A stretch of 64,000 bases of DNA, taken from Lachnospiraceae bacterium (GTDB lineage Bacteria; Bacillota; Clostridia; Lachnospirales; Lachnospiraceae). The notes below the pieces were generated by a model. That model made no database searches. It saw only the letters and a list, made by a program, of their open reading frames with translations, and was not told the origin of the DNA. Position numbers and translations under genes: made by a program. The DNA is taken from contig JAFYMC010000019.1 of the NCBI GenBank assembly GCA_017556805.1, positions 52,854 through 116,853 on the forward strand. The letters run 5' to 3'. This document shows positions 1 to 64,000 of this stretch, in pieces; position 1 is the first letter of the stretch, and every line of letters starts with the position of its first letter.

Positions 1-680
1 TAGGTTCCCCGCTCGTTTTCAAACACCGGAAGGTACTCTCCCGGCCGACTTTCTTCCATAATGTAATACTTCCAACGGCATGGGTGAGTACAGGCTCCCA
101 AATTGGCATCCCTTCCCGTAAAATAATTACTGAGCAAACATCTGCCGGAATAGGAAATACACATGGCGCCGTGAATAAAGGTCTCGATTTCCAGATCCTC
201 CGGAATATTTCTACGAAGTTCGGAAAGTTCCTCCATGGAAAGCTCTCTTGCGGATACCACACGCTTTGCACCGAGACGATGCCAGAACCGGTAGGTCCTG
301 TAATTTACGTTATTGGCCTGGGTACTGATATGAAGCTCCGTCTCCGGCAAAATCTCTCTTGCGATTTCAAACACACCGGGATCGGAAATAATCAGCGCAT
401 CCGGTGCTACTTCCTTAAGCTCCTTAAAGTACTCCTCCACCCCGGCAAGGTCACGGTTATGTGCCGTGATATTGGCGGTAACGTACACTTTCACACCATG
501 GGCATGAGCAAATGCGATACCCTCTATCATGTCTTCCTTGGAAAAGTTATGGGCCTTTGCACGTAAGCCATACATTTCTCCGCCGATATACACCGCATCG
601 GCTCCGTATTTTACCGCTATTTTTAATACTTCAAGACTTCCTGCCGGAACCAAAAGCTCCGGTTTTCTTCTCTTACTCAT
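1..680 (-). CDS. U32 family protein (TrhP-like tRNA U34 hydroxylation factor), 3' end outside window
   Basis: The reverse frame opens at an ATG at 680 (MSKRRKPELLVPAGSLEVL) and stays open to the window edge, so about 226 residues are visible and the C-terminus is missing. The U32 signature is present as ETFIHGAMCISYSGRCLLS around residues 175-195, followed by a cysteine-containing stretch (GACTHPCRW). U32 proteins were named as collagenase-like peptidases. Several are now known to support prephenate-dependent 5-hydroxylation of tRNA U34 (TrhP). The gene lies 60 bp downstream of a TrmR-like methyltransferase, the next enzyme of that pathway, so the tRNA role is the better inference. In Bacillus the same order is yrrM-yrrN-yrrO. 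Confidence 0.85.
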   Translation of the reverse strand, partial: MSKRRKPELLVPAGSLEVLKIAVKYGADAVYIGGEMYGLRAKAHNFSKEDMIEGIAFAHAHGVKVYVTANITAHNRDLAGVEEYFKELKEVAPDALIISDPGVFEIAREILPETELHISTQANNVNYRTYRFWHRLGAKRVVSARELSMEELSELRRNIPEDLEIETFIHGAMCISYSGRCLLSNYFTGRDANLGACTHPCRWKYYIMEESRPGEYLPVFENERGT

Positions 681-740
681 ATGCTCTCCTGCTTTCTGTT
701 CTTTCCTATCCGTTGACTGTACCGGTTTCGATACACCCTG

Positions 741-1406
741 CTACTTCTTTATGTCTTTCTTCACACTTAAGGTCACACCGTCACCTACCGGAAGCACCAC
801 CGTTTCCAGCTCCTCCATATGCTTTAAGGTGTAAACATACTCTCTCATCCGCATATGAATGGTACGCTCCCGGCGCGGAATCGTATACTTGGACTCCACA
901 ATGGTCCCTTCCTGCAATACATTATCCGTAATAAGAATTCCGCCCTCCGGCAAAAGCCGCATCAGGTGCGGAAGAAAATTCATGTACTGGCCCTTTGCCG
1001 CATCCATAAAAATAAACGGATAAGACTCCCCTTTGTCCGCAAGTTCCTTAAGCACCTCATTGGCATCTCCGCACAAAAGCGTTACCTGCTCTGCTCTCGG
1101 AATTGCCGCCAGATTCTTTTTTGCTTCCTTAATCCGCATCTCCACCTTCTCAATGGTAGTAATGGTGCAGTTTTCCGGCATATACTCACTCATAAAAGCG
1201 GAGGAAAATCCTACCGCACAGCCCACCTCCAGAATCTTCTCCGGTCTTAATAAGCACAAAAGGAAACGCAGTAACGACTGCGCTTCCTTTCTGATAATCG
1301 GTACCTCGTCCGCAAGTGCTCTTTGCTCCAGTTCATCCAAATACTCCGGCAAATCACATTCCAATGCCTTTATATACTCTGACAATCGTTCGCTGATAAT
1401 CATCAC
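741..1406 (-). CDS. trmR: O-methyltransferase, TrmR-like (tRNA 5-hydroxyuridine methyltransferase)
   Basis: A 221-residue class I SAM-dependent methyltransferase of the COMT/YrrM type. The SAM-binding loop is EVGCAVGFSSAF near residue 60, and the metal/substrate motif FIFMDAAKGQY lies near residues 130-140. In Bacillus YrrM (TrmR) methylates ho5U34 of tRNA to mo5U. The U32 gene directly downstream supplies the hydroxylation step in that model. The start overlaps the stop of the MltG-like gene by a few bases, which suggests translational coupling. The family is clear; the exact substrate is inferred from neighbourhood. Confidence 0.85.
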   Translation of the reverse strand: MMIISERLSEYIKALECDLPEYLDELEQRALADEVPIIRKEAQSLLRFLLCLLRPEKILEVGCAVGFSSAFMSEYMPENCTITTIEKVEMRIKEAKKNLAAIPRAEQVTLLCGDANEVLKELADKGESYPFIFMDAAKGQYMNFLPHLMRLLPEGGILITDNVLQEGTIVESKYTIPRRERTIHMRMREYVYTLKHMEELETVVLPVGDGVTLSVKKDIKK

Positions 1407-1807
1407 GTTTCCTCCGGTAGTGCTTTTGATAAATCTGTAATTACATCCAAAATCTCATCATAGGTCATGGAGGTATTTAACAAAAAGGTTCCTTGCATAA
1501 TCTTATACTCGTACAACTGCACCTTCAGATAAAAGGTCGTCTTGTTCACAACAATCTTGTTCATATAAAGTTTTTCGGCAATATCCATGGTGGATTCGCC
1601 TTCCTCGATATGAATCGGAACATCGCGCCCCGGCTCCGCTTCACACACACGATCTCCGAACACCTGATAAGAAAATTCGTATACATTTGTTGCAACAAAG
1701 TAAATACCGAATGCTACAACGGCATAAAATACCAGATTTAACAATGCGCCGAGAAAATAGCCCATTAAATCAAGTGCCGCTTTCGTTTGCTGTGATTGTT
1801 TCGCCAT
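1403..1807 (-). CDS. short MltG/YceG-like membrane protein lacking the catalytic domain
   Basis: A 134-residue protein with one membrane segment (about residues 13-38). Its outer part matches the LysM-like N-terminal module of endolytic transglycosylase MltG: IEEGESTMDIAEKLY, then a GTFLLNTSMTYDEIL stretch. Full MltG proteins run past 300 residues and carry a catalytic YceG domain with an active-site glutamate; here the frame ends after the LysM-like part. The stop overlaps the trmR start, and the start sits 2 bp from the RNase J stop. The position between RNase J and trmR matches mltG (yrrL) in Bacillus, so this looks like a reduced ortholog. Whether it still binds glycan is unknown. Confidence 0.7.
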   Translation of the reverse strand: MAKQSQQTKAALDLMGYFLGALLNLVFYAVVAFGIYFVATNVYEFSYQVFGDRVCEAEPGRDVPIHIEEGESTMDIAEKLYMNKIVVNKTTFYLKVQLYEYKIMQGTFLLNTSMTYDEILDVITDLSKALPEET

Positions 1808-1809
1808 AA

Positions 1810-3540
1810 TTACGCATCCACCTCCATAATAATCGGGAGAATCATCGGGTTACGCTTCATCTTCTTCCAAAGGTAATCGCTCAGGGAATCCTTCATCGTA
1901 TTTTTAATCTTTCCCCAGTCGGACACATTCTTTTCCATGCAACGGTCCAGAGCGTCAAGCACCACTTCCCTTGCCTCCTCCAGCAAGTTCTCCGACTCCC
2001 TCACATAGACGAAGCCTCTTGTTACAATATCCGGCCCCGCCAAAATCTCATTGGTATACTTCTGCAAGGTAAGCACGATAATAATCAAACCGTTCTCGGA
2101 CAAATACTGGCGGTCACGCAATACAATATTACCGACATCGCCCACACCGAGACCGTCTACAAAAATACCCTGTGCCTCTACCTTATCCACTACACTTCCG
2201 TTCTCCTCATCCAGCTCCAGCACATCTCCGGAAGAAAGAATAAATACTCTTTCCTTATCCACTCCCATGCTCTGGGCAAGCTGGCCGTGGGTCACACGAT
2301 GATGATACTCACCGTGGAGCGGAATCGCATATTTCGGTTTAGTTAAAGCGTAAATTAACTTTATCTCTTCCTGACAGGCATGACCGGAAACATGCGTGTC
2401 CTGGGTAATGACCTTGGCACCCTTTCTGGTCAGCTCGTTGATAATCTTAGATACCTGCTTTTCATTGCCCGGAATCGGATGCGAACTCAAAATTACCGCA
2501 TCGCCCGGCACAATGGACACCTTCTTGTGGGTGGAGTTTGCCATACGGGACAATGCCGCCATGGCCTCTCCCTGGCTACCGGTGGTAATAAGTACCAGCT
2601 TCTCATCCGGATAGTTCTTAATCTGCTCGATATCAATCATAATATTATCCGGAATATTGATATACCCCAGTTCTGCCGCTGTAGAAATGATATTTACCAT
2701 GCTGCGGCCCTCAATCACTACCTTACGGTCATACTTCTCCGCCGTATAAATAATCTGCTGTACACGGTCCACATTGGAAGCAAAGGTTGCTACAATGAGA
2801 CGATGATTCATATTTTCCGCAAAAATCGTATCAAAGGTCTTTGCCACCATACGCTCCGACATGGTAAAACCCGGGCGTTCCACATTGGTAGAATCTGCCA
2901 ACAGCGCCAAAACGCCCTTCTTTCCCAGCTCCGCAAACCGCTGTAAATCAATGGTGTCGGAGAACATCGGGGTATAATCCACCTTAAAGTCGCCGGTATG
3001 AACAATCGTACCTACCGGAGAAAAAATCGCCAGCGCAGCCGCATCCGCAATGCTGTGATTTACGCGGATGAATTCGATACGGAATGCACCTAAATTCACA
3101 GACTGTCCGTACTTGATTACCTTGCGCTTCGTGGTCTTTAACAAATTGTGTTCTTTTAACTTATTGTCGATAACGCCTACCGTCAACTTTGTAGCATAGA
3201 CCGGCACATTGATCTCCTTTAACACATACGGCAGAGCACCGATATGGTCTTCATGGCCGTGAGTAATCAAAAATCCCTTTACCTTATCGATATTCTCCTT
3301 CAGATAAGTAATATCCGGAATGACTAAATCGATACCTAACATATCGTCTTCCGGAAATGCCAAGCCACAGTCTACAATAATAATACTGTCCTCATACTCG
3401 TAGGCAGTAATATTCATACCGATTTGCTCCAAACCGCCTAACGGAATAATACGAAGCTTCGGCTTTGTCACCTGCTCTTCCACAACAAAATGTTCCTCTT
3501 CCTGTGCAGCCACTGCTGCTCTGATACCTCTTCTTCTCAA
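1810..3540 (-). CDS. rnj: ribonuclease J
   Basis: A metallo-beta-lactamase/beta-CASP ribonuclease that acts in 5'-3' exonucleolytic and endonucleolytic mRNA decay and rRNA maturation. The zinc motif HGHEDH is at about residues 94-99. Further motifs include HSIADAAAL, HTGDFKVDYTP, the beta-CASP SSHPIPGNE and the late PLHGEYHH. I chose a TTG start at 3540 because GGAGGTG lies five bases upstream of it. An ATG eight codons earlier (3564) lies upstream of that site and has no Shine-Dalgarno sequence of its own. The protein is about 576 residues, with a roughly 25-residue charged N-terminal tail beyond most relatives. The 265-bp leader before it is described separately. Confidence 0.93.
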   Translation of the reverse strand: MRRRGIRAAVAAQEEEHFVVEEQVTKPKLRIIPLGGLEQIGMNITAYEYEDSIIIVDCGLAFPEDDMLGIDLVIPDITYLKENIDKVKGFLITHGHEDHIGALPYVLKEINVPVYATKLTVGVIDNKLKEHNLLKTTKRKVIKYGQSVNLGAFRIEFIRVNHSIADAAALAIFSPVGTIVHTGDFKVDYTPMFSDTIDLQRFAELGKKGVLALLADSTNVERPGFTMSERMVAKTFDTIFAENMNHRLIVATFASNVDRVQQIIYTAEKYDRKVVIEGRSMVNIISTAAELGYINIPDNIMIDIEQIKNYPDEKLVLITTGSQGEAMAALSRMANSTHKKVSIVPGDAVILSSHPIPGNEKQVSKIINELTRKGAKVITQDTHVSGHACQEEIKLIYALTKPKYAIPLHGEYHHRVTHGQLAQSMGVDKERVFILSSGDVLELDEENGSVVDKVEAQGIFVDGLGVGDVGNIVLRDRQYLSENGLIIIVLTLQKYTNEILAGPDIVTRGFVYVRESENLLEEAREVVLDALDRCMEKNVSDWGKIKNTMKDSLSDYLWKKMKRNPMILPIIMEVDA

Positions 3541-3543
3541 AAT

Positions 3544-3592
3544 TGCACCTCCGTTTCGGTGCATCGCAAAACAAAGCTTTCCGAAAAAGCTT
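3544..3592 (-). promoter_or_regulatory. two hairpins in the RNase J leader, one covering the Shine-Dalgarno site
   Basis: On the minus strand a 7-bp hairpin (arms AAGCTTT/AAAGCTT, plus positions 3574-3592) is followed by a second perfect 6-bp hairpin. The second has arms TGCACC/GGTGCA (3544-3563) and holds the GGAGGTG of the RNase J start in its loop and 3' arm. Sequestration of the ribosome site is visible in sequence; a regulatory role, for example autoregulation by cleavage, is inference. The remaining leader up to 3805 holds no gene I can support. Confidence 0.45.
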
Positions 3593-3805
3593 CTCCAAAA
3601 GTCCTATCACGCACGTTCCGATTTTAAATTTTCAAACGCATGACAATTCCAGCCCCGTCGTCTCTGTTCTCCCGAGAAACGCCCGGCTTTGGTAGTCATA
3701 CGTCCGTTTCCGACGCAATACCTGTTCAAATCTGTTTTACAATGCATCTATTCTTACTAAATAATTCCCTGCTTTTAAAAAATAATACAACTCAAAATAC
3801 AAAAT

Positions 3806-4078
3806 TTAGAATACAAACTCCGTGTCTTCCAAAAGCTCGCTAAACAATCCCGCAACTGCCTTTAATTCCTTCTCGTCCTCAACGATTTCATAAATCGCTT
3901 CAGACTCGCCCTCTGCGGAAACATCCTTTAAAATCAGCGCTTCCTGCTCTTCGTCTTCAATATCATCCAACACCAAAAGATAGTCTCTTCCGTTAATACG
4001 AGTCTCCTCGATGACATGAAACTTCACTTCGTCTCCGTCTTCTGTAGTAAAGGTAATGATATCCTGATTTCTTTCCAT
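3806..4078 (-). CDS. DUF1292 family protein (YrzB-like)
   Basis: A small acidic protein of 90 residues with the DUF1292 pattern: an ITFTTEDGDEVKFHVIEET start, then RDYLLVLDD and a conserved EEQEALILK strand. The family has no firmly established biochemical role but sits almost invariably beside ruvX and ireB in Firmicutes, as here. It abuts ruvX (its start at 4078 is adjacent to the ruvX stop at 4079), so the two are probably translated together. Confidence 0.88.
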   Translation of the reverse strand: MERNQDIITFTTEDGDEVKFHVIEETRINGRDYLLVLDDIEDEEQEALILKDVSAEGESEAIYEIVEDEKELKAVAGLFSELLEDTEFVF

Positions 4079-4519
4079 TTAAGCATCCTCTCCGACTTTA
4101 TAATTCATGCGATCCAAATAACTCTGTAAAATCAACACTGCCGCCAATTTATCTACCACTTCACGTTTCTTTTCCAGTCCTGCGTTTCCCGCATCCAATA
4201 CACGATGGGCCTCCACCGTAGTCAGACGCTCGTCCTGCAACTCTACCGGTAAACCGGTCCGTCTCTTAAGTGCCTCCGCAAACTCTTCAGCCTTCTTCGC
4301 ACGTTCTCCGACGGTATTGTTTAAGTGCTTCGGATAGCCCACAACAATCCGCTCCACCTCGTACTCCTGTACCAATTCTTCAATTCTTCGATAGGTCTTC
4401 CGAAGCTGTAACTCCTGTTCTCTCCGAATGGTCTCTATCCCCTGTGCCGTAAGTAACAGCGCATCACTGATTGCCACACCTACCGTTGCCGCACCAAAGT
4501 CCAAGCCCATAATCCGCAT
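4079..4519 (-). CDS. ruvX: Holliday junction resolvase-like protein RuvX/YqgF
   Basis: A 146-residue RNase H-fold nuclease. The first catalytic motif [15 protein letters not shown] is at residues 5-19. The [13 protein letters not shown] loop and [11 protein letters not shown] motif follow, then a C-terminal [14 protein letters not shown] helix. The family is implicated in 16S rRNA 5'-end maturation and Holliday junction processing. AGAGGTAG lies just upstream of the ATG. It is the middle gene of the conserved ireB-ruvX-DUF1292 set. Confidence 0.93.
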
Positions 4520-4545
4520 GGTTCTACCTCTCTTATCTGCGAATC

Positions 4546-4803
4546 CTACAGTTCATGTCTGATATAATTACGCAAAAGTTCTTCGATAATTTCATCCCGC
4601 TCTACCTTCATGATTAAGCTTCTTGCGTTCTCATGGCTGGTAATGTACGTCGGGTCTCCGGACATAATATAACCTACAATCTGATTCACCGGGTTATAGC
4701 CCTGTTCAGTCAACGCACGATGCACTGTCGCCAAAATCTCATGCACATCCGGCACCAAATTCTTTTCTACCTTGAAAAACTGCGTATGATTTGTCTCCTG
4801 CAT
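4546..4803 (-). CDS. ireB: IreB family regulatory phosphoprotein (UPF0297)
   Basis: An 85-residue protein starting [14 protein letters not shown], with the family core [28 protein letters not shown] followed by NARSLI and [13 protein letters not shown]. IreB of Enterococcus is a substrate of the Ser/Thr kinase IreK and a negative regulator of cephalosporin resistance. The start at 4803 is chosen because GGAGGAGGG lies upstream at normal spacing; the 12 extra codons of the longer frame cover that site. It is the first gene behind the promoter at 4858-4886. Confidence 0.9.
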
Positions 4804-4857
4804 AGGTCTACACCCTCCTCCGTCATAGTCTTGTCGCATTCTGACCCATTATTATCC

Positions 4858-4886
4858 ATCATAATATATTTCCCGAAAAATTTCAA
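4858..4886 (-). promoter_or_regulatory. sigma-A type promoter of the ireB-ruvX cluster
   Basis: On the minus strand TTGAAA and TATGAT are separated by 17 bp, about 55 bp before the ireB start. It probably drives ireB-ruvX-DUF1292 and perhaps the genes after RNase J by readthrough. Confidence 0.6.
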
Positions 4887-4936
4887 TCCTTTTCAAAGAT
4901 TTTTAAGGATTCTGTCCACTGTATTTTTTACATCTG

Positions 4937-6346
4937 TCATAACACCTTTGCCGCAACGCCGTCACCGATTTTGTTACCGGATATACTTACCTGTACGGAC
5001 TCATTTGCCTGTAACGCTTTTCCGCACGCCTCTACAAGCGCCTTCACATACCGGGTTGTATGACCGGTCATATACTTCGTCCCATCAATCTCTGCAGGCT
5101 CCTCCAAAAGCACCTCTTCCTCCGCACCGTCAAACTGCCGGATATAGGCCTCTCTCAGTTCTCGTTCCACTGCTTCCAACGCATCGGAGCGCTCCGCCTT
5201 AGCCTGCTCCGATATCTGGTGCTCCATGCGATCAGCCACCGTTCCCGCCCGTCTGGAATACTTAAAAATGTGAATCTGGGAAAAGGCAATCTCCCGTGCA
5301 AACCGCAACGTATCCGCAAACTCTTCTTCTGTTTCTCCCGGAAATCCCACAATGATATCTGTGGTAACCGCCGGTTTGTCAAAATAACGGCGCAAATATT
5401 CCACCGCCTGTTTGTATTCCGTCGTGGTATACTTCCGATTCATACGCTTCAAGGTGGCGTCACACCCACTCTGCAACGATAAATGGAAATGCGGACAAAT
5501 CTTTGACAAGGAGGCCAATTCCTTTACAAAAGCCTCCGTCATAATACGAGGCTCCAGGGAACCGAGACGGATACGCTGGATTCCTTCAATATCCTGCACC
5601 CGACGAAGCAACGGCAACAACGGCAGTTCTGTGTGCTCTTTTTCTGTGTTCTCAGCCAAAGTCAAATCAAATTCGGATGCTCTTACCTCATTTTTCTCTT
5701 TTTCCAGTCCATAGGAAGACAAATGGATTCCGGTAAGTACTACTTCCTTATATCCGGCCTTGGCTAACCGGGTGATTTCCGTCAGGATTTCTTCTTCGCC
5801 TCGGGAACGCACACGCCCTCTCACATACGGGATAATACAATAGCTGCAAAACTGATTACACCCGTCTTGAATCTTAATATAAGCTCTGGTCCGCTCCGTC
5901 ACTGTTTCAATCGGCAGTTCCTCATATTCCTTCTCCCTACCGATGTCAAGAACGGCACAAATCTGTGCTTCCTTCTTAAGTAGTGCCTCTGCCGTCAATT
6001 CCACAATCCGCGCCTTCTGATTATTTCCCACAACCAAATCGATTCCTTCCTGCGCAGAAAGCTTCTCTCCCGCTGCCTGTGCATAACATCCTGCCGCCAC
6101 CACCAGCGCATCCGGATTCTTTTTCTTTGCCCGATGCAACATCTGTCTGGACTTCCGGTCCGCCATATTGGTTACGGAGCAGGTATTTACCACATAAATG
6201 TCCGCTTCTTCTCCAAACTCGGTCTCTACGGCTCCGGCTTTTAGAAACAGTTCCCGCATCCCCTCTGTCTCGTAGGAATTCACTTTGCAACCGAGTGTTA
6301 AAAAGGCTACCCGCTTTCCTTCTATTTTGTGCATTTCTTTGCTCAT
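4937..6346 (-). CDS. mtaB: tRNA t6A37 methylthiotransferase MtaB
   Basis: A 469-residue radical-SAM methylthiotransferase that converts t6A37 to ms2t6A in tRNA. The N-terminal UPF0004 domain carries its three iron-sulfur cysteines in LGCKVNSYE (the MtaB-type signature), NTCSVTN and AAGCYAQ. The radical-SAM cluster motif is CNQFCSYC near residue 160, and the C-terminal 70 residues are TRAM-like. An acidic insert of about 20 residues follows the radical-SAM strand around residues 205-230. The gene is followed within 100 bp by the ireB promoter, so it appears to be its own unit. Confidence 0.93.
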   Translation of the reverse strand: MSKEMHKIEGKRVAFLTLGCKVNSYETEGMRELFLKAGAVETEFGEEADIYVVNTCSVTNMADRKSRQMLHRAKKKNPDALVVAAGCYAQAAGEKLSAQEGIDLVVGNNQKARIVELTAEALLKKEAQICAVLDIGREKEYEELPIETVTERTRAYIKIQDGCNQFCSYCIIPYVRGRVRSRGEEEILTEITRLAKAGYKEVVLTGIHLSSYGLEKEKNEVRASEFDLTLAENTEKEHTELPLLPLLRRVQDIEGIQRIRLGSLEPRIMTEAFVKELASLSKICPHFHLSLQSGCDATLKRMNRKYTTTEYKQAVEYLRRYFDKPAVTTDIIVGFPGETEEEFADTLRFAREIAFSQIHIFKYSRRAGTVADRMEHQISEQAKAERSDALEAVERELREAYIRQFDGAEEEVLLEEPAEIDGTKYMTGHTTRYVKALVEACGKALQANESVQVSISGNKIGDGVAAKVL

Positions 6347-6427
6347 TCCTTTGCTTCCTTTCCCGAGTTTTCGTACATTTCCACACTTTTAATTGAAATT
6401 TACTAACTTTTTTATCACATTTGTATA

Positions 6428-6456
6428 TTGACATTTTTATCAGCAAACGGTACTAT
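6428..6456 (+). promoter_or_regulatory. promoter of the HPr-like gene
   Basis: TTGACA (6428-6433) and TACTAT (6451-6456) are separated by 17 bp, followed by an approximately 60-bp leader and AAGGAGGAG before the ATG at 6518. Confidence 0.75.
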
Positions 6457-6517
6457 ATAAGTATAAAGATGCTTAATTCAATAAGCATCTCAATCACCAA
6501 GAAGGAGGAGTAACATT

Positions 6518-6751
6518 ATGAAGACCGTAAAAATTTCTTTAAACTCTATCGACAAGGTAAAGGCTTTCGTAAACGAGATCACGAAGTTCGATTCCGATTT
6601 CGATTTAGTTTCCGGAAGATATGTCATTGATGCTAAGTCCATCATGGGTATTTTCAGTTTAGACCTTTCTAAGCCGATTGACTTAAACGTACATGCTCAG
6701 GACAACTTAGACGCTGTTCTTGCTGTTTTAGCACCGTACATCGTTGAGTAA
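6518..6751 (+). CDS. HPr-family protein without the catalytic histidine
   Basis: A 77-residue protein with the HPr fold signature KFDSDFDL and SIMGIFSLDLS (compare SIMGVMSLG of HPr). Aligning on the KF and SIMG motifs, the phosphoryl-accepting His15 position is Ser10, while the regulatory Ser46 equivalent is kept as Ser41. It therefore cannot carry phosphate in the PTS as HPr does. A Crh-like role as a corepressor through Ser phosphorylation is possible but inferred. It is a single gene with its own strong promoter, RBS and terminator, which suggests high expression. Confidence 0.8.
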   Translation: MKTVKISLNSIDKVKAFVNEITKFDSDFDLVSGRYVIDAKSIMGIFSLDLSKPIDLNVHAQDNLDAVLAVLAPYIVE

Positions 6752-6780
6752 TCACAAATAAAAGGTATTGTTACAAACGG

Positions 6781-6815
6781 GGAGGATACAGAATGTATCC
6801 TCCGTTTTGTTTTTT
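6781..6815 (+). terminator. rho-independent terminator of the HPr-like gene
   Basis: A perfect 10-bp stem GGAGGATACA/TGTATCCTCC with a 3-nt loop is followed by GTTTTGTTTTTT. It lies at the convergent junction with thiI, whose stop overlaps its T-run. Confidence 0.9.
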
Positions 6816-7992
6816 ATGCTCTCACTTCTATCACTTCCGTAGTTTCAATTGCTTCCTTCATCAAATCATCAATCACATCCGCAAGTAACTCCTCCGACTT
6901 CTCGATTGCAGACAATATCGGCTTGGTTACCGGATGCTTTGCCACGAAAATGGTGCAGCAATCCTCGTACGGTAAAATAGAGGTCTCGAAGGTGCCGATT
7001 TTCTGGGCAATATCGATGATTTCCACTTTATCCATTCCGATGAGCGGACGATATACCGGAAGCTCACATACCGCATTGGTGGTCAGCAAGCTGTGCATGG
7101 TCTGGCTTGCTACCTGACCGATACTCTCACCGGTAATCATACCGAGACACTCACTCTTATTTGCAAAATACTCCGCAATACGCATCATATAACGGCGCAT
7201 AATAATCGTCAACTGTTCATGCGGACATTTCTCGTAAATTGCCAACTGAATATCCGTAAAGTTTACCACATTGAGGCGAATCGGACCGGTATAACGACTG
7301 ACGATTCTGGCCAGGTCCACAACCTTTTCCTTTGCACGGTCACTGGTATAAGGCGGTGCATGAAAATAGGTTGCCTCCAGTGCCACACCTCTCTTTGAAA
7401 TCATATAGCCTGCCACCGGGCTGTCAATACCGCCGGATAAAAGCAACATTGCCTTACCTGCGGTTCCCACCGGCATACCGCCCGGGCCCGCCAATACCTT
7501 GGAATAGATATACGCACGGTTTCTGATTTCTACCGTAATCACTTCTTGCGGATCGTGTACATCCACGGAAATCTGATCAAAACGGGAAAGCAAGTACTCG
7601 CCCATATTGGCACAAATCTCCGGAGAAGTGAACTGATACTGCTTGTCCGCGCGCTTTGCCGCCATCTTAAAGGTAAAGTTCTTCTGCGGATACATCTCCT
7701 CCACAAAATCGCCCACCGCCTGCTTTACAGTCTCCCATTCCGTAGTGTCAACCACCTTTACCGGGCAGAAACCGATTACGCCGAATACACGCCCCAGAGC
7801 TTCCACGGTGTCTTCGTAGTCATAGCCCTGCGGACATTCCACAAAAATTCTTCCCTGTTCACGTACAACCGTATACTCGCCAAGCGGGCGCAAGCTGTCC
7901 ATAATTCTATTCTTTAATGCATTTTCAAAAATGTGGCGGTTACTACCCTTTAAGCCGATTTCACCGTACTTTACCAAAAAAGCCTGATACAT
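6814..7992 (-). CDS. thiI: tRNA 4-thiouridine synthase ThiI
   Basis: A 392-residue enzyme that adenylates tRNA U8 and inserts sulfur to make s4U; in some species it also supports thiamine thiazole synthesis. It has an N-terminal ferredoxin-like/THUMP region (LVKYGEIGLKGSNRHIFE) and a PP-loop AMLLLSGGIDSPVAGYM near residue 190. No C-terminal rhodanese domain is present, as is usual in Firmicutes. The start at 7992 is chosen for the GGAGGA just upstream; the longer frame has no site. It follows the cysteine desulfurase gene, its expected sulfur donor. Confidence 0.94.
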   Translation of the reverse strand: MYQAFLVKYGEIGLKGSNRHIFENALKNRIMDSLRPLGEYTVVREQGRIFVECPQGYDYEDTVEALGRVFGVIGFCPVKVVDTTEWETVKQAVGDFVEEMYPQKNFTFKMAAKRADKQYQFTSPEICANMGEYLLSRFDQISVDVHDPQEVITVEIRNRAYIYSKVLAGPGGMPVGTAGKAMLLLSGGIDSPVAGYMISKRGVALEATYFHAPPYTSDRAKEKVVDLARIVSRYTGPIRLNVVNFTDIQLAIYEKCPHEQLTIIMRRYMMRIAEYFANKSECLGMITGESIGQVASQTMHSLLTTNAVCELPVYRPLIGMDKVEIIDIAQKIGTFETSILPYEDCCTIFVAKHPVTKPILSAIEKSEELLADVIDDLMKEAIETTEVIEVRA

Positions 7993-8048
7993 ACAATCCT
8001 CCAATGTTTTGCAACCGTTTCCGGTCAATTTTCAAACTACCGTTTCCT

Positions 8049-9248
8049 TTACTTCCGCCAAAATCTACGCAACTGCGGTAATAATTCCTTTAATACCGCA
8101 AGTGTATACTCTACTTCTTCTTTCGTGGTATCCTTACAAAAACTGAACCGCACCGTAGCGTCCAGTAATTCTTTCTTCACATCAATTGCCTTTAATGTCC
8201 CGCTCACTGCCGGATGATTGGACGAACACGCCGAACCGGAAGACACATAGATGCCCTTTTCTTCCAACGCATGAAGCAGCACCTCACTCCGCACTCCCGC
8301 AAAGCCCACGCTCATAATGTGCGGTGCGGTTTTCTTTAAGCGTTCCTCCCGTTCTTCTTTGTCTATCTTCGAACCGTCCTTGTTATCCACCAAATGAATC
8401 GTTACATCCGGTATCTCGGAAAGTCCTTCCGCAAAGTATTTCTTCAGTTCAAACAGATACTCCTGCAAGCTTTCAATCTCCTTGCAGGCAAGCTCTGCCG
8501 CCAGGCCAAGCCCTGCAACGCCCGGCACATTTTCCGTACCGGATCGCATGCCTTTTTGCTGTCCGCCGCCGAATAAAATCGGCTTAATCTTTGTCTTTTC
8601 TTTTACATATAAAAAGCCGCAACCCTTCGGTCCGTGAAGCTTATGAGCACTGACCGAAAGCAAATCGATATTCTGCCGCTTCGGATAAATCCGGAACTTA
8701 CCGTAGGCTTGGATAGCATCCACATGGAACAAAATCGCCGGATTGTACTCCTTCACCGCAGTTCCCAGCGCCGTAATATCCTGTACCGCACCGACCTCGT
8801 TGTTCACCGCCATCACCGATACCAAAATCGTATCCTCGCAAAGAGCCTCTTTCAAAGCCTCTACAGTCACAACACCCTCAAGTCCCGGTGTCAGGTATGT
8901 CACGCGAAACCCCATCTCCTCTAAAATAAACATCGGCTCATACACCGACGGATGCTCAAAAGAAGTGGTAATGATGTGCATTCCGCTGCGCTTATTGGCC
9001 AGGGCCGTACCGATCAGTGCCATATTGTTGGACTCGGTACCTCCGGATGTGAAAAAAATCTCCTCCGGCTTACATTTTAAGGTTGCCGCAATCTGCTCCT
9101 TCGCGGTCTTGATATAACGCTCCGCTTCCATGCCCTTTTTATGACGGGAAGACGGATTGCCGAAATCCTCCTTATATACCCGCTCCATCAAAGCCAATAC
9201 GTCGTCATTGATTTTCGTTGTGGCCGAATTATCCAAATACGCTTCCAT
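8049..9248 (-). CDS. NifS/IscS-family cysteine desulfurase
   Basis: A 399-residue PLP enzyme releasing sulfur from cysteine as an enzyme persulfide. It has the N-terminal YLDNSATTKI, the TSGGTESNN phosphate-binding loop and the PLP lysine in SAHKLHGPKG. The RSGTENVPG motif and the catalytic cysteine in SSGSACSSNHP follow. It lies 56 bp before thiI in the same direction, like NifZ with ThiI in Bacillus, so it probably feeds tRNA thiolation. A broader Fe-S role cannot be excluded. Confidence 0.92.
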   Translation of the reverse strand: MEAYLDNSATTKINDDVLALMERVYKEDFGNPSSRHKKGMEAERYIKTAKEQIAATLKCKPEEIFFTSGGTESNNMALIGTALANKRSGMHIITTSFEHPSVYEPMFILEEMGFRVTYLTPGLEGVVTVEALKEALCEDTILVSVMAVNNEVGAVQDITALGTAVKEYNPAILFHVDAIQAYGKFRIYPKRQNIDLLSVSAHKLHGPKGCGFLYVKEKTKIKPILFGGGQQKGMRSGTENVPGVAGLGLAAELACKEIESLQEYLFELKKYFAEGLSEIPDVTIHLVDNKDGSKIDKEEREERLKKTAPHIMSVGFAGVRSEVLLHALEEKGIYVSSGSACSSNHPAVSGTLKAIDVKKELLDATVRFSFCKDTTKEEVEYTLAVLKELLPQLRRFWRK

Positions 9249-9256
9249 GAAATCTC

Positions 9257-10003
9257 CTATTCCTCACTGCATTCGATAGACAACATCAGCATGGACAACA
9301 TGGCAAGTCCCGCCGTTTCCGTCCGCAAAATACGCTTTCCCAGGGAAAGGCACTCTGCACCGTGGTCTTTACACTGTTCCACCTCATCTTCCGTAAAACC
9401 GCCCTCCGGTCCCACAAAGATACCGATGCTCCCTTTTTGTCCCGCTGTTTTTAAGCACTCCGCCGTCGGCTTCATGCCTTCCGCGTTTTCATACAGAATT
9501 ACATTATAGTCTAAATCCGCCATGGACGCAAGTGCTTCTTTCCAAGTATGTATCGGTGCTACATTCGGAATCACACCTCTGCCCGACTGCTTTGCGGCAC
9601 TTTCCGCAATCGCCTGCCAACGGGTCAGCTTCTTTTCTTCCTTTCCGCCTTCCGTCTTTACGATGGTACGCTTTGTCACTACCGGCACAATCTCCGCCGC
9701 ACCCAGTTCCACTGCCTTCTGGATAATCAGCTCCATCTTGTCCTTTTTCGGCAATCCCTGGTATAACACCAGACGTACCGGCAGTTCCGTATCGGACTGC
9801 TTCTCTTCCAAAATCGTCGCTAAAAGATTCCGTTCTCTGCTTCCGGCAAGTTCACACAAATAGTCCGTACCCACGCCGTCGCACAACATAAACTTTTCTC
9901 CGTTTTTCATGCGGAGCACATTCTTAATATGATTTACATCTTCCCCGATAATCTCAATGGTATCCCCCTGTTTTTGGGACGGTTCGATATAAAAACGATA
10001 CAT
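9257..10003 (-). CDS. rsmE: 16S rRNA m3U1498 methyltransferase RsmE
   Basis: A 248-residue SPOUT-class methyltransferase acting on U1498 of 16S rRNA in the assembled 30S subunit. The N-terminal PUA-like part includes HIKNVLRMKNGEKFMLCDG. The C-terminal trefoil knot carries IGIFVGPEGGFTEDEVE and LGKRILRTETA, the SAM-binding loops. It lies between prmA and the desulfurase gene with an 8-bp gap to the latter, so it is part of the long hrcA-thiI run. Confidence 0.93.
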   Translation of the reverse strand: MYRFYIEPSQKQGDTIEIIGEDVNHIKNVLRMKNGEKFMLCDGVGTDYLCELAGSRERNLLATILEEKQSDTELPVRLVLYQGLPKKDKMELIIQKAVELGAAEIVPVVTKRTIVKTEGGKEEKKLTRWQAIAESAAKQSGRGVIPNVAPIHTWKEALASMADLDYNVILYENAEGMKPTAECLKTAGQKGSIGIFVGPEGGFTEDEVEQCKDHGAECLSLGKRILRTETAGLAMLSMLMLSIECSEE

Positions 10004-10061
10004 ACTCTTTCCTTTCCGATTCGCTCTCGCCGCTCCGATTCGCAGCGTCCCGACTCATCCC

Positions 10062-11063
10062 TTACTTCGCTACAATGGATACCCAGTCGCCCTGGGTTAC
10101 AATCTCCACGATTTCAAAACCGTTTTCCATTAATGCCGCTTCTACCGCTTCCTGCTTCATGTTAATGATACCGGAGCTGATAAACAATGCGCCCGGCTTC
10201 ATAAACTCTCCTGCCACAGCGGATAACGGAATAATCACATCTGCCAAAATATTCGCTACCACAATATCGTACTTTTGAAGACCTACTGCCGCACGCAACG
10301 CCCTATCGCCGATGACATTCCCGTCGGTCACTTCAATGAGACCGCTCTTTCCGGTAAACACCGGCAGACCTGCTTCATTCTTTTCACAAATCTCTGCCGC
10401 CAGCTTATTTACTTCCGCATTCTCCGCAGTTACTCCTACCGCAATCGGGTCAATATCCACCGCTGCCGCATAGTCCGCACCGAGCAACATGGAAATAATG
10501 GAAAGAATACCACTGCCGCAGCCTACGTCAAACACGGTATCACCCTTCTTTAAGTACTTCTTTAAATTCCAGATACAAAGCTTCGTAGTCTCGTGAGCTC
10601 CGGTACCGAAAGCGGTACCCGGATCGATTTCTACCACCAGATCCCCGTCCTTTTTCTCCGTTAACGTTTCCCAAGTCGGCTTAATTACGATGCTGTCATC
10701 CACACGGAAAGGCTTAAAGAACTCCTTCCAGTTGTTAATCCAGTCCTTGTCCTCGGTCTCCGATACGGAAAGTTCACCGCTTCCCACATTCATAAACTGA
10801 CGAAGTTCGGAAAGCTCTACTGCAATATTCGCCTTTAATTCCTCGATATCTGTGTCGGTATCCAGATAAAAGCTCACAACCGCACTGCCGTCATCCTCCG
10901 GAAGCTCCGGCAAAATATCAATAAACATCTTCTGCTTGTCCTCCTCAGAAAGCGGAACGTAATCCGAAATCTCGATTCCTTCCACTCCGAGATCTCCCAA
11001 AATCACGCTTATCATATCCACAGCTTCCGTCGTTGTCTTTAATTCCATCTTAATCCACTTCAT
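10062..11063 (-). CDS. prmA: ribosomal protein L11 methyltransferase PrmA
   Basis: A 333-residue enzyme that trimethylates ribosomal protein L11. The N-terminal L11-recognition part (MKWIKMELKTTTEAVDMIS) is followed by EIDPGTAFGTGAHETTKLC and the SAM motif VFDVGCGSGILSI near residue 190, then IVVANILADVI. The start at 11063 has AAGGAGATAATT upstream; the 13 extra codons of the longer frame do not. A dnaJ-prmA-rsmE order is common in Firmicutes. Confidence 0.94.
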   Translation of the reverse strand: MKWIKMELKTTTEAVDMISVILGDLGVEGIEISDYVPLSEEDKQKMFIDILPELPEDDGSAVVSFYLDTDTDIEELKANIAVELSELRQFMNVGSGELSVSETEDKDWINNWKEFFKPFRVDDSIVIKPTWETLTEKKDGDLVVEIDPGTAFGTGAHETTKLCIWNLKKYLKKGDTVFDVGCGSGILSIISMLLGADYAAAVDIDPIAVGVTAENAEVNKLAAEICEKNEAGLPVFTGKSGLIEVTDGNVIGDRALRAAVGLQKYDIVVANILADVIIPLSAVAGEFMKPGALFISSGIINMKQEAVEAALMENGFEIVEIVTQGDWVSIVAK

Positions 11064-11129
11064 AATTATCTCCTTAGGCACGCAGAAAGGTAGGGCTGTC
11101 ATATTTGCAGTCCTACCTCTCTTACTTAT

Positions 11130-12287
11130 TTACTTCCCAAAAAACTTCTTTTTGCTGTTCTTTCCGCCCTTATCACCCTTGTCGCCGTCATCGCCGCGCT
11201 CACCGGAGGCTTCCGCATACTTTTCCAGAAGTTCCTTCTGCTCGGAGGAAAGCTTTGACGGAACCTGTACCACCAAGGTTACATAGTGGTCACCGCGAAC
11301 CTCCTTGTTACGCAAGGTCGGTACACCTTTCCCACGAAGGCGGATTCTTGTATCGGTCTGGGTTCCCGGCTTAATGGTATATAATACATCCCCGTCTACG
11401 GTGCTGATACGTACGTCACCGCCTAACGCTGCCTGGGTAAAGGACATCGGCGCCGTAGAATAGATATCATACTCCTGACGCTGGAAAATCGGATGGGCGC
11501 TTACCGCTACCTCAACAAGCAAATCTCCCTGCTCGCCGCCGTTGACACCCGGCTCACCCTTTCCGCGAATACGGATACTTTGGCCGTGGTCGATACCGGC
11601 CGGAACAGACACCTGAATCTTCTTGCGCTTGGTCACATAACCGTTGCCGTAGCAATCCGGACATTTTTCTTTAATAATCTTACCGGTACCGCGACAATCC
11701 GGACAAGCCTGCACATTACGCACCATGCCGAATAAGGACTGCTGGGTATATACTACCTGGCCCTTACCTCCACACTTGGAACAGGTTTCGCTCTGCGTCC
11801 CCGGCTTTGCACCGCTGCCGCTACAAGTATCACACTTTTCCTTTAAGTTAAGTTCCAGTTCCTTCTCGGTACCGAATACTGCCTCATTAAAGGTAATACG
11901 AATGCCGGTACGTACATTGGCACCCTTCTGCGGACCGGTATTTCCGCCTCTGCTGCGTCTTCCGCCACCGAATAAATCACCGAAAATATCGCCGAAAATA
12001 TCACCCATATCCATGCCGGAGAAATCAAAGCCGCCGGCTCCGCCTGCACCACCCTGCTCAAAGGCTGCATGACCGAACTGATCGTACTGTCTTCTCTTCT
12101 CCGCATCACTTAAAATCGCATACGCTTCGGAAGCCTCCTTAAACTTTGCCTCCGCTTCCTTATCTCCCGGGTTCATATCCGGATGATACTTCTTTGCCGT
12201 CTGGCGGTACGCCTTCTTTATTTCATCATCCGTGGCGGTCTTGGACACGCCAAGGACTTCATAGTAGTCCCGCTTACTGTCAGCCAT
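11130..12287 (-). CDS. dnaJ: chaperone DnaJ (Hsp40)
   Basis: A 385-residue co-chaperone that delivers substrates to DnaK and stimulates its ATPase. It has a J domain with HPD (KYHPDMNPG) at about residue 35 and a Gly/Phe-rich stretch at 75-115. Four zinc-binding repeats follow ([32 protein letters not shown]), then the C-terminal substrate domains. The tail after residue 365 is a Gly/Lys/Asp-rich extension ([17 protein letters not shown]). It is the fourth gene of the hrcA cluster. Confidence 0.97.
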
Positions 12288-12348
12288 CTTAAACTCCTCC
12301 GTTTCACACCGTTTCTCCTTAAGAGGTGCGTCTTCCTTAAAACACTTT

Positions 12349-12382
12349 TATGGCACAGGGGACTTTTATCCCCTGCGCCATA
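12349..12382 (-). other. intercistronic hairpin between dnaK and dnaJ
   Basis: A 13-bp imperfect stem (TATGGCGCAGGGG/CCCCTGTGCCATA, one G.U pair in RNA) with an 8-nt loop lies in the gap between the dnaK stop and the dnaJ RBS. The 3' side lacks a continuous T-run, so it looks like a processing or partial-attenuation element that could lower dnaJ relative to dnaK. That role is inferred. Confidence 0.5.
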
Positions 12383-12405
12383 GTCATTCAAATCCTTATT
12401 CCGGA

Positions 12406-14289
<1,884 letters not shown>

Positions 14290-14302
14290 CTATAATAAAT
14301 TT

Positions 14303-14914
14303 TTAGTTCGCTACTTTTACCATGCTGTGACGTACCACGGAGTCCTTATACATATATCCCTTCTGGAACTCCTCTGCCACTATATTCTCACCAAGACTTT
14401 CATCTTCTATGTGCATTACCGCATTATGAAAATCCGGATTGAACTCTTTGCCTACCGCTTCAATCGGCGTTACACCCGCTTCAGAAAGCTCCGTCAGAAG
14501 CTGCTTGTAAATCATCTCAACGCCCTGTGCAAATCCGGTACTCTTTTCCTCCTCGGAAACCGCCGAAAGTCCGCGTTCGAAATTATCGATGACCGGAAGA
14601 AGCTTCTCCACGATGCTCTTTGCACCGATTTCAAACATCATTGCCTTTTCCTTTTCGGTACGCTTTCTGAAATTCTCAAACTCTGCCATCTGGCGAAGTA
14701 CCTTATCGTTTAACTCCGCAATCTGCTCGTCTCTCTTATCTTTCTTTTCCTTCTTCTTAAAAAGGCCCTTGCCCTCTTTGGCGTCCTCGGTAGCCTCTGC
14801 TTCCGTAGTTTCTTCCGTATTCCCGGCAACCGTTTCTTCCGCCTGAGCTTCCATGGTTTCTTCTACTGCTTCCTCCATGGTTTCGTCCGGATTCTTCACT
14901 TCCTGCTCTGCCAT
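14303..14914 (-). CDS. grpE: nucleotide exchange factor GrpE
   Basis: About 203 residues. An acidic Glu/Thr-rich N-terminus (residues 1-50) and a Lys-rich segment precede the long helix (LNDKVLRQMAEFENFRKRTEKEK) and the C-terminal beta domain ending EFQKGYMYKDSVVRHSMVKVA. It releases ADP from DnaK. The start at 14914 (MAEQEV) has AAAGGTGAG at good spacing; a GTG three codons upstream overlaps that site and is less likely. Confidence 0.95.
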   Translation of the reverse strand: MAEQEVKNPDETMEEAVEETMEAQAEETVAGNTEETTEAEATEDAKEGKGLFKKKEKKDKRDEQIAELNDKVLRQMAEFENFRKRTEKEKAMMFEIGAKSIVEKLLPVIDNFERGLSAVSEEEKSTGFAQGVEMIYKQLLTELSEAGVTPIEAVGKEFNPDFHNAVMHIEDESLGENIVAEEFQKGYMYKDSVVRHSMVKVAN

Positions 14915-14932
14915 TTTACTCACCTTTCTTCG

Positions 14933-15958
14933 TTACTCTTTATTCTTCTTAAAAATATCATCCAACTGACTCTTTAAGGTCTGGAGCGTACCTACGACCT
15001 TTTCGTAATCCATACGCTTCGGTCCCACGATACCGATACGGCCGTAAATACCGTCCTCTATCTCGTAGGTGGCAGTGACTACAGAACAATCCTTCATGGA
15101 CTCCACCGAGGTCTCCTGACCGATATATACCTGAATGCCGTGCTCCTCACTATTCTCGTTCAAAAGCTCCGTAAGATACTTCTTTTCCTCCAGTTCGTAG
15201 AGCAAGTCGCTGGCAATGTGGTGATCGGAAAGCTCCGGATACTTTAAAATATTCGTTGCACCGCTGGTGTAAACCGGAATATCCTCTTCCTCGCTGATGG
15301 CCTGTGCAATGGCATCCAACAGTTCGGTAATCACATTTCCCAACCCGTCGGACTGTTCCTTCAATTTAGCGATGACCGAAAGATTAATCTCGGACATATC
15401 CAGACCCGTCAGGTAGGTGTTCAGTACTATATTTAACTTTAAGATATCTTCTTTCTTAAGGCCCGCCGCCAACGGAAGCATCTTGTTCTTTACGATGTTG
15501 CCCTCCAGAACGATAACCGCCAACAGCTGGGTCTCTTCCACATCCGTTAACTGGATAAACTTTACTTTCCGGCTGCGGTACTGCGGCCCGGTAACAAGCG
15601 TCGCGTAGTTGGTATTCACCGCCAACAGCTTTGCCACCTGCTGAAGCAGGGTCTCCATCTTATCCGCCTTGTCGTTCAGAGCGTCCCACATCTGCTCTAC
15701 TTCCTGCATACGGCTCTGCATCATGGTATCCACATAAAGACGATATCCCTTATCGGAAGGAATGCGGCCTGCGGAAGTATGAGGCTGTACGATGTAGCCT
15801 AACTCCTCTAAGTCAGACATTTCATTTCGAATGGTTGCGGAGCTTAAATTCAAATCCGTAAACTTCGAAATGGTACGGGAGCCTACCGGCTCACCGGTTT
15901 CAAGGTAGTTCTTGATAATCGCTTGTAAAATCTTAAGTTTTCTCTCATCTAATTCCAC
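14933..15958 (-). CDS. hrcA: heat-inducible transcription repressor HrcA
   Basis: A 341-residue repressor with an N-terminal winged helix (LNLSSATIRNEMSDLEELGYI, about residues 34-55) followed by PHTSAGRIPSDKGYR and a GAF-like dimerisation/sensor part. It binds the CIRCE element found upstream and is stabilised by GroEL in known systems. The start codon is GTG at 15958, with AGGAGGT upstream. It is the first gene of the heat-shock cluster. Confidence 0.97.
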   Translation of the reverse strand: MELDERKLKILQAIIKNYLETGEPVGSRTISKFTDLNLSSATIRNEMSDLEELGYIVQPHTSAGRIPSDKGYRLYVDTMMQSRMQEVEQMWDALNDKADKMETLLQQVAKLLAVNTNYATLVTGPQYRSRKVKFIQLTDVEETQLLAVIVLEGNIVKNKMLPLAAGLKKEDILKLNIVLNTYLTGLDMSEINLSVIAKLKEQSDGLGNVITELLDAIAQAISEEEDIPVYTSGATNILKYPELSDHHIASDLLYELEEKKYLTELLNENSEEHGIQVYIGQETSVESMKDCSVVTATYEIEDGIYGRIGIVGPKRMDYEKVVGTLQTLKSQLDDIFKKNKE

Positions 15959-16018
15959 CGGATACCTCCTGTCCCCTTCTCCTTGGTTTCCATGCTACTC
16001 GGTGTCCTTTTTACTTTG

Positions 16019-16045
16019 TTAGCACTCAACTCGATGGAGTGCTAA
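16019..16045. promoter_or_regulatory. CIRCE operator
   Basis: A perfect TTAGCACTC-N9-GAGTGCTAA inverted repeat, the HrcA binding site, lies between the promoter and hrcA. HrcA therefore autoregulates hrcA-grpE-dnaK-dnaJ and possibly the genes after it. Confidence 0.98.
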
Positions 16046-16059
16046 TACCTTGTGTCTAT

Positions 16060-16088
16060 AAAATAACACCACAAGAAACATTTGTCAA
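16060..16088 (-). promoter_or_regulatory. hrcA operon promoter
   Basis: TTGACA and TATTTT with 17-bp spacing on the minus strand lie immediately before the CIRCE element, so the repressor would sit at the transcription start. Confidence 0.8.
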
Positions 16089-16129
16089 GTGGTATCTTGA
16101 AAATATTTTTGTGGTGTTCTATTCGTGCC

Positions 16130-16474
16130 TTATTCTTTCTCCAACATCTCCATCGTCATCCTCTTCCACCGGTACTTCTCCAAGTCCACCTTCTTATCGG
16201 TAACCTTCACTCCCTCTGCTCGCAGAAGCTCCACCTGCCGGTTGCCTCCTCCGAAGGCAAAGACTTCTGATACCGCACCTTCTCTGTTTACCACTCTGTG
16301 GCACGGAATATGCTCCGGATCCGGATTGGCATGCAGGGCATAGCCTACTACCCTCGCCCAGCGTTTGTTGCCGGCCAGGGATGCGACTTGTCCGTAGGTG
16401 GCGACGGTGCCTTTTGGAATCTGTTTGACGACATTGTATATAAGTTCAAATGTGGATGGTTGGGATGGCTGCAT
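16130..16474 (-). CDS. MGMT-family alkyltransferase-like protein (single DNA-binding domain)
   Basis: 114 residues covering only the C-terminal O6-alkylguanine-DNA alkyltransferase domain: the TYGQVASLAG helix-turn-helix region and IPCHRVVN with the alkyl-accepting cysteine. Alkyltransferase-like (ATL) proteins have Trp at that position; here Cys is kept, so direct repair remains possible. A second conserved region reads VFAFGGGNRQVELLRAEGV. RBS AAGGAG is present. The substrate is not determined by sequence. Confidence 0.85.
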   Translation of the reverse strand: MQPSQPSTFELIYNVVKQIPKGTVATYGQVASLAGNKRWARVVGYALHANPDPEHIPCHRVVNREGAVSEVFAFGGGNRQVELLRAEGVKVTDKKVDLEKYRWKRMTMEMLEKE

Positions 16475-16510
16475 AGTAACTACTCCTTCTTAATTCACTG
16501 AAACTCTTCT

Positions 16511-17080
16511 TTATAGAATATCCTCCCTCAAAAGAGAGTAAATATTCCCGTCTTCGTTTCTATCGTTCAAGCAAAAGCGTCGCCGTAACGTACCTTCTTT
16601 TGTAAATCCGGCCTTTACCAAGGTCCGGTTGGACCCGATGTTGTCCACATGAGCATTTGCCTCAATCCGCTCCAGCCCCATAACTTCAAATCCAAACCGG
16701 CACACAGCCTTTAACACCTTTGTATTGATTCCTTGATTCCAATACTTTCGCTTTATAAAATACCCTACTTCTGCTAAAGTATTATGATTTCCGAAATTGA
16801 AAAGCTGAATCTGTCCTATGGTCTCCCCTTTTAACGTAACCACCCAGGTATACTCCCTCTTTCCTTTAAAGCCCTTGAGACGGCTTTCCTGTACTCTGAG
16901 CTCTCTTTCCTCATTCCAGTCTCCCGGTCTTTTATAGAAACCGAAATATTTGAAATTTTCCTCATCATAGTAGATTTCCCAGAAAGGTCTGGCATCCTTT
17001 TTCGGGTCCGTCTGTCGCAAATAAATGTCCTCATCCACACGGATTGGCTTAAACTCTTTAAACAAATCACAAAACGCCAT
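16511..17080 (-). CDS. GNAT acetyltransferase, RimJ/RimL type
   Basis: 189 residues with an acetyl-CoA binding core: GYFIKRKYWNQGINTKVLKAV, then ERIEANAHVDNIGSNRTLVKAGFTKEG, typical of the RimJ/RimL N-acetyltransferase_3 group. The likely substrate is a protein N-terminus or a small amine; nothing in the sequence fixes it. The start at 17080 follows GGAGGAATAGC. It lies 2 bp after the AraC-type gene and is probably co-transcribed with it. Confidence 0.82.
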   Translation of the reverse strand: MAFCDLFKEFKPIRVDEDIYLRQTDPKKDARPFWEIYYDEENFKYFGFYKRPGDWNEERELRVQESRLKGFKGKREYTWVVTLKGETIGQIQLFNFGNHNTLAEVGYFIKRKYWNQGINTKVLKAVCRFGFEVMGLERIEANAHVDNIGSNRTLVKAGFTKEGTLRRRFCLNDRNEDGNIYSLLREDIL

Positions 17081-17082
17081 CG

Positions 17083-17970
17083 CTATTCCTCCAATCTTCT
17101 TACCGGAATGTAAAGCTCCATCTGAGCCGCTCCCGACTGGCAGTCCCACCGTTCATCGTAATATTCAAAATCCGCAAGAAACGTTTCATCCAGACAATAC
17201 TCCGACTGCGGAAGCCATACCCCATAAATATATTGGAACGCCTTCCCGATTTCTCCGTTCCCGTTGTTCCCGTTCACGGTAAAAACCGCATACAATGCTT
17301 TCGGAATTCTCTTTGCTACCATTCCCTCCGGCACCTCAGCCTCCGGTTCTGCTTCCGCCGCTGCCATGTAATAAAACTGTAACGGATCCGACGAAAACTC
17401 CTCCATATAATCCTCAAAACCGTACATGGTATTCGGATTCTTTCGCGCAATCCTTACCATATTGTTTTTCAGGTTGTACCACGCTTCACCGATCACACCG
17501 TATCCGTCCCGTGTATGGCCGCGATACCCTACCAATAAAAACGCATCCCGTTCCTCAAAACGGGGTATAAGCGAAAACTCGCCTTCCATATACACACGTT
17601 TTGTGTACCCTGTAACAATGGTTTCCACACTCCGATATGTAATCTTCGGTTTCTTCTTCCTTGCTTCCAACGGCGTCATCCCGAAAGTCTCTTTAAAGGT
17701 TCTGTTAAAGGACTGGATACTATTAAAACCGCTTGCAAGGGCAATCTCTGTAACCGTCTTCTCTGTCTCACATAACTGCATATGCGCCAGCGTCAGCCTG
17801 CGTTTCTTCATATAATCCGTTATGGTCTGCTCCGTAACCGTAGAAAATATCCTATGAAAATGAAACGCCGAATACCCGAACTTCTCCGCCAGATGTTCAA
17901 AAGTAATCGGTTCACTGATATGTTCATCAATATAATACAGTACCTGTTCAATCAACTGCAAATTATTCAT
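17083..17970 (-). CDS. AraC-family regulator with GyrI-like effector-binding domain
   Basis: 295 residues. Two AraC-type helix-turn-helix motifs occupy about residues 8-105 (FGYSAFHFHRIFSTVT and LASGFNSIQSFNRTFKETFGMTP). The C-terminal half from about residue 125 is a GyrI-like small-molecule-binding domain ending in LYIPVRRLEE. Such proteins (Rob/MarA-like with a drug-binding domain) typically activate efflux or detoxification genes. The downstream acetyltransferase is a plausible target. Confidence 0.88.
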   Translation of the reverse strand: MNNLQLIEQVLYYIDEHISEPITFEHLAEKFGYSAFHFHRIFSTVTEQTITDYMKKRRLTLAHMQLCETEKTVTEIALASGFNSIQSFNRTFKETFGMTPLEARKKKPKITYRSVETIVTGYTKRVYMEGEFSLIPRFEERDAFLLVGYRGHTRDGYGVIGEAWYNLKNNMVRIARKNPNTMYGFEDYMEEFSSDPLQFYYMAAAEAEPEAEVPEGMVAKRIPKALYAVFTVNGNNGNGEIGKAFQYIYGVWLPQSEYCLDETFLADFEYYDERWDCQSGAAQMELYIPVRRLEE

Positions 17971-18085
17971 TTCTTTAACCGCCTTTCATAAGTAGTATCG
18001 GTCCGATACATCCAGTATACTACCATATCAGAGCAGGCGTCTTCTCATTTCTTGCGGTTATATCACCCTTTTCCTTAAAGAGCAA

Positions 18086-18562
18086 CTAATTTTTATATGC
18101 ATCGCACACATCATTCCAACAATAGGTTACATCCTGCACACTCAGCCATAACTGGCATTCCTTGCGGTACGGTTTCTTTTTCTGACATATCTCGCAGAAA
18201 AATACCAACTCCTTATATCCGCCTGCGTACCGATACAAAAACTCCAGTTGATACTTCCCGCTGTTTAATGCAGAAACCAGTTCTGAAAGCGTCCACTGCT
18301 TCCGCACTGCCTTTCGCTCCGACTTTTTATCAAACACATAACACTGAGACTCATCTTCCGTTTCATATAACAAATGAAACCTCACCTCAGCAGCATCCGT
18401 CCGTACCGCTTCTCCCGTAGAATTCGCCTCATGTTCCGAAAGTATCCAAAATCCGTCCTGCGGAAAGTAAAAGCTCAGTATACCGTTTTCAAAAGTTGCC
18501 TGTTCGGCTCTGCAGTCATGCAGGCTGATTGCCGCTCCGTCCTTGTCATAATGTTTGTACAT
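18086..18562 (-). CDS. hypothetical protein, 158 residues
   Basis: I do not recognise a family. The protein is soluble, mixed alpha/beta in appearance and rich in aromatic residues (NGILSFYFPQDGFWI, CQLWLSVQDVTYCWNDVC), with five or more cysteines and no signal peptide or membrane segment. A GAGGAAG ribosome site precedes the ATG. It stands alone between the AraC-type gene and the anti-sigma gene. Confidence 0.6.
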   Translation of the reverse strand: MYKHYDKDGAAISLHDCRAEQATFENGILSFYFPQDGFWILSEHEANSTGEAVRTDAAEVRFHLLYETEDESQCYVFDKKSERKAVRKQWTLSELVSALNSGKYQLEFLYRYAGGYKELVFFCEICQKKKPYRKECQLWLSVQDVTYCWNDVCDAYKN

Positions 18563-18636
18563 GATCTTCCTCCTATCACAATATACTGCAACTTCTTATT
18601 CCCAGTATACGGTATTTCCCACCAAAAGGCAAACTA

Positions 18637-19449
18637 TCATTTTATATACTTCAGCTTCCTCTTTCCTTTCTCCATCCCCCACAGCACCAGACCACATATT
18701 GCTCCGACTCCAAAAATCACAACCGTAGCTTCTGCGAAATTCTGCATGTGTCCCTCTAACTCACTCAAGCCTCCCAAAAGCGTCGTCTGTGCGAGGATGA
18801 AAAAGAGTCCGGTCAGACTGATTAGCAACGTCCCGCGACATACGATATCCCATTTCATATAGCGTACCATTGTGTATGTAAAGACCGCAATTTCCACCGA
18901 GAGAGCAATTCCCGTTTGTCGGTGCAAAAACGGTCCTACCTGACCAAGTTCAAGACCAAGCGGGACATTTCCGTTCACCGCAGCGCCCATCATAAAACAA
19001 TACCAGAACAACGCATATACAATCGCGCCCAAAGAAAGCCCGGTCATTACTTTTTCCACTTTTTCATACTTCACATTTACTTTTCCTTGCATCGTTACCA
19101 CAAAAGTAGCGGCTACCGCCACCACATATAAGCCGTAATACCAGCGCACACCGATTGCTCCGATATTCGTTGTAAAAAAGTATGCCGCAAACCCTATCAC
19201 AATTAACAACAATCCATAACTGAACATATTCTGCAGCTTCAGCTTCCTCTTCACCTTCCGCAGTCCGTCCAGTTGCTGTTCCTCAAGCGTTTTCCCCGAA
19301 AGCTCTACCGTACGGCATTCCGTAAGAAACGCCCGACACTCCTCGCAATCCTTTATATGCTCCTCCACACACTGTTTGGAAGACTCAGAACACAGACCGT
19401 CCACATAGGACGGAATCAAATCCTGCACAATCCCACAATCAATCTTCAT
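18637..19449 (-). CDS. zinc-finger anti-sigma factor, multipass membrane protein
   Basis: 270 residues. The N-terminal zf-HC2 anti-sigma zinc site is visible as CVEEHIKDCEEC (His-x3-Cys-x2-Cys) near residues 30-45. From about residue 80 there are six hydrophobic segments, so the sensor part is within the membrane. The start overlaps the sigma gene by 11 bp. By family it binds and inhibits the partner ECF sigma factor until a membrane signal arrives. The signal is unknown. Confidence 0.85.
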   Translation of the reverse strand: MKIDCGIVQDLIPSYVDGLCSESSKQCVEEHIKDCEECRAFLTECRTVELSGKTLEEQQLDGLRKVKRKLKLQNMFSYGLLLIVIGFAAYFFTTNIGAIGVRWYYGLYVVAVAATFVVTMQGKVNVKYEKVEKVMTGLSLGAIVYALFWYCFMMGAAVNGNVPLGLELGQVGPFLHRQTGIALSVEIAVFTYTMVRYMKWDIVCRGTLLISLTGLFFILAQTTLLGGLSELEGHMQNFAEATVVIFGVGAICGLVLWGMEKGKRKLKYIK

Positions 19450-19915
19450 GTCGCACCTCCTGTAACAATTGCTTCTTTGCACGAAAAAACGTCACCCGTG
19501 CCCAATTCTCGCTCTTTCCCAACATAGCTCCGATTTCCTTAAAAGACAACTCACTCATGGTCCGAAGCTTTACCACCTGTGCCACATCCTCCGGCATCCG
19601 GTTCAGTACGTCCAGCACTTCCGAAAGCTCCACCTTATGTAACACCTGTTGCTCCGTATCGTCCCTTGCCGGTACCTCTTCCGTGAGTTCCGCGAAGGAC
19701 GTTTTCTTTTCCTTTTCCCAATACTGATACAACAAATGCCTTGCAATCTGGCACAGCCAGGTGGAAATCTTACAGCTTCCGTCAAACCGTTCCATGGACT
19801 CAAAGGCCTTTAAAAATGTGTCCTGCAACAACTCCTCCGCCAAAGCTTCATCCTTACACCTGGTATAGAGGAAATGATAGACTATTTTTGCATTTTGCTT
19901 GTACAGTTCTTCCAT
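19439..19915 (-). CDS. ECF-type RNA polymerase sigma factor
   Basis: 158 residues with sigma region 2 (YHFLYTRCKDEALAEELLQDTFLKAF, then KISTWLCQIARH) and region 4 (MPEDVAQVVKLRTMSELSFKEIGAML, then NWARVTFFRAKKQL). There is no extra C-terminal domain. The start at 19915 has AAAGGAGGAG upstream; the 16 codons before it are excluded for lack of a site. It is coupled to its anti-sigma gene. Such pairs are usually autoregulated; a possible promoter lies upstream between 19920 and 19985 but I cannot assign it. Confidence 0.92.
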   Translation of the reverse strand: MEELYKQNAKIVYHFLYTRCKDEALAEELLQDTFLKAFESMERFDGSCKISTWLCQIARHLLYQYWEKEKKTSFAELTEEVPARDDTEQQVLHKVELSEVLDVLNRMPEDVAQVVKLRTMSELSFKEIGAMLGKSENWARVTFFRAKKQLLQEVRHED

Positions 19916-19967
19916 CGTCTCCTCCTTTGTGGTTTCTACTATGTTAATCCGAATTCGGGACAATTCG

Positions 19968-20759
19968 TTACAAAAATTTTTCCAACACCTTTCTCACGCC
20001 CTCTTCATCGTTGGTATCCGTAATAAACTGCGCATGCTCTTTCACTTCTTTCGCGGCATTTCCCATTGCCACGCCCAGACCGGCATACCGAATCATGCTT
20101 AAGTCATTCAAACCGTCTCCGATTGCCACCATCTCCTCTCGGGTAATCCCTATAAGCTCTCCGATTTTTTCCATTGCCACAGCCTTTGATACCTTTTTAC
20201 TGAAGAACTCCAAAAAGGTGGGTTTTGACGTACAATAGGATACTTCCGAAAACGCCTCTGAGGAAAGCTGCGCGAGAATCTCTTCGATTCGTTCTGCCTC
20301 GTCATACCATAAAATCTTGGTAAGCCCGATATCCAACAACATCTCGACATCCTCCGCAAGGATCGGCTCCACTCCCGAAAGCTTTTTATAATCGTGTATC
20401 TTTTCATCCAGTCGGTTTCCGTACAATTGATTTCCCGCCCAAATACACATGGTTGTATCATATTTCAATCCCAATTCCCAGATTTTTCTTGCGTCCTCCC
20501 GTAACAATCCCTGCTCAAACAACACCGTATTGTCTTTCGCATCGACAATCATGGCTCCGTTATAGGTAATGACCGGCCCCGTAAGGCCAAGAAGCTCCTT
20601 ATACTTTTCCACTCCCTGCATCGGTCTTCCCGTAGAAACGGTAAATACCACATCTTTGTCCGCAAGTGTTCGGATTGCTTCTATCGTCGCCGGTGTAATT
20701 TCTCCGCGACTGTTTAGCAAGGTCCCATCCATATCTACTGCTACAAATTTATATTTCAT
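19968..20759 (-). CDS. Cof-type HAD-IIB phosphatase
   Basis: 263 residues with HAD motif I AVDMDGTLLNSRG, motif II VSTGRPMQG and motif IV IGDGLNDLSMIRYAGLGVAMGNA, and a type IIB cap between. These enzymes dephosphorylate sugar phosphates, FMN or PLP; the substrate is not evident. The gene overlaps pnuC by 11 bp, so the two are translationally coupled. A link to nucleotide or NAD-precursor turnover is possible, but this is inference. Confidence 0.9.
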   Translation of the reverse strand: MKYKFVAVDMDGTLLNSRGEITPATIEAIRTLADKDVVFTVSTGRPMQGVEKYKELLGLTGPVITYNGAMIVDAKDNTVLFEQGLLREDARKIWELGLKYDTTMCIWAGNQLYGNRLDEKIHDYKKLSGVEPILAEDVEMLLDIGLTKILWYDEAERIEEILAQLSSEAFSEVSYCTSKPTFLEFFSKKVSKAVAMEKIGELIGITREEMVAIGDGLNDLSMIRYAGLGVAMGNAAKEVKEHAQFITDTNDEEGVRKVLEKFL

Positions 20760-21495
20760 CAGAAAAGTTCTCCCTTTTATTATTTTCGCTATCGACTTCT
20801 ATCATTGCCCATCCCTGGCCTTGTCTTTTTGCCATCCTCCGCCAACTGATAAACCCGTACATATCATTTACAAAGAACACCACAAAACAAACCACCACCG
20901 ACACATAATGAATGTCTTCAAGACTTGCCAGCACCCAAAGCACAATCAGTACGATGTCGTTGGCCGCGTAGGCAAGGGCATAGTACGGGCTTCGCCGGAA
21001 GGTCAGAAACACCGCAAGGAAACTGGTAGTTACGGAAACGGTGCTAGGCACAAGGTTTGCGGCACCGAAGACCTCTAATATAAAATAAAAAGCCACCGTC
21101 ACCATTGTTGTCAAAAATATCATCCATAACACATCTGCCTTGCCGATTCGATTCACCTGCACTTCTGCTTTCTTACCCTGATACGGATGTCTCAGCCACG
21201 CCACCAGCGCCACCACCGACATCGGAAGCGTCATTCCAAGGTACGTAATCATCTCCCCATAATAGGCAAAAGAATAGGAAATAATCCCATACAAAATACT
21301 GAACACAATCATCAGCATCTGGGATACCGGATTCCCCTTGGCTGCAAAAATCAGGGAAGTGACACCGATTAAAGAAGCAATCAAGGTCAGGTAGCTCTCC
21401 CTGTCAAGCAGGCAAAAGGCAACCAATATTAATGTCATAGAACCGAACCAAAGAATAAGTTCGGTTTTGTTGAAATAAGTAGTCAGTTTTTTCAT
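20749..21495 (-). CDS. pnuC: PnuC-family nicotinamide mononucleotide/riboside transporter
   Basis: 248 residues with seven to eight membrane segments and the family pattern ANDIVLIVLWVLASLEDIHYVSVVVCF and FFVNDMYGFISWRRM near the C-terminus. PnuC proteins are facilitators for nicotinamide riboside or related vitamins. AAGGAGAATGTGAT precedes the ATG. It is preceded by its own promoter and a leader with a terminator/antiterminator pair. The HAD gene downstream overlaps it. Confidence 0.9.
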   Translation of the reverse strand: MKKLTTYFNKTELILWFGSMTLILVAFCLLDRESYLTLIASLIGVTSLIFAAKGNPVSQMLMIVFSILYGIISYSFAYYGEMITYLGMTLPMSVVALVAWLRHPYQGKKAEVQVNRIGKADVLWMIFLTTMVTVAFYFILEVFGAANLVPSTVSVTTSFLAVFLTFRRSPYYALAYAANDIVLIVLWVLASLEDIHYVSVVVCFVVFFVNDMYGFISWRRMAKRQGQGWAMIEVDSENNKRENFSDEI

Positions 21496-21531
21496 ATCAC
21501 ATTCTCCTTCTCTCTATCTTATCATATCTGC

Positions 21532-21636
21532 CGCAAAAATAAAAGCATCCGCAGACACATCTTCTAAGACCTAACGATGTGCTGCGAATGCTTTGCATTC
21601 ACTACCCGGTGGCAGTTAATCCTATTTCTTTTCTAC
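21532..21636 (-). promoter_or_regulatory. pnuC leader: attenuator with mutually exclusive hairpins
   Basis: Read on the minus strand, a hairpin ACTGCC-ACCG-GGTAGT (plus 21602-21617) is followed by GAATGC-AAA-GCATTC (21586-21600). Then comes a 16-18 bp intrinsic terminator (21544-21593) with TTTTATTTTT. The GCATTC arm of the small hairpin is also the 5' base of the terminator, so only one can form. That is riboswitch-like expression-platform logic. The sensor is not assigned to a known class. Confidence 0.6.
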
Positions 21637-21642
21637 TATTCT

Positions 21643-21672
21643 TTTATACAACATAGGGAGCTAAAATGTCAA
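21643..21672 (-). promoter_or_regulatory. pnuC promoter
   Basis: TTGACA and TATAAA with an 18-bp spacer on the minus strand lie after the stop of the upstream lipoprotein gene. Transcription would begin near 21636 and cross the attenuator. Confidence 0.75.
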
Positions 21673-21695
21673 TACTAACTTTCCTTACCCCCTAT

Positions 21696-23261
21696 CTACT
21701 CTGTCACATACAAATACCTTGTCTGTTCACCTTTCTCTATACACAATACATTTCCGGAGGCATATACTCTATCTGCCGGATAACCCTCGGATACTTTCTG
21801 AAACTTCTTGTCAACTACATAGGCCATACCGTCCTCTTCTATTGCTAACGCATAGTCCCCTACAAATTCAGAGCAATCCGCAAAGTCTGCAATTATATTT
21901 CCTTTTGCATCTATATAGAACCGGTCATCATCCTGTGATGCAAAGTAATTCCCCGATTCGGACAAGTAAATCTTATTCTTCACCGTTACAACAACATCTT
22001 CCGGATTAGATACGATTTTCTCGATCCAAGAGTACTCTGCAGTACCCAATTCTCTTTCCTCAACCTCTGCCTTGGTAAAATCCAACAGGAAATAGTACTC
22101 CTTATTATCCGTTTTTGATTCCAGCCCCAACACCATTTGTTTCCCGATATTGTATAGATGCTGTCCTTCTTTTATAAAATACTCCGGCCAATACGAATAA
22201 TTCTCCACATCAAGATCGCATACCTTTAACAATTCATTAATATCTACCATCAATTCTTCCGAACCGTCTTTGCTTAACAAACCAACGCCGAAATACCAAC
22301 CGTTTTCCGATGCTACCCCATATTCGCCGTTCACTGCAAACAATCGCCTATTCCAATGAGAAGATATTCTTTCCTGCTTTAAAGTTGTCCTGTCCACCCT
22401 ATATATATCCGCATAATCTACACCCTTCCAAGTAATATAAAATTCATCCTCCATTACCGGCGTTACACGGTATGCCGATATTCTGGTAGTTGTTTGCGTA
22501 TATGTCTGTAACACAGCTTTTTCCAAATCATAGATTGCAGCATATACTCCGTCTGCATTCTCTTCCTCAGAATATTCCATATAACTATAAGTAATGCAGT
22601 TTTCATTAATATATACCGAACTCGGACGACAAATCGTCAATAATTCATTTCCCTTTTTATCAAAGCAAATTGCTTCGTCTTCACTTCCTAACGCAAACTG
22701 TCCCTCTGTGTTCGGCTCCACCCACCAAGAAGTATACTTGTTAGCAACAATCTCTTCACCGGTTTCATCTACCGCTCCATACAGTCCGTCCTTTTTTGTA
22801 ATAATGACACCGCCCTCACTCCACATAAGTTCCACACCCTCTGCAAGAGGAAACAGTTCTCTAATCTTTGCCGACGGCTTCGGCGTTGCAGTCGGCTCCG
22901 GTGTCACAGTCGGCTCCGGTGCCACAGTCGGCTCCGGCGTCACAGTCGCTTCCGGCGTCACGGTCGGTTCCGGTGTCACGGTCGGCTCCGGCGTCACAGT
23001 CGGTTCCGGTGTCACGGTCGGTTCCGGTGTCACGGTTGCTTCCGGGGTTACAGTCGACTCCGGTGCCTCTGTTGCTTCCGGTACCTCTGTTGCTTCCGGT
23101 ACCTCTGTTGCTTCCGGTTCACCCGTTACATCAGGTGTTTCGGTTAATTGTGAGTCCACATATATGGTTGACGTTCTTCCCTCCTCCGTGTCAGTTCCTT
23201 GACAACCGGAAAATCCCAGTACACATAACATTGACAATACTAAAAAAAGCTTTTTCTTCAT
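21696..23261 (-). CDS. secreted lipoprotein with TPEP-repeat linker and WG-like repeats
   Basis: 521 residues. It has a lipoprotein signal MKKKLFLVLSMLCVLGFSGC with the lipobox cysteine at residue 20. A linker from about 35 to 130 is made of VTPEPT/EVPEATE repeats. A globular part starts with KDGLYGAVDETGEEIVANKY, a WG-repeat-like unit, and is followed by beta-strand-rich sequence. Its function is unknown; a surface-anchored, wall-spanning role is suggested by the linker. The linker type is shared with the three lipoproteins at 58.4-62.0 kb. Its promoter overlaps a dyad next to the divergent XRE gene. Confidence 0.85.
   Translation of the reverse strand: MKKKLFLVLSMLCVLGFSGCQGTDTEEGRTSTIYVDSQLTETPDVTGEPEATEVPEATEVPEATEAPESTVTPEATVTPEPTVTPEPTVTPEPTVTPEPTVTPEATVTPEPTVAPEPTVTPEPTATPKPSAKIRELFPLAEGVELMWSEGGVIITKKDGLYGAVDETGEEIVANKYTSWWVEPNTEGQFALGSEDEAICFDKKGNELLTICRPSSVYINENCITYSYMEYSEEENADGVYAAIYDLEKAVLQTYTQTTTRISAYRVTPVMEDEFYITWKGVDYADIYRVDRTTLKQERISSHWNRRLFAVNGEYGVASENGWYFGVGLLSKDGSEELMVDINELLKVCDLDVENYSYWPEYFIKEGQHLYNIGKQMVLGLESKTDNKEYYFLLDFTKAEVEERELGTAEYSWIEKIVSNPEDVVVTVKNKIYLSESGNYFASQDDDRFYIDAKGNIIADFADCSEFVGDYALAIEEDGMAYVVDKKFQKVSEGYPADRVYASGNVLCIEKGEQTRYLYVTE
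22870..23110 (-). repeat. in-gene degenerate 18-bp tandem repeats coding for the TPEP linker
   Basis: About a dozen near-identical 18-bp units (pattern GGTCGGTTCCGGTGTCAC on the plus strand) encode VTPEPT hexapeptides. Copy number is likely variable between strains through slippage or recombination. Units are multiples of three, so the frame survives. Confidence 0.85.
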
Positions 23262-23304
23262 ACGAATCTCCTCTCCATGTATATCTATGCATATAGCATA
23301 TTAC

Positions 23305-23333
23305 AGTATATTCGTTTTAGCGAATATAGTCAA
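23305..23333 (-). promoter_or_regulatory. lipoprotein promoter with embedded perfect inverted repeat
   Basis: TTGACT-17-TATACT lies on the minus strand. The spacer is occupied by a perfect 8-bp inverted repeat TATATTCG-N6-CGAATATA (23307-23328). A dyad between -35 and -10 is a classic repressor site. The adjacent divergent XRE-type gene is the obvious candidate regulator (inferred). Confidence 0.7.
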
Positions 23334-23383
23334 GTATAAAATAATAACTTATGCTTAAATATATACTATAAGGAGATGTTGTA

Positions 23384-23602
23384 ATGATTGATTATTCCCC
23401 GTTTTGGAAGACGTTAGAAAAATCGAATGAAAACTGGTACACGCTTACCGGTAAACACAATATGTCCTACAGTACCCTTCATCGATTAAAGCATAACAAA
23501 GATATTTCCACAAAGACAATTAATGATTTATGTAGAATTCTAAACTGTTCCGTTCAGGATATTCTGCAATATATTCCTTCAAAGGAAGACCAGTTATTGT
23601 AA
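23384..23602 (+). CDS. small XRE/Cro-CI type transcriptional regulator
   Basis: 72 residues forming little more than one helix-turn-helix domain. It contains HNMSYSTLHRLKHNKDISTKTINDLCRILNCSVQDIL, as in YozG/Cro-type regulators. AAGGAG lies 9 bp before the ATG. It is divergent from the lipoprotein gene, with the dyad at 23307-23328 between them. It probably represses that promoter and perhaps its own. Confidence 0.85.
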   Translation: MIDYSPFWKTLEKSNENWYTLTGKHNMSYSTLHRLKHNKDISTKTINDLCRILNCSVQDILQYIPSKEDQLL

Positions 23603-23628
23603 TGTTCCGGACCATATCTATCCTTGAA

Positions 23629-24009
23629 TCATTTTCCTTTATAAGCAATGGCATCGATCTGCACCTGCAGCCCGTTCTCGCCACCCTTGTGTGCAAACTC
23701 TGTGGCAACGGTCTTTCTTGCCGGGTACCTTCCTTTAAAACGCTCGGCAAATACCTTCTCCATGGCAGGAATATTCCAAGGATCTTTCATCAATACATCC
23801 ACCTTCACCACAGCTTCCAGCGTAAGTCCAACCAACGCAAGACGCGCTTCCATATTGTCCAGTGCTCCGTGCACCTGTTCTTCCACCGTACCGCCTACAT
23901 TTCCCACACAAAAATTCAGAAACACCCAATCACCGGCTTCTACGACTTCCGAATAGGCGCATTCATTTGCAAATGCATCATCCAAATTTTTTCTGATAAT
24001 CCCGTCCAT
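23629..24009 (-). CDS. RidA/YjgF family protein
   Basis: 126 residues. The family core is visible as a FLNFCVGNVGGTVEEQVHGALDNMEARL stretch, then VVKVDVLMKDPWNIPAMEKVFAERF and a C-terminal GLQVQIDAIAYKG. RidA proteins deaminate reactive enamines/imines; the usual arginine before the C-terminal strand is not evident (PARKTVATEFAHKG aligns near it). This may be a non-RidA subfamily. The start at 24009 follows GAGGAGGC; the 22 codons upstream lack a site. Confidence 0.85.
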   Translation of the reverse strand: MDGIIRKNLDDAFANECAYSEVVEAGDWVFLNFCVGNVGGTVEEQVHGALDNMEARLALVGLTLEAVVKVDVLMKDPWNIPAMEKVFAERFKGRYPARKTVATEFAHKGGENGLQVQIDAIAYKGK

Positions 24010-24103
24010 ACTATAGCCTCCTCGAACATAACTGGATATTTCTATATACCTACATAATATCCCTTTTATCATCATTTGTCAAGAATGTATGTTCGAATTT
24101 TGA

Positions 24104-24132
24104 TTGACTTTATCGAATTTTTGTTTTATAAT
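24104..24132 (+). promoter_or_regulatory. promoter of small-peptide locus A
   Basis: TTGACT-17-TATAAT is a strong consensus promoter reading into the 24255 small ORF. The predicted RNA starts at about 24139, exactly at the left inverted repeat. Confidence 0.8.
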
Positions 24133-24138
24133 AATCTT

Positions 24139-24171
24139 AGGTGCTACATAGTACGGTAGGACGGTTGCCCT
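24139..24171 (+). repeat. left arm of locus A inverted repeat (mRNA 5' end)
   Basis: Positions 24139-24171 match the reverse complement of 24417-24443, with one 6-nt gap and two substitutions (common ends AGGTGCTAC and ACGGTTGCCCT). The sense and antisense RNAs of this locus would therefore begin with nearly the same sequence. Its CCCTCC end can pair with the GGGAGG ribosome site at 24242-24247. Confidence 0.8.
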
Positions 24172-24254
24172 CCCCCGGAGAGTACAAGCTCTGTTTACAT
24201 AGATTCCACTTGGATGCAAACGTATTCAAGAATATGTAAAAGGGAGGTTTTTGC

Positions 24255-24365
24255 ATGGTAGTTGTCTCGTTTCAAACAATCTACTACTTTATTGCCATCA
24301 TCAGCATTGTTTGCGGTGCAGCATATAAGTTAGGTTACGAAAACGGTAAAAATGCAAAAAAGTAA
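24255..24365 (+). CDS. 36-residue hydrophobic peptide, candidate type I toxin
   Basis: An ATG at 24255, seven bases after AGGGAGG, encodes a 36-residue peptide. It consists of MVVVSFQTIYYFIAII, SIVCGAAYK and a charged tail LGYENGKNAKK. A single membrane helix plus a short Lys-rich tail is typical of holin-like type I toxins of Firmicutes. It has its own consensus promoter, and its stop codon lies inside a bidirectional terminator. An antisense promoter faces it. The peptide family is inferred from size, shape and context; toxicity is untested. Confidence 0.65.
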   Translation: MVVVSFQTIYYFIAIISIVCGAAYKLGYENGKNAKK

Positions 24366-24402
24366 CTGTCCGAGCCTGAGAACTTGACAGTTACTTTTTT
24401 GT
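24361..24402. terminator. bidirectional terminator of locus A
   Basis: A 10-bp stem AGTAACTGTC/GACAGTTACT is followed by TTTTTTG on the plus strand; on the minus strand it is followed by TTTTTTGC. It can stop both the peptide mRNA and the facing antisense RNA. Confidence 0.85.
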
Positions 24403-24416
24403 TAAGTCATAATTTC

Positions 24417-24443
24417 AGGGCAACCGTTCTATCGGTAGCACCT
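24417..24443 (-). repeat. right arm of locus A inverted repeat (antisense RNA 5' end)
   Basis: This is the reverse-complement partner of 24139-24171. It lies directly after a sequence AATCAGAAAAGG that is also found at the matching place in locus B. Confidence 0.8.
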
Positions 24444-24492
24444 TTTCTGATTCCAGTATATCATTACTTTTCATTCATTGTCAACAATAACT

Positions 24493-25176
24493 TCAACCGA
24501 AACATTTCAATTTCTCCAACAGTTCCTCCAACCCTCTGATACATCCGTCCCTCTCTCCGCTCCGATCAATCCGCACAAACCTACAACTGGCTCGTTCTGC
24601 CGTCCCGGCATCCTTCTCTTCATCACCCACCAAAACAAGTTCCGCAAGCGGTACCCCAAACTTTTCGGCAATCATCCGAAGTCCTCCGTCATTCGGTTTT
24701 CTGGCACCAGAAACCGCGGAAGAGACATAGTAATCAAAATGTCCCATAAGTTCCGCGATGTCCTGTCGGAACCGTTCATCCGGGAATCCGCTGGGTAAAT
24801 CCGTTAATGCTGCTATTCTATATCCTTTTTCTTTCAAATCCCGCAGTACTGCAATGGTGTCCGGATAAAGTTCGGCCCTTAATTCCAAACCGTCCCAAAA
24901 CACTTTAACACATTCCTCTATCGGCAATTCGTTCGGCCAATGAGCCAATGCCTTCGCAAACATCGCCTCCGGCAAATATTCTTCTTCCCGGTAATTTACT
25001 CTGGGATTCATTTCCGTCAAACATTGTATCGACCGCCCAATCTCATCTTCCGTTACCTGACAGCCAAACTTCCGACGAATTGCTTCAAACCCTTGGCTAT
25101 AAAACTCTACCCAGGAATGAGGCATCCCCACATATTGCATCAACGTACCGCCCAGATCAAACACAACCACCTTCAT
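24493..25176 (-). CDS. HAD-superfamily hydrolase
   Basis: 227 residues. Motif I is VVFDLGGTLMQYVG with the nucleophile Asp7; motif II AALTDLPSGFPD; motif III lysine ARKPNDGGLRM; motif IV LVLVGDEEKDAGTAERA. The second aspartate of motif I (DxDxT) is replaced by Gly, which occurs in some HAD phosphatase subgroups but may affect acid/base catalysis. GGGAGGCC precedes the ATG. It lies 13 bp after the hemW-like gene in the same direction. The substrate is unknown. Confidence 0.85.
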   Translation of the reverse strand: MKVVVFDLGGTLMQYVGMPHSWVEFYSQGFEAIRRKFGCQVTEDEIGRSIQCLTEMNPRVNYREEEYLPEAMFAKALAHWPNELPIEECVKVFWDGLELRAELYPDTIAVLRDLKEKGYRIAALTDLPSGFPDERFRQDIAELMGHFDYYVSSAVSGARKPNDGGLRMIAEKFGVPLAELVLVGDEEKDAGTAERASCRFVRIDRSGERDGCIRGLEELLEKLKCFG

Positions 25177-25189
25177 AAAGGCCTCCCGC

Positions 25190-26509
25190 TTATCTCCTCA
25201 CAAACTCCTCCAACAAAAACTCCGCCAGCACCACATTGCTGACATCGATTCCTCTCGGGGTAAGGAACACTCTTCCTTCTGCTTCCGCCAAGACTCCCTG
25301 AGAAAACAAACGCTTCATTACATCCCCGAAAATCGTCTCAATCTCACACTTAAAGCGACGCTTGAACTCCGCTTTCTCAATGCCACGGCACATCCGAAGT
25401 CCCAGGAACATAAACTCCTCCATCAGCTCCTTCTGCACCAGACGCTCCATATCCTCTCTTAAGGAAAACGGATCGGATGCTCCCGCAATGTACTCTTCCA
25501 TATCCGTGGTATTGTGGAACCGGGCATTGGACATAAGAGACGACGCTCCAAGACCTACGCCAAGATACTCCCTTCCAGTCCAATAAGAGCTGTTGTGTCG
25601 GCTTTCAAAGCCATCCTTTGCATAATTCGATATTTCATATCGGGTATAACCGGCCTCGCGAAGTAACTTTCCGGTCAATTCATACATCGCCCGATCCGTA
25701 TCCTCATCCGGAAGCTGCCCCCGCTCCGATCCGTCCTCACCGTACCGTCTCGCAAACTCCGTCCCCTCCTCAATCTGCAAACTATATACCGAAATATGCT
25801 CCGGCTGCTGCGCCAATAGGAACCGGATACTCTCCGTCAGCGTCTCCCCTGTCTGTCCCGGAAGCCCGGACATCAAATCTCCGCTGATGTTTCGGAAACC
25901 GGCTTCTCTTGCCGCCTTTACACACTCCCCGAACTGTTCCTTTGTATGAATTCGTCCGAGACAGGACAACTCCGATGCCACTGCAGATTGTAATCCCATA
26001 CTGAGACGATTAAATCCCAACTCATAAAGTGCCCCGAACTTCTCTCTGTCTGCCGTGCCCGGATTCACCTCAATGGTAACCTCTGCCAGTTCACCGGCAA
26101 GGACACGTTGCAGGCGTATTTCAGGGGTTTCTGTTTGTTCCGGTTCCTCTGAATTTTTCTTTCCGAAACGTGACTTCTTTTTTTCCTTCTTCTCTTTCTT
26201 TCCCGGCTTTTCGTCTTCAAATCCCCGTACGGAAAAGGTATCTAAAACAGTCCCAAATATCTTTCCGATCTGTTCTACGGAAAGCACCGACGGGGTTCCG
26301 CCGCCGAAATAAACAGTCTCTACCGTATATTCCTCTGCATTTTCCTTATTAGCGCGGATTTCTTCACAAAGTGCATTCACATAACGCTCCTTCGTCGCTT
26401 CATCTGACGGAAAGGACAGGAAATCACAATAAGCACACTTCTTCATACAAAACGGGATGTGTATATAAAGTCCCAAAGGACGTTTTTCTGCTACTTCTTT
26501 CTTTTTCAT
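25190..26509 (-). CDS. hemW: HemW-like radical SAM protein (coproporphyrinogen III oxidase-like)
   Basis: 439 residues. The radical-SAM cluster motif is IHIPFCMKKCAYCDF at about residues 16-30, then YFGGGTPSVLS and LQSAVASELSCLGRIHT. YEISNYAK, RHNSSYWTGREYLGVGLGASS and the C-terminal HemN_C-like part follow. HemW proteins are heme chaperones rather than coproporphyrinogen dehydrogenases. The protein is about 50 residues longer than usual because of a charged insertion near residues 100-130 (KPGKKEKKEKKK and a Glu-rich part). The family call is firm; the insertion's role is unknown. Confidence 0.9.
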   Translation of the reverse strand: MKKKEVAEKRPLGLYIHIPFCMKKCAYCDFLSFPSDEATKERYVNALCEEIRANKENAEEYTVETVYFGGGTPSVLSVEQIGKIFGTVLDTFSVRGFEDEKPGKKEKKEKKKSRFGKKNSEEPEQTETPEIRLQRVLAGELAEVTIEVNPGTADREKFGALYELGFNRLSMGLQSAVASELSCLGRIHTKEQFGECVKAAREAGFRNISGDLMSGLPGQTGETLTESIRFLLAQQPEHISVYSLQIEEGTEFARRYGEDGSERGQLPDEDTDRAMYELTGKLLREAGYTRYEISNYAKDGFESRHNSSYWTGREYLGVGLGASSLMSNARFHNTTDMEEYIAGASDPFSLREDMERLVQKELMEEFMFLGLRMCRGIEKAEFKRRFKCEIETIFGDVMKRLFSQGVLAEAEGRVFLTPRGIDVSNVVLAEFLLEEFVRR

Positions 26510-26514
26510 ATCGA

Positions 26515-26925
26515 CTACCTCATTTTTGTAAATGCTCTACACTCAATTTCCGTATCCATCTGAAAACCTAAGGATTTATAAAACTGAATTGTTCGTTCCG
26601 TATTATCCGTAAGTAACGTCTTTTGATAAACACGCTCATAGGTATCAAGAACCCGTTTCAGTAATGCCGTACCGATACCCTGTCGTTGATATTCCGGCAA
26701 AACTATGATGTCTTGAATAAAAATAATAGAATACCCATCTCCAACAACTCTAATAATTCCAAGCAACTTCTCGTTTTCATATGCTCCGAATACCTTCAAG
26801 GAATTCGCATAGGCATTTTTAAGCATTTCCGGCTGATTCACATACTTTACCCAACCGACACTCCGATATAAATTTAATATTTCTTCGTCGTTGTATGTGC
26901 TATATTCTTTTACTGTAAAATCCAT
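26515..26925 (-). CDS. GNAT acetyltransferase
   Basis: 136 residues with the GNAT core IQDIIVLPEYQRQGIGTALLKRVLDTY (acetyl-CoA loop QRQGIG) and a C-terminal ERTIQFYKSLGFQMD motif. GAGGGAG lies before the ATG at 26925; the longer frame lacks a site. It ends 5 bp before hemW and is probably co-transcribed. The substrate is not evident. Confidence 0.88.
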   Translation of the reverse strand: MDFTVKEYSTYNDEEILNLYRSVGWVKYVNQPEMLKNAYANSLKVFGAYENEKLLGIIRVVGDGYSIIFIQDIIVLPEYQRQGIGTALLKRVLDTYERVYQKTLLTDNTERTIQFYKSLGFQMDTEIECRAFTKMR

Positions 26926-26979
26926 TTCAATACTCCCTCTTTTTGCTATCAATATTTTCCTTTGTATCATCAAAAGATA

Positions 26980-27008
26980 TTGAACATTTGTTCTGATTGT
27001 GTTATAAT
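26980..27008 (+). promoter_or_regulatory. promoter of small-peptide locus B
   Basis: TTGAAC-17-TATAAT reads toward the 27076 small ORF, with a predicted start near 27016, exactly at the left inverted repeat. Confidence 0.8.
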
Positions 27009-27016
27009 AGACTTAT

Positions 27017-27047
27017 GGAACAACCGTGTTACAGGGTGGGTTGACCT
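27017..27047 (+). repeat. left arm of locus B inverted repeat (mRNA 5' end)
   Basis: It matches the reverse complement of 27240-27270, sharing GGAACAACCG and GGTGGGTTGACCT with a variable middle. The layout is the same as in locus A, although the sequences differ. Confidence 0.8.
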
Positions 27048-27069
27048 TCATTCTCAAAGAATGGAGGTG
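27045..27069 (+). promoter_or_regulatory. hairpin sequestering the ribosome site of locus B
   Basis: ACCTTCATTCT-CAA-AGAATGGAGGT forms an 11-bp stem (one G.U pair) that buries the GGAGG used by the ATG at 27076. Locked translation of the primary transcript is typical of type I toxin mRNAs. Confidence 0.7.
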
Positions 27070-27075
27070 GAGCTT

Positions 27076-27171
27076 ATGAAGAATCAGAACAAATTTGATT
27101 TTCGAGATTTGTTGTCCTTCGGACTCTTTCTTATAGCTTTGCTTACATTCGTCTTTACGTTTTGTAAGTAA
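27076..27171 (+). CDS. 31-residue hydrophobic peptide, candidate type I toxin
   Basis: An ATG at 27076, eight bases after GGAGG, encodes a 31-residue peptide. It has a polar head MKNQNKFDFRD, one membrane helix LLSFGLFLIALLTFVFTF and a short CK tail. The FGLF-IALLT pattern resembles holin-like toxins of Firmicutes. It has a consensus promoter, an occluded ribosome site, a bidirectional terminator and a facing antisense promoter. The toxin call is inferred from this full architecture. Confidence 0.7.
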   Translation: MKNQNKFDFRDLLSFGLFLIALLTFVFTFCK

Positions 27172-27181
27172 ATAAACATAG

Positions 27182-27226
27182 AAAAACCACCCTCTTAACT
27201 TTGACCGGTTGACTGGGTGGTCTTTC
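27182..27226. terminator. bidirectional terminator of locus B
   Basis: The stem ACCACCC/GGGTGGT is extended by AGAAA/TTTCT pairing, with T-rich tails on both strands (TCTTTCT on plus, TTTTTCT on minus). Confidence 0.75.
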
Positions 27227-27239
27227 TAACTCATCAATT

Positions 27240-27270
27240 AGGTCAACCCACCTTGTGGGCGGTTGTTCCT
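27240..27270 (-). repeat. right arm of locus B inverted repeat (antisense RNA 5' end)
   Basis: This is the partner of 27017-27047. No target-site duplication flanks the pair, so it does not look like a transposon end. Confidence 0.8.
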
Positions 27271-27339
27271 TTTCTGATTTCAGTTTATCATATTTCTTCA
27301 GCTTTCGCAAGTATTTCTTGTTCTTCGTCTCACTTCGGC

Positions 27340-29151
27340 TTACTCTTCATCCAACTTCAATACACTCATAAACGCCTTCTGCGGTATCTCTACGTTACCT
27401 ACCTGGCGCATACGCTTCTTACCTTCCTTCTGCTTTTCCAGGAGCTTCTTCTTACGGGAAATATCACCGCCGTAACACTTTGCAAGTACGTCCTTACGCA
27501 TCGCCTTCACAGTCTCACGAGCAATAATCTTGCTACCGATGGCTGCCTGAATCGGAATCTCGAAAAGCTGTCTCGGAATCTCATCCTTAAGGCGCTCGCA
27601 CATTCTTCTACCACGCTCGTAAGCAGTCTCGCCGTGTACGATAAAGGACAGGGCATCCACTTCCTCACGATTTACGAGAATATCAAGCTTCACCAGTTCA
27701 CTCGGAACATAACCCTTAAGCTCATAGTCAAAGGAAGCATAACCTCTGGAACGGGACTTTAAAGCATCGAAGAAATCGTAAATGATTTCGTTTAAAGGAA
27801 GCTCGTACTTAAGCAGTGCTCTCGTCTGCTCCATGTATTCCATACCAAGGTAAATACCGCGACGTTCCTGACACAGGGTCATAATGGCACCTACAAACTC
27901 CGTGGTTACCATAATTTCCGCAGAAACAAACGGCTCCTCCATATGCTCAATCTCCGACGGGTCCGGAAGATTGGACGGGTTGGTAATCTCGATGACCTCG
28001 CCGTTGGTCTTATATACTTTGTAAATTACGCTCGGCGCAGTGGTTACAAGGTCTAAGTTGTACTCACGCTCCAAACGTTCCTGAATAATCTCTAAGTGAA
28101 GCAGTCCCAAGAAACCGCAACGGAAACCGAAACCTAACGCAATGGAAGTCTCCGGCTCAAACTGCAATGCCGCATCGTTTAACTGCAGCTTCTCCAATGC
28201 ATCACGCAAATCCGGATACTTTGCACCGTCCGCCGGATACATACCGCAGTATACCATCGGATTTACCTTCTTATAGCCCGGAAGTGCCTCGGCACACGGC
28301 TCCTTGGCATTGGTTACCGTATCACCTACGCGAGTATCCTTTACGTTCTTTAAGCTGGCGGTAATATATCCTACCATACCTGCGGAAAGCTCCTCACACG
28401 GTATAAAACGTCCCGGTCCGAAAATACCGAGCTCCACAACCTCCGCTTCCGCACCGGTTGCCATCATACGGATACGGGTACCTGCCTGTACGGTACCTTC
28501 CATCACACGACAGAAAATAATAACGCCCTTGTACGCATCGTATACAGAGTCGAAAATAAGTGCCTTAAGCGGTGCATTGGCATCCCCCTGCGGCGCCGGA
28601 ATCTTTGCAACAATCTGCTCCAGCACATCCTCAATATTGATCCCGTTCTTTGCGGAAATCAACGGCGCATCCTGCGCTTCCAAACCGATAACATCCTCAA
28701 TCTCATTCTTTACTCTGTCCGGGTCCGCACTCGGCAGGTCAATCTTATTGATAACCGGCATAATGTCAAGATTGTGGTCCAGTGCAAGGTATACGTTCGC
28801 CAAGGTCTGGGCCTCGATACCCTGTGCCGCATCCACCACAAGTATGGCGCCCTCACAAGCCGCAAGGGAACGGGATACCTCGTAGTTAAAGTCTACATGG
28901 CCCGGCGTATCGATTAAGTTAAACACATACTCCTCGCCGTCTTTCGCCTTATAAATCGTACGCACGGTCTGTGCCTTAATGGTGATACCGCGCTCACGCT
29001 CCAAATCCATATTGTCCAATACCTGCGCCTGCATTTCACGACTGGTAAGAAGACCGGTTTTCTCGATAATACGGTCCGCCAAGGTAGACTTACCGTGGTC
29101 AATGTGCGCAATAATACAAAAATTTCTAATCTTTGTCTGGTCCGCTGCCAT
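27340..29151 (-). CDS. lepA: elongation factor 4 (LepA)
   Basis: A 603-residue translational GTPase. G1 is AHIDHGKST, followed by the G2 region with [10 protein letters not shown]3 DTPGHVDF and G4 NKIDLP. EF-G-like domains II, III and V and the LepA-specific C-terminal domain ([21 protein letters not shown]) follow. LepA acts on stalled ribosomes and in 30S biogenesis. A promoter lies at 29259-29287. In many Firmicutes lepA precedes hemW; here they are separated only by an acetyltransferase and locus B. Confidence 0.97.
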
Positions 29152-29258
29152 ACAAAATCCTCACTTTCAAACAAGACAATCGGCATCCCGCCGCGCCTTG
29201 TAAACTAATTCACGTTCGGTTTCGCAGACGCAAGAGCCCACGAACCCATAATAATGGT

Positions 29259-29287
29259 AGTATAACAGAAAGTTTGTGAGTTTGCAA
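29259..29287 (-). promoter_or_regulatory. lepA promoter
   Basis: TTGCAA-17-TATACT lies on the minus strand about 110 bp before the lepA start. Confidence 0.6.
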
Positions 29288-29313
29288 GAGTGGGGTTCAC
29301 AAAGCTTCTCCCC

Positions 29314-29739
29314 TTATTCCCGCCTATTCCGGTACTCCTTCCACCACTTCTCGTTATCTAACATAATGTTAATCTCCTGCTGCTCACTTTTCCTCTCCCG
29401 CCGTCTCATAAACTCAGTCAACCGCTTTTCCTGCCGATACTTCAACAAACACCATACAAAAAAACCTCCTCCCAACATCCATTTCATGATGCCTCCCAGG
29501 ATAAGTTCGTGATTTTCCCACTGAATACTCCCGTAACGGTGTCCGGCAGGAATAATCACGGTATCCGGCGGCAAAAAATCCGGCACTTGCGGTTCCTCTT
29601 CCACCTCCGTCGTACGAGAAAGTCTTTGACTCACCTCATAAAAATCGCACATGCCGTAATACCACAGCTGCAGCAGTACCACCACAGACACAATCAGCAA
29701 AAGTCCTCGTTTCTCCACGGTCACATACCCCCAATCCAT
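29314..29739 (-). CDS. hypothetical membrane protein, 141 residues
   Basis: An N-terminal membrane segment LLLIVSVVVLLQLWYYG (residues 13-29) is followed by an extracytoplasmic loop with EEEPQVPDFLPPDTVIIPAG. A second segment (ILGGIMKWMLGGGFFVWCLL, about residues 80-100) and a basic cytoplasmic tail (RRRERKSEQQE) complete it. No family recognised. It lies 10 bp after the acetyltransferase gene, so it is likely in the same transcript. Confidence 0.6.
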   Translation of the reverse strand: MDWGYVTVEKRGLLLIVSVVVLLQLWYYGMCDFYEVSQRLSRTTEVEEEPQVPDFLPPDTVIIPAGHRYGSIQWENHELILGGIMKWMLGGGFFVWCLLKYRQEKRLTEFMRRRERKSEQQEINIMLDNEKWWKEYRNRRE

Positions 29740-29749
29740 ATCTCATGCG

Positions 29750-30529
29750 TTATATCTCTTTCGTTGCTATCTCCACCCAGGCCGGGTAAAATCCACTACC
29801 GAGCGCCACATGCCAAGAGCCTAAGTTCGACAAACTTGTCCCGTAAAACGGTATCGCGCTCCGACGGAAGCACTCATTTTTCAAAAGCTTTACCAGCATT
29901 GTCGCAACTCCTTTTCCTCTCCATTCCGGCAACACATCGATTCCGATTTGCCAGAACAGCTTCGTATCCGCCGAGCATCCCGCCAGACCGATGATTTGCC
30001 CTTCATGTACCGCGCCAACAGCCAGCACATCCGGGCGCTCCGGTTTGAAACAGTCGCACAAAGCGTTGGGAAACTCCGGCCGTCCGTACAGCGGTTGGAT
30101 GTCCTCTTGCTCGAACCACTGCACTTCCAGACCGTAATCCGTCTTTAGCATTTCAACCGACACATCAATCTCTTCCATCCTTGCCTTCGGTAAAAACATA
30201 TGATGACTTTGCCACAGGGGCATTCCGTACTTTGCAAGCTCTCCTTCCAATTCCATCAGATTATGATGCTCGAACAGCCAGATGCCTTCCCTGTCCTTAC
30301 ACCAATTTTCCAGCCACTCGTGCATCTCCTCAGGCGCATTGATAACCGTACTCTTTCCCATAGTTACCATAGAGAAAAACGCTTTCTTCGGCATATACAC
30401 CCGACGTCCCGGATGCTCCTTCGGAACTACAATGATGTTTTCTGTTTTGTCAAAGTCCTCATAATTGCAGTTAAAATCAAGAGCCAGAAGCTTTTTCAGT
30501 TCTAATACAATCTCAGTTTTATCTAACAT
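29750..30529 (-). CDS. GNAT acetyltransferase with N-terminal extension
   Basis: 259 residues. The C-terminal half carries the GNAT core: GLAGCSADTKLFWQIGIDVLPEWRGKGVATMLVKLLKNECF (acetyl-CoA loop RGKGVA). Then comes PFYGTSLSNLGSWHVALGSGFYPAW. The N-terminal 110 residues look like a second, degenerate GNAT fold (VPKEHPGRRVYMP, MLPKARMEEID region). Two-domain GNATs of this sort are common in Clostridia and their substrates are mostly unknown. Confidence 0.82.
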   Translation of the reverse strand: MLDKTEIVLELKKLLALDFNCNYEDFDKTENIIVVPKEHPGRRVYMPKKAFFSMVTMGKSTVINAPEEMHEWLENWCKDREGIWLFEHHNLMELEGELAKYGMPLWQSHHMFLPKARMEEIDVSVEMLKTDYGLEVQWFEQEDIQPLYGRPEFPNALCDCFKPERPDVLAVGAVHEGQIIGLAGCSADTKLFWQIGIDVLPEWRGKGVATMLVKLLKNECFRRSAIPFYGTSLSNLGSWHVALGSGFYPAWVEIATKEI

Positions 30530-30570
30530 GTTTCCCTACGTCTAACTATGTAATCCCGCACAGTTATCCT

Positions 30571-30870
30571 TTACCTGAATATAGACTCAACCCACTTCAT
30601 ACATGGGTCACAAAGATTCTTTTCAGCGTTAGTATACCAGACCACCTTTGTCGGTTGCCCGCACCTGGTACATCTGACTTCTTTTTCCAACGTCATTAAG
30701 CCCATTACCAATAAGATCCCACAGACGATAAAATAAAAAAATCCTAATTTTCTTACTTTCTTTACTGCAGCTTCATTCTCCCTGTTCGCCTTCTTTGTTG
30801 CCGCCTTCGGATTGATTACCACAAACAATCCCATCACGCCGATAACTACCGCAAAAATAATCGGTATCAT
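30571..30870 (-). CDS. small membrane protein with zinc-ribbon-like tail
   Basis: 99 residues. Two membrane segments (IPIIFAVVIGVMGLFVVI and LGFFYFIVCGILLVMGLM) are separated by a basic loop. The tail has two CxxC pairs, RCTRCGQ and LCDPC, spaced like a zinc ribbon. The start at 30870 follows AAGGAGGATG; the 14 codons upstream cover that site. No function is assigned. It follows the phosphotransferase gene by 20 bp. Confidence 0.65.
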   Translation of the reverse strand: MIPIIFAVVIGVMGLFVVINPKAATKKANRENEAAVKKVRKLGFFYFIVCGILLVMGLMTLEKEVRCTRCGQPTKVVWYTNAEKNLCDPCMKWVESIFR

Positions 30871-30890
30871 AGTACATCCTCCTTCTTTCT

Positions 30891-31799
30891 TTAACTTCGG
30901 TACTCCTCCCACAACTTCTCATAAATCCCGTTCATTCTTTCCACAATTTCTTCACTCACCGGCACCTGCTTATCCCCAAACCACATGCCCCGTTCTCCCA
31001 TAAAATCCACACAGCACAGTAACGTATAAAACGCAAAGGCCTTTTTCTCCATTTCCGTCAAACGCATCTCGTCAAGCAAATAGGTCACATAGTCCGTATC
31101 ACAGCCCATATTCATAAGCGCCATTTTCGTCAATGCCACGAAGGTCAGTTTGTCTCCCTCGCCCATCCAGTCAATATCAATCACACCGGTTACCCGGCCC
31201 TCCTGGATTAACAAGTTTTTTGTACTGATATCATCCAGATACGCAACTGGCTTGATTGTATCAAAATACTCCGCCAGCTCCGGCTCCTTTGAGACTTCCA
31301 TAAGCCGATCCACCTTCTCCGGCTCGAAATAACAACCGTTTGCAATGATGCGCTCCTTCGACCTATTCAAACTATCCTCCACATAAGACACCCTCCAAGA
31401 CCAATCTGCAGAAATATGCTCTAACGGAAGCACCGCCACCCTATTTTGAATCTCTACTACCGTTTTCGCAATCTCTCGTTTTTCTGCATCGGTCAACTTT
31501 GTATATACAAGACCGATATCCTGCCCCTCAAAGTAAGTTAAAATCAAATACTCATAGCCTTCATACACACCTTTTCCCAGTACTCTCGGCACAGGAATAT
31601 CAATCGTCTCAAGCTTCTCCAACCAGTAAATCGTGTCCTTATATGCCCCTGTCTCTTCACTGCAGCGTATCACAACTTTTCTATCCGCAAGTTCTACGAT
31701 ATAAACATAGTTTCCATGACCTACAGTGCAGCGTTCTATTTCCTTCGATTGCTCTGCAAGACATTTCAAGCAGAGCATTGCAATCTTTTCTTCGTTCAT
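30891..31799 (-). CDS. aminoglycoside phosphotransferase-family kinase
   Basis: 302 residues of the APH/choline kinase fold. The N-lobe strand pattern GHGNYVYIVELADRKVVIRCS comes first. The catalytic region has PVAYLDDISTKNLLIQEGRVTGVIDIDWMGEGDK: the usual HGD is replaced by YLDD, so the catalytic Asp remains, and IDIDW is the metal-binding motif. The substrate could be an amino sugar, choline or an antibiotic. The sequence does not indicate a known resistance gene. Confidence 0.8.
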   Translation of the reverse strand: MNEEKIAMLCLKCLAEQSKEIERCTVGHGNYVYIVELADRKVVIRCSEETGAYKDTIYWLEKLETIDIPVPRVLGKGVYEGYEYLILTYFEGQDIGLVYTKLTDAEKREIAKTVVEIQNRVAVLPLEHISADWSWRVSYVEDSLNRSKERIIANGCYFEPEKVDRLMEVSKEPELAEYFDTIKPVAYLDDISTKNLLIQEGRVTGVIDIDWMGEGDKLTFVALTKMALMNMGCDTDYVTYLLDEMRLTEMEKKAFAFYTLLCCVDFMGERGMWFGDKQVPVSEEIVERMNGIYEKLWEEYRS

Positions 31800-31866
31800 C
31801 TACATCCCCCGTCATCGTAATAATTTGTCTACAACTTATTTGTCACCTTACCTTTAGTCTATCACA

Positions 31867-32672
31867 TCAAAAATAATGCTTCAACATCTTTTCCACAATT
31901 CGCATATCTAACGGATTCTCCGATGTTTCAAAGGTACACAAAAAATTATCTCCGAACCAATATCCGTTTTCTTCATACTTCGTTATCTTCTTGATTGCTT
32001 TTGCGCTGTACTCCGGATAATCCATCATCCCGAAATGTTCAAAATAAATCGTCTTTCTCTTTCCTTTATGTAACAGCGCAAAGTCCGGGTACATCCGGCT
32101 GCCATCCGTAAGTTCCAATTCCGGTTCATACACATAAGGAATTCCCATACGCCGGAACCCATCTGCCAAAATCTTCTCGGATTTTGACCTCACACATTCT
32201 CCTGCTTCTGTGTAGAGTTCTACCTCTTTCGGAAACTCATTTGTGTTGGCTCTTATTTTTTCTTTCCACTTGTTCACAAAGGTTTCTTCTGTTTCAAACC
32301 AAGGAGTAATCAAATTCTTTTTCTCTTCTGGCAGTTTCTCATAAATTGTTTGTGTATCATTTTCTCGATACTGCTTCAGAAAACATCAATTGCCTTTGCT
32401 CTCTTCTTCGCACATTCCAAAACTTCAATTTCATATTGTTTTTGTGCAAGGCGTTGTACGAGCTTATTTTCCTTTTTAGTCAAATATCTTCCATTTTTTC
32501 CTTTTTCCCTATCTCCTTCAATATAGTGATAATACTGAGGATATCTTCCTCTTGCTTTTAGAGTCACAAGACTTCCTTCCGGAGCCTTTGCAATCTCCTT
32601 CTCAAGCTTTGGCATAAGCTTTGCCAAACTGTCTCTTTCCTGTTCCAATTCAAATCTGCTTACTCTGTCCAT
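31867..32672 (-). pseudogene. frameshifted gene: coiled-coil + PD-(D/E)XK nuclease-like protein
   Basis: Two reading frames on the same strand form one protein if a single missing base is restored. The first (32376-32672, ATG at 32672, 98 residues) is charged and helical and ends at KRAKAIDVF. The second is open through the junction and continues KQYRENDTQ... to 31867. It contains ELTDGSRMYPDFALL and TIYFEHFG, a PD-(D/E)XK-like nuclease core with Glu in place of Asp/Lys spacing typical of short clostridial nucleases. An intact product would have about 268 residues. The break is at about 32376-32380 in a T-rich run, so a sequencing error or programmed frameshift is possible. It lies beside the 63-bp array. 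Confidence 0.65.
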
Positions 32673-32712
32673 ATTTCACCCCAAACTTTCTTTGTTTGTA
32701 TACGGAGCGCTT

Positions 32713-33127
32713 TACCATGAGCATCTTCCTTTCTTTGTTTCTCATGGCACACTTCCGATACCCCATCTCCTCTTTTACCATGAAATATTACATTTCCTTA
32801 TTTTTCATGGTACACTATTTTATTCCAAGCACTTCCCTTACCCTGACAAAGCATTTTTGTTACTTCTTCATGGTACTTTTTCACAACTACTTCTTTTTCA
32901 TTGCCATGACAAAATACTTTTCTTATCGTCTCATGGCATTCCACCATTATCACCTTTATTTTTTTGCCATGATATCACCTACTATCCCCACTCCTCATGG
33001 TAATATCCAAAATCCTTCTTTTTTTCATACCATGAAAACGCACTTTTACAGAAATCTCATGGTAATCTTGTTTTCCACACTTTATATGTGTACCCTGAAA
33101 ATACCATGTTAACCTTATATCATGGTA
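32713..33127. repeat. array of seven 63-bp units made of alternating inverted 8-mers
   Basis: TRCCMTGA occurs at 32713, 32776, 32839, 32902, 32965, 33028 and 33091, exactly 63 bp apart each time. Its reverse complement TCATGGYA occurs at 32742, 32805, 32868, 32931, 32995, 33057 and 33120. The sequences between (21-22 and 25-27 bp) are all different and pyrimidine-rich on the plus strand. In the unit at 32902 both half-sites changed together (TGCC/GGCA), keeping the pairing. There is no conserved repeat of CRISPR length. 63 bp is six helical turns. It fills the gap between the broken nuclease gene and ilvE. Confidence 0.9.
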
Positions 33128-33286
33128 TCTTCTCGCCATATTCTTAATATTTCCCGTATTCCCACTATACTTCTTAACCCGATTTCCTTATCTACATGAG
33201 AATCAGTGCCCGAACTGAGCAAAACAAATGAATTCAATCAGAATGAAACTTAAAAGATTCCCCAAACACCCTTAGACTATATCTTG

Positions 33287-33322
33287 GTTGTCACCTCATG
33301 TTAAAAAACACGAGGTGACAAC
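33287..33322 (-). other. long perfect inverted repeat after ilvE
   Basis: GTTGTCACCTC and GAGGTGACAAC form an 11-bp perfect stem, 14 bp with a G.U pair on the minus-strand RNA, with a loop containing TTTTTT. It lies 30 bp after the ilvE stop. It may be a 3'-end hairpin, but the T-run is in the loop rather than after the stem, so termination is uncertain. The stretch 33128-33286 holds nothing else I can support. Confidence 0.5.
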
Positions 33323-33352
33323 ACATCAATTACATAATCAAAATCCTACGAA

Positions 33353-34423
33353 CTACTTTACTTCAACTACCCAGCCCTTGGTTTCCTTAATCTTACCAAG
33401 CTGGATGCCGGTGATGGTATCGTACAGCTTCTGGCTGTACTCTCCGATGGAACCGTCCTTAATCTGCATTACGCGGTCACCGAAACGAAGTGCACCTACC
33501 GGAGAAATAACCGCTGCGGTACCGGTACCGAATACTTCCTCTAAGGTACCTGCCTCGTATGCGTCCACAAGCTCCTGTGCGGATACCTTACGCTCCTCTA
33601 CCGGGAGTCCCCACTCCTTACAAAGCTCGATTACGGAGTTTCTGGTAATACCCGGTAAGATACTGCCGTTTAACATCGGAGTTACGATGGTGCCGTTAAT
33701 CTTAAAGAAGATGTTCATTGCGCCTACTTCTTCGATGTACTTACGCTCTACACCGTCAAGCCACAATACCTGAGAGTAGCCTGCATCGTGTGCCTTCATC
33801 TGTGCTGCCATGGAAGCCACATAGTTACCGCCGGTCTTTGCCTCACCGATACCGCCCTTTACGGCTCTTACATAGTCATCCTCAATCCAAATCTTAACCG
33901 GGTTAAGACCTTCCGGATAGTACGGACCAACCGGAGAAAGAATGATGATGAACTGGTACGTATCGGACGGACGCACACCAAGGAACGGGTCGGTTGCGAT
34001 GATGAACGGACGAATGTACAGGGAAGTACCCGGCTTATTCGGAACCCATGCCTCATCTACCTTAACTACAGCCTTAACCGCCTCTACGAAATCCTCAATC
34101 GGAAGCTCCGGAATGCACAGTCTCTTATTGGTGTTATTGGTACGCTTTGCGTTCATGTCCGGACGGAACAAAAGTACTCTGCCGTCATCAGCACGGTAAG
34201 CCTTTAAGCCCTCGAACATTTCCTGACCGTAATGGAATACCATTGCGGACGGCTCTAACACGATCGGCTGATACGGTACGACACGTGGGTCAAACCAGCC
34301 CTTGCCGGTCTCATAATTCATAATAAACATGTGGTCGGTAAAAATGGTACCGAACTTTAACGGGTTGTCCGGAGTCGGCAACGGCTTCGGATTGGTAGTC
34401 TTCTCGATTCTGATGTTTAACAT
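33353..34423 (-). CDS. ilvE: branched-chain amino acid aminotransferase
   Basis: 356 residues of the larger class IV transaminase form. It has MVFHYGQEMFEGLKAYR, the PLP lysine region GGIGEAKTGGNYVASMAAQMKA, YIEEVGAMNIFF and a phosphate loop FGTGTAAVISPVG. It catalyses the last step of Leu/Ile/Val synthesis and the first of their breakdown. The start at 34423 follows AGGAGGAGAG; the 12 codons upstream overlap it. It lies 16 bp after folA. Confidence 0.95.
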   Translation of the reverse strand: MLNIRIEKTTNPKPLPTPDNPLKFGTIFTDHMFIMNYETGKGWFDPRVVPYQPIVLEPSAMVFHYGQEMFEGLKAYRADDGRVLLFRPDMNAKRTNNTNKRLCIPELPIEDFVEAVKAVVKVDEAWVPNKPGTSLYIRPFIIATDPFLGVRPSDTYQFIIILSPVGPYYPEGLNPVKIWIEDDYVRAVKGGIGEAKTGGNYVASMAAQMKAHDAGYSQVLWLDGVERKYIEEVGAMNIFFKINGTIVTPMLNGSILPGITRNSVIELCKEWGLPVEERKVSAQELVDAYEAGTLEEVFGTGTAAVISPVGALRFGDRVMQIKDGSIGEYSQKLYDTITGIQLGKIKETKGWVVEVK

Positions 34424-34439
34424 ATTTCTCTCCTCCTGC

Positions 34440-34934
34440 TTACTTTTTCTTACGGACATAACGACAGCGCTCGTAAATCAAATCATAATAGGTCTGCTCG
34501 TCGGAAACATCTGCCAGTTCCCACTCCGGATCCTTGTCCAGATTCGGGAAATACGTGTCCGCATCATATGCGTAATCAATCTTTGTAATAAAGGCTTCGT
34601 CGCAATACGGTAAAAACTGTTCAAACACCGATGCTCCACCGATGACATACACCTGGTCGGTCGGATACTGAGAAATCTCTTCCATGGCCTCGTCAAAACT
34701 ATGTACCACCGTCACATCGCTAAGCTTTAAATCTTTCTTCTTCGTCAAAATAATGTTGTTGCGGTCCCGAGGCGGCTGTCCTGCGGAAAACTCTTCCTGC
34801 ACACAGCGTCCCATTACCACAGTCTTATACATGGTCTCAAAGCGAAAGAAACGCTCATCCGTCGGAATTCGGACCAATCGTCCGCCCTTGTTTCCGATGG
34901 CCCAATTGTTATCTACGGTAGCAATCAGTTTCAT
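34440..34934 (-). CDS. folA: dihydrofolate reductase
   Basis: 164 residues: MKLIATVDNNWAIGNKG, VVMGRCVQEEF, NNIILTKK and VYVIGGASVFEQFLPYCDEAFITKI are the DHFR folate and NADPH motifs. The usual Pro-Trp after the first loop (GKLPW) is replaced by GGRLVRIPTDERFF, a divergent variant seen in some Clostridia. That could affect antifolate sensitivity (inference). It is transcribed ahead of ilvE. Confidence 0.92.
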   Translation of the reverse strand: MKLIATVDNNWAIGNKGGRLVRIPTDERFFRFETMYKTVVMGRCVQEEFSAGQPPRDRNNIILTKKKDLKLSDVTVVHSFDEAMEEISQYPTDQVYVIGGASVFEQFLPYCDEAFITKIDYAYDADTYFPNLDKDPEWELADVSDEQTYYDLIYERCRYVRKKK

Positions 34935-35042
34935 CTGCGCCCTGCCTTTCTTACTAATATGACAAATATTTTACCTCTACTTTTTCCAGAATGCAAGCAC
35001 TTTTTTACAGTAACGTGAAAAAATACTCAGAAACATCCTCTA

Positions 35043-37415
35043 TCAGGTTCTGATGATGAGATTCTCTGCCCCGGTACAAGCCTTAATATCCTTCTCGGAC
35101 TTTCGATAAAGTTCTCGAAACCGTTTCGGGCAAGTAATGATAAGCTCCGGAATGGAATCCTTCATGGACATCTGATGTTCCGTTTTGTTTTTTCGTACCT
35201 CAGCAATAATCTCTTTCAGATGTTCCCCAAACTCGATATAAATTCGTTCCTCCTTTTTCGTCTCCCACCGGGTCTCATGTAACGACTTTTCTTTCTCCTG
35301 CTTTCTGTAGAAATCCTGATATATATAGTCCGTCACATACGGCGTGTAGATTGCATACAATTTTAAAATTCCCAGCAAGCTATAGTAAACCGCAATCTGT
35401 CCCGAATAGCGATTTTCCTCACCGTGTTTTTCCGGCTGATACAGTCTTTCCTTTGCAATCTCGATATAATAATCGCAAAAGTCTCTCCAAAACAGCGTGT
35501 CGATCTCATGTCTCGCCTGACCGATTTCATAGTTTTCCAACAACGCGGTCGCTCTCTTTGTAGTCTCGTTTACTCTCTGCAATATCCAGCGGTCAACCGG
35601 CAACAAATCTGCTTCTTCGTAATGCTCCGGCTTCTTAAAATCCTCCAGCTGTAAAATCGCAAATTTAGCAGCGTTATAAAGTTTGTTAATGAACCTTTTG
35701 GAAATTTTCATCTCTTCTTCGCTAAAGAAGGTGTCTGTTCCCAATTTGCTGTTGGCCGCCCAGTAACGAATCGCATCCGCAGAATGATATTCGATTAATG
35801 CCATCGGAGAATCGGAGGCATTAATCTTTGATTTACTTATCTTTTCTCCCGGCTTTGCCAAAACAAACCCACTGATCATAATATCCTTCCACGGAATTTT
35901 CCCGGTATGATACAGACTTTTAACGATGGAATAGAAGGCCCATGTACGTATAATATCGTGTGCCTGACACCGCATCCCCATCGGGAATATTTCCTCTGTG
36001 ATTGCGTCCTTCTCTCCGTATTTTGCATTAATCAATGTAGTTACCGAAGAAGTCGCCCATGTATCGAATACCGCCTCTTCCGGTAGAAACTCATGACAGC
36101 CGCAAGCACAGGCATGTAACGGTGATGCCTCCAACGGATTTACCGGCAACTGCTCCTCCTCCGCGTACATCGGCTCCTTACAGTCTTTGCAATACCAAAC
36201 CGGGAACGGAACTCCGAAATACCGTTGTCTGGAAATACACCAGTCCCACTTCAGATTTTCAACCCATAAGGTATACCGGTTCTTCATATGCTCCGGGTAC
36301 CAGTTTATCTCGTCAGCAGCCTTTAAGAAACGTTCCTTCTCTGTCAGTACATCTATATACCATTGTGTAGAAGGAATAAACTCAACCCCTTTACCGCAAC
36401 GTTCATGAACGCCAATCATATGATTGATGGTCTCTTGTTTAACCAAAAGATTACTTTCACGTAAAAGCTCTATCATGTGCTCTCTGGCTTTTTCAATCGT
36501 CATACCTCCGATGTAACTTACACTATCCTCAATCTTTCCGTTCGGAAGAATAATCTTTTTGTAAGTCAATTTGTGCTTCTGATACCACTCTACATCGGTT
36601 GCATCTCCGAAGGTGGCACACATTACCGCACCGGTACCTTTTTCCATGGAAACAGCTTCATCCGTCAAAATCGGTATCCCGAACTCATATAACGGCACCT
36701 TAGCCGTTTTCCCAACATACGCCTTAAACCGTTCATCCTCCGGATGTACAAAAATACAAACACAGCCAGCAAGAAGCTCCGGTCTTGTGGTTGCAATCAA
36801 CAAATTCCCCAGGGATGTCTCAAACTCCAAATAATTAAAGGTAGTCTCGCACTCCTTTGTTTCCAACTCCGCCTGTGCAATGGATGTCCGGCATTCCGTA
36901 CACCACAATACCGGAGATTCTTTCATATAGGCTTTCTTGTTTTTAGCCAACTCAATAAAAGACTTCTGAGAGATTTTCTGGGACAAATCCGATATGGTCT
37001 GATATTGCAAATCCCAGTCTACACTAAATCCCAACCGCTTCCAGAGTTTTTTAAATTCACCTTCGTACTTATCAATGGTACACATACATTTTCCGCGGAA
37101 TTCACTTCGCGGTAGCATACTGGCGTAAATCTTTTCCTCTTTTTCTACCAGTCGCTCCGTCGGCAAACCATTGTCATCAAATCCGAACGGGTAAAACACA
37201 TCATATCCCTGCATTCGTTTGAATCGTGCAATCATCTCTGCCTGGGTATAGGAAAATACATGCCCGATATGCAGTTTTCCGCTTACCGTAGGCGGTGGCG
37301 TGTCAATGGAAAATACTTTTCTGTCTTTTCCGTGCCGATACCGGTAGATTCCTTGTTCTTCCCAAAACCGTTCCAGTTCTGTTTCCGCGTTCATAAAATT
37401 GTACTTCTTGTCCAT
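35043..37415 (-). CDS. valS: valyl-tRNA synthetase, archaeal-type sequence
   Basis: 790 residues. The HIGH motif is PPPTVSGKLHIGHVFSYTQAEMIARF and the KMSKS equivalent is KPGEKISKSKIN. The editing domain includes LLIATTRPELLAGCVCIFVHPED. The SGxLHIGHVFSYTQ version is typical of archaeal and rickettsial ValRS rather than the usual bacterial VTGxLHMGHALN type, and the protein lacks the long C-terminal coiled coil of about 880-residue bacterial enzymes. It is preceded by a valine T-box. A horizontally acquired or second ValRS is likely (inference). Confidence 0.9.
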   Translation of the reverse strand: MDKKYNFMNAETELERFWEEQGIYRYRHGKDRKVFSIDTPPPTVSGKLHIGHVFSYTQAEMIARFKRMQGYDVFYPFGFDDNGLPTERLVEKEEKIYASMLPRSEFRGKCMCTIDKYEGEFKKLWKRLGFSVDWDLQYQTISDLSQKISQKSFIELAKNKKAYMKESPVLWCTECRTSIAQAELETKECETTFNYLEFETSLGNLLIATTRPELLAGCVCIFVHPEDERFKAYVGKTAKVPLYEFGIPILTDEAVSMEKGTGAVMCATFGDATDVEWYQKHKLTYKKIILPNGKIEDSVSYIGGMTIEKAREHMIELLRESNLLVKQETINHMIGVHERCGKGVEFIPSTQWYIDVLTEKERFLKAADEINWYPEHMKNRYTLWVENLKWDWCISRQRYFGVPFPVWYCKDCKEPMYAEEEQLPVNPLEASPLHACACGCHEFLPEEAVFDTWATSSVTTLINAKYGEKDAITEEIFPMGMRCQAHDIIRTWAFYSIVKSLYHTGKIPWKDIMISGFVLAKPGEKISKSKINASDSPMALIEYHSADAIRYWAANSKLGTDTFFSEEEMKISKRFINKLYNAAKFAILQLEDFKKPEHYEEADLLPVDRWILQRVNETTKRATALLENYEIGQARHEIDTLFWRDFCDYYIEIAKERLYQPEKHGEENRYSGQIAVYYSLLGILKLYAIYTPYVTDYIYQDFYRKQEKEKSLHETRWETKKEERIYIEFGEHLKEIIAEVRKNKTEHQMSMKDSIPELIITCPKRFRELYRKSEKDIKACTGAENLIIRT

Positions 37416-37458
37416 GCGGATACCTCCTTATAAAATAAAATTATTTTACAAAACAGAC

Positions 37459-37755
37459 AAAAAAAGCCGCCCTAAGCAATCGCTTAGGGCGAACTGACAT
37501 GTCCGTGGTACCACCTAACTTCAGAAATACATCTGCACTCACTACAATACGGGAATCATGTACGCATTCCGATATCGCTTCCCCTGATAACGGTGGGAAT
37601 CTCCGTTGGAGCCTACTTAGAATCCTCTGTTCGGTCCAAAGCTCAAAGGCTACTTCCATACACCCTTCACGAAAGTTTTCACCAACCACTTTCTCTCTGT
37701 CATCCGGAATTGTATGTACTCCTCCTCGTCAATGCTTTTTGTCTGTAATTGTTAG
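37459..37755 (-). promoter_or_regulatory. T-box riboswitch, valine type
   Basis: Minus-strand leader of valS. The T-box sequence AGGTGGTACCACGG (plus 37503-37516) has the TGGT bulge that reads the tRNA ACCA end. The terminator GCCCTAAGC/GCTTAGGGC with T7 is at 37459-37490. The stem I elements AGAGAG and GGTTGGTGAAAA are recognisable. The specifier is placed as GTA (plus 37651-37653) in the context GAAGTAGCCTTTGAG, a valine codon, matching the downstream gene. Uncharged tRNA-Val would switch transcription on. Confidence 0.93.
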
Positions 37756-37761
37756 TTCAAG

Positions 37762-37790
37762 ATTATAAAGGAAACTCCTTCATTTGTCAA
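37762..37790 (-). promoter_or_regulatory. valS promoter
   Basis: A perfect consensus TTGACA-17-TATAAT on the minus strand, just before the T-box leader. Confidence 0.9.
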
Positions 37791-37807
37791 TCATTTTATT
37801 TTCATGA

Positions 37808-39502
37808 CTACTTATTCTTGTTATAGAACGCCTCAAGCTCAGGTCTGCACTCCATAAAAATCCTGCCTAATTCCGGGTCAAAATGCTGTCCCAGCGACTC
37901 TTCCATAATCCGGAATGCCTCATCATAGGAAAAAGCCTCTTTATAGCAACGCTTACTGACCAGTGCATCAAAGACATCCGCCAGCGCCATAATACGGGCC
38001 TCCACCGGGATTTCTTCTCCCGCCTTCCCTGTCGGGTAACCGAAGCCGTTCCATTTTTCATGATGGTAAAAGGCCACATTCTTTGCCACTTCCACAAAGG
38101 CCTCATCCTCAACTCCGCACAGGATGTCTTCCACAATCCGGGCACCTTCCGCCGAATGGCGCTTCATCTCCGCATACTCTTCCTCCGTATATTTCCCCGG
38201 CTTTCGGAGTACCGCATCGTCAATGGCAACCTTTCCGAGATCATGCATCGGTGCCGCCTTAATCACAAGCTTTAAAAACTCCTTGGTAAGCTCGAACTTC
38301 TCCCGAGACTCCATTAACTTTTCCGCAAAAATATGTACCACCTTACTGGTTCGTTTGATATGACCGCCGGTATTGGCATCTCTGTTTTCCACCATTTCCG
38401 CCATACCCAGCACCATCATATCCTTGATATAGGTAATGTGCTCTGTCTTTTCCTCTACGTCCTGCTCCAATTTGGTATTATACTCTTCGATGGTCTTATA
38501 ATAATTCCGCTCCGTCGTCCGGTCAATAAACTCGATTAAAAAACCGACAACGGATTTTTTCCCGTGGGTCAGTTCTCTGACATCCACCTGATAATACCGC
38601 TCTCCCACCGTAACCATACGGTGGGTTAAAATATTATCGTCATCCCGTAGTAAACCACGTATCACATTCTGATACAGACAACTCTCGGAAGCAGGCACCG
38701 GCTTATCTACAATCCAGTTCTTCACTTCCGGAAACACCGTTTTTACCGTCTCATTCGCACTAACATATCTACACTTATTATCAATTACGATATAACCGTA
38801 TTCCTGCATTTTTTCTACGGAACTTATAATATTAGCAGACATATCATACATATTGATACGATCAAAGTACCGTATCAACAATGTCATTCCGATCAAAGAA
38901 CCAACCGGAAAATAGCTGACCTTCGCACCCACAAGTCGTTCAATTACGTAGGTCAGAAATACTGCCGCACAAAGAATGCTCATGGAAACTACCGTTCGTG
39001 TCGGAATCTCCTTCCTCTTTTTTATGGCGTATCCGATAAAGAAAAGTAACATAACACTATACATCACCATCATAATCGGATATAAAATACGAAGCGGCCC
39101 ATACTCCTTCGCAATATAATTAAAGCCGTCTCCCTGTACCAACTCCACAGATTTGTAATACCAATCCGTATGCCCGATGGTCATAACCAAGGCAAGCACC
39201 ACCGTTGCGTATCCCAACAAAAAGAGCTTAAACCAACGATTCACGCTGATATTACACAATCTTGTGACAACAAGAAAAATGACAAACGGAAGATAACAGC
39301 CGCCCACATACATAATTTTATTGGCCCAAACCGCCGTTTCTACCGTCTCGGAAATTGCCAACATATATTGTCCCGCACAATTTGCAATCAGTAAAAAACC
39401 AAATAAAATAAATGCATTATCTACCTTTCGATTCCTGATTAAAATGCTTCCGGTCATAACTACCGAAATCAAAAGCACTACAAAATAGAACCCTGCAACC
39501 AT
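37808..39502 (-). CDS. HD-GYP domain protein with membrane sensor and PAS-like domain
   Basis: About 564 residues. Seven to eight N-terminal membrane segments (1-220) are of the histidine-kinase N-terminal (7TM) type. A PAS-like region at about 230-340 and a short coiled coil (KTIEEYNTKLEQDVEEK) follow. The HD-GYP domain is next: AAPMHDLGKVAIDD, HHEKWNGFGYPTGKAGEEIPVEARIMALADVFDAL. By family this hydrolyses cyclic di-GMP. The start at 39502 follows GGAGGATGTCT; an ATG two codons earlier overlaps that site. Confidence 0.92.
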   Translation of the reverse strand: MVAGFYFVVLLISVVMTGSILIRNRKVDNAFILFGFLLIANCAGQYMLAISETVETAVWANKIMYVGGCYLPFVIFLVVTRLCNISVNRWFKLFLLGYATVVLALVMTIGHTDWYYKSVELVQGDGFNYIAKEYGPLRILYPIMMVMYSVMLLFFIGYAIKKRKEIPTRTVVSMSILCAAVFLTYVIERLVGAKVSYFPVGSLIGMTLLIRYFDRINMYDMSANIISSVEKMQEYGYIVIDNKCRYVSANETVKTVFPEVKNWIVDKPVPASESCLYQNVIRGLLRDDDNILTHRMVTVGERYYQVDVRELTHGKKSVVGFLIEFIDRTTERNYYKTIEEYNTKLEQDVEEKTEHITYIKDMMVLGMAEMVENRDANTGGHIKRTSKVVHIFAEKLMESREKFELTKEFLKLVIKAAPMHDLGKVAIDDAVLRKPGKYTEEEYAEMKRHSAEGARIVEDILCGVEDEAFVEVAKNVAFYHHEKWNGFGYPTGKAGEEIPVEARIMALADVFDALVSKRCYKEAFSYDEAFRIMEESLGQHFDPELGRIFMECRPELEAFYNKNK

Positions 39503-39576
39503 AGACATCCTCCTTCGTATGCTTCAAAAGAGGCCCCTTCTCCTGCCAATCCGGGGTCCGCTTTCAAAAAATCAAA

Positions 39577-40236
39577 CTACATCAGTTGCTGTCCGTTAAT
39601 GACCAGACGGAAAGCATGATCAAGCCGCTCCGCCGCCTTTTTACAAAGAATCATTCGGTTTAAGAAAATCTCAAAATAATTTGCCACCGAGCACTCCTTC
39701 GTGTCGATGGTCAGATTCAGTTCAATACACTCACCCTTACGCACAATAACCTCCGACTCCTTTACAGAGTAGTTTACGCGGTCATGAATGTCAAAGGTAG
39801 CAAAGTCCTGGTTGCGCACACGGGTATAGCGCACATCGGTCTTGTCCGCCAGAATCAGTGCTGCTGCCACCGGATTTACCGGGTAGGCGGTGGATTCATC
39901 ATGATTGCCGATAGCGGTAATAATCGTGGCAATATCCTCATCGTCGGCTCCCATCTTGTCCAAAATACGAAACGCCATCACAGCACCGCTCTGAGCATGA
40001 TCGATACGATTCACCACATTGCCGATATCATGCAAATATCCCGCAATCTTCGCCAATTCGATTTCCTGCTCACTGTAACCGAGGATTTTTAAAATATCAC
40101 TGGCTACCACCGCCACCTTTGTCACATGGGCAAAGCTGTGCTCCGTATAGCCAAGCGCCTTTAAGGACTCGTCCGCCTTTTTAATATATGTCTCCACACT
40201 CGGATTTGCTTTTACTGCTTCATACGTAATTTTCAT
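39577..40236 (-). CDS. HD domain phosphohydrolase
   Basis: About 219 residues with a metal-binding HD pattern: LGYTEHSFAHVTKVAVVA, GYLHDIGNVVNRIDHAQSGAVMA and the later AAALILADKTD. Such proteins hydrolyse nucleotide phosphates or act as metal-dependent phosphodiesterases; the substrate is unknown. I chose the ATG at 40236, which lies one base from the GH115 stop and has GGTGAT upstream; an ATG three codons earlier is an alternative. The tight spacing suggests coupling to GH115. Confidence 0.82.
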   Translation of the reverse strand: MKITYEAVKANPSVETYIKKADESLKALGYTEHSFAHVTKVAVVASDILKILGYSEQEIELAKIAGYLHDIGNVVNRIDHAQSGAVMAFRILDKMGADDEDIATIITAIGNHDESTAYPVNPVAAALILADKTDVRYTRVRNQDFATFDIHDRVNYSVKESEVIVRKGECIELNLTIDTKECSVANYFEIFLNRMILCKKAAERLDHAFRLVINGQQLM

Positions 40237-40237
40237 A

Positions 40238-43090
40238 TTATTCATCACCGCTCGGCCCCAGGTAAGACTCCTTAAACGGTGTTGCAAGCGGGTATACAAC
40301 AAGCTTCTGTACTACCACACCGGCATCCACCGCACCTACGGTCAAACGGTTTTCCCCTTTCTTTAATGTTACGGTTACTTCACATCTTCTGATATTATCC
40401 AAAACATTCTCATTCCATTCCCGGTTGTGGCAATTTCCCGCCTGGAAATTTACCGGAAGTGTCGTGAATACTTGCGCTTCGCTATCATTTGCGGCGAGAG
40501 CCAGACGCTGTGCATCTCCCGGATAGAGCGGATTGGTCGGTGCCACATATACCGCCACACCGTACGCTCCGTCCTGTGCCGCTTCAAACAGATAGGTCAA
40601 CTCCGCTGTCTCGTGCTTTGCCGCCTGTTCCTCCGTAAAGCTGATTGTCGACGGATACGCTTTTACGGAATCCTTCGTACGGCCGTAGTTTGTCAGTACC
40701 TTGTACTCTACAGAACCTGCTTTCCTGCTCTCCGCAAACTCTCCTGCCTCAAACACCACATAATTACCGATGCCCTGTACCTGCTTTATATACTCCTTGG
40801 CAAAGCTCTCTTTCCGAAGCTTTACAAGGACCGGAGCCACACGTTCCACCTTAAGTTCAAACTTCCTGCCGTTTGCGGAAAGCGTTACCGTACCGGCTGC
40901 TCCCGCTTCGCCGCCGGTCACATTTACCGTAAGCCATGCATTCATTTCATAGGAACCCTTTGTCGTTTCCACAGAACACTCGCCTTCTGCCGATGCAGTA
41001 AACTCTACCCGTTCCACACCGCCGTTTAACAGCTCTACGCGAACCGCTCCTCCGGCTCTCGACGTCGTAATCGTAATACTGCCGCCCAGGTGGATTCTTC
41101 CTTCACCAAACACACGCACCGCCGGTCTTGCACCCTTTACTCCGTACACAGTCTGTGCCGTCGGGTACTGCCAGCCTTCGTCGTTCCATGCCCGGAATCC
41201 GATATGTGCGGAAGACATCATATGATTCCATTTACCGTCCGCTGCCTTATGATACTCCTCCGTCAGCTCCGTATCCCTGACAATCGCGTTCTCGATTTCC
41301 TTGGCGTAACGATTGGCCACCGTCATACCGTATCTTGCATAATACTGATTCAGTCCCGCTGCCGTCTGCATCTGAATCACGTTTGCGGACGCTACTGCCG
41401 GAAAATACACCAATTCACAAAACGCCGCCTTGTATTCCTTCTTACAGGACACATACAGCTTCGTTGCGGTCTCCGTCAATTTCTGTGCCCTTGCGCGGAT
41501 TCTCTCCATCTCTCCGTAATGCACAGGATGATACACGTTTGCAGTCATTACCTCCGGCCGACGCAATCCATTTAGTCTTGTGTACTCCTTTAAAATATAA
41601 GAAATTTCGGTTAATTCCTCTTCGTTAAAACCGCCGCCGAACTGTTTCTTTACAAACGCATCGGTAAATTCCTCTGTCTGATTCGGTACCGTGGTGCCGT
41701 TCTTTTCGAAATCATACGCCAAATCCATAAAATAAGACAGCGGGAACTCCTGCGGCTTTAAATCACCTACATTCACAATCCAGATATCCCGGATGCCGTA
41801 ATCATAGGCCATGGACATCTGCTCCCAAACTTTAGCAATCGGTGTAGAATTAACCCATTCGTAAGACACCGGTCCGCCGTGGTAATCAAAGTGGTAATAC
41901 ATACCGTAGCCGCCCTTACGGTCCCGAAGTTCCTTCGTCGGCAGGGTACGCATATTGCCGAAATTGTCCTCACAAAGCATCAGCGTCACACCGTCCAGAC
42001 CATCCCAGTCCTTTAGACCGGCCGTCGTCTCATCTCCGTAATAATACGCCTCTACTTCCTTATAGAGGGCCAGCATCTGCGGTACCTGTGTCGTATCCTC
42101 CTTCACATGCTTTGCGATTAACTTTCTCTGCTCCGTAATGATATCCTTCAGCAGGCTGATATTCTGCTCCAAAGTAGCATCCGGTCCCAGCATGGAAGTA
42201 TCGCGCTCGCCCCTCATACCGATGGTAATAATATTCTCAAACTTACCGCTGCGGGCAAGACCTTCTTCCCAGTAGGTGAGAAGTCCGTCCCGATTGGTAT
42301 AATAATTCCATTCGTTTCCGAACCGTGTTTCCGGTCCTCTTACCTTGTCCCACTCCTCGCTGGCCCGCAAACAAGGCTCGTGATGGGAGGTCCCCATTAC
42401 TACACCGTATGTATCCGCCAGCTCTGCATTCGCCAGCCCCGGCCCGTCAAGCGGGAAGGAAGCAGACCACATCGCCGGCCATAAATAATTACCCTTCATA
42501 CGAAGCAGGAGTTCAAATACATGATCATACATCTTTGCATTGAAATCTCCGAACTTCTCCATCGTCCAATTTCCGAAGGACGGCCACTCATCGTTAATAA
42601 AAAATCCTCTGTATTTTACGGACGGTTCCTTGGACGTAATCATCTGCGCATCCGCCACCGTCGGCTCCTTGCACTTTACCGGGGGCACATCCGCCCAGTA
42701 CACCAGCGGAGACACCCCGATGCACTCGGAAATGTGGAACAGACCGTAAATAGTGCCTCGCTTGTCGCTGCCGGCCACCACAAGAACCGCCTTATTTCCT
42801 TCGCCAACTACCGCTATCTTATAGACCTCTCTCTTGCCCTTAATATCGGACAAATCCAGAAGTCCCTCGTTCTCATACAAATCCAAAATCGGACTCTGTC
42901 CTATTGTCGCTGCCAGCACACAGCCCGACGGCTTCTTTATCTTTTTCGGCTGTTCTATCTTCGGCAAACGCCCGGATACCAGCTGTACATCCTTACATAC
43001 CTTTTCCGCAATCAGGCGCACGCCCTCAAATGCTTCCTTCTCTACCACAAACGGAACCGCACTGCTCCCGTGAACCAGCTTAAAACCCAT
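40238..43090 (-). CDS. GH115 family xylan alpha-1,2-glucuronidase
   Basis: 950 residues with the GH115 pattern: KAVLVVAGSDKRGTIYGLFHISE, KYRGFFINDEWPSFGNWTMEKFG, RMKGNYLWPAMWSASFPLDGP and MGTSHHEPC. MRGERDTSM and WIVNVGDLKPQEFPLSYFMDLAYD follow, and the C-terminal quarter is beta-rich accessory domains. GH115 enzymes remove (methyl)glucuronic acid from xylan. No signal peptide is present, so it acts on imported oligosaccharides. With the GH2 enzyme at 51-55 kb it points to plant-polysaccharide use. Confidence 0.92.
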   Translation of the reverse strand: MGFKLVHGSSAVPFVVEKEAFEGVRLIAEKVCKDVQLVSGRLPKIEQPKKIKKPSGCVLAATIGQSPILDLYENEGLLDLSDIKGKREVYKIAVVGEGNKAVLVVAGSDKRGTIYGLFHISECIGVSPLVYWADVPPVKCKEPTVADAQMITSKEPSVKYRGFFINDEWPSFGNWTMEKFGDFNAKMYDHVFELLLRMKGNYLWPAMWSASFPLDGPGLANAELADTYGVVMGTSHHEPCLRASEEWDKVRGPETRFGNEWNYYTNRDGLLTYWEEGLARSGKFENIITIGMRGERDTSMLGPDATLEQNISLLKDIITEQRKLIAKHVKEDTTQVPQMLALYKEVEAYYYGDETTAGLKDWDGLDGVTLMLCEDNFGNMRTLPTKELRDRKGGYGMYYHFDYHGGPVSYEWVNSTPIAKVWEQMSMAYDYGIRDIWIVNVGDLKPQEFPLSYFMDLAYDFEKNGTTVPNQTEEFTDAFVKKQFGGGFNEEELTEISYILKEYTRLNGLRRPEVMTANVYHPVHYGEMERIRARAQKLTETATKLYVSCKKEYKAAFCELVYFPAVASANVIQMQTAAGLNQYYARYGMTVANRYAKEIENAIVRDTELTEEYHKAADGKWNHMMSSAHIGFRAWNDEGWQYPTAQTVYGVKGARPAVRVFGEGRIHLGGSITITTSRAGGAVRVELLNGGVERVEFTASAEGECSVETTKGSYEMNAWLTVNVTGGEAGAAGTVTLSANGRKFELKVERVAPVLVKLRKESFAKEYIKQVQGIGNYVVFEAGEFAESRKAGSVEYKVLTNYGRTKDSVKAYPSTISFTEEQAAKHETAELTYLFEAAQDGAYGVAVYVAPTNPLYPGDAQRLALAANDSEAQVFTTLPVNFQAGNCHNREWNENVLDNIRRCEVTVTLKKGENRLTVGAVDAGVVVQKLVVYPLATPFKESYLGPSGDE

Positions 43091-43185
43091 CTAACGTCTC
43101 CTTCCCCGGCTATCATTCCCGGATAAAACTACTATCCTTATGATAGCATACTTAGGACAAGGAAACAACCGAATTTTGTTGAAAC

Positions 43186-44613
43186 TTACCGACCTGCCTT
43201 CTGGTTCTCGCTTTTCGGCAGCGGCACACGGAAAATCCGCTGCATAAGCTGCCTCGGCTTTAACGGCACCAGCGGATACAAGTAACTTCTGCCGCCGATG
43301 GTTTTGTTAAAGGAAATGGCCAGAACATCCAGCACAATACCGCCGATATAACCCCACAGCCCGAAACAATGGGTCAAAATCAACAGAATAATGCGCATAA
43401 ACTTCAGTGCATACCCCAGTTCCAAACTCACCTGGGTGTAATTCGCAATGGCCACGAAGGCCATATATAACATAGCTTCACTGTTAAACCAGCCCGACTG
43501 TACCGTAAAATCACCGATAATCACACCGGCAATTACGCTAAGAGGCAAGCTTAACGTATTCGGTGTATTTAAAGAAGCCAGTCGCAAACCGTCCAAAGCA
43601 AATTCCAAAATCAAAAACTGCAACAGCAGCGGTATATTTAGCGGATCCTTCACCACAATGAACTGCCATCGTTCACTGATCCATTCGGGGTGTTGCATGA
43701 GAAGCATAAAGGTCGGTGTCAGAATCAGCGCTAAAATGTTTGTTATAAACCGGGTCAGGCGCAGATAGGTCCCGGTAATCGGCGGAAAGTAATAATCGTC
43801 CGCCTCCTCCACTATATCAAAAATGGTGGTCGGAAGAATCATTGCCTGAGGGGCATTGTCCACCAGAATAATAATATCACCCTCAAGCACCGCCGCTGCC
43901 GCCGCATCCGGCCGTTCCGTAAACTTAAACTTCGGGAACGGATTGAACCATTTTCCGTGATACAGGCATTCTGCCAGGCTCTGCTGGTTCATAGTAAGGG
44001 ATTCCACGGAAATCTTTTTAATCCGCCGCTTTAACTCCTCCAGAAACTTTTTTTCCACCCGGTCCTCCATATAGCAAAGCACAATATCCGTGTGGGACAC
44101 CGTTCCCGCCTCCGTAATATACATGGTCAGCCGTGGGTCCCGGATACGACGACGAATCAGCGCCGTATTGAACACCAGTGTTTCCACAAACCCGTCTCTG
44201 GAGCCCCTCATCACCTTGTCCTTCTCCGGTTCATCCACTCCCCGGGCCGGATAAGTTCTGGCATCGATGGAAATGATTTTGTCATAGCCTTCCAAAATCA
44301 GTACCGGAACACCGGACAAAATATTCCGGATGGCCTCATCCGCCGATGTAATGAGCCCCACCTCCACATAAGGCATAAACTTCTTTAACACTCCGTGGAT
44401 GTCCTCCGGCATATCTTTTGCCTGCAGTCCGAAAAAATACTGCAACAGCTTCTGCATAACCTCATCCTTTACCATCCCGTCGATAAAGTACATGCAGGCC
44501 TTTTTTCCACCCATCTCAAAGGTGTGATATAGCACATCAAAATTCTCGTTTACCCGAAGCGTCGTATTAAAATACGCCACGCTCTCTTCAAAATTCTCCT
44601 TTAAACCGGTCAA
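43186..44613 (-). CDS. spoVAF: SpoVAF/GerA-family spore germination protein
   Basis: About 475 residues. A soluble N-terminal half (LKENFEESVAYFNTTLRVNENFDVLYHTFEMGGKKACMYFIDGM) is of the SpoVAF type. It is followed by four to five membrane segments (IVEEADDYYFPPITGTYLRLTRFI onward) and a Pro-rich C-tail. SpoVAF works with SpoVAEa in spore germination. The start is TTG at 44613, with AGGAGGG six bases upstream. The usual spoVA partners are absent from this window. Confidence 0.85.
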   Translation of the reverse strand: MTGLKENFEESVAYFNTTLRVNENFDVLYHTFEMGGKKACMYFIDGMVKDEVMQKLLQYFFGLQAKDMPEDIHGVLKKFMPYVEVGLITSADEAIRNILSGVPVLILEGYDKIISIDARTYPARGVDEPEKDKVMRGSRDGFVETLVFNTALIRRRIRDPRLTMYITEAGTVSHTDIVLCYMEDRVEKKFLEELKRRIKKISVESLTMNQQSLAECLYHGKWFNPFPKFKFTERPDAAAAAVLEGDIIILVDNAPQAMILPTTIFDIVEEADDYYFPPITGTYLRLTRFITNILALILTPTFMLLMQHPEWISERWQFIVVKDPLNIPLLLQFLILEFALDGLRLASLNTPNTLSLPLSVIAGVIIGDFTVQSGWFNSEAMLYMAFVAIANYTQVSLELGYALKFMRIILLILTHCFGLWGYIGGIVLDVLAISFNKTIGGRSYLYPLVPLKPRQLMQRIFRVPLPKSENQKAGR

Positions 44614-44752
44614 GACACGCCCTCCTATCGTTTTGAACTGTGTCAAAAAAACTCTATAGATTAGCGTGTCTTGATTTTTGCTATATTATTCTGTTTTTCT
44701 TGAAATTCTCCAAAATCTGTTTTTAAGAAACCTTTCGTCGGGATTTATGTCT

Positions 44753-45226
44753 TTATTTCAACTTTCCCTGCTCTCTTAAGTACTCCTCTAAGATATCCGC
44801 CGCATCCGCAATGATGTCCGGGCAAGGACGCTTTTTGTAGTATTCCGGTGTTCTGACCTCCGGCACCGGTACACTGACCTTTTCCGATAAACCTAACAGT
44901 TCCCGACAAACAATGGAACCGTTTCGCTCCCGGAATCGTGCCGCCAGCTCCTGTACTCTGGCATACAAATCCATCTTGCCGTCCGCATCCTTCGGGTCTG
45001 CATAACCGTACACTTTACTCAACACAAAAAACATACCGCTGACAGAACCACACACCTCACGAAGTCTCCCCATGCCACCACCGAAGGCAGAAATCACCTG
45101 CGCCAGGGTCTCCGGGCTCTCCTCAAAAAAATCCTCATAGGCCAGCACCACCGCCTGGGCACAATTATAGCCTTCCAAAAACAATTCCTTTGCACGAGTT
45201 CCTCTGGCTCCGTATGTTCTATCCAT
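44753..45226 (-). CDS. C-GCAxxG-C-C family (putative redox) protein
   Basis: 157 residues with the family cysteines: LEGYNCAQAVVLAYEDFF, SAFGGGMGRLREVCGSVSG and a C-terminal SIVCRELLGL. The name comes from the conserved Cys pattern; many members are annotated as putative redox-active proteins with a bound metal or disulfide, but the function is not established. The start at 45226 follows TGGAGGAAAG. It lies 55 bp after the formyl-THF cyclo-ligase gene. Confidence 0.88.
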   Translation of the reverse strand: MDRTYGARGTRAKELFLEGYNCAQAVVLAYEDFFEESPETLAQVISAFGGGMGRLREVCGSVSGMFFVLSKVYGYADPKDADGKMDLYARVQELAARFRERNGSIVCRELLGLSEKVSVPVPEVRTPEYYKKRPCPDIIADAADILEEYLREQGKLK

Positions 45227-45283
45227 GTTTCTTTCCTCCATATCCATCTAAGTTCCGTAATTGTAATTTTCGCGTCTGCCACT

Positions 45284-45868
45284 CTAATCCGCTTTCGACG
45301 TCTGTACCATCCGAGCCTCTGTAATCACGACATCTACCGGCTTATCATGTACCTCCCGCGGCACTTCCTCCACCAACTGCTCCTCGTAAGCAAGCGCCAC
45401 CCGTAACACATCCGGATACTGTTCCATAAACCGGTCGTAAAATCCGCCGCCATAGCCCATACGGCCACCCTTTTGGTCAAAGGCACAGCCCGGAACGAAA
45501 AGAATGGTACGCTGTGGGAAGGCACTTGTTACCGCCTCACAACGCGACCTGTCCGGCTCCAAAATCCCTTTATATCCTCCGCTAAGTTGCGAAAACTCGG
45601 TAATCCGGTAAAACACCATATCCGTTCCAACCACCTTCGGCACAGCAACATTGCGTCCCTCTGCAAGAACCTCCTCGATCAACTGCAAAGTGTCTGCCTC
45701 GCTGCGGTAACTCACATAAAAAAGCAGCAGCTCCGCCTCTCGATAAACTTCCCAGTTCCGGATGCGCTCATTCCGGGCCTCGTCTGCTTCTATTCTGTTT
45801 TCGTAAGGAATAGCGTCCCGCCTTAAAAGCATGGCTTTGCGGAAGGCCCTTTTGTCGTCTATGGTCAT
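45284..45868 (-). CDS. 5-formyltetrahydrofolate cyclo-ligase
   Basis: 194 residues with the ATP-binding and folate motifs RNVAVPKVVG, LVPGCAFDQKGGRMGYGGGFYDRFM and ALAYEEQLVEEVPREVHDKPVDVVITE. It converts 5-formyl-THF to 5,10-methenyl-THF. The start at 45868 has AGGAGACTTT upstream; the 19 extra codons of the longer frame do not. Also called YgfA/MTHFS. It follows the methyltransferase gene closely (14 bp). Confidence 0.94.
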   Translation of the reverse strand: MTIDDKRAFRKAMLLRRDAIPYENRIEADEARNERIRNWEVYREAELLLFYVSYRSEADTLQLIEEVLAEGRNVAVPKVVGTDMVFYRITEFSQLSGGYKGILEPDRSRCEAVTSAFPQRTILFVPGCAFDQKGGRMGYGGGFYDRFMEQYPDVLRVALAYEEQLVEEVPREVHDKPVDVVITEARMVQTSKAD

Positions 45869-45881
45869 AAAGTCTCCTGTT

Positions 45882-46748
45882 CTACAAATACATCTTCCCG
45901 CTCTGGTGACCTTCCCGTGCCACAATATACATCCGCTCGCACTCCGGTCCCGGCGCCTCGTGGGTCAGCACATCGTACGCCGCCACAAAAGTCATCCCAG
46001 CTTCCGTAAGCAGGCGTTTTACCTCCTCTAACGGATAGGCTCGTTGCAAATGCACCTCCTCGTACTTCTCATAAAGTGCCGGGCCATCCTCGTCCTCATC
46101 CTCCGACTCCGCCTTTGCAAACAACGTCAGACAATACTCATTCAGCCGTTTTTCTTCATCATACAGGTTCTCCCAGATAAAGCTGACATCCTCGCGGTTC
46201 TCTGCAATGGTGGTATCCCCCATCAGCTCCTTATACTTATACTCCGTATTCATATCAAAAATAAACACGCCATCCCTGTCCAGATAATTGTTTACCAGTC
46301 GAAACACCGAAAGCAAATCCTCGTCAGAAGTCATGTAATTCATGCTGTCACAAATGCTGACCACTGCAGATACGGTGCCGTACAACTCAAACTCCCGCAT
46401 ATCCTGCTGAAGGTAGAGGATAGAAGGCTCACAGGTGTCGTTCTCTTCCTTCGATACGCCTGTGCTTTCATCCTCAAAGTCGTCCTCCACCTCATAGGCT
46501 CCGTACTCCTGCTCTCGTGCCACATCAAGCATTTCTTCCGACAAATCGATTCCGATCATATCATAACCCGCTGCCGCCAGGCGTCTTGTCATCTGTCCGG
46601 TGCCACAGCCCAGTTCGCATACCAGTCCCTCCGGCACACCGTTTTCCTTTAATAGCCCGATTAAATACTCTGCCCATTCATCGTAAGGCACATTATCCAT
46701 CAGTTCATCGTATACATAGGCAAAAGCGGAATAACTGTATTTTTCCAT
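45882..46748 (-). CDS. class I SAM-dependent methyltransferase
   Basis: 288 residues. SAM motif I VCELGCGTGQMTRRLAAAGYDMIGIDLSEEML at residues 40-70, then VSAVVSICDSMNYM. A long acidic insert lies at about 80-105 (VEDDFEDESTG). No signature for a specific substrate. It reads into the cyclo-ligase gene. Confidence 0.88.
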   Translation of the reverse strand: MEKYSYSAFAYVYDELMDNVPYDEWAEYLIGLLKENGVPEGLVCELGCGTGQMTRRLAAAGYDMIGIDLSEEMLDVAREQEYGAYEVEDDFEDESTGVSKEENDTCEPSILYLQQDMREFELYGTVSAVVSICDSMNYMTSDEDLLSVFRLVNNYLDRDGVFIFDMNTEYKYKELMGDTTIAENREDVSFIWENLYDEEKRLNEYCLTLFAKAESEDEDEDGPALYEKYEEVHLQRAYPLEEVKRLLTEAGMTFVAAYDVLTHEAPGPECERMYIVAREGHQSGKMYL

Positions 46749-46900
46749 AAATAACCTCCCGCGTATCTCGTTTGTTTCCTACTTAGATTTAGCATACCAT
46801 AACATCCTCCAAGAGTCAATTTTGCAAATCTCATCTTTCTCATTCTTTTCTTAGCACCCTCTTAACACAAAAAGTACTAGCTTTTTTCCAATATTTACGC

Positions 46901-46906
46901 TATAAT
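46901..46906 (+). promoter_or_regulatory. -10 element of the Na+-pump leader promoter
   Basis: TATAAT at 46901-46906 is preceded at 17 bp by only a weak -35 (TAGCTT). Transcription would start near 46913, at the first base of the leader RNA. Confidence 0.5.
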
Positions 46907-46923
46907 ACACTTGTTAAGTTACT

Positions 46924-47049
46924 CAAAAGGGAGTAGCCGGCACTTTTGTGCATTCCGTAGCGTCAGAACGATTGGAAACAATCCGCTCGGAATTGAAATG
47001 GCAAGACTTTTGTTACAACATTCGATTCGTTGTAGCGAAGGTCTTTTTT
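46924..47049 (+). promoter_or_regulatory. yybP-ykoY-like leader with terminator, upstream of the Na+-pump genes
   Basis: GGGAGTAGCC follows CAAAAG (46924-46929), which can pair with CTTTTG (47007-47012) to close the aptamer. Inside are hairpins GCAC/GTGC, ATTCCG/CGGAAT and GATTG-GAAA-CAATC, plus GCGTCA and GGCAAGAC, motifs of the Mn2+-sensing yybP-ykoY class. The CTTTTG strand is also part of a terminator (47003-47049, AAGAC.../...GGTCTT plus T6). Closing the aptamer would prevent termination. The class call is probable, not certain. Confidence 0.65.
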
Positions 47050-47173
47050 CGTGCAGGCAAAGTGAGCATGCGAGTAAATCACGGGAACCTGTTCCCAGAC
47101 GATTACGCAGTCATGCGAACGCGCCCACGACGTAGTGACCGTAGGTCACGGAGTTGGGGATGCGCATAGCGCA
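47050..47173 (+). repeat. palindrome cluster with an 18-mer shared with the ABC-F leader
   Basis: CGTGCAGGCAAAGTGAGC (47050-47067), directly after the terminator T-run, is identical to the minus-strand 57981-57998 element. It is followed by GGGAAC-CT-GTTCCC, GTGACC-GTA-GGTCAC (47135-47149) and TGCGC-ATA-GCGCA (47161-47173). The stretch 47174-47226 carries AAGGAG before the ATG at 47227. Confidence 0.6.
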
Positions 47174-47226
47174 TTGCCGCACGAAAAACTCGACTACTCT
47201 ACAATTCTACTTAAAGGAGAGAAACT

Positions 47227-48360
47227 ATGGATTTCTTAATCGAAGGCATAATGTCTGTCACCTGGCAGCAGTGTGTCATGTACGTTATCGGTGCCCTGCT
47301 CATCTGGCTGGGTATCAAAAAGGAATACGAGCCGTCCCTCTTGGTTCCGATGGGCTTCGGTGCGATTCTTGTTAACTTCCCGTTCACGTCTGTGTTAGAC
47401 CAGACCATTGAGGGCGTAGAGGCGGCAGGTATTATCGAGTGGTTATTTGATGTCGGTATTCATGCTTCCGAAGCAATGCCGATTCTTCTGTTTATCGGTA
47501 TCGGAGCCATGATCGACTTCGGACCGCTTTTGTCCAACCCGTCCATGTTCTTATACGGCGGTGCGGCGCAGTTCGGTATTTTCATCGCAATTACTCTTGC
47601 GGCACTGTTCGGTTTCGACTTAAAGGACGCTGCATCCATCGGTATTATCGGTGCTGCGGACGGTCCGACCGCTATTTTGGTATCTCAGGTATTGGATTCC
47701 AAGTATGTAGGTGCAATCGCCGTTGCGGCTTACTCCTACATGGCACTTGTTCCGATTATCCAGCCGGCGGTTATCAAAGTTTCCACCACCAAGAAGGAAC
47801 GTCGCATCCATATGGAATACAATCCGAAGAATGTTTCCAAGGTAACTCGTATTTTATTCCCGATTATCGTTACCTTTGTCGTAGGCTTCATTTCTCCGCA
47901 GTCCGTTTCTCTGGTAGGCTTCCTTATGTTCGGTAACCTACTTCGTGAGTGTGGAGTGCTCGGCACCATGTCCGATACCGCACAGAACGGCCTTGCAAAC
48001 CTGATTACTTTGCTTCTCGGCATCACCATTTCCTTCAGTATGAAGGCTGCGGATTTTGTACAGGTAGATACCCTCATCATCATGGGTATCGGCTTACTTG
48101 CATTTATCTTCGATACCTTCGCAGGTGTTATGTTTGTTAAGTTCCTGAACCTGTTCCGCAAGAACAAAATCAATCCGATGGTTGGTGCGGCAGGTATTTC
48201 CGCATTCCCGATGGCTTCCCGTGTGGTGCAGAAGATGGCACAGAAGGAAGAACCGGGTAACATCATCCTGATGCATGCGGCAGGCGCAAACGTTGCCGGC
48301 CAGATTGCTTCCGCAGTTGCGGGCGGTCTGGTTATTAAGTTAGTTCTCGGTATGTTATAA
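47227..48360 (+). CDS. sodium-pumping decarboxylase beta subunit (OadB/GcdB/MmdB type)
   Basis: 377 residues, about 9-11 membrane segments. Family motifs are GIGAMIDFGPLLSNPSMFLYGGAAQFGIF and IGIIGAADGPTAILVSQVLDSKYVGAIAVAAYSYMALVPIIQPAVIK (the Na+-translocating D/DGP region). FPMASRVVQKMAQKEEPGNIILMHAAGANVAGQI completes the set. The beta subunit couples decarboxylation to Na+ export. The biotin/transferase alpha subunit is not in this window. It is the only large plus-strand gene here. Confidence 0.93.
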   Translation: MDFLIEGIMSVTWQQCVMYVIGALLIWLGIKKEYEPSLLVPMGFGAILVNFPFTSVLDQTIEGVEAAGIIEWLFDVGIHASEAMPILLFIGIGAMIDFGPLLSNPSMFLYGGAAQFGIFIAITLAALFGFDLKDAASIGIIGAADGPTAILVSQVLDSKYVGAIAVAAYSYMALVPIIQPAVIKVSTTKKERRIHMEYNPKNVSKVTRILFPIIVTFVVGFISPQSVSLVGFLMFGNLLRECGVLGTMSDTAQNGLANLITLLLGITISFSMKAADFVQVDTLIIMGIGLLAFIFDTFAGVMFVKFLNLFRKNKINPMVGAAGISAFPMASRVVQKMAQKEEPGNIILMHAAGANVAGQIASAVAGGLVIKLVLGML

Positions 48361-48372
48361 GGAGGTGCTGTG

Positions 48373-48516
48373 ATGAATATCAATTGGGATAATGTTATGG
48401 CTACCCTTGAAATCATGGGTAAAGGTATGCTCGGTATTTTTGCTACCATCATCATCGTTATGATTGTGGTATTCCTGCTTTCTAAGACAGGTACCAAGAA
48501 AAAGGATGCAGAATAA
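48373..48516 (+). CDS. OadG-like small membrane subunit
   Basis: 47 residues, not previously visible as a long frame: MNINWDNVMATLEIMGKGMLG, a membrane helix IFATIIIVMIVVFLLSK and a Lys-rich tail TGTKKKDAE. GGAGG is 8 bp before the ATG. It follows the beta subunit by 12 bp and has the gamma-subunit shape (one N-terminal membrane helix). The family name is inferred from context. Confidence 0.75.
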   Translation: MNINWDNVMATLEIMGKGMLGIFATIIIVMIVVFLLSKTGTKKKDAE

Positions 48517-48541
48517 AAGCACATTTCAACCATAACTATAA

Positions 48542-48576
48542 AAGCTCCGCAGAGTTGTTCTGCGGAGCTTTTGTTT
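48542..48576. terminator. bidirectional terminator between the Na+-pump genes and DUF368
   Basis: An 11-bp stem AAGCTCCGCAG/CTGCGGAGCTT with T-runs on both sides (TTGTTTTT on plus, TTTTAT on minus) ends both convergent units. Confidence 0.9.
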
Positions 48577-48588
48577 TTCAACCGATAT

Positions 48589-49524
48589 TCACTTCTCCCG
48601 CTCCTTCTTACCGATTACATACGCCAATAAAAATCCCACTGCCACACACACGCCGCACAACAGATAGTTTCCTGCCGCATTCCGTGGAAACAGTTCCGGC
48701 AGGGAGCCTAAAATAAATCCGAAGATAATCAGAAACGTTTGCCTCGGATACTTGCTCATCAGCATATCCAACGTCTTTGTAACCAATAAAATTCCCAACA
48801 CCGTACCGATTCCCAACGGAACCAGCGGAACTACCCGAAGGTCACCGATACAAGCAATGAGTTCCTCGTAAATGCCCAAGGTATACAGCATCTGGGAAGC
48901 ACTGACTCCCGGCAACACCAGCGCAACGGCAAGGAGGATTCCTCCTGCAAGCTTTAAAAGGAACGCACCTACACCGCCTGCCGTCTCCAGTGAAAACATC
49001 TCCTCCGGCAAAAAGGTCAGGCCGTACACCAATCCCGCCCCCACCACCGGAAGGAAAATCAGCCATGCCGTGAACTTCTTCACCTTAGCCGAGGCCAATA
49101 TCAGCGGAATACCTCCCGCCACCGCGCCAAGAAAGAAAAACCGTACATAACTGCCCGCTACAGACTGCTCCAAAAGTTTGGATATCAGTTTTGCAAACAG
49201 AAGCATTCCAAGCCCGGCCCCAAGAAGGAACACCGTCAGGAACAAAATGCTACGCAGAGCAGTTTTCCGATAGGTTGCCCAATCAAATCTCCCCCGGCCG
49301 CTTCCCGGTCCGGTTACGACCACATCATTGGCAAAACTTCCGGCCTTCTTCTCTACCTGCTCCGTTCCCTCTGTCCGTTTCCTCCCCGGTATCAGTCCGC
49401 TAACCGCCCCGATAAGCCGATCATAAATTCCCACCAAGATTGCCATGGTCCCTCCGGATACTCCCGGTACTGTCATGGTCCCTCCGATCCATAGCCCCTT
49501 AAAAAACACTTCCAACTGTCTCAT
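48589..49524 (-). CDS. DUF368 family membrane protein
   Basis: 311 residues, eight membrane segments. The family marker GLWIGGTMTVPGVSGGTMAILVGIYDRLI is at residues 10-40 and LVLPGVSASQMLYTLGIYEELI near 215. DUF368 proteins have been linked to polyprenyl phosphate (lipid carrier) export/recycling in some bacteria; that is known for certain members only. RBS AGGAG. It lies 10 bp after the PhoU-like gene. Confidence 0.88.
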   Translation of the reverse strand: MRQLEVFFKGLWIGGTMTVPGVSGGTMAILVGIYDRLIGAVSGLIPGRKRTEGTEQVEKKAGSFANDVVVTGPGSGRGRFDWATYRKTALRSILFLTVFLLGAGLGMLLFAKLISKLLEQSVAGSYVRFFFLGAVAGGIPLILASAKVKKFTAWLIFLPVVGAGLVYGLTFLPEEMFSLETAGGVGAFLLKLAGGILLAVALVLPGVSASQMLYTLGIYEELIACIGDLRVVPLVPLGIGTVLGILLVTKTLDMLMSKYPRQTFLIIFGFILGSLPELFPRNAAGNYLLCGVCVAVGFLLAYVIGKKEREK

Positions 49525-49534
49525 ACTATTACTC

Positions 49535-50158
49535 CTACGAATTCTTCATAATGACCGCTTCCATGATATCTGCCGCATGCTCACAGGCATCCATACAACG
49601 CTCCAAATAAGAATAAATGTCACGCCATGCGATCACAATTAACGCATCCTCCCCACCGGTATAAAGCCTCCTCATACCTTCAATATACAGATGATCACAC
49701 TTCTCTTCCAAATCATTAATACGAATCAAATGCTCCGCGAGCTTCGTAGACTTACGGAACTCCGGGAACTCCTCCATAGCATTCTTCAGAGCATCACAAG
49801 CCGTAATCACAAGATCTGTCATTTCTATCGCATTCTGCTTTACCGTATCCACATCACAGATATAAATCCGCAGAAGCACGTCTTCAATGGTATCCGTGAT
49901 ATCATCAAGATTTTGGGCCAGAGATACAATATCCTCCCGCTCAATCGGCGTAATAAATGCCTTATTTAACATATTCATCAGCTCGTGCTTTTTCCGGTCC
50001 GCCTCATGTTCAATCTCATGAATCTGCTCTCGCTTTTTACCTATCTCTGCTTTGGAATAGTTCTTTAACGTCTCACCTAACAGCATTGCCGCACGATGGG
50101 AGCACTCCACACATGCAATAAAATTATCAAAATAGTAACGATCACTTTTTTTTGCCAT
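49535..50158 (-). CDS. DUF47/PhoU-like phosphate transport regulator
   Basis: 207 residues, all helical: KSDRYYFDNFIACVECSHRAAML, then QIHEIEHEADRKKHELMNMLNKAFITPIEREDIVSLAQNLDDITDTIED. DUF47 proteins accompany PiT transporters and probably regulate them. The start at 50158 is seven bases after AAGGAG; an ATG two codons earlier is too close. It lies after the PiT gene. Confidence 0.9.
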   Translation of the reverse strand: MAKKSDRYYFDNFIACVECSHRAAMLLGETLKNYSKAEIGKKREQIHEIEHEADRKKHELMNMLNKAFITPIEREDIVSLAQNLDDITDTIEDVLLRIYICDVDTVKQNAIEMTDLVITACDALKNAMEEFPEFRKSTKLAEHLIRINDLEEKCDHLYIEGMRRLYTGGEDALIVIAWRDIYSYLERCMDACEHAADIMEAVIMKNS

Positions 50159-50211
50159 ACGCATTCTCCTTTTTAACTATGTATTCTTCCGACGTTCGAT
50201 TCACAAAAGCC

Positions 50212-51264
50212 TTACGCCAGTAGCATAAACAACTTCGCCATCAAAAAACCGATGAATCCGCACCCCGGGAAGGTCAATATCCAGGTCAGTACCATTTCCT
50301 TCACCACTCCGAAATTAATGGCCGAAAAACGTTTTACCGCACCAACGCCCATAATCGCGGTCGTCTTTGTGTGTGTCGTACTTACCGGAATACCGAAGGC
50401 GGAAGATAAAAACAAACAAAAGCTCGCCGCAATATCTGCGGAAAATCCTTGGAATTTCTCCAAACGAACCATATCCATCCCCACAGACTTAATAATCTTT
50501 TTACCACCGATCGATGTTCCCACCCCCATTACCACAGAACAAAGAAGCATCATCCAAAACGGTGGTTGCACCGCTGTTGTCGTATCGGACCCGTTGACTA
50601 AAAACAGCGCCAGAAGTAGCACACCCATAAACTTCTGTCCGTCCTGAGCTCCGTGCATAAAGGAAGTTGCCGCACTGCCTGCAATCTGCGCTCCCGTGAA
50701 AAACTTATTGGTCTTTTTGCGCTCCATGCCCTTACAAAGGAAAATCGTCATCTTTGATGCACCGAATCCCGATGCAAAGCCCAGAATACTGGAAAGTCCC
50801 AAACCGTAAATCACCTTCATCCATTCTGCGGGATTGATACCGGAAAGCCCCCCCTGCAAGGAAATCGCCGCTCCGGACAAACCTGCGATTAATGCATGAC
50901 TTTCACTGGTGGGAATCCCGAAGTACCAGGCAGCCACCGCCCACACCACAATGGCAAACATGGCAGCACACAAGGCAATCAACGCCTTATTGTTGTCTCC
51001 GTTAAAATTCACCATATTCTTGATGGTCATTGCCACCGTGGTGTTTACGAGAGACATTACCAGCACCCCTAAAAAGTTACAAACCGCCGACATCAAAATC
51101 GCTGCTCCGGCCGGCATACTTCTGGTTGCCACACAGGTAGCAATGGCATTGGGGGCATCGGTCCAACCGTTTACAAAAATAACTCCCAGCGTCAACAGTA
51201 CCGCGATGAATAACACCGGATTTGCCAACATCTGCTCCCAGAAGTAGGAAAACGAAATATTCAT
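50212..51264 (-). CDS. pit: PiT-family inorganic phosphate transporter
   Basis: 350 residues with the duplicated PiT signature: GWTDAPNAIATCVATRSM near residue 30 and FGIPVSTTHTKTTAIMGVGAVKR near the C-terminus. FGIPTSESHALIAGLSGAAI and FMHGAQDGQKFMGV are also present. It is a cation-phosphate symporter. The start at 51264 follows AGGAGGATTGTAC. A small hairpin CCGGTC-AAA-GACCGG precedes the RBS. It forms a pair with the DUF47 gene. Confidence 0.93.
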   Translation of the reverse strand: MNISFSYFWEQMLANPVLFIAVLLTLGVIFVNGWTDAPNAIATCVATRSMPAGAAILMSAVCNFLGVLVMSLVNTTVAMTIKNMVNFNGDNNKALIALCAAMFAIVVWAVAAWYFGIPTSESHALIAGLSGAAISLQGGLSGINPAEWMKVIYGLGLSSILGFASGFGASKMTIFLCKGMERKKTNKFFTGAQIAGSAATSFMHGAQDGQKFMGVLLLALFLVNGSDTTTAVQPPFWMMLLCSVVMGVGTSIGGKKIIKSVGMDMVRLEKFQGFSADIAASFCLFLSSAFGIPVSTTHTKTTAIMGVGAVKRFSAINFGVVKEMVLTWILTFPGCGFIGFLMAKLFMLLA

Positions 51265-51421
51265 GTACAATCCTCCTAAAGCCGGTCTTTGACCGGTTTT
51301 TCTGTAAGACCACGCTTTCGTCATACGTGGATAAGTTTAGTATACAAGAAAAACCTGTTAAATCTCTGTAAAACCGGAGTAGGTTTCCGTTAAAAGTGCA
51401 TAAACTACATTTCTGTTCACA

Positions 51422-51466
51422 CAAAAAAAGAATGTTTGAACACCCCATCAGGTTGTTCAAACATTC
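51422..51466 (-). terminator. terminator after the GH2 glycosidase
   Basis: On the minus strand a 13-bp stem GAATGTTTGAACA/TGTTCAAACATTC is followed by TTTTTTTG, 33 bp after the GH2 stop. Confidence 0.9.
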
Positions 51467-51498
51467 TCTCATCTTCCCCTCTATTTTCCTACGCCGCG

Positions 51499-54400
51499 CT
51501 ATTCAAAGCGGAACCACTTAAAGTCAAAGTTACATCCAGGCAGGAACACAAAATTTACCGTAGCTCTTCCTCTCACCTTATCAAAAGTAAAGGTTCGCTC
51601 CGTATATTCCCCGGCTCCGGCAAACTCCGCCACCTCATTGATATCACCGTCTTCTGTTTGAAAACGCACATGGATGGTATTTACCGGCAACTCGCTTTTT
51701 CCGCAAATCGTCAGTTTTGTCGTACCTTCCGATCCGAAATCCATGTCTTCGAAAACAACCGTTACATTGTTTCCGATCCCGGTAATCGCATCTTCTTCCA
51801 CGGTAAAAGTATCTCCGTAAACGGATGTATTTTCCTTTGCAGAAAGTGCTTCAAAGGCCTTTTCTTTCTTTGCAAACACAAAGCCCTTCAAGTGAATCTT
51901 ATTTTCCGTCACAAAGCTGATGCTCGTGACGCCCCGAAACTTTCTCGGAAGTTTATAAGTACGCTCTTGATAAGTATTCCATATCGACGGCACATGGTAA
52001 GTGATTACATCCACAAGTTCGCTTCCCTCATCCCGAGGTGCCCCTTCCCATATCTCTATTTTGACCGCCACGCTACCCAGTTCGAAAATCGGAAGCGTTA
52101 TCTCATCCGCCCCATAAACTCCAAAAACTAAGTTATCGTAAGTTACGGTAGTCCTTCCGTCTCTGGCAGTCGCCACACCACGCTCGTTTCCGTTGGTTAC
52201 CACACCGTCATATCGGGTAAACAAACTGCCGGATATCAGCTCATACGGATTCAAAAAGGCAGTGCCGATGCCATCAATGGTAATGTCCGTATCCGAAATC
52301 AACCGAATCTTTTCTCCGCCGTTTTTCGTGTTGCAACGCACCCTGACTTCTCCGTCTCCCAGCGCCGTCAACCTCACGTTCTTCCCGAATGCCAACCCTT
52401 GTTCTTTACTGAACGAGGACTCCCCTGTCTCTGCATCCGTCAATTTCGCAATATTGGAATCCACACCGCCGTTGTTAGTTACCCTCCACAAGATATCCCG
52501 GTAGGTTGCATTTTCAGGATATATCTTTGCCGTAAGCGCCATCTCCCGGCATTCCGCATTCAAGCGATGTGCTCCCTCCGTCACAATATCGATACGACGT
52601 ACCGGCACTTCCTCTGTCATACGTTTCTTCCATTCTTCCACAAAAGAAGCATCCTTCTTAGCAAGCCATCTTTCTTCCGCCGCCACAGTATCCTCCGTCG
52701 CGGACACCCCTTGCGGAATCTCACATGCCTCTGCCCACAACGTAACCTTCTCCTCCGGCAGTCCCACGGAAGTTGCTTTTACCGTAATTTCTCCCGGTTC
52801 CTTTTTCGCGGCAATCACCGCCAGAAGCTTCCCGGAGAATAATCGTCTGCTTGTCGCTTTGTAATTATCAAAATCCGTACTGTCACCGTTATCAAGACCT
52901 ACCAAACGTCCCGCACCTTCCACCGACACGTGGACACGGTTGGTGGCATTCTTTACCGGAAATCCGTCCTCATCCTCCGTACTGATTTCCACAAAAATCA
53001 AATCTCTGCCGTCCGCCTTCATCACCATGCTTTCCGGCTTTAATACAAGCCTTGCCGGATCTCCGAAGGAATGCTCGGTATCTCTCGCAATCTCTGCTCC
53101 GTTCTCATCATAGGCCACTGCCGTAATTTCACCCGGTACATACGGTACCTGCCAGTGTCCCAGAAGCCGCTTCCCATTCTCATGGTCAATGTCGCAGGTC
53201 CCCTTCGAAACACCGTTTACAAACAGCTCTACCCGCGGGGCATTGGAACAAATCCGTACATCTACCGTCTGTTCCAAAGAGAAGTCCCAATACGGGAAAA
53301 TATGCACCATCGGTGCCTTCTTATAGTCCGTCCACTCTGCCTGATACATATAGGCCTGGTCCTTAAAAAATCCCGCCGTGTCTATCTGCCCGAAATAAGA
53401 ATTCTTCGTATGATACGGGGTAGGCTCCCCGATGTAGTCAAAACCGGTCCAAATAAACTGCCCCAAACTAAACTTCGCATCCCGGTCCGAGGCAATACAC
53501 TGCTCCGTGGACTTCGCCCCCCAACTGGTAGTCGCATTTCCCAGGGAGGAACACTGCTCATCATCATCACATAACACCGACTGTGCAAACGGGAACCGAT
53601 AAATACCGCGACTCTGCACCGTAGAGCAAGTTTCACTCCCATAAATATACCAGTCCGGATGTTCTTCATGATGTTTCCCATAACACATTTCACCGTAGTT
53701 ATAGCCTGCATACTTTACATAATCCGCACACTTTTGTGCGTTCTCCCACGGCATATAGTTGGAACCGATGGTTACCGGAGCATTTCCTAACGGGTCATGG
53801 ATGCGCACCTCTTCCGTCAGATACTTCGCGATTTCCAATCCGTGTTCATCCGCATGGGTATCATAGATTTCATTCCCGATGCTCCACATAAGCAAAGACG
53901 AATGATTCCTGTCCCTACGAATCCAACTTGCCACATCCCTCCGGTACCACTCCTTAAAGAATCGTGCATAGTCATAAGGCGTCTTCGACCGTTCCCACAT
54001 ATCAAATGCTTCCGCAACTACCAAAAAGCCCATCTCATCCGCCAGTTCCATAAATTCCTTCGCCGGCATATTGTGCGAGGTACGCAACGCATTCACTCCC
54101 ATTGTTCTCAGCTTTTTTAATTTTCTGCGTAGCGCCGCTTTATTAAACGCTGCACCGAGACAGCCCAAATCATGATGTTCGCAGACACCGTTTAATTTTA
54201 TATGTCTACCGTTTAAGAAAAGCCCCCTCTCCGTAGTAAACAAAAGGTTACGGAATCCGATGGATTGTCTCAGCTCATCCACCACAGTCTCATCCTTTAC
54301 CAGTTCCGTTACAATGGTATATAATACCGGAGTCTCAATATCCCAACACTCCGGCTGCTTCACAAAAAACTCCTGGGCATCCGTCGCAAAGGCACCTGTA

Positions 54401-55092
54401 AGCGGACTGCCTTCACTGCTTACCACCACATCTCCCTCCGATGACAATACGGTATGTCTTACCCTGACACCCTTCACATCCCCGGTTGCCGACAGTTCTC
54501 CGAAGGTACTGTTACGCAAAGCCGCTGCCGTATCGGACAGGTCCAGTGCTCCCAAATTCGTCCCTGCTCCGCACTCTGCCTCTGTGGTCACCGTCAGCAC
54601 GTAATCACCGTTTTTCTCCCTCATATGAACATACACGCCGTCACTTACCAAGTGTACCTGCGGTCGGATAACGAACCACACATTCCGGTAAATACCGGCT
54701 CCGGAATACCAACGTGAATTCGGGCTTTGGTGACGTACCTGTACATATACCGTATTCTCTCCTTCTGTTAACGCATCCGTGATATCAAACTCAAAAGCGG
54801 AATAACCGTACTTCCAGTCACCTACTCGTTTCTCATTTATATACACGGTACAATTCATATAGACTCCGTCAAACCGCAGAATCACACGCTCCTCCGAAGG
54901 CACATAAGAAAAACATTTCCTGTACCATCCTTCTCCGTCTCGATATAAGTCTTCTGCATCGTAAATCAACCAGTCGTGAGGTAAATCTACAGGTTGCCAG
55001 TCATTTACGTTTCTCCACACCTCATTCGCCGGTGTCTCCAACGGTTTCTCACAAAACATCCAGTTATCGTTCCACAGCCTTTTCTTTGTCAT
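51499..55092 (-). CDS. GH2 family beta-galactosidase-like glycosidase, long form
   Basis: About 1197 residues. N-terminal GH2 sugar-binding domain (FCEKPLETPANEVWRNVNDWQPVDLPHDWLI) and immunoglobulin-like domain. The catalytic barrel carries the acid/base Glu in MWSIGNEIYD and the nucleophile Glu in YGSETCSTVQ. About 450 C-terminal residues hold Ig-like, DUF4982-like and carbohydrate-binding domains (one with EITVKATSVGLPEEKVTLWA). No signal peptide, so cytoplasmic. The start at 55092 follows GGAGGCGG. The substrate (beta-galactoside or related) is not fixed. Confidence 0.9.
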   Translation of the reverse strand: MTKKRLWNDNWMFCEKPLETPANEVWRNVNDWQPVDLPHDWLIYDAEDLYRDGEGWYRKCFSYVPSEERVILRFDGVYMNCTVYINEKRVGDWKYGYSAFEFDITDALTEGENTVYVQVRHQSPNSRWYSGAGIYRNVWFVIRPQVHLVSDGVYVHMREKNGDYVLTVTTEAECGAGTNLGALDLSDTAAALRNSTFGELSATGDVKGVRVRHTVLSSEGDVVVSSEGSPLTGAFATDAQEFFVKQPECWDIETPVLYTIVTELVKDETVVDELRQSIGFRNLLFTTERGLFLNGRHIKLNGVCEHHDLGCLGAAFNKAALRRKLKKLRTMGVNALRTSHNMPAKEFMELADEMGFLVVAEAFDMWERSKTPYDYARFFKEWYRRDVASWIRRDRNHSSLLMWSIGNEIYDTHADEHGLEIAKYLTEEVRIHDPLGNAPVTIGSNYMPWENAQKCADYVKYAGYNYGEMCYGKHHEEHPDWYIYGSETCSTVQSRGIYRFPFAQSVLCDDDEQCSSLGNATTSWGAKSTEQCIASDRDAKFSLGQFIWTGFDYIGEPTPYHTKNSYFGQIDTAGFFKDQAYMYQAEWTDYKKAPMVHIFPYWDFSLEQTVDVRICSNAPRVELFVNGVSKGTCDIDHENGKRLLGHWQVPYVPGEITAVAYDENGAEIARDTEHSFGDPARLVLKPESMVMKADGRDLIFVEISTEDEDGFPVKNATNRVHVSVEGAGRLVGLDNGDSTDFDNYKATSRRLFSGKLLAVIAAKKEPGEITVKATSVGLPEEKVTLWAEACEIPQGVSATEDTVAAEERWLAKKDASFVEEWKKRMTEEVPVRRIDIVTEGAHRLNAECREMALTAKIYPENATYRDILWRVTNNGGVDSNIAKLTDAETGESSFSKEQGLAFGKNVRLTALGDGEVRVRCNTKNGGEKIRLISDTDITIDGIGTAFLNPYELISGSLFTRYDGVVTNGNERGVATARDGRTTVTYDNLVFGVYGADEITLPIFELGSVAVKIEIWEGAPRDEGSELVDVITYHVPSIWNTYQERTYKLPRKFRGVTSISFVTENKIHLKGFVFAKKEKAFEALSAKENTSVYGDTFTVEEDAITGIGNNVTVVFEDMDFGSEGTTKLTICGKSELPVNTIHVRFQTEDGDINEVAEFAGAGEYTERTFTFDKVRGRATVNFVFLPGCNFDFKWFRFE

Positions 55093-55423
55093 TGAACCGC
55101 CTCCTTCGAATCCGTCCGGTGCCTTCTCACCGTTTCTGAGCTCTCCCCCGTTACTGCTTATTTTATCATAATTTCCTTCAAAGGGCAATGAAACCACCCG
55201 CATTCCCTCCCTTTCTCTGATTCGATTTTATTTTTCCAAAAGCAAAACAAAATCATTATACAAAACACAAGACTATTGTATCTTTATTTCAAAAACATGC
55301 TATACTAAAAACTGCGAGAGTTAGGATAATCATAGATTATTTCCCAACAAAGAAGAGAGCGCCTTTCCGGGCACTCTCTTTTTTCATGTATGCGATGCGA
55401 GTATGCACCGCTCCCTGTTTCAC
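55093..55423. other. 331-bp gap: GH2 promoter, terminator and a possible small RNA
   Basis: TATAAT at 55255-55260 (minus) is the likely -10 of the GH2 gene. On the plus strand TATACT (55301-55306) could start a short RNA through a GTTAGGATAATC/GATTATTTCCCAAC hairpin to the terminator at 55354-55384. Its -35 is poor, so I do not assert a gene. Confidence 0.4.
55354..55384. terminator. bidirectional terminator after the AraC-GGDEF gene
   Basis: AGAGAG...CTCTCT stem with inner GCC/GGC pairs, T6 on the plus strand and TTCTTTG on the minus strand. Confidence 0.75.
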
Positions 55424-56224
55424 TTATTGTTTTACTTCCATAATTGCGTTGTGCAACTGTTCAAACAAATCCTTATACCGAACATTGCCTGAAGAATACT
55501 TCGTCACCGCGATGTGAAGTCTAAGCGGAATTTCTCTTTCTTCGAACACAATCGGCTTGCCGTTATATGAACGAATCCGCTCCGCAATCCCTTCCGCATA
55601 TGCCGCATCCTCACTGTCGGTTAACAGGACAAACTCGTCACCGCCGATACGGAAAATGACATCCTCTGCTCCTGCCTCTGCTTCCATACGACGCAGGGAT
55701 TCTAAAATCGCCATATCTCCCGCCTTATGGGAAATCTCGTTAATCGGTATCAAATGGTCGATGTCGCAACATACAAAATAACAATTCTTTCTCGTCTTAA
55801 AAAACTCATATAATTCACTGATGTCTACATTCTTTGCCATAACTATCGCGTCTCCTTTCATGGTTGGCGGGTAACGTCTCGGAAACAATTCGAAATGCCG
55901 CGGATTTTCCTTAAACTCCGACGGATTACAGTCCCATACCTTTTTAAAGGCTCTGGAAAAAGACTCATTGGTACTGTAACCATAGGTCAGTGCCACATCC
56001 AGCACACTTACCTCCGGACACTCCCGCATCATTCGGGCCGCCAGTGTCATTCGTCTGCGAATCACATAATCATGAACACTCATGTGATTGAGACACCGGA
56101 ACAGCTTCTCTAATGCCGCTTTGGAGCAATAGCATGCCCCGGCCACATCCTCCGTCTTAATTTCCGATGAAAGATTGGCCTCGATGTATTCCAATGCCGT
56201 TGTCAGTATTTCGATTTTGTTCAT
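55424..56224 (-). CDS. AraC-type DNA-binding domain fused to GGDEF
   Basis: 266 residues. Residues 1-105 are an AraC double helix-turn-helix (ACYCSKAALEKLFRCLNHMSVHDYV and LTYGYSTNESFSRAFKKVWDCNPSEF). Residues 140-266 are a GGDEF domain: CDIDHLIPINEISHKAGD, then RIGGDEFVLL with GGDEF intact at 194-198. No membrane or receiver domain. A direct link between DNA binding and a nucleotide-cyclase fold is unusual. Whether it makes cyclic di-GMP or only binds GTP is unknown. Confidence 0.88.
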   Translation of the reverse strand: MNKIEILTTALEYIEANLSSEIKTEDVAGACYCSKAALEKLFRCLNHMSVHDYVIRRRMTLAARMMRECPEVSVLDVALTYGYSTNESFSRAFKKVWDCNPSEFKENPRHFELFPRRYPPTMKGDAIVMAKNVDISELYEFFKTRKNCYFVCCDIDHLIPINEISHKAGDMAILESLRRMEAEAGAEDVIFRIGGDEFVLLTDSEDAAYAEGIAERIRSYNGKPIVFEEREIPLRLHIAVTKYSSGNVRYKDLFEQLHNAIMEVKQ

Positions 56225-56348
56225 ACGATACCCTCTTTCCCTGTTCTTTAAAAGAAGCGCTTCTTTGTCAATGAATCGGGTTTCTTCATTGCTTAAGTAT
56301 ACTATAACAAATCAACGAATCGTTTGCTTGACTTTTTGAATACAAACA

Positions 56349-57902
56349 TCACTCTTCTTTTTCCACCTTCCGGAGCCCCTCTTCCGTCAGCCGGTAAATC
56401 GTATCACATACTTCCTCCATGTACTTCCGGTCGTGGGAAATACTAAGGATGGCTCCCGGAAACTCTGCCAATATCTTCCGAATAACACCGCCGGATAGCG
56501 GCGAAAAGTTTCTCGTAGGCTCGTCCAAAATAAGGACATTCGCTTTGGATAAGCTCATCTTAAGGAGCAATACCTTGGCCTTCTGCCCACCGGAAAGCTC
56601 CGACATAGGGTGGTCCATTTCATCTGCGGTATATTTAAGCGACCCAAGATACGTCCGAATCCGGGTACGCTCCTCCTTTTCTCCCGTGGTATCCAGAAAC
56701 TCCACCGGTGTCACGGACAAATCCAGCAGTTCCTCGTAATTTTGCGGCATATATTCTGCGTGGATATCGTTTCTTGCCAGCAGTTCCTCCGCCAATTTCC
56801 GAAGAAGCGTCGTCTTTCCGGCACCGTTTTTCCCAATAAAACAAAGCTTTTCCGAACCTCGAACCAGCAACTTAATATTGTTTGCCAGCACCCGTTCGTT
56901 ATCCGGCGTCATCAGTCGGTTCAGACTGTACTCAATGACAGTCTTTCCCGCAGGTACCTTGGACTCCTTATCTCCCAGCTTGAAAAAGATTGCCTCCTCG
57001 GTCTCCGGCATCTCGGTCATATTCTCATCTTCCCGCTCAAACCGCTTTTCCATACTCTTTACGGCCTTCATCTTCTTTTTCATCATTTGACCGATGGAAT
57101 CCCGCTCCGCCTTGGAAATATTGTCCAGTCTGCTCCCTACCTTTTGCTCCAGCCTCCGAAGCTTTTCGTCCCGGATTTCCTTTTCCCGCTTATCGTTTTG
57201 CGCCAGACGTTCCTGCCGCTCCATACCTGCTTTTCGTTCTGTAATATACTGCTCATAAGGTACTTTTGCCACCGTATACCGGCTCTCGGTCTTCCGCTTT
57301 AACTGCTCCATATGGATGACCATGTTAGCGGTACGTTCAATGAGGGTCTCGTCATGGGAAATATAGAGCACAATATGCGGCCAACTAAGGATAAACCGTT
57401 CCAACCACTCTAACGTTTCAATATCGATATCATTGGACGGCTCATCAAGAAGCAGTACCGTGGGCTCTGTCATCAAAAGCCGCAACAGCTGGGCTTTGAT
57501 TTTTTCCCCACCGGAAAGAGTAGAAAGTCTCTGTTCCCCGTAGAAAAACTCCGAAGAAAGCCCAAACTCTCCCGCCATTTTACTTAAATCCTTCGGGGTC
57601 TGCTCCCAAAAGGCCGGCTCCTCCGAGAAAAACTCATACAAGGTCTTTTCCTTATGTTCTGCCGGTAGCTCCTGCGCCAGATATCCCAGCCGTTCTCTGT
57701 TTTGTATACGCTCTCCCTGTCCTTCCGCATAGTCCTCAATGAGCTCCGGGTCGTATATCCACTTTAACACCGTAGACTTTCCGTTTCCTTCCTCTCCGAT
57801 CATCACAGCCTTATCTCCGTCGTTTAACACCAAAGAAAAGTTCTGTACAATGGACCGCAAATCCTTTTTATGGGTAATGGTTAAATTTTTTATCTGTAAC
57901 AT
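56349..57902 (-). CDS. ABC-F ATPase, antibiotic-resistance (ribosome protection) type
   Basis: 517 residues, two ATPase domains without membrane segments. NBD1: GEEGNGKSTVLKW, LSGGEKIKAQL, LLLDEPSNDID. The interdomain linker (about 220-310) is long, charged and helical. NBD2: GKNGAGKTTLLRK, LSGGQKAKVLLL and LDEPTRNFSPLSGG instead of LDEPTNHLD, the form found in VmlR-like clostridial ribosome-protection proteins. The start at 57902 follows GGAGGCACT; the frame open to 58181 is leader. It sits behind an attenuator, typical for drug-induced ABC-F genes. Confidence 0.88.
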   Translation of the reverse strand: MLQIKNLTITHKKDLRSIVQNFSLVLNDGDKAVMIGEEGNGKSTVLKWIYDPELIEDYAEGQGERIQNRERLGYLAQELPAEHKEKTLYEFFSEEPAFWEQTPKDLSKMAGEFGLSSEFFYGEQRLSTLSGGEKIKAQLLRLLMTEPTVLLLDEPSNDIDIETLEWLERFILSWPHIVLYISHDETLIERTANMVIHMEQLKRKTESRYTVAKVPYEQYITERKAGMERQERLAQNDKREKEIRDEKLRRLEQKVGSRLDNISKAERDSIGQMMKKKMKAVKSMEKRFEREDENMTEMPETEEAIFFKLGDKESKVPAGKTVIEYSLNRLMTPDNERVLANNIKLLVRGSEKLCFIGKNGAGKTTLLRKLAEELLARNDIHAEYMPQNYEELLDLSVTPVEFLDTTGEKEERTRIRTYLGSLKYTADEMDHPMSELSGGQKAKVLLLKMSLSKANVLILDEPTRNFSPLSGGVIRKILAEFPGAILSISHDRKYMEEVCDTIYRLTEEGLRKVEKEE

Positions 57903-57980
57903 AGTGCCTCCAATCCGAAGCCTGTAAGTTTTATCCATGCAGGCGATGCCTTGCACTCCCACGCACATCGCGGCACAGCC

Positions 57981-57998
57981 GCTCACTTTGCCTGCACG
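57981..57998 (-). repeat. 18-mer shared with the Na+-pump leader
   Basis: The minus-strand sequence CGTGCAGGCAAAGTGAGC is identical to 47050-47067 and stands at the same place, directly after a terminator T-run. It is followed by palindromes (GCGGC-TGT-GCCGC). Confidence 0.8.
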
Positions 57999-57999
57999 G

Positions 58000-58030
58000 A
58001 AAAAGTCTGCCTTCTTACCGAAAGCAGACT
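58000..58030 (-). terminator. attenuator terminator in the ABC-F leader
   Basis: AGTCTGC/GCAGACT stem with an AAGAAG-type loop and T5 on the minus strand, about 100 bp before the ABC-F start and after the upstream ORF. Confidence 0.75.
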
Positions 58031-58093
58031 TACACAAATCAAACCTATCACTTTTCCTGTCCCGGAAATAGGGTTGTTCGCTACATACTCCTG

Positions 58094-58171
58094 TCACGCA
58101 ACACTCACTATTCCCGATATACGGGCATCCAAAAGGCTCGGTACATAAGTGCGATAGTCTGATTTCGGCAT
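58094..58171 (-). CDS. upstream ORF in the ABC-F leader (25 residues)
   Basis: An ATG at 58171 encodes MPKSDYRTYVPSLLDARISG and IVSVA, then TGA at 58094. It lies before the attenuator terminator. In known drug-inducible ABC-F genes, stalling on such a leader peptide opens the terminator. The Shine-Dalgarno is weak, so translation is inferred. Confidence 0.5.
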   Translation of the reverse strand: MPKSDYRTYVPSLLDARISGIVSVA

Positions 58172-58292
58172 ACATAAACAAACCTATCTAAATCCTAGGC
58201 TTCTCTCTATCCTGTTTGTCATGTCCGAAGTAAACTATCTGTTACTCATTGCCTCACCTTACGCAACCTGCGCCTTTCTTTTTATTATCCTC

Positions 58293-58321
58293 ATCTTATC
58301 ACACAAGCAATCAAAATACAA
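58293..58321 (-). promoter_or_regulatory. candidate promoter of the ABC-F leader
   Basis: TTGTAT-17-TAAGAT on the minus strand, giving a leader of about 380 nt. A nearby TTGCTT-17-TAATAA is an alternative. The 469-bp gap 57903-58371 holds this promoter, the upstream ORF and the attenuator. Confidence 0.5.
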
Positions 58322-58371
58322 GCACTATCTTTCTCTCCCTGTCTCCTGCGTTATAATACTATAACAGCCGT

Positions 58372-59748
58372 CTATTCAAAAAACAGCAGCTCGGAATCCC
58401 CCTTCTTCAGTCGTACTATGGAATCTACACTCCAAGTGGGCGTATCCAGATACATTGTTCTGTCATATCCGGTCCAGTAGAATGCAATGTCTTCATACGC
58501 CTCCGGGCATCCCACAACATAAACCACTCTGATTTTTCCGTCTTCCTCCATGGTGTCTCTCGTTTCCGTTGCCACCGTCAAGGAGAAGACACCGTTCTCT
58601 CCGTTCACCGTGTGAGGCTCTGCCAACGAATACGCCCTCGGCGAATATAATGCTCCCGTTCGTTTATCTACCACGCCGCTTATGGAATACGGCATAATCA
58701 ACGCCCCCTCCGAACTATGCTCCGGCGTATAACAAAAGGTTGCTGTCATAATCTTTGTTCCGTCTCCCGGAAACTCCTCCGAAAGGGAAAACTCTACTTC
58801 TGTTTTCTTAAATTCCATGGAAGCTACCTTATAGGTTTTCGTTTCCGGATTTATGGTTCCGGTGGATACCGTTCCGAAATAGGTATGTTTTCCTTCGCCT
58901 CTTGCAGTCAGACCATGCTTATCAAAGTAGTGCTCTCCATCTCCGGCTTCCTCCAGGGCCGGCGTCTCTACCGGTTCCGTCTCTGTCCCGGTAGCCAGTC
59001 CTTCGTTTACACCGAACACAAGCAGGTCCGACTCTCCGTGACGGATATAATTTAATAGCTTCCAATTTCCCGCCCGTTCGGCATAAGACTCATTATCCGG
59101 ACTTCCGGTCAGGTAAAATCCGGCATCCTCATAGTCCGCCGGGCAAACCACCGTATACTTCTCGGTATAATACGGGTATGTCAGGGACGGTTTCTCATAT
59201 TCAAAGGTTATTCTTAACTCGTAGCTTTTTTCTCCCTGTTTTAACAGCGCGAATTGTTCCATTTTATCGGAGGACGGGAAGAACGCCTTTCCGCTTTTTA
59301 AATCTACAAATCCGCCCATAGTAGCGGTAGACCAGCCCTTCTTTTTATTGACAACCGGAATACTATGTAGCGTTGCACAAATCGTCTTGGTTCCGTCTCC
59401 GTTCTCCTCTTCGGTTACGGTAAATATCGCCTCGCACACTGCCGACTCTATGACATAGTTCCCGGCCGCATCCCAGCCGACGATTGAAAGCCCCTGATAA
59501 TCATATCGTCCCGCACCCAATACCTTAATGCCGTTGGCCTCCATATAATTTTCCGCTACCGGCGTTGCGGTAGGCGCAGAAGTCGCCGTCGGCTCCGGCG
59601 TTGCGGTAGCCTCCGGTATTTCCGTAGGGGATGCCGCCTCTGTCCCCTTATCCTGCGGAGTCTTCTCCCCCGGATTTTTGTCGCAGCCGGCTGTTACCAG
59701 AGCTAATAGGGCTGCCGTTGCCACGATGTAAAGTCCTTTAAGTTTCAT
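58372..59748 (-). CDS. tandem lipoprotein paralog 1, 458 residues
   Basis: Signal MKLKGLYIVATAALLALVTAGC with lipobox Cys22, then a Pro/Thr/Glu-rich linker (ATATPEPTATSAPTATP). Two related globular halves follow: the first from MEANGIKVLGAGRYDYQGLSIVGWD, the second from FDKHGLTARGEGKHTYFGTV. Both halves carry a Y-T(E)KYTVVCPADYEDAGFYLTG / VYVVGCPEAYEDIAFYWTG strand, so the domain is duplicated. No known enzyme motif. Last of three co-directional paralogs. Confidence 0.85.
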   Translation of the reverse strand: MKLKGLYIVATAALLALVTAGCDKNPGEKTPQDKGTEAASPTEIPEATATPEPTATSAPTATPVAENYMEANGIKVLGAGRYDYQGLSIVGWDAAGNYVIESAVCEAIFTVTEEENGDGTKTICATLHSIPVVNKKKGWSTATMGGFVDLKSGKAFFPSSDKMEQFALLKQGEKSYELRITFEYEKPSLTYPYYTEKYTVVCPADYEDAGFYLTGSPDNESYAERAGNWKLLNYIRHGESDLLVFGVNEGLATGTETEPVETPALEEAGDGEHYFDKHGLTARGEGKHTYFGTVSTGTINPETKTYKVASMEFKKTEVEFSLSEEFPGDGTKIMTATFCYTPEHSSEGALIMPYSISGVVDKRTGALYSPRAYSLAEPHTVNGENGVFSLTVATETRDTMEEDGKIRVVYVVGCPEAYEDIAFYWTGYDRTMYLDTPTWSVDSIVRLKKGDSELLFFE

Positions 59749-59780
59749 ACTCGTCCCCTCCTTGGTATCAGCTTATCATT

Positions 59781-61166
59781 TTACCGAAAAAACATCAACT
59801 CATATTCCCAATGTTCGATTTCTTTTAAAGAGGACATTTCCGACTCATTCAAATACACATGCTCGTCCTCTTCTATTTCTGCATATGCAGTCATGCATAA
59901 TACCGCATCATTATAGTCTTCCGGACAAATTAGCGTATATGTCGTACTGCATTTTACCATTCCGTCAACCGGTTCTTCCTCCACAGACTCTCTTCCCACC
60001 AATATGGTAAATTCCACTTCGTCCTTCTCCAACATATATAGATCTGCTAAAAAATATGTGCGTGGGCGATATACCAACCCTGTCCTTTTGTCTGCAATTG
60101 CGCACTTTATGTACGGTATCTTTACTTCATCCTCGGATACCATCTCAAACATATCAATTACATTCCACTGAATCTTCTTTGTACCGTCGCCCAACAACTC
60201 CTCCGTTATTGAAATCGTTGTCGTAAGTTCCTTCTCATTAAGAGCAACCGACTCCCAGCGTCCCTTTTCATCATTCCGCTTTCGCAACGCTTCCGTACCC
60301 AGCCAGGTATAGATTCCTTCTCCCTTGGTAGAATACCCCATTGTCTCAAAATAGTTCTCTTCCACCAATTCCGCCCCGTCTACCGGTTTCTTTTCCGGTT
60401 CGGTTGCCAACGCCTTATTTACACCGAACACCAACAGCTCCGTTTCTCCGTGACGGATAAAGTTTAACTTTTTCCAAAGACCCATACGCTCCGTGAACGC
60501 TTCATAGTCCGCAATACTGTCCCAACCGGTGATATAGAAACCTGCATCCTCATACTCGGACGGACATACCAACGTATACTTCTCCGTATAGTACGGACTT
60601 GTCGTCGACGGAAACTCATACTCCACCGCAAGCTGCAAGTCATATTCCTTCTCTTCTTGCTTTAACCGTGTAACCTGCGCAATCCCCGAATTCATCGGAA
60701 CAAAGGACTTTCCGGTCTGTAAATCCACAAAGCCTCCCATTGCAAGGGCACTCCATCCACCGTTCTCCGCTACATGCGGAACCAGATTTAACGTAGCATA
60801 AATCATTTTCGTCCCATCTCCCCGGTCCTCTTCCTTCACTTCAAAGGAATACTCGGAATTTCCGAGGGTTACAACCGCCTCTCCATTCTCGTCCCATTCG
60901 GTTACAACAAGTCCCTCACAGGTGTGATGTCCTGCGCCCAACACCTCAATCCCGTTGGCCTCCATATAGTTTGCCGGTACCGGCGTTGCAGTCGGTTCCG
61001 GGGTAGCCGTAGGCTCCGGAGTAGCGGTTGCCTCCGCTGCTTCTGTAGGTGACGCCGCCTCTGTCACTTGATTCTCCGGGGCTTCTTCCCCCTGATTACT
61101 TCCGCAGCCTGCTGTTAAAGCCAACAGTGCTGCTGTTGCCAATACATAAAGTCCTTTGCGCTTCAT
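59781..61166 (-). CDS. tandem lipoprotein paralog 2, 461 residues
   Basis: Signal MKRKGLYVLATAALLALTAGC (Cys21), TPEPTATP linker, then MEANGIEVLGAGHHTCEGLVV and a second half from YFETMGYSTKGEGIYTWLG. It shares the domain duplication of paralog 1 and is closest to it in the first half (YTEKYTLVCPSEYEDAGFYITG). Spacing to the neighbours is about 30 bp, so the three genes form one operon behind the promoter at 62020. Confidence 0.85.
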   Translation of the reverse strand: MKRKGLYVLATAALLALTAGCGSNQGEEAPENQVTEAASPTEAAEATATPEPTATPEPTATPVPANYMEANGIEVLGAGHHTCEGLVVTEWDENGEAVVTLGNSEYSFEVKEEDRGDGTKMIYATLNLVPHVAENGGWSALAMGGFVDLQTGKSFVPMNSGIAQVTRLKQEEKEYDLQLAVEYEFPSTTSPYYTEKYTLVCPSEYEDAGFYITGWDSIADYEAFTERMGLWKKLNFIRHGETELLVFGVNKALATEPEKKPVDGAELVEENYFETMGYSTKGEGIYTWLGTEALRKRNDEKGRWESVALNEKELTTTISITEELLGDGTKKIQWNVIDMFEMVSEDEVKIPYIKCAIADKRTGLVYRPRTYFLADLYMLEKDEVEFTILVGRESVEEEPVDGMVKCSTTYTLICPEDYNDAVLCMTAYAEIEEDEHVYLNESEMSSLKEIEHWEYELMFFR

Positions 61167-61196
61167 ACTTACCGTCTCCTTTGTGTGATAGTTTCG

Positions 61197-61967
61197 CTAT
61201 TTCTCCTGCATTGTTTCCAGCCCTTCATTTACACCGAATACCATCATATCCGATTTCCCGTGACGAACGTAATGTAACAGTTTCCAAACACCGGCACGTT
61301 CCTGATATGCTTCATTATCCTCGTTCCAGCCGGCAAAATAAAATCCCGCATCCTCATACTCCGACGGGCAAACCAAGGTATACCGCTCCGTATAATAGGG
61401 ATTAATTACAGACGGCCTTTCAAATTCCAGCAAAAGCTGCAGTTCGATTTCTTCCTCTTCCCGGGTTAAAAGAGTGGTATGGGGCTGGTCCGGCATCATA
61501 GGAAAGAATGTCTTTCCGGTCTGCAAATCCACAAAACCACCCATCACATACGAACTCCAACCGGCCGGGGACATATACGGAACAACGCTCAACGTCGCCC
61601 GGATAATCTTCGAGCCGCCTCCCACGTCCTCTTCCTCCACTTGGAACCGATACTCACAATCCGCAAGTGCCACAACCGGTTCTTTGTTCTCATCCCATCG
61701 TTCTGCGATATAGCCCTTGCAGGTATGCCACCCCGCACCCAACACCTCAATGCCTTTGGCCTCCATATAATTTGCCGGTACCGGCGTCGCGGTGGGTTCC
61801 AAGGTAGCCGTTGTCTCCGGGGTAACGGTGCCCTCCGGTAATCCCGTAGGCGATACTGCCTCTGTCACCTTTTTCTCCCTGTTTTCTCCTCTCGGATTAC
61901 TTCCACAGCCTGTGAACAAGGCTAACATGGCTACCGTCGCCAATGCATACAGTCCTTTGTGTTTCAT
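61197..61967 (-). CDS. tandem lipoprotein paralog 3, single-domain form
   Basis: About 256 residues: signal MKHKGLYALATVAMLALFTGC, linker ETTATLEPTATPVPAN, and one copy of the domain from MEAKGIEVLGAGWHTCKG to the HYVRHGKSDMMVFGVNEGL strand, then stop. It lacks the second half of paralogs 1 and 2, either by loss or as the ancestral single-domain form. The start at 61967 follows GGGGGAGACC; the 10 codons upstream have no site. Confidence 0.85.
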   Translation of the reverse strand: MKHKGLYALATVAMLALFTGCGSNPRGENREKKVTEAVSPTGLPEGTVTPETTATLEPTATPVPANYMEAKGIEVLGAGWHTCKGYIAERWDENKEPVVALADCEYRFQVEEEDVGGGSKIIRATLSVVPYMSPAGWSSYVMGGFVDLQTGKTFFPMMPDQPHTTLLTREEEEIELQLLLEFERPSVINPYYTERYTLVCPSEYEDAGFYFAGWNEDNEAYQERAGVWKLLHYVRHGKSDMMVFGVNEGLETMQEK

Positions 61968-62019
61968 AATGGTCTCCCCCGTTCCTGTGTAAATCACAAG
62001 GTAAATTTAACTTACCATT

Positions 62020-62049
62020 ATATTACCACCTGTTTCCCTGTTATGTCAA
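62020..62049 (-). promoter_or_regulatory. promoter of the lipoprotein operon
   Basis: TTGACA-18-TAATAT on the minus strand, about 55 bp before the first lipoprotein start. Confidence 0.75.
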
Positions 62050-62116
62050 TAGTATTTACCAATTAATTTACACTTTTTACGTTTTAACTCCATAACTCAC
62101 TCTTTTTCGAAGAATA

Positions 62117-62632
62117 TTACCGCATTCCCTCGGTTGTCGGCACCCGAAACAACCCGATTTCCGGCGGATATACCGTAAATATCATAAAGGCGGCTACCAA
62201 CACATACATTACAATCCTGAGCACCTTAGAAGCCTTATTCTTGCAAGTCATAGCCAACCGATACACCGCAAAATACGCCACCAGCACACTGATGACATAC
62301 ACCGCTATATTTACCCAAGCCACATGATATCCGAGAATCCCCGAATAGGTGTAAAACAGAGTCGGAATCATTGCCAGTCCCACCAATATCCCGGTAAACA
62401 TAGCGTTATAAATACAAGGATACTGCCGCTCCATCCGTTTCCCCGCCACCAGTGCAAACAAGAACATCGGAAAGAACAAAAGCTTCATATGCTCCCAGGT
62501 AGACTCGTTCACCGGAAAGAACAACCCAATCAAGAAACCGCCGCCCGTCCAGTCGTACACAAAGTGAGACAAAATACCGAGCACTGTAGTCACAAAAAAT
62601 CCGATGACACAAAACTTTTTTAAGTCATTCAT
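62117..62632 (-). CDS. DUF6512 family membrane protein
   Basis: 171 residues, five membrane segments, starting MNDLKKFCVIGFFVTTVLGILSHFVYDWTGG with the family stretch VNESTWEHMKLLFFPMF. Function unknown. Its leader (62641-62688) can fold into a long hairpin (CCCCGA/TCGGGG with AAACTG/CAGTTT). Confidence 0.8.
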   Translation of the reverse strand: MNDLKKFCVIGFFVTTVLGILSHFVYDWTGGGFLIGLFFPVNESTWEHMKLLFFPMFLFALVAGKRMERQYPCIYNAMFTGILVGLAMIPTLFYTYSGILGYHVAWVNIAVYVISVLVAYFAVYRLAMTCKNKASKVLRIVMYVLVAAFMIFTVYPPEIGLFRVPTTEGMR

Positions 62633-62701
62633 ACAAATACCCCCGAACCTTGCAAACTGTAATAATAACAGTTTACGCAGGTCGGGGATGGATTATAACA
62701 T

Positions 62702-62734
62702 AAAAAAGAAGGATGACCGAAGCCATCCTTCTTC
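62702..62734 (-). terminator. terminator of the GGGtGRT operon
   Basis: Stem AGAAGGATGGC/GTCATCCTTCT with a TTCG tetraloop and T6 on the minus strand, 20 bp after the stop of the GGGtGRT gene. Confidence 0.9.
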
Positions 62735-62753
62735 AAAAATCTTCTTATAAAAC

Positions 62754-63764
62754 TTAGAACTTGCCAGCCTCTGCTGCTTCCTGAATGGAAACTGCTACAG
62801 CTACGGTCATACCAACCATCGGGTTGTTACCTGCACCGATAAGACCCATCATTTCTACGTGAGCCGGAACGGAAGAGGAACCTGCGAACTGTGCATCGGA
62901 GTGCATACGACCAAGGGTATCGGTCATACCGTAGGAAGCCGGACCTGCTGCCATGTTATCCGGATGAAGGGTACGTCCGGTACCACCGCCGGAAGCTACG
63001 GAGAAGTACTTCTTACCAGCTTCGGTTCTTTCCTTCTTATAGGTACCTGCTACCGGATGCTGGAATCTGGTCGGGTTGGTGGAGTTACCGGTAATGGAAA
63101 CGTCTACGTTCTCCTTCCACATGATTGCAACGCCTTCCGGAACGCTGTTTGCGCCGTAGCAGTTAACCTTTGCACGAAGTCCCTCAGAGTAGGACTTACG
63201 GAATACTTCCTTAACCTCGTTGGTATACGGATCGTACTGGGTCTCAACATAGGTGAAACCGTTGATACGGGAGATGATCTGAGCTGCGTCCTTACCGAGA
63301 CCGTTTAAGATAACGCGGAGCGGCTTATTACGAACCTTGTTAGCCTTCTCTGCGATACCGATTGCGCCCTCAGCTGCTGCGAAGGACTCGTGACCTGCTA
63401 AGAAGCAGAAACAGTCGGTCTCTTCCTCAAGGAGCATCTTACCGAGATTACCGTGACCGAGACCTACCTTACGGGTGTCTGCTACGGAACCCGGAATACA
63501 GAATGCCTGTAAACCTTCACCGATTGCTGCTGCAGCGTCTGCTGCCTTCTTGCAGCCCTTCTTGATTGCGATTGCAGCACCTACAATGTAAGCCCAGCAA
63601 GCGTTCTCGAAGCAAATCGGCTGAATGCCCTTAATCTGATCATAAACGTTCAGACCGGCATCCTTCGTAATCTTTTCAGCTTCTTCAATGGAAGCAATGC
63701 CGTACTCTTTTAATACAGCGTTGATTTTGTCTATTCTTCTTTCATATGATTCAAACAAAGCCAT
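62754..63764 (-). CDS. GGGtGRT protein
   Basis: 336 residues with the name-giving motif FSVASGGGTGRTLHPDNMA near residue 255, preceded by IMWKENVDVSITGNSTNPTRFQHPVAGTYK. Several conserved Cys-containing stretches (IQPICFENACWAY, EETDCFCFLAGHESF) follow the start. These proteins co-occur with an iron-sulfur scaffold gene, as here, and their function is not established. AGGAGGATACAT precedes the ATG. Confidence 0.93.
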   Translation of the reverse strand: MALFESYERRIDKINAVLKEYGIASIEEAEKITKDAGLNVYDQIKGIQPICFENACWAYIVGAAIAIKKGCKKAADAAAAIGEGLQAFCIPGSVADTRKVGLGHGNLGKMLLEEETDCFCFLAGHESFAAAEGAIGIAEKANKVRNKPLRVILNGLGKDAAQIISRINGFTYVETQYDPYTNEVKEVFRKSYSEGLRAKVNCYGANSVPEGVAIMWKENVDVSITGNSTNPTRFQHPVAGTYKKERTEAGKKYFSVASGGGTGRTLHPDNMAAGPASYGMTDTLGRMHSDAQFAGSSSVPAHVEMMGLIGAGNNPMVGMTVAVAVSIQEAAEAGKF

Positions 63765-63792
63765 GATATGTATCCTCCTGATTTATTATAGA

Positions 63793-64000
63793 TTATTCCT
63801 TTCTCGGGTCGATAATCTTGACAGCGTCTGCTACACGACCATACTGACCCTTAGACTTCTCGTAAGCGGTGTTCGGATCGTCACCCTTCTTGATGAAATC
63901 CGTCATCTTACCAAGGTTTACGAACTGATAACCGATGATCTGGTCATCAGCATCAAGAGCGATACCGGTTACATAACCTTCTGCCATCTCAAGGTAACGC
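63793..64000 (-). CDS. NifU-like iron-sulfur assembly scaffold, partial
   Basis: The frame is open to the window edge; the visible C-terminal part reads RYLEMAEGYVTGIALDADDQ, then GYQFVNLGKMTDFIKKGDD and the end AVKIIDPRKE. The stretch before the first in-window ATG is in frame, so the gene continues beyond 64000 and that ATG is not the start. This is the C-terminus typical of the scaffold proteins partnered with GGGtGRT proteins. It lies 28 bp before the GGGtGRT gene. Confidence 0.85.
   Translation of the reverse strand, partial: RYLEMAEGYVTGIALDADDQIIGYQFVNLGKMTDFIKKGDDPNTAYEKSKGQYGRVADAVKIIDPRKE

Follow-up and report, generated by a model that had tools for sequence, protein, structure and literature searches.

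What is the purpose of a string of short, alternately inverted and evenly spaced sites lying just before the start of a gene? The window analysed here, a stretch of 64,000 nucleotides from a Lachnospiraceae bacterium (genome G000), contains at 32713..33127 a 415-bp array of 14 half-sites, each 8 bp long and inverted relative to its neighbours; the array is assigned to neither strand and is recognized by its sequence pattern and by orthologous arrays in two relatives of the same genus (G006 and G007). Seven forward half-sites (F, TRCCMTGA; 32713, 32776, 32839, 32902, 32965, 33028 and 33091) follow one another in steps of exactly 63 bp, i.e. six helical turns, and seven reverse half-sites (R, TCATGGYA; 32742, 32805, 32868, 32931, 32995, 33057 and 33120) stand between them with a single shift, of +1, at 32995. 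The intervals measure 21 bp (once 22) or 26 bp (once 25) and no two are alike. Motif, coordinates and the diversity of the intervals are as the first-pass annotation of this DNA had given them. We confirmed that the array is real and commoner than chance; exact matches to either half-site pattern occur at three other positions of the window (15721, 21174 and 54460), and the spaced pattern of both half-sites is found 13 times forward and 11 times reverse in the genome, against none for a control read backward. The array had also been held to be neither a simple tandem repeat nor a CRISPR, and both exclusions stand: Tandem Repeats Finder gave no report of it, and in place of a long near-identical repeat only 8–10 bp are kept, in alternating orientation. 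At 22875-23118 and 59559-61036 of the window the same program did report TCCGG-rich tandem repeats with a unit of 18 bp (54 bp).

The arrays of G006 and G007 lie at the same locus as that of the window, downstream of a branched-chain aminotransferase-like gene (33353..34459, minus strand) that we take, from its sequence, to be ilvE, and that served both as landmark of the locus and as control gene. In the three pairwise comparisons of these orthologous arrays the 8-mers were 93–96% identical and the intervals 62–65%, and a second orthologous pair (L021/L025), in whose locus no gene of the family described below was recognized, gave 96% versus 62%. On the plus strand of the window one frame is open over 132 of the 138 codons of the array, in spite of which a coding role had been judged less likely. 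The arrays of G006 and G007 have stops in every frame, their longest open runs covering 77 of 138 and 104 of 180 codons. As no frame is kept open in these two orthologues, selection acts on the half-sites as nucleic acid and not as protein; a protein-coding repeat is rejected, and protein-level selection on the plus frame, the outcome that would have told against the first-pass annotation, is not what we found.

The gene behind the array (32672-31867, minus strand), whose ATG is separated from the nearest half-site by 40 bp, encodes an uncharacterized PD-(D/E)XK-type protein of 268 amino acids. In the window assembly its frame is broken between an N-terminal part (32376..32672, minus strand; 98 amino acids) and a C-terminal part (31867..32313, minus strand), while the copies in the relatives G006, G007, G004 and G009 are open. 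The N-terminal part, a proposed half-site-binding domain, is 82.7% and 87.8% identical to its counterparts in G006 and G007, respectively, and 52.6% identical to that of G004. The C-terminus of the intact G006 protein is matched by the PADLOC model PDC-S68 (9.6e-23) and by HEAT_CxxC_PDDEXK (6.7e-6); E166, P196-D197 and E212-H213 are invariant in all 30 aligned members, i.e. acidic active-site residues are conserved; and a fold comparison matched the C-terminal half to Bax1, which places it in the PD-(D/E)XK fold. The aligned members lack a lysine in the usual ExK position, so that catalysis is putative. The same fold comparison returned only generic coiled coils for the N-terminal part, which may still have a known fold. 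Sequence search with a family protein gave no credible PDB match, no Pfam or NCBIfam model scored above its cut-off for the family, and of the 20 Pfam families that the 30 members matched at E 0.1 none was a Y1 transposase model. The window's genome also encodes a second, open family member (L099, contig C29, 2555-3397, minus strand), downstream of comEC, with its own 5' array of another motif (CCGACTAA) and a period of 53; its neighbour and type of motif are common to three other genera.

Of 299 Lachnospiraceae genomes sampled, 100 contained the family gene, every one of these from a different genus and with up to eight matches per genome. A profile search over 398 genomes of the phylum recovered full-length members only in the five matching genomes of Lachnospiraceae, matches outside this family of bacteria being partial (mostly of the C-terminal domain, with two of the N-terminal part alone). 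We examined 69 further loci (L070-L138), lying outside the window's genus or elsewhere in G000, which comprised the 29 best matches and 40 that were taken, before their upstream DNA was known, roughly in list order with some skipped; ilvE alone served as control, with regions from 28 genomes (one more was too short for the periodicity test). A significant periodic array lay directly 5' of the gene, within 800 bp, in 55 of 67 members (the 69 loci plus four of the window's genus, minus six with less than 250 bp upstream) versus none of the 28 controls. At least three alternations of an exact 7-mer with its reverse complement were present in 32 of 68 upstream regions (one of the 69 loci had less than 150 bp upstream), five of 69 downstream regions, none of the 28 ilvE regions and none of 340 shuffles. 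Periodic arrays are seen as the rule in this family, and strict alternation in about half of it. In 28 of 36 cases no more than 120 bp separates the array from the start of the gene. The half-sites of the arrays vary by clade (e.g. GACACGCA, CAGTCGG, AACTGTA, CGGTCAC, TATCCGCA and CAGGGAA), and many that are otherwise unlike have a terminal GTA (or TAC), which might reflect a conserved edge of the binding site. No partner gene common to most loci was found within the flanks examined. The largest cluster comprises seven sampled loci with a common upstream neighbour (comEC by Pfam in L099, the sole one tested), four of which, from four genera, have a common CCGACTA/CCGACTG motif at 55–64% protein identity.

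From the window alone, the period had been read as six turns of the helix and a phased protein-binding array had been preferred; the spacing of the whole class supports this. Of 55 periods, six were left out of the phasing fit (three lags below 45 and three near 106, i.e. twice 53), and the 49 kept fall at 51–54 (26), 62–64 (12), 71–75 (8) and 83 bp (1), with two at 49 and 56. A free fit over repeat lengths of 6 to 20 bp was best at 10.45 bp (R 0.80), and none of 20000 uniform draws reached the observed R at 10.5; related genes are non-independent in this fit, the 15 distinct period values alone still giving R 0.60. Within the TACCATGA arrays, 24 same-orientation steps depart from about 63 bp, and these too lie near whole turns (3, 7, 9 and 10), at 32 (1), 74 (2), 95 (3) and 104–107 bp (18), with a free fit of 10.55 bp (R 0.95) in which one gap can enter twice, as an F-F and as an R-R step, so that independent events are few; the 106-bp centre of these arrays is probably one inherited feature. 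The F-R and R-F sub-spacings vary between families and their sums stay near whole turns. The units are thus spaced by whole turns of B-DNA, the mark of a helically phased array, as is expected of proteins aligned on one face of a duplex rather than of RNA.

A mosaic gene in G004 points to the part of the protein that would read the half-site. At the ilvE locus of this genome the C-terminal part is 88–98% identical to those of the window, G006 and G007 and residues 1–148 are only 50–61% identical, and the array has the motif TACCATT(G) where the other three have the TACCATGA type. The half-site units that accompany the N-terminal domains of G004 and G006 are, side by side, TACCATTG and TACCATGA. 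A diverged N-terminus that goes together with a changed motif suggests the N-terminal part as the reader, an argument that draws mainly on G004; over 33 families the correlation of motif with N-terminus is weak (rho 0.089, permutation p 0.047; 0.094 with the C-terminal part controlled), and we do not count a family-wide correlation as evidence.

Arrays also occur at a distance from the linked gene. Besides the array of the window, G000 contains one more, on a separate contig, and an isolated pair on yet another. The first-pass annotation had proposed a search of other Lachnospiraceae, with absence from all related genomes as the result that would speak against it; among the 61 genomes searched, the spaced pattern was present in six, namely G000, its relatives of the same genus G006 (43 forward matches), G007 (56) and G004 (2), and two genomes of other genera in which it matched one place each, the chance level (backward controls gave 0 or 1 per genome). 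The number of array loci per species within the genus ranges from none to about ten. An exact three-site pattern matched 19 stretches of a collection of GTDB species, all in three Lachnospiraceae MAGs (RGIG5355 from sheep colon, RGIG4203 from roe deer colon, and SIG307). Counts of spacing and pairing cover 23 distinct arrays or fragments. A recurrent plan among them joins F-29-R-33-F-30-R-33-F-30-R, by a step of about 76 bp, to F-30-R-33-F-30-R-33-F-29-R; in others several units follow one another without a break (seven in the window, nine in its G007 counterpart) or a single F-29-R pair stands alone, and some arrays hold 20 or more sites. A sister motif, TACCATT..AATGGTA, occurs in the window's genus in G009 (17), G007 (11), G004 (5), G001 (4) and G006 (1), its backward control matching up to 10 times, which we read as the neighbouring site pair in the same arrays. 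Among the six genomes with arrays of one or the other motif, five were found to have the gene at the ilvE locus; it was not found in the four genomes devoid of both, two of which (G003 and G008) have other, distant or broken members elsewhere; G001 has arrays of the sister motif and no detected gene, on a contig that ends soon past the array. A genome of another genus, G314, assembled as a single contig, has three genes of the family; the motif beside one of them (TACCATA-N18-TATGGTA, absent from three other single-contig genomes) has 32 forward matches in seven places, six of which, one of them a lone pair, are away from that gene, with internal steps of 72 bp or a multiple; the units next to the gene have near-identical intervals.

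A crude ORF call identified both neighbours for 19 arrays, of which 14 were flanked by tandem genes, 5 by convergent genes and none by divergent ones. The L025 array is missing from the orthologous gap in G003 and G005. A mobile element with clean ends was considered and rejected: these array-free gaps, like that of G004 for L007, differ in their flanks too, and no target duplication or tidy insertion boundary could be defined at them. Carriage by viruses or plasmids was likewise set aside, viral_contigs giving neither a match to the three-site pattern nor a confirmed relative of the protein, and plasmid matches being partial (four records). One record of a phage collection (MT839528.1, 4212 bp, 'Bacteriophage sp.', human faeces) encodes a near full-length relative at 31% identity and is perhaps a misassigned chromosomal fragment. 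In five MAG contigs (L019, L020, L022, L026 and L032) no more than about 1 kb lies between an array and the contig end, as if arrays or repeats beside them broke the assembly, and true array numbers may be higher than counted.

The linkage of gene and array, the phasing, the constraint on half-sites, the further arrays and the clade-specific motifs are established here, and the best explanation for the whole, to which we give a probability of roughly 0.6, is that the array serves as a DNA platform for the product of the adjoining gene, a protein on which the dispersed arrays also depend. The N-terminal part (residues about 1–148) would bind each half-site of 8–10 bp, and that the protein does so is quite likely. 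Alternating inverted sites would suit a dimer, and whole-turn spacing would bring all units to one face of the helix, so that the protein could coat the array as a cooperative assembly. Where it adjoins the gene, the array immediately precedes the start codon and probably overlaps the promoter, and the protein would on balance be expected to control its own gene through the half-sites. Arrays elsewhere would be non-autonomous copies recognized by the same protein. The nuclease domain might promote the copying or homogenization of arrays by cutting and repair, although that the protein helps arrays to spread in this way is a suggestion we make tentatively. Such a system would work much as REPIN-RAYT does, through an unrelated enzyme and on phased sites in the duplex in place of hairpins in single strands. 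Taken to its full extent, it could be a domesticated selfish system, in which a PD-(D/E)XK enzyme reads its own phased array by means of an exchangeable N-terminal domain and copies that array to other places of the genome by cutting the duplex, an independent, non-HUH counterpart of REPIN-RAYT; we rate this full form at somewhat short of an even chance.

Were the array transcribed, either to fold into consecutive hairpins or to be processed to guide RNAs after the fashion of CRISPR and TIGR arrays, the mutual complementarity of the half-sites, the variable intervals in the window's genus and the purine-rich strand, which at the window locus is that of the gene, would all be in keeping. Pairing, however, stops at the limits of the 8-mers, the first pair inside them forming at a frequency of 0.27 versus 0.27 expected (F-R) and 0.20 versus 0.41 (R-F), and there is little covariation: among 119 F-R pairs of the 23 distinct arrays, variants at the second position are joint in three cases and single in 18. 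The joint change at 32902/32931 pointed out in the first-pass annotation is present (TGCC..GGCA) but reflects no rule, being one of few such cases and perhaps a copied unit. The quantization of periods by the DNA helix and the near-identical intervals beside the G314 gene also argue against RNA, as do searches in which the array matched no Rfam family at E 0.1 and, as a whole, gave a single weak phage match (E 0.1). In TIGR-Tas systems a Nop-domain protein adjoins the array; among the Pfam families listed for the 30 members there is no Nop or Cas family, and TIGR-Tas was rejected. An RNA function is hence improbable, and the earlier preference for protein binding over RNA or coding gains from the lack of complementarity beyond the 8-mers and of any conserved frame, with binding itself the likely reading of these patterns.

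Two further accounts keep the DNA-level function. The array might organize or regulate the host chromosome through the same or another protein, the nuclease playing no part in its spread, and be kept for the benefit of the host like parS/matS or long operators. The constraint on arrays between species, their siting in tandem and convergent gaps, and those family genes that stay put across genera, as in the comEC cluster with its common motif, are all what such a role would predict, yet it fits poorly with the change from none to about ten array loci among species of one genus, with motifs that differ between clades and with active-site residues that are invariant, and we consider it unlikely. 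A purely local operator, repressing its own gene only, would explain why arrays so often end close to a gene start; the arrays elsewhere would then be unrelated or old duplicates, whereas these gene-distant arrays outnumber the gene-linked one and have the same phasing and 8-mer constraint (as in L021/L025), which makes this account very improbable.

These results connect a nuclease-type family, present in a third of the Lachnospiraceae genomes sampled, with a precisely ordered arrangement of DNA sites. The array is one of a large and apparently undescribed set of gut Lachnospiraceae systems; no published description of such a gene–array system was found in the open-licence PMC literature. If the reading is right, gene-plus-dispersed-repeat systems of the REPIN-RAYT kind would have arisen at least twice, and a modular nuclease would hold many natural DNA-binding specificities, each readable from the array beside its gene; as roughly one in three of the genera sampled has the gene, this would provide dozens of ready protein–motif pairs.

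Iterons, parS/parC and phased operator arrays repeat their sites at whole helix turns for cooperative binding. The present arrays are like them in this repetition, but consist of alternating inverted half-sites in units mostly of 51–75 bp, occur in several chromosomal copies per genome and are linked to a nuclease-domain gene. The nearest nucleases for comparison are Bax1/DUF790, the partner of XPB, and also I-Bth0305I, Hjc and TnsA; unlike Bax1, the present family has an N-terminal helix-strand-helix part of its own and linked arrays, and lacks a neighbour common to most loci. The defence candidates PDC-S68 and HEAT_CxxC_PDDEXK have a related C-terminal nuclease domain, although the PDC-S68 models are about 1200 positions long and match over the last ~120 only. 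REPIN-RAYT systems combine the gene of a transposase with inverted repeats dispersed in the genome (PMC8049555, PMC8266576). As far as these accounts describe them, the two kinds of system are alike in that a gene has its own cognate repeat family, dispersed in intergenic DNA, with paired inverted repeats around a diverse spacer that occur in gene-free genomes as well; here, cognate repeats both dispersed and beside the gene are found in G006, G007, G000, G314 and G009. On the same accounts they are unlike in that the REPIN-RAYT enzyme is an HUH/Y1 tyrosine transposase, whereas the present one has a PD-(D/E)XK-like C-terminal half, and in that the sites here are strung into arrays, at times 20 or more of them, in phase by whole turns, with no sign of a stem beyond the 8-mers and with up to eight matches to the gene family in a genome. 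Because its enzyme is not of the HUH/Y1 type and its sites are phased arrays, the present system is no member of REPIN-RAYT.
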